Shown piece by piece: positions 1-9,483 of a stretch of DNA of 9,483 bases. Below the pieces are notes generated by a model. That model ran no database searches and was not told where the DNA came from. It saw only the letters and a list, made by a program, of their open reading frames with translations. This DNA is from Chloroflexota bacterium (GTDB lineage: Bacteria > Chloroflexota > Limnocylindria > Limnocylindrales > CSP1-4), in the NCBI GenBank assembly GCA_021785115.1, contig JAJYGO010000374.1, positions 1 to 9,483 of the forward strand, given 5' to 3'. Both the position numbers and the translations under genes were made by a program. The stretch's first letter is position 1. The number at the start of each line of letters is the position of its first letter.

Positions 1-76
1 GTCGGCGGGGGCGCGGTGTGTCGGCGGAGGCACGGTGTGTCGGCGGGGGCGCGGTGTGTCGGCGGGCTGCCGGGGG
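1..76. repeat. 19-bp tandem repeat, three full copies plus a degenerate fourth
   Basis: The unit GTCGGCGGGGGCGCGGTGT occurs at 1-19 and identically at 39-57. The copy at 20-38 differs by two G-to-A changes. A fourth copy starting at 58 keeps only about the first nine bases before diverging. The array is cut by the window edge, so its true length is unknown. Because 19 is not a multiple of three, translation through it would change frame at each copy, which argues for non-coding DNA or the space after an upstream gene rather than a protein repeat. Its function is unknown. Confidence 0.85.
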
Positions 77-105
77 GTGACGCCGCTGCCGCCGACATCG
101 TGTTT

Positions 106-121
106 GAGGATTCTCATCCTC
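106..121. promoter_or_regulatory. perfect palindrome, possible operator
   Basis: GAGGAT (106-111) and ATCCTC (116-121) are perfect inverted repeats around the 4-nt spacer TCTC. The element lies in the gene-free stretch about 100 bp ahead of the first gene and is less GC-rich than its surroundings. It could be an operator or a small hairpin. I cannot link it to a known regulator family. Confidence 0.35.
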
Positions 122-133
122 CCCCGAAGACCC

Positions 134-156
134 GCCGGGGGATGCCCGGCTAGCGT
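134..156 (+). promoter_or_regulatory. hairpin and possible -10 element before the ApbE operon
   Basis: GCCGGG (134-139) and CCCGGC (145-150) form a 6-bp hairpin with a 5-nt loop. TAGCGT follows directly at 151-156 and resembles a -10 hexamer (TANNNT), which would give a start near 163 and a leader of about 60 nt. No good -35 is visible at 16-18 bp upstream. The hairpin could instead end an upstream transcript. This is a weak call based on spacing and composition only. Confidence 0.25.
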
Positions 157-223
157 GCCCGTGGCGCCACAGCACGGCGGGCGCTCGACGTCCCGCCACC
201 GCGGGCGCTCACGGAGAACCGCG

Positions 224-565
224 ATGCACCTGTCCGTCCACCGACTCGGGCTGGCCGCGGCGACGCTCACCGCGATCGCCACGGTCGGCGTTGCCCTGGC
301 CCTCGACGGCTATGTCTCCTCGCACCGGGCCGCGTCATCCGGCGCGGCCGTTCCGGCGGTGAGTGCCACGTCGGCGCCGATCCCCGCCGCTTCCCTGCCG
401 CCGGAGCTCGTCTACGTGCGGCCGGCGCCGTCCCCCCAGGTCATCCGCGTGACCCAGACCGCACCGCCGGCGGCCCCGAAGGTCGTCCACGTCACCGTGC
501 CCGGCACGGGCGGCGAGGGAGCGGAGGGCGCGGACGGCGGCGAGCACGACGGCGGAGGCGACTGA
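224..565 (+). CDS. small single-pass membrane protein with Pro/Ala-rich tail
   Basis: I do not recognise the family. The 113-aa product has a short N-terminus, a hydrophobic helix at about residues 8-28 (signal anchor or signal peptide), an Ala/Ser/Pro-rich linker, a short segment with beta-type alternation (ELVYVRPAP, VIRVTQ, KVVHVTV at about 61-92) and a Gly/Glu/Asp-rich acidic C-terminus (94-113). The ATG at 224 is chosen because GGAG (213-216) sits 7 nt upstream; the frame stays open further upstream but without a comparable ribosome site. It overlaps the next gene by one base (TGATG) and leads an operon ending in apbE. It shares the motif APIPAAS and the overall layout with the next protein, so the two look like diverged duplicates. 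A role in an envelope flavin or electron-transfer system is inferred from the neighbour only. Confidence 0.7.
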   Translation: MHLSVHRLGLAAATLTAIATVGVALALDGYVSSHRAASSGAAVPAVSATSAPIPAASLPPELVYVRPAPSPQVIRVTQTAPPAAPKVVHVTVPGTGGEGAEGADGGEHDGGGD

Positions 566-945
566 TGGAGCCCGGCCCACCGACCCGACAGCCCGCCGCG
601 CCGGCCGTGCCGTCCGCGCGGGCAACCCGTGCGGATCCGACCGGCATGCGGATCATCCTCGGCGCCGGCGGCCTGGTCGCGCTCTCCGCGCTGGTCACCG
701 CGATCGTCGTGCCGCCGGCACCGGCATCGGCCCCTGCCCCGATCCCGGCCGCCTCCCCGGCCACGGTCGCGCGGCAGCGTCCCGTCCAGTACATTCAGCT
801 GGCGCCCGGTCAGTCACCGCCGCCCGGCGCAACGGTCATCGACGCGAAGGCGCCGAAGCCCGTCACCATCGTCACGCGGGTCCCGGCCCCCACGCCGAAG
901 ACCGTCGTGATCCGGACCACGCAGTCGGGGAAGGTGATCCCGTGA
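565..945 (+). CDS. small single-pass membrane protein, likely paralogue of the preceding gene
   Basis: This 126-aa protein has no recognised family. About 27 mostly Pro/Ala/Arg residues precede a hydrophobic helix (about 28-52), then a Pro/Ala linker (APIPAAS at 58-64) and an extracytoplasmic segment with repeated Pro and Val/Ile strands (VQYIQLAPG, KPVTIVTRV, KTVVIRTT). It shares APIPAAS and the TM-linker-strand layout with the protein before it. The start at 565 is supported by GGAGG at 554-558 with 6-nt spacing; the ATG at residue 28 lies too close to the membrane helix to be preferred. The stop overlaps the GTG start of apbE by 4 nt (GTGA), so translation is coupled. A Gly-Ala-Thr at residues 88-90 resembles the core of flavinylation sites, but the flanking acidic and Ser/Thr residues of such motifs are missing. 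Confidence 0.72.
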   Translation: MEPGPPTRQPAAPAVPSARATRADPTGMRIILGAGGLVALSALVTAIVVPPAPASAPAPIPAASPATVARQRPVQYIQLAPGQSPPPGATVIDAKAPKPVTIVTRVPAPTPKTVVIRTTQSGKVIP

Positions 946-1985
946 CGGCCGTCGCGGGCATGCGCCCCGCGGCGCGGTCCCGGCGCGTCCCCTCCTCCGC
1001 GGCCCCGGATCCCGCCATCCTGCTCCCCGTGGCCCCGGTCTCCGTCGCGACCCGCGCCATGGGCGGCCGGCTGGGCGTGCACGTGGACGCCGCTCCGCCC
1101 GAGGCGGAACGGGCCCGGCGCGACGGACGCCGCGTCCTGGCCCGGGTCGGTCGCTGGGCGGACAGGCTCAGCCGCCACCTCGGGACGTCCGAGCTCTCGA
1201 GGCTGAACACGGATCCGCGGCCACGGGTGCGCATCGGACCGACCCTCGCCGCCGTGCTGCGGGCCGCGATCGACGCGAGCGAGGCGAGCGACGGGCTCGT
1301 GGACATCGGGCTGCTGGACGCGCGGCTGGCAGCGGAGGGGATCCGCCCGGCGGGGATCGCCACCGAGGAGCTCGGCACGGCATGCCTCGGGACGTCGGCC
1401 CGCGCCTGGTCCCTGCAGGCCGAACCCCGGGGATGCGCCGTGGTCATCCGACCGCCCGGGCTTCGCCTCGACCTCGGTGGCGTCGCCAAGGGCTGGCTGG
1501 CCGACCGTGCTCTCGACCTGCTCGACGGCTGGCCGGGCGCGGTGGTCGACGCCGACGGCGACCTCGCGCTCCGTGCGGCTCCCGGCCGCTCCTGGTCCGT
1601 CGCCGTGGACGACCCACGGGCCTCGGGGGCCGCGCTGGCGGTGCTGCGCCTCTCGGCCCCGGCGCGTGGCTGGCCCGTGCGCTGGGGCGTTGCCACCTCG
1701 GGCACCTCGATCCATCGCTGGCTGCGCGATGGCACGGTGCGCCACCACCTGATCGATCCCCGCACGGGGCGTCCCGCGGTCACGGACGTCGTCCAGGCGA
1801 CCGTGGTCTGCGCCTCGGCCCTGCGCGCCGAGGCGCTCGCGAAGGCCGCGGTCATCGCCGGCACGATCGAGGGGCTGGCACTGCTGGACCGTGCCGGCGT
1901 GGGGGGCGCCATCGTCCTCACCGACCACGACGAGGTGCTTGCACTCCCCGGGACCCGGGACCTGCTGGCGGACGACGGCGACTGA
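942..1985 (+). CDS. apbE: FAD:protein FMN transferase (ApbE family)
   Basis: ApbE enzymes transfer FMN from FAD to a Thr/Ser of a target protein, usually an extracytoplasmic FMN-binding domain in an electron-transfer chain. The 347-aa product has the family's length and order of motifs: LSRHLGTSELSRLN (about 76-89), SDGLVDIGLLD (116-126), RLDLGGVAKGWLADRA (175-190), the W-V-DDP strand (218-225), VATSGTSIHRW (250-260) and HHLIDPRTGRP (268-278). No signal peptide or lipobox is visible, so it is probably cytoplasmic, unlike the lipoprotein forms. Departures from the common pattern: the usual GGD appears as DGD (about 204-206), and the usual ADALAT metal-site helix reads AEALAK (296-301), so Asp becomes Glu297 and Thr becomes Lys301. 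The GTG start at 942 has GGGGAAGG at 927-934 upstream. No FMN-binding substrate domain is encoded in this window; a target may lie upstream. Confidence 0.93.
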   Translation: MTAVAGMRPAARSRRVPSSAAPDPAILLPVAPVSVATRAMGGRLGVHVDAAPPEAERARRDGRRVLARVGRWADRLSRHLGTSELSRLNTDPRPRVRIGPTLAAVLRAAIDASEASDGLVDIGLLDARLAAEGIRPAGIATEELGTACLGTSARAWSLQAEPRGCAVVIRPPGLRLDLGGVAKGWLADRALDLLDGWPGAVVDADGDLALRAAPGRSWSVAVDDPRASGAALAVLRLSAPARGWPVRWGVATSGTSIHRWLRDGTVRHHLIDPRTGRPAVTDVVQATVVCASALRAEALAKAAVIAGTIEGLALLDRAGVGGAIVLTDHDEVLALPGTRDLLADDGD

Positions 1986-2023
1986 CGCGTCGACCGGGCA
2001 GGCGTGTCCGTGTCCCACCCGGT

Positions 2024-2066
2024 GTGGCACGATCGGCAGACACCGGGCCCCGCGTGGCACGATCGG
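2024..2066 (+). promoter_or_regulatory. duplicated promoter-like 13-mer upstream of the MBL gene
   Basis: GTGGCACGATCGG occurs exactly at 2024-2036 and 2054-2066, 30 bp apart. Each copy contains TGG-CACGAT, which reads as an extended -10 (TGn plus a hexamer, 2028-2033 and 2058-2063) and resembles the -10 elements proposed for the M50 protease gene and tetR. Predicted starts would be near 2040 and 2070, giving leaders of about 90 and 60 nt. A third -10-like hexamer, TACCGT, lies at 2072-2077. The repeat could instead be a pair of binding sites for a regulator. Confidence 0.4.
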
Positions 2067-2128
2067 GTGGGTACCGTCCCCGCCCGCGGCGAGCGGCGGT
2101 CACGGGCGCAACGGCGGGAGGAGGAGCC

Positions 2129-2677
2129 ATGGCGACCAGCGTCGAGGTCCTGACGGTCGGCTACGCCGGCGATCGCGTCGCGAGCAGCGTGTGCCTGGTC
2201 CGGGACGGGGACCACCTGGTCGTGACCGACCCGGGGATGGTCGCGCACCGCTCCCGGATCCTGGAACCGCTGCGCACGCGCGGCATCGATCCGGCGGCGG
2301 TCGGGACGGTCTTCCTGAGCCATCACCACCCGGACCACACGATGAACGTCGCGCTGTTCCCGAACGCCGAGGTGGTCGACTTCTGGGCGCGCTACCGCGC
2401 CGACGAGTGGCTGGACCACCAGGGAGACGGCTACCTGCTCACGCCCCGTGCCCAGCTCTGGCTGACGCCGGGACACACGCCGCAGGACGCCACGCTCATC
2501 GTGCGCGCGGACGATGCCGTGTACGCACTCACCCACCTGTGGTGGCGCGAGGACCGGACGCCGGAGATCGACCCGCTCGCCAGCGACCAGGCGGAGCTGG
2601 AGCGTCATCGCGCCCGGGTGCTCGAGGTCGCCGACATCGTGATCCCGGGCCACGGTTCCCCGTTCGCGGTGCGCTGA
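2129..2677 (+). CDS. MBL-fold metallo-hydrolase, MBLAC1-like size
   Basis: This compact 182-aa metallo-beta-lactamase-fold protein is probably a cytoplasmic hydrolase. The first metal motif HHHPDH (65-70, HxHxDH) is complete, followed by the His of TPGHT (His116) and the last His of IPGHG (His175). The motif that normally supplies a bridging Asp (GD followed by hydrophobics) reads THLWW (135-139), so His136 stands where Asp is expected. This may change the dinuclear centre. The substrate cannot be told from sequence; small MBL proteins include thioesterases, glyoxalase II-like enzymes and nucleases. The ATG at 2129 is preceded by GGGAGGAGGAG-type purines (about 2116-2126). It follows apbE by 143 nt with its own promoter-like repeats, so it is probably a separate unit. 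Confidence 0.88.
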   Translation: MATSVEVLTVGYAGDRVASSVCLVRDGDHLVVTDPGMVAHRSRILEPLRTRGIDPAAVGTVFLSHHHPDHTMNVALFPNAEVVDFWARYRADEWLDHQGDGYLLTPRAQLWLTPGHTPQDATLIVRADDAVYALTHLWWREDRTPEIDPLASDQAELERHRARVLEVADIVIPGHGSPFAVR

Positions 2678-2738
2678 GCGCCACGAGGGGTCGCCGGGGG
2701 TTCACAATGCCGGGGTCGAACACAGTGAGGTGATCGCG

Positions 2739-3194
2739 GTGGCCGGCACGTCCTCCTTGCGCCTCACGAGCCCTGCCTTCTCGGACGGGGCCGCCATTCC
2801 GTCGCGGTACGCCTGCGACGGCGCCAACGTCTCCCCGCCGCTCGCCTGGAGCGGTGCCCCGGACGCCACGGCCGCATTCGCGCTGCTCGTGACGGACCCC
2901 GACGCCCGCGGGTTCGTCCACTGGGTGGCCACGGACATCCCCCTCACGGCACGTGGCCTTGCGGAGGATGCCTCGGGCTCGGCGCCGGCCGGGAGGGAGG
3001 GACGCAACGACTTCGGACGGCCCGGATGGGGCGGGCCGTGCCCACCATCCGGCACGCACCGCTACGTCTTCGAGCTCTTCGCCCTCTCCTCGCCGCTCGG
3101 CCTGGCCGGCGTGCCGTCGGCGGCGGACGCCCGGCGCGCGATGGCCGGACGCGTGCTCGCGGAGGCACGGCTCACCGGCACGTACCGCCGCTGA
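2739..3194 (+). CDS. YbhB/YbcL-family (PEBP, Raf kinase inhibitor-like) protein
   Basis: This is a phosphatidylethanolamine-binding-protein fold of about 151 aa, the usual length for bacterial YbhB-type proteins. The anion-pocket motifs are intact: YACDGANVSPPLAW (about 24-37), DPDARGFVHWV (53-63) and GGPCPPSGTHRYVFELFAL (98-116), preceded by GRNDFGRPGW. Bacterial members are small soluble proteins whose physiological ligand is generally not known. The GTG at 2739 is chosen because GAGG at 2727-2730 lies 8 nt upstream; a GTG at 2730 is in frame but overlaps that ribosome site. It lies 61 nt after the MBL gene and might be co-transcribed with it, and it is followed by a strong terminator. No signal peptide is visible. 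Confidence 0.92.
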   Translation: MAGTSSLRLTSPAFSDGAAIPSRYACDGANVSPPLAWSGAPDATAAFALLVTDPDARGFVHWVATDIPLTARGLAEDASGSAPAGREGRNDFGRPGWGGPCPPSGTHRYVFELFALSSPLGLAGVPSAADARRAMAGRVLAEARLTGTYRR

Positions 3195-3200
3195 CGCAAC

Positions 3201-3236
3201 GCCGCCCGGCGGGCCGACCCGCCGGGCGGCCCTTTC
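3201..3236 (+). terminator. intrinsic terminator after the YbhB-family gene
   Basis: A perfect 13-bp stem, GCCGCCCGGCGGG (3201-3213) with CCCGCCGGGCGGC (3218-3230), closes a 4-nt loop (CCGA). It begins 6 nt after the stop codon. The following CCTTTC holds only three T, typical of weak T-tracts in high-GC genomes. Its downstream arm lies where a -35 for the next gene would sit. Confidence 0.8.
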
Positions 3237-3245
3237 GCGGCCGGG

Positions 3246-3258
3246 TACGCTGGAGGCA
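3246..3258 (+). promoter_or_regulatory. -10 element for leaderless transcription of the M50 protease gene
   Basis: TACGCT (3246-3251), preceded by GGG, is followed by exactly 6 nt and then the ATG at 3258. A start 7 nt past the hexamer would place +1 on the A of the start codon. The GGAGG at 3252-3256 leaves only one base before ATG, too close for normal Shine-Dalgarno use, which supports a leaderless transcript. tetR at the end of the window has the same spacing. Confidence 0.5.
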
Positions 3259-4376
3259 TGCGCAGCGGGTCGGTTCGCATCTTCCGCGTGGCCGGGATCG
3301 ACGTGCTCGTCCACGTCAGCTGGCTGGTGATCTTCGGCCTGGTCACCTGGTCGCTGGCCATCGGCTACTACCCGCCGCTGCTGCCGGACCTGACCCCGGC
3401 GCAGGCGTGGGTGCTCGGCGCCATCTCGGCGATCCTCCTCTTCGCCTCCGTTCTCGTGCACGAGCTCGCCCACTCCCTGCTGGCGCGCCACCGCGGGCTC
3501 GAGGTCGACTCGATCACGCTCTTCCTCTTCGGCGGCGTCTCGAGCCTCCGTGGCGACGCGCCGCGGGCGTCCACCGAGCTGCTGGTCGCGGCGGTGGGGC
3601 CGCTGACCAGCTTCGTCCTGGCGGCGGTCTTCCTTGCCGGCAGCGCCATCGCCGGCGACGCCCGGCTCGCCGCCGTGCTGGGCTACCTCGGGCTGATCAA
3701 TGCCCTCCTCGGCGCGTTCAACCTCGTGCCCGGCTTCCCGCTCGACGGCGGCCGCGTGCTCCGCGCCCTGGTCTGGCAGATCACCGGCGACATGCGGCGC
3801 GGCCTGGAGGTGGCCGTCGGCGTCGGCCAGCTCGTCGGCTACGGGTTCATGGCCTGGGGCGTGGTCGAGGTCCTCGCGGGCGATGCGTTCGACGGGATCT
3901 GGATCGCCGTGATCGGCTGGTTCCTGCAGGGCGCCGGCGCCGCCCAGCTCCGCCAGGTCCGCTCGGAGGCGCACCTGGGGGCGGTCCACGTCCGTGACGT
4001 CATGCGCGGCGACACGACCGCGGTGGGACCCAACACCACGGTGGAGGCGCTCATCGAGACGTACCTCCTGCCCGGCAACCGGCGGGCCCTGCCGGTCGTC
4101 TCCGACGAGCGCGTGGTGGGCATGGTGTCGGTCAGCGACATCCAGGGGGTCCCGGCCGACGAGCGATCCCTGACGCGGGTGGCCGACGTGATGGGCGGGC
4201 GCGGGGGCGTGGTGACGGTGACGCCCGAGATGCCGATCGCCCAGGCCCTGCAGGCGATGCTCACCGGCGATTACGAGCAGGTGCCGGTGGTGGAGGACGA
4301 GCGGCTGGTCGGCGTGCTGACGCGGGCCGACGTCGTCCGGCAGGTCCAGCTGCGGGAAGCGCTCCACCTCGAGTAG
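3258..4376 (+). CDS. M50 site-2-type membrane protease with tandem CBS domains
   Basis: This polytopic zinc protease should cleave within or next to the membrane, typically to release a membrane-held regulator or clear signal-peptide remnants. Of its 372 aa, the first 230 or so are hydrophobic segments: helices near 17-38, 48-67, 105-130, 138-157, 188-206 and 212-226. The zinc motif HELAH is at 68-72, with Glu69 as the expected catalytic base, and the second motif NLVPGFPLDGGR is at 155-166, with Asp163 as third zinc ligand. Two CBS domains follow (about 244-300 and 307-366), which in this family may sense adenine nucleotides. The architecture matches the Rip3-like, CBS-bearing M50 group rather than PDZ-bearing RseP. 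No substrate anti-sigma factor is adjacent. Transcription appears leaderless, and the gene converges on the acetyl-CoA ligase gene. Confidence 0.93.
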   Translation: MRSGSVRIFRVAGIDVLVHVSWLVIFGLVTWSLAIGYYPPLLPDLTPAQAWVLGAISAILLFASVLVHELAHSLLARHRGLEVDSITLFLFGGVSSLRGDAPRASTELLVAAVGPLTSFVLAAVFLAGSAIAGDARLAAVLGYLGLINALLGAFNLVPGFPLDGGRVLRALVWQITGDMRRGLEVAVGVGQLVGYGFMAWGVVEVLAGDAFDGIWIAVIGWFLQGAGAAQLRQVRSEAHLGAVHVRDVMRGDTTAVGPNTTVEALIETYLLPGNRRALPVVSDERVVGMVSVSDIQGVPADERSLTRVADVMGGRGGVVTVTPEMPIAQALQAMLTGDYEQVPVVEDERLVGVLTRADVVRQVQLREALHLE

Positions 4377-4405
4377 GGCCGGCCGCGCGTGACGCGGGCC
4401 GGCCC
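4376..4405. terminator. GC-rich hairpin after the M50 gene
   Basis: GGGCCGGCC (4376-4384) pairs perfectly with GGCCGGCCC (4397-4405). Within it, after a one-base bulge, CGCG (4386-4389) pairs with CGCG (4393-4396) around a TGA loop. The stem starts on the last base of the TAG stop. No T-run follows, so it is a hairpin-only terminator candidate in the convergent gap. Confidence 0.6.
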
Positions 4406-4420
4406 CCGTGCGATCCCGGC

Positions 4421-4437
4421 GCCCGGAAAGTCCGGGC
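4421..4437. terminator. second hairpin in the convergent gap
   Basis: GCCCGGA (4421-4427) pairs with TCCGGGC (4431-4437) around the loop AAG. It lies 41 nt beyond the stop of the minus-strand acetyl-CoA ligase gene and may end that transcript, together with the neighbouring larger hairpin. There is no T-tract on either strand. Confidence 0.45.
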
Positions 4438-4442
4438 CCCGG

Positions 4443-4466
4443 GGCGGCGTATGCGGCGGCGTATGC
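4443..4466. repeat. two tandem copies of a 12-mer
   Basis: GGCGGCGTATGC is present twice without a gap or mismatch (4443-4454 and 4455-4466), between the second hairpin and the end of the minus-strand ligase gene. This looks like a small local duplication with no evident function. Confidence 0.7.
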
Positions 4467-4478
4467 GCCTGTTGCGGA

Positions 4479-7241
4479 TCAGGGCGCCAGGCCCAGGATG
4501 GCCTGGACCCGGCCGCTCTCCGGGAGCGTGCGCAGGCTGAACCCGACCTTCTCGGCCGTCCGCTGCATGGGGATGTTGCCGGGCAGGATCTCGGCGCAGA
4601 TCCATTCCAGGCGCTCGTCGCGGCCGATATCCACCAGCCGCTGGAGCAGCGCGGTCCCGAGGCCCTGGCCCTGGCGTTCGTCGGCCACCACGATCGCGAA
4701 CTCGGCGGCGTTGGCGGCGTGGCGCTTGCTCAGCCGCCCCACGGCCACGATCTCCGGCTCGCCACCGGCGCCCCGCTGCTCGGCCACGAGCGCGATCTCC
4801 CGGTCGTAGTCGTTGAAGCAGACGCGGGTCAGCCGCTCGTGCGCGGTCCGCTCGTCGAGGCCGATGTCGCGGAAGTAGCGCTCGCGCACCGTCTGTTCCG
4901 ACAGGATGGCGTGGAAACGCGCCAGGAGCGGCTCGTCCTCCGGACGGATGGGGCGGATCACCAGCTGCGTGCCGTCGGGCGCGGTCCAGCTCCCCATGTA
5001 CCGCCGCGGGTACGGGCGGATCGCCAGCCGCGGCAGCTGCTCGACGGAGAGCCCCGGATCGTGGAGCACCACCCGCGCGTCCAGCGCGATCAGCCGCTCC
5101 GGCGAGGCGAGCAGCGGGTTGATGTCGAGCTCCCTGATCCAGGGCTGCTCGACCACCAGCTGGCTGACGCGCACCAGGATCTGCTCGAGCGCGCCGACGT
5201 CGATCGGCTGGCGTCCGCGGATCCCGGCGAAGGCACCGTAGATGCGGGTGCGCTCCATCATGCGGCGGGCGAGGGTGGTGTTGAGCGGCGGGATGGCGAG
5301 AGCACGATCCCGGAAGAGCTCCACCAGCTGGCCGCCCATGCCGAAGAGCAGGACCGGGCCGAACTGCGGGTCGATGCTGCTGCCCAGGATCAGCTCGTAG
5401 CCCGTGTAGTTGATCATGGGCTGGACGGTGACGCCCTCGAAGTGCTCGGCGCCGCGCCGCTGCTCGACGGCGGAGCGGATCGCCTGGTAGGCGCCGCGCA
5501 CGGCGTCGGCATCGCCCAGGTTCAGCTGGACCCCGCCCACGTCGGTCTTGTGGGTGATGGTGTGCGAGTAGAGCTTGACGACGACCGGATACCCGATCGC
5601 GTCCGCGGCCGTCACCGCCTCGTCCTCGGAAGCGGCGATCCGCGTCTCGGTGATGGGGATCCCGTAGGCGGAGAGGACCTGCTTGGACTCGTACTCCGTC
5701 AGGATCGTCCGGCCCTCGCCGCGGGCGGCTTCGATGACCTCCCGGGCGAGCGCCCGGTTGACTGCGCTCGCCTCGTCGTCCGGCAGGACAGGCGTCTCGT
5801 ACAGCGCCCTGAGGCCGTCGTTGTATCGCCACATGTAGTTGAACATGTCGACCGCGGTGTCCGGGTAGGGGAACGTCGGGATCCCGGCCCTCCGCAGGAC
5901 GGCCGTCCCGGCCTCCACGTCGGCGCCACCCATCCAGCTCGCCAGGACCGGCTTGCCCTCGATGTGGGCGAACGGCACCAGCTGCTCCGCGGTGCGCGTG
6001 GGGTCCGTCATGGCCTGCGGGGTGAGGATGACCAGCAACCCGTCGCTGCCGGGATCCTTCGCCGCGATCTCCAGGGCCGCCGCGTATCGTTCCGGGGGCG
6101 CGTCCCCGATGATGTCCACGGGGTTGTTGTGGCTCCACGGCCCCGGCAGGATCGCGTTGAACGCCTCCATGGTCTCCGGGGTGAGCTCGGTCAGCTGTCC
6201 GCCGCCGCCGATCAGCGCGTCGGTGGCGAGGACGCCCGGGCCGCCCGCGTTGGTGAGGATGCTGAGGCGCCGGCCCCGCGGACGAGGCTGCTTGGCGAGC
6301 ACCTCCGCGATCGAGAAGAGGTCCTCGATGGCGTCCACGCGCAGGACGCCGACGCGCCGGAACGCCGCATCCAGGACCTCGTCGCTCCCGGTCAGGGAGC
6401 CGGTGTGCGATGCGGCCGCCTTGGCCGCCTGGGCCGTGCGGCCGGGCTTGATCACCAGGATCGGCTTGGTCAGCGCGACCTCGCGCGCCGCGGAGAGGAA
6501 GGCGCGCGCGTCGCCCACCGTCTCCATGTAGATGATGATGCTGTTCGTGTTCGGGTCGTCGCCGAGGTGGTAGATCAGGTCGCCCCACCCCACGTCCAGC
6601 ATCGACCCGAGCGAGGTGACGGAGCTGAAGCCAACCTGCTCCTCGTGCGCCCAGTCCAGGATGGCCGTGAGGAGCGCCCCGCTCTGGCTGATGAGGCCCA
6701 CGTTGCCGGGACGGGAGATACCCGCAGCGAACGTCGCGTTCAGGCCGTTGATCGGGTTCATCACGCCCAGGCAATTGGGACCGATGACCCGGATCCGCCC
6801 GCGCCGCGCCTGCTCCAGGACCTGCCGCTCGAGCTCCTCGCCCTCCGGGCCGATCTCCTTGAAGCCGGCCGAGATCACGATGGCGCCGCGGACGCCCGCC
6901 TCCACGCACTCGGCCATCACGCCGGGCACCGACGGGGCGGGCGTGACGATGACCGCCAGCTCGACCGGGTCCGGCACGTCCGCGAGGCTCGGGTATGCCT
7001 TGAGGCCCAGGATGTTCGAGCGCTTCGGGTTGATGGGGAAGACGGTGCCTCCGAACGGGCTGCTGATCAGGTTCCAGAGCACGGTGCGCCCGACGCTCCC
7101 CGCCTTCTCGGTGGCACCGACCACGGCCACCGACTTGGGGGAGAAGAGGGCATCCAGCGGGCGGCGGCCGTAGCCGAGGACGTCGCTCGCCTCGTCCACG
7201 GCCGACAGCTTGGCCGTCCCGCTGCAGGTCTGATCGATCAT
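4479..7241 (-). CDS. ADP-forming acetate-CoA ligase fused to a GNAT acetyltransferase domain (Pat/PatZ-type architecture)
   Basis: The 920-aa protein joins a single-chain ADP-forming acetyl-CoA synthetase to a C-terminal GNAT domain. In order: Rossmann CoA-binding domain ([16 protein letters not shown], 37-52); succinyl-CoA-synthetase-like domains with [10 protein letters not shown] (154-163), ISQSGALL (184-191), ASHTGSLTG (278-286) and NNPVDI (372-377); an ATP-grasp domain (about 510-735) with [12 protein letters not shown] (564-575) and ELDINPL (704-710); and GNAT (about 758-915) with the acetyl-CoA loop QGQGLG (857-862). Synthetases of this family convert acetyl-CoA, ADP and Pi to acetate, CoA and ATP, reversibly, through a phosphohistidine; His279 is in the expected place. 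Enterobacterial Pat/PatZ has this layout, lacks synthetase activity, and acetylates lysines such as that of Acs. Here the His is present, so both activities are possible. The start is supported by GGAG 7 nt upstream. The gene is apparently monocistronic. Confidence 0.94.
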
Positions 7242-7348
7242 CGGTGACTCCAGGGGCGATCTCGGTAAACGGGGTCAGTGAACGCCCCGGGAGCGGGGGT
7301 GCACAAGGGGCGGAAAGACCCTGCGGGCAGCCGCAATGGTCGGTGTCC

Positions 7349-7398
7349 GTGCCCGGGCTGCCCGGCACGCCGCGGGCGGGCCGTCGGGCGGACGGGCC
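7349..7398. terminator. hairpins downstream of the ABC permease gene
   Basis: GTGCC (7349-7353) pairs with GGCAC (7364-7368), and after a bulged C, GGG (7355-7357) pairs with CCC (7361-7363) around CTG. A second stem, GGGCCGTC (7378-7385) with GACGGGCC (7391-7398), has one mismatch. Both lie past the minus-strand permease stop (7425) and before the ligase gene, so they could end the ABC operon transcript. No T-run is present. The rest of 7242-7424 shows no gene, and I found no convincing promoter for the ligase gene in it. Confidence 0.4.
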
Positions 7399-7424
7399 TG
7401 CACCAGACCCAGGTCCCCGGGCTC

Positions 7425-8159
7425 CTACGCGCGCCGGTTCATCACCCGGTGCGTCACGACGAACGAGGCGACGCACCACGCGGCCAGCAGCAGGAACGGC
7501 CCGGTCGTGAGCGGGAAGGTCCCTCCGGCCAGCGTGCCGCGGATCACCTCGCCCATCGCCTGGATCGGCAGCACCCGGTGGATGGCGGCCAGCCAGGAGG
7601 GCAGGCGGTCCGGCGGGAAGTTGAGCGGCGAGAACATCAGGACGAAGACCACCAGCACCTGTGTCAGCAGGTTGGCGAGCATGGCCGGCAGGAGGGAGGC
7701 GATGGCGTAGCCGATCGCCGTCGCGGTGAGCGCGACCAGGAGCATCGCGGGCACCACGAGCGGGCTGACCTGCAGCTCGAGCCCGAACCGCACGTCCCCG
7801 ACGGCGACCGCGAAGATGACACCCGGGAGAACCACGGCGAGCCAGACGCTCAGGTCCGCCAGCAGGTAGACCAGCCGCGGGACCGGGAGCGACCGCATGT
7901 AGTCCAGCGTCCCCTCGGTGCGGGACTGCGCGACCATCTGCGGCACCAGCACGAGACCCATGCTGATCAGGGTGATGGCGGGTGCGCCCGTGGCGAGGAA
8001 GAGGGTGGTGCTCCGGTCGAGGCCTGGGAAGAGGAGCGGGTACCCGATCACGATCCCCAGCGCGAGGAGGGTCTGGACCACGATGGCCAGGGGCAGGACC
8101 CCCTTGAGCCGTCGCGCCTGCCAGCCGACCAGCAGTCGATAGCTACGCAGCGTGGACAC
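7425..8159 (-). CDS. ABC-2-type transporter permease
   Basis: This 244-aa integral membrane subunit of an export-type ABC transporter has six hydrophobic segments, at about residues 21-43, 52-74, 97-120, 132-156, 160-178 and 218-236, the usual count and length for ABC-2 permeases. The cytoplasmic loop after helix 2 carries SRTEGTLDYMRSLPVPR (79-95), the family's conserved ATPase-contact region. The stretch from FSPLNFPP to VLPIQAMGE (176-204) is the typical ABC-2 pattern before the last helix. The GTG start at 8159 is supported by GGGAGGAG 7 nt upstream. It overlaps the ATPase gene by 17 nt, implying coupled translation and a shared complex. The substrate is unknown; drug, lipid or peptide export is usual for TetR-linked pairs. 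Confidence 0.9.
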   Translation of the reverse strand: MSTLRSYRLLVGWQARRLKGVLPLAIVVQTLLALGIVIGYPLLFPGLDRSTTLFLATGAPAITLISMGLVLVPQMVAQSRTEGTLDYMRSLPVPRLVYLLADLSVWLAVVLPGVIFAVAVGDVRFGLELQVSPLVVPAMLLVALTATAIGYAIASLLPAMLANLLTQVLVVFVLMFSPLNFPPDRLPSWLAAIHRVLPIQAMGEVIRGTLAGGTFPLTTGPFLLLAAWCVASFVVTHRVMNRRA

Positions 8160-9120
8160 CGGCCAGCTCCTCCCGTGCGATGGTGCGCGACTCCGGCTGG
8201 AGCGCGTCGGCGCGCCCGACCGCCCCGATGTAGACGTCCTCGAGCGTGGCCGGGGCGAGCGAGAACTCCTCGACCGTTCCGGCGCGCCGCAGCTGCTGGG
8301 CCCATGCGGCCGCGTCGGAGGCCTCGCCCGCCGGAACCGTCGCCAGGACGCGGTGGCCGTTGCGCGTCACGCGCCGGACGAACGGCGCCATGGCCGGGGC
8401 GTCGGCCCCGGGTTCGAGCACGAGCTCGAGCCGGAGGTCCTCGGCGAGCCCGGCCTTCAGGCTGGACGGCGTTCCCTCCACCACCACCCGGCCGTGGTCC
8501 AGGATGGCCAGGCGATCCACCGCCCGCTCCGCCTCGATCACGTTGTGGGTCACCAGCAGGACGGCGGCGCCGTCATCGGCGAGCCGGCGCACCTGCGCCC
8601 ACAGGAGACGGCGTCGCACCGGGTCGACGTCGTTGGTCGGCTCGTCGAGGATCACCACCCGGCCCGGCGCGACGGCCGCCATGCAGAACGACACCAGCCG
8701 CTTCACGCCGCCCGAGAGCCGGACACCGTCGACGTCGAGCCATTCGTCCAGCTCGAGGGCGGCGGACAGGGCCCGCGAGCGCCGGTGCACGTCCGGCGCC
8801 GTGGCCCCCCGCAGCCGTCCGACCAGGCCGATCGCCTGGCGCGGAGTCAGCCCGGCGATCGGCACCTGGGCCTGCGGCTGGATCGAGCAGCGACGGCGCG
8901 CCTCGTCCGGGCGAGCCACCGCGTCGACGCCGTCGATGTGGATGGAACCCGTGTCGGGGCGCAGCAGGCCCACCACCTGGTTCGCGAGCGTGGTCTTGCC
9001 GGCGCCGTTGTGCCCCAGGAGGCCGTACACCTCGCCGGCCCCCACCTCCAGGGTCACGCCGTCGTTGGCCCGGACGCCGCCGCGATAGGTCTTGGTCACG
9101 TCGACGATCTCCAGCAGCAT
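8143..9120 (-). CDS. ABC transporter ATP-binding protein
   Basis: This nucleotide-binding subunit (325 aa) powers the adjacent permease. Walker A is GHNGAGKTT (36-44), the Q-loop lies near Gln81/Gln83, the signature is LSGGVKR (135-141), Walker B is VVILDEP (155-161) and the H-loop is His192. The signature has Val where Gln is common, and the D-loop reads NDVDP instead of the usual SGLDP. A C-terminal extension (about 225-325) of beta-type sequence ending in LAPATLEDVYIGAVGR is typical of drug-export ABC-2 ATPases. The ATG at 9120 is chosen: GGAGG lies 7 nt upstream, and the protein starts with the family-typical LLEIVDVTKTY. An in-frame ATG at 9192 would add 24 atypical residues but lies almost exactly at the predicted transcription start. 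Transcription is probably from the TTGACA/TACTCT promoter under the dyad array. Confidence 0.93.
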   Translation of the reverse strand: MLLEIVDVTKTYRGGVRANDGVTLEVGAGEVYGLLGHNGAGKTTLANQVVGLLRPDTGSIHIDGVDAVARPDEARRRCSIQPQAQVPIAGLTPRQAIGLVGRLRGATAPDVHRRSRALSAALELDEWLDVDGVRLSGGVKRLVSFCMAAVAPGRVVILDEPTNDVDPVRRRLLWAQVRRLADDGAAVLLVTHNVIEAERAVDRLAILDHGRVVVEGTPSSLKAGLAEDLRLELVLEPGADAPAMAPFVRRVTRNGHRVLATVPAGEASDAAAWAQQLRRAGTVEEFSLAPATLEDVYIGAVGRADALQPESRTIAREELAGVHAA

Positions 9121-9190
9121 CCAGCGACCTCCGCAGCCCCCGCCGAACGCCCGGTCCCAGCTGACGATTGCTGGCCGCCCCGGGCTTCGC

Positions 9191-9257
9191 ATACCGCAGA
9201 GTATGCAATACCTTCCGGTATGTCAATACTCTCCAGTATCGTGATACCTGGTGGTAT
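9191..9257. promoter_or_regulatory. array of four operator-like dyads between tetR and the ABC operon
   Basis: Four 14-bp dyads follow one another: ATACC-gcag-AGTAT (9191-9204), ATACC-ttcc-GGTAT (9208-9221), ATACT-ctcc-AGTAT (9226-9239) and ATACC-tggt-GGTAT (9244-9257). Dyads 2, 3 and 4 are perfect inverted repeats; dyad 1 has one mismatched pair. Steps between dyads are 17, 18 and 18 bp. TetR-family proteins bind such dyads as dimers, and the divergent tetR gene makes its product the obvious candidate ligand. The array covers the -10 and flanks the -35 of the ABC promoter, and dyad 4 runs into the tetR -10, so occupancy should repress both genes. Confidence 0.88.
9198..9226 (-). promoter_or_regulatory. 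promoter of the ABC transporter operon
   Basis: On the minus strand, TTGACA (9226-9221, a perfect -35) is followed by a 17-bp spacer and TACTCT (9203-9198, -10). The predicted start is at about 9191, 71 nt ahead of the ATPase ATG at 9120. The -10 lies inside dyad 1, the spacer holds dyad 2, and dyad 3 begins at the first base of the -35, as expected for a repressed promoter. Confidence 0.75.
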
Positions 9258-9267
9258 GCTTTGCCGA
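9252..9267 (+). promoter_or_regulatory. extended -10 promoter of tetR, leaderless geometry
   Basis: TGG-TATGCT (9252-9260) is an extended -10. Six bases separate it from the ATG at 9267, placing the predicted +1 on the start codon. No -35 resembling TTGACA is seen at 17-18 bp upstream, and no Shine-Dalgarno precedes the ATG. The hexamer shares TAT with the last half-site of dyad 4. Confidence 0.6.
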
Positions 9268-9483
9268 TGAGCAGCGAACGATTGGGGCGCCAGGCACGCA
9301 AGGAGCTGACGCGGCAGCTGCTGATCGACGCGGCGGCCGCCGTCTTCGCGCGCCAAGGGTTCGACGCGACCTCGCTCGACGCGGTGGCCGAGGCAGCCGG
9401 CTTCACCAAGGGCGCGGTGTACTCGAATTTCCGCAGCAAGACGGACCTGATCATGGCGCTCATCGAGCGACGGATGTCCGAGC
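9267..9483 (+). CDS. TetR/AcrR-family transcriptional regulator, 5' part only
   Basis: The first 72 codons are present; the gene runs off the window. The sequence is a canonical TetR DNA-binding domain: helix 1 ELTRQLLIDAAAAVFARQGF (about 13-32), TSLDAVAEAAGF (helix 2 to 3 turn) and the recognition segment TKGAVYSNFRSKTDLIMALIERR (about 47-69). Proteins of this family are dimeric repressors released by a small ligand, often a substrate of the pump they control. It is divergent from the ABC-2 operon across a 146-bp gap filled with four dyads, so local autorepression and control of the transporter are the natural inference. The ligand-binding domain lies outside the window, so ligand class cannot be judged. 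The ATG at 9267 is the only sensible start; an ATG at 9256 runs into a stop after four codons. Confidence 0.92.
   Translation, partial: MSSERLGRQARKELTRQLLIDAAAAVFARQGFDATSLDAVAEAAGFTKGAVYSNFRSKTDLIMALIERRMSE

What the first reader, a model, noticed from the sequence alone, without database searches (positions are those of the whole stretch)
9191..9257. Four-dyad operator array covering two divergent promoters
Directly visible: four consecutive ATAC(C/T)-N4-(G/A)GTAT dyads at steps of 17, 18 and 18 bp, filling the tetR/ABC gap. TetR operators are usually one or two dyads; four closely packed sites covering both promoters suggest cooperative binding of several dimers and a steep switch. At 18 bp (about 1.7 turns) neighbouring dimers would sit on different faces of the helix, which would allow dense packing. 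That the encoded TetR protein binds here is inference.
Basis: partly seen in the sequence, partly recalled or inferred. Interest (0 to 1): 0.8.

Follow-up and report, generated by a model that had tools for sequence, protein, structure and literature searches.

The report
Four-site operator for exporter repressor
In a Chloroflexota bacterium the DNA between a repressor gene and an exporter gene carries four evenly spaced copies of the repressor's probable binding site, partly built into the promoters; most relatives with this gene pair keep the layout, and the sites change together with one amino acid of the repressor.

Summary
Four perfect ATAC-N6-GTAT dyads lie at 9191, 9208, 9226 and 9244; shuffles give 0.01. 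They sit between a tetR-family gene (ATG 9267) and a divergent ABC exporter operon. Of 15 tetR genes found beside this ABC gene (own species included), 14 keep four sites in an 18-bp register (17/18/18 in this genus), most with one or two weakened. Of 30 examined loci of the ABC gene, 14 of 14 with a tetR match carry dyads and 0 of 16 without. Site follows protein: regulators with Lys at recognition-helix position 44 (DarR numbering) have a pyrimidine at dyad position 5 in 132 of 134 half-sites, those with Arg a purine in 51 of 52; the tree needs two changes. A probable tetR -10 shares bases with dyad 4, so the tetR mRNA is probably leaderless; a conserved TTGACA on the exporter strand bridges dyads 2 and 3. 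Binding, cooperativity and a steep switch remain untested. The half-site is DarR's; four dimers between divergent genes recalls EthR. New variant of a known kind.

The parts
9191..9204 (.). Dyad 1, ATACCGCAGAGTAT, over the probable exporter -10 region
   Evidence: register conserved in relatives
9208..9221 (.). Dyad 2, ATACCTTCCGGTAT, within the exporter promoter spacer; 6 of 8 arm bases in L025, L026 and L029
9226..9239 (.). Dyad 3, ATACTCTCCAGTAT, over the tetR -35 region
9244..9257 (.). Dyad 4, ATACCTGGTGGTAT; its last three bases begin the probable tetR -10
9221..9226 (-). TTGACA, probable -35 of the exporter operon promoter, bridging dyads 2 and 3
   Evidence: linker GTCA in 11 of 13 aligned relatives outside the genus and in the 3 rows of this genus (window, L007, L024; in L024 the hexamer is TTGACG); the other two linkers are not conserved
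9255..9260 (+). TATGCT, probable tetR -10; six bases before the ATG, so probably a leaderless mRNA
   Evidence: TAnnnT-N6/7-(A/G)TG in 19 of 19 regulators tested, against 21 of 3033 random pieces of the same loci and a mean of 1.7 of 19 (largest 7) in block shuffles
9267..9483 (+). tetR-family regulator gene, cut by the window end; the complete 252-aa copy was read in the species assembly (L007:1526-2281)
   Evidence: TetR_N on the window part; TetR_N and TetR_C_6 above Pfam cut-offs on the full copy; open frame
8143..9120 (-). ABC exporter ATPase, DrrA-like
   Evidence: ABC_tran 80.7 bits; best NCBIfam match drrA, 179.3 bits, below its cut-off of 312.45
7425..8159 (-). ABC-2 membrane permease; its start overlaps the ATPase gene's end by 17 bp
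   Evidence: ABC2_membrane 49.3 bits; coordinates

Best explanation
The four dyads are adjacent binding sites for dimers of the TetR-family protein encoded at 9267. They are built into the two back-to-back promoters: dyad 4 shares bases with the tetR -10, dyad 3 covers the tetR -35 region, the 4-bp linker between dyads 2 and 3 is the core of the exporter -35, and dyad 1 covers the exporter -10 region. With no ligand, up to four dimers cover about 67 bp and shut off both genes (autorepression plus repression of the exporter). A ligand, probably an exported toxic compound, would release the protein and open both promoters. Shown by comparison: conservation, co-occurrence with tetR, covariation of site and protein, and the tetR -10 pattern. 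Inferred: binding itself, repression, the ligand, and whether the dimers cooperate.
For: Co-occurrence: (E up to 1e-15) found 21 tetR homologues with an HTH; 20 have at least two dyads with 7 or 8 of 8 arm bases within 180 bp upstream, and the exception (L042) has Ile where the others have Lys or Arg. Of 30 examined ABC loci, 14 of 14 with a tetR match have dyads and 0 of 16 without. Paired dyads, sought without regard to genes, occur in 16 of 177 class genomes, against 0 of 177 for the reversed pattern; in each of the 16 genomes the fetched locus has a tetR homologue beside the array. Covariation: Lys, pyrimidine at position 5 in 132 of 134 half-sites of 19 genes; Arg, purine in 51 of 52 of 9 genes; two changes on the tree. 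Precedent: DarR binds ATACTN4AGTAT and its Lys44 and Gly45 read T-x-C (PMC10636190). Geometry: steps between neighbouring strong dyads are 18 bp in 37 and 17 bp in 4 of 46. Promoters.
Against: No binding or expression data exist. The covariation rests on two independent changes, so half-site counts overstate its weight; the pivotal protein L045 is flagged as a long branch, though starred branches force two changes. The MAGs are fragmentary. In L037 and L018 no match to this ABC gene was found in the fetched stretch, so the array does not depend on that target. The exporter -10 is unresolved, and the window's own tetR -35 (TCCAGT at 17 bp, by eye) is poor. L025, L026, L029, L038 and L040 each have one site with only 6 of 8 arm bases, so four strong sites are not strictly required.
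Confidence: 0.88

Rival explanations
1. Same operator, but the pitch comes from the promoters and the dimers bind independently. Dyad arms double as -10 and -35 boxes, so their spacing is tied to the promoter spacer; there is no cooperativity.
For: In the Arg-type group 7 of 8 exporter-side sequences read TTGACG-17-TAnnnT, with the -35 in the middle dyad and the -10 on the next arm. In the window's group the tetR -10 starts at dyad position 12 in 16 of 19 genes. The dyad 2-3 linker is itself the exporter -35.
Against: The 17-18 bp pitch also holds for pairs that no mapped promoter joins: the far pair of L037 (18 bp apart, 50 bp from the near pair) and the tetR-side pair of the Arg-type group (all its steps together: 15 of 17 bp, 1 of 18). 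Unmapped promoters there are not excluded.
Confidence: 0.4
2. Cooperative four-dimer complex, EthR-like: neighbouring dimers touch and fill the array together, giving a steep switch.
For: Fixed pitch across diverged linkers and beside three exporter classes; EthR binds a 55-bp operator between divergent genes as a cooperative octamer (passages in PMC9210681 and PMC5403819).
Against: No contact surface was modelled; EthR's repeats differ; decay of one site is tolerated in five relatives.
Confidence: 0.45
3. A different regulator encoded elsewhere binds the dyads.
For: None found; binding was not measured.
Against: Dyads follow tetR, not the ABC gene, and follow the helix residue of the adjacent tetR; the assembly has no other paired-dyad array.
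Confidence: 0.04
4. The dyads are RNA hairpins or a chance repeat.
For: Inverted repeats can fold; RNA folding was not tested here.
Against: Centres vary while arms and register persist across genera; the predicted tetR transcript would start downstream of the array; chance expectation is 0.01.
Confidence: 0.01

Closest known systems
DarR of mycobacteria and Rhodococcus (PMC10636190; abstract, passages and section 13 seen)
   Same: Operator core ATACT-N4-AGTAT equals this dyad. Counting from the Thr-Lys-Gly of the recognition helix, this protein has the named DarR contact residues Thr43, Lys44, Gly45, Tyr48, Ser53 and Lys54 (TKGAVYSNFRSK); Tyr49 is Ser here.
   Different: DarR puts two dimers on one overlapping 20-bp site, with centres 3 bp apart by my reading of the marked centres; here 6 of 55 dyads have one extra half-site at +/-3 bp and none has both. 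Sequence matches to DarR cover only the HTH, and DarR is not among the 50 of 823 fold matches shown.
EthR of M. tuberculosis (passages in PMC9210681 and PMC5403819; original paper not seen)
   Same: TetR family, divergent gene pair, repressor of both genes, four dimers on one short operator.
   Different: EthR's 55-bp operator has direct and inverted repeats of another sequence, not four separate perfect dyads; its octamer is measured, this one is inferred.
TetR with its two tet operators (passages in PMC3511530 and PMC9210681)
   Same: Divergent repressor and exporter, operators overlapping both promoters.
   Different: Two 15-bp operators instead of four dyads at 17-18 bp pitch.
QacR (passages in PMC4482099 and PMC9210681)
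   Same: More than one dimer per operator; efflux gene target.
   Different: A pair of dimers on a single 28-bp palindrome.

Membership tests
TetR family (TetR/AcrR) | N-terminal TetR HTH domain | tested here: met
   TetR_N 60.2 bits, cut-off 24
TetR family (TetR/AcrR) | All-helical C-terminal ligand-binding domain | tested here: met
   TetR_C_6 40.3 bits, cut-off 27; AlphaFold2 monomer model all helical, mean pLDDT 83.7, ends and 104-120 weak; the fold matches shown are TetR-type or transcriptional regulators
TetR family (TetR/AcrR) | Dimer binds palindromic DNA near its own gene | tested here: inconclusive
   Palindromes, co-occurrence and covariation shown; binding needs an experiment
DarR | ATACTN4AGTAT operator read by Lys44-Gly45 | tested here: met
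   Same half-site spacing in 53 of 55 dyads and same helix residues; position 5 may be C or T here
DarR | Detectable homology beyond the HTH | tested here: not met
   Profile matches to DarR stop near position 80
DarR | c-di-AMP or cAMP site between subunits | not tested
   ligand site not examined
DarR | Two overlapping dimers 3 bp apart on each site | tested here: not met
   single extra half-sites are commoner at -6 bp (16 of 55), and both halves occur at -5 bp in 2 and at +4 bp in 1
EthR-type octameric operator | Divergent pair with one short operator for four dimers | tested here: inconclusive
   Four dyads in 67 bp between divergent genes; occupancy not testable here
EthR-type octameric operator | Cooperative octamer formation | not testable with these tools
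   needs binding assays
NCBIfam equivalog regulators (ScbR, AcrR, MtrR and others) | Score above the family cut-off | tested here: not met
   best ScbR family 64.6 bits, cut-off 150; none of the 20 listed reached its cut-off
DrrA exporter ATPase | NCBIfam drrA score above cut-off | tested here: not met
   179.3 bits against 312.45: drrA-like only

The most novel reading that the evidence does not exclude
A lineage of TetR-family exporter switches in this class of Chloroflexota builds its promoters out of repressor sites: two, three or four DarR-type dyads at 17-18 bp pitch supply -10 and -35 bases themselves, and the dimers wind round the DNA as a short helical array. Recognition-helix residue 44 (Lys or Arg) and dyad position 5 (pyrimidine or purine) form a readable specificity code that keeps paralogous switches in one cell apart; three genomes (G019, G020, G056) hold both types.
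Probability: 0.4. Interest if true: 0.6.

Novelty: new variant of a known kind. Interest (0 to 1): 0.5.

Why it matters
I found no described TetR-family operator with four separate full dyads in the papers opened. Natural variants here differ in site number (two, three, four), pitch (17 or 18 bp), target (ABC, MMPL, MFS exporters) and specificity residue, so they form a ready series for asking how site number and spacing shape an efflux switch. The Lys/Arg code could help predict operators of uncharacterised TetR regulators from sequence.

Tried and rejected
A wider hunt beyond the class gave little: of 400 phylum genomes 8 matched (reversed control: 1), 4 of them outside the class; only G421 lies beside a tetR homologue (33% identity, steps 18, 16, 18), and the other three (L051, L052, L053) gave no tetR match. 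The consensus promoter scan found no sigma-70 site, probably because its thresholds miss these boxes. The exporter -10 could not be fixed: TACTCT at 17 bp and CATACT at 15 bp both fit the window (by eye). A DarR-type second dimer at 3 bp was tested and rejected. Literature: searches; seven papers opened, passages only, plus one section of PMC10636190. These name EthR, QacR, CgmR, RolR and DarR as multi-dimer cases; none of what I saw describes this array, but only open-access papers are held. The 2004 EthR paper was not seen. One further array in G019 (contig C78) was not fetched. The AcrR lead (Arg in the helix of an AcrAB repressor; ATACA in the E. coli operator, PMC10597343 passage) fits the code, but its ATAC and GTAT lie 10 bp apart instead of 6, so I do not count it. 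Rows dropped: L013 (contig-cut tetR) is in the dyad counts but not in the tree; L037, L041, L045 and L047 are not in the column alignment, and L037, L041, L045, L047, L054 and the Arg group are not; three ABC rows of 33 (G051:C131, G039:C7, G070:C122) were not examined, of which G039:C7 is known from L016 to have tetR and dyads; the -10 test covers 19 genes and leaves out L042, L054 and the Arg group.

Full report
What is there. The window carries four ATAC-N6-GTAT dyads at 9191, 9208, 9226 and 9244 with no mismatch. Shuffled sequence gives 0.01 such dyads on average and never four in 200 trials. In the 2.8-Mb assembly assigned to the window (84% complete), these four are the only perfect matches of ATACYN4RGTAT. 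To the right, at ATG 9267, begins a TetR-family gene that runs off the window; its full 252-aa counterpart was read in that assembly, and it matches no NCBIfam equivalog at cut-off. To the left, on the minus strand, lie an ABC ATPase (8143-9120) and an ABC-2 permease (7425-8159). The best NCBIfam match of the ATPase is drrA, below cut-off. The organism is a Chloroflexota MAG: the nearest named record is 'Chloroflexi bacterium isolate WY3.bin147'. A Limnocylindria-like class is my recollection from genome sizes, not tested.

Conservation. A pattern search that knew nothing of genes found paired dyads in 16 of 177 genomes of the class (own included), against 0 of 177 for the reversed pattern. 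For each of the 16 genomes one array locus was examined and each has a tetR homologue beside it; a second array in G019 was not fetched. A protein search (E up to 1e-15, at most 15 candidates scored per genome) gave 25 rows in 20 of 177 genomes, which are 23 genes. Two of these, in G040 and G043, were matched only in the C-terminal half. Of the 21 with an HTH, 20 have two or more dyads with at least 7 of 8 arm bases within 180 bp upstream; the one without (L042) has Ile instead of Lys or Arg in the recognition helix. Fifteen, own species included, stand divergent to the same ABC gene. Fourteen of the fifteen keep four sites in register with at least 6 of 8 arm bases each; L045 keeps three at that level, two of them strong. 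In 19 regulators of this wider group (18 Lys-type and L045), 37 of 46 steps between neighbouring strong dyads are 18 bp, 4 are 17, 4 are 36 (one weak site skipped) and 1 is 50. The window's genus has 17, 18, 18.

Which gene do the dyads follow? The ABC gene was searched separately: 33 rows in 26 of 177 genomes, of which 30 loci were examined. Fourteen have a tetR match in the fetched stretch and all 14 have dyads; sixteen have none, and none of these has a dyad with 7 of 8 arm bases within 300 bp upstream. So the dyads belong to the regulator. Within the window's own genus two of eight genomes have the regulator, and the same two have paired dyads.

Protein-DNA covariation. Homologues with Lys at the position equal to DarR Lys44 (19 genes, including L054 from outside the class) have a pyrimidine after ATAC in 132 of 134 half-sites. 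Those with Arg (9 genes) have a purine in 51 of 52. The tree of 28 proteins (19 Lys, 8 Arg, 1 Ile; the contig-cut Arg protein L013 left out) needs two changes for each label, and its starred branches force two. The Arg protein L045 sits beside the Lys protein L036 in an ABC-linked clade (93/82; the five-row clade is starred), though it is flagged as a long branch; its perfect dyad is ATACACATGTGTAT. The Fisher value printed ignores relatedness and should not be used; two switches are the real sample. DarR, with Lys44, binds ATACTN4AGTAT, and its Lys44 contacts the G opposite the C of T-x-C, which fits. Three genomes (G019, G020, G056) hold both a Lys and an Arg switch.

Promoters. In 19 of 19 regulators tested a TAnnnT box ends six or seven bases before an ATG or GTG; 21 of 3033 random pieces of the same loci show this, and block shuffles of the same upstream regions average 1.7 of 19 with a largest value of 7. 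In 16 of 19 the box starts at position 12 of the last dyad, so operator and -10 share bases; the arm itself supplies TAT, so the sixth-base T and the distance to the start codon are the independent part. The mRNA is then probably leaderless. A tetR -35 is visible in several relatives (TTGAGT in dyad 3), but is poor in the window. On the exporter side, the linker between dyads 2 and 3 reads GTCA in 11 of 13 aligned relatives outside the genus and in the three rows of this genus, giving TTGACA on the minus strand (TTGACG in L024); the other two linkers vary. The -10 on that side is unresolved. In the Arg-type group of eight loci, 7 of 8 have TTGACG-17-TAnnnT towards the other gene, again made of dyad bases; four of these eight loci were tested with Pfam (L008, L010, L012, L013) and all four have an MMPL exporter there, L008 being the one without that promoter. 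L041 and L047 have MFS exporters.

How it works. Best reading: dimers of the TetR protein occupy the dyads and block both promoters; a ligand releases them. Turning 18 bp at 10.5 bp per turn places the next dimer 257 degrees round, so four would wind round the helix. Whether they touch is open. In favour of packing is a pitch that survives without linker conservation; against it, promoter spacing could set much of the pitch. Most dyads look like one-dimer sites: of 55 dyads in 15 arrays, 53 have both DarR-type half-sites at their own centre, 6 have one extra half-site at +/-3 bp and none both; one extra half-site occurs at -6 bp in 16, and both halves at -5 bp in 2 and +4 bp in 1.

Comparison with known systems. 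The regulator meets the TetR-family definition by sequence, predicted fold and fold search. It shares DarR's half-site and contact residues but no detectable C-terminal sequence similarity and not its overlapping double dimer. EthR is the nearest functional parallel: a 55-bp operator between divergent genes, bound cooperatively as an octamer (passages in PMC9210681, and PMC5403819). TetR itself has two operators between divergent genes (passage in PMC3511530).

Verdict. The steep-switch claim is plausible and untested. I file it as a new variant of a known kind.

Noticed in passing
L008-L014, L046 (relatives): A paralogous Arg-type TetR group has three dyads at 17-bp pitch (one step of 18); the divergent gene is an MMPL exporter in the four loci tested with Pfam.
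   Followed up: partly
L041:1741-1771, L047:2213-2243 (relatives): Two-dyad arrays at 17-bp pitch lie between a Lys-type tetR and a divergent MFS exporter.
   Followed up: partly
L007:2281-2845: In the species assembly the tetR stop overlaps the start of a GFO/IDH/MocA oxidoreductase gene (ATGA), so autorepression may also govern that enzyme.
   Followed up: partly
L033:1501-1833, L034:1618-1887: Frames matching only the C-terminal half of this TetR, with no HTH match found, in two related genomes.
   Followed up: no
L018:1-1377: Four-dyad array kept before tetR although the fetched stretch upstream holds an MFS gene on the same strand instead of the divergent ABC gene.
   Followed up: partly
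window 4479-7241 (-): Large protein joining CoA-binding, succinyl-CoA-ligase-like, ATP-grasp and GNAT acetyltransferase domains.
   Followed up: no
window 942-1985 and 3258-4376 (+): ApbE-family protein, and an M50 peptidase with CBS domains.
   Followed up: no
L054:1483-1548: A tetR homologue outside the class (G421) has an array with steps 18, 16, 18.
   Followed up: partly
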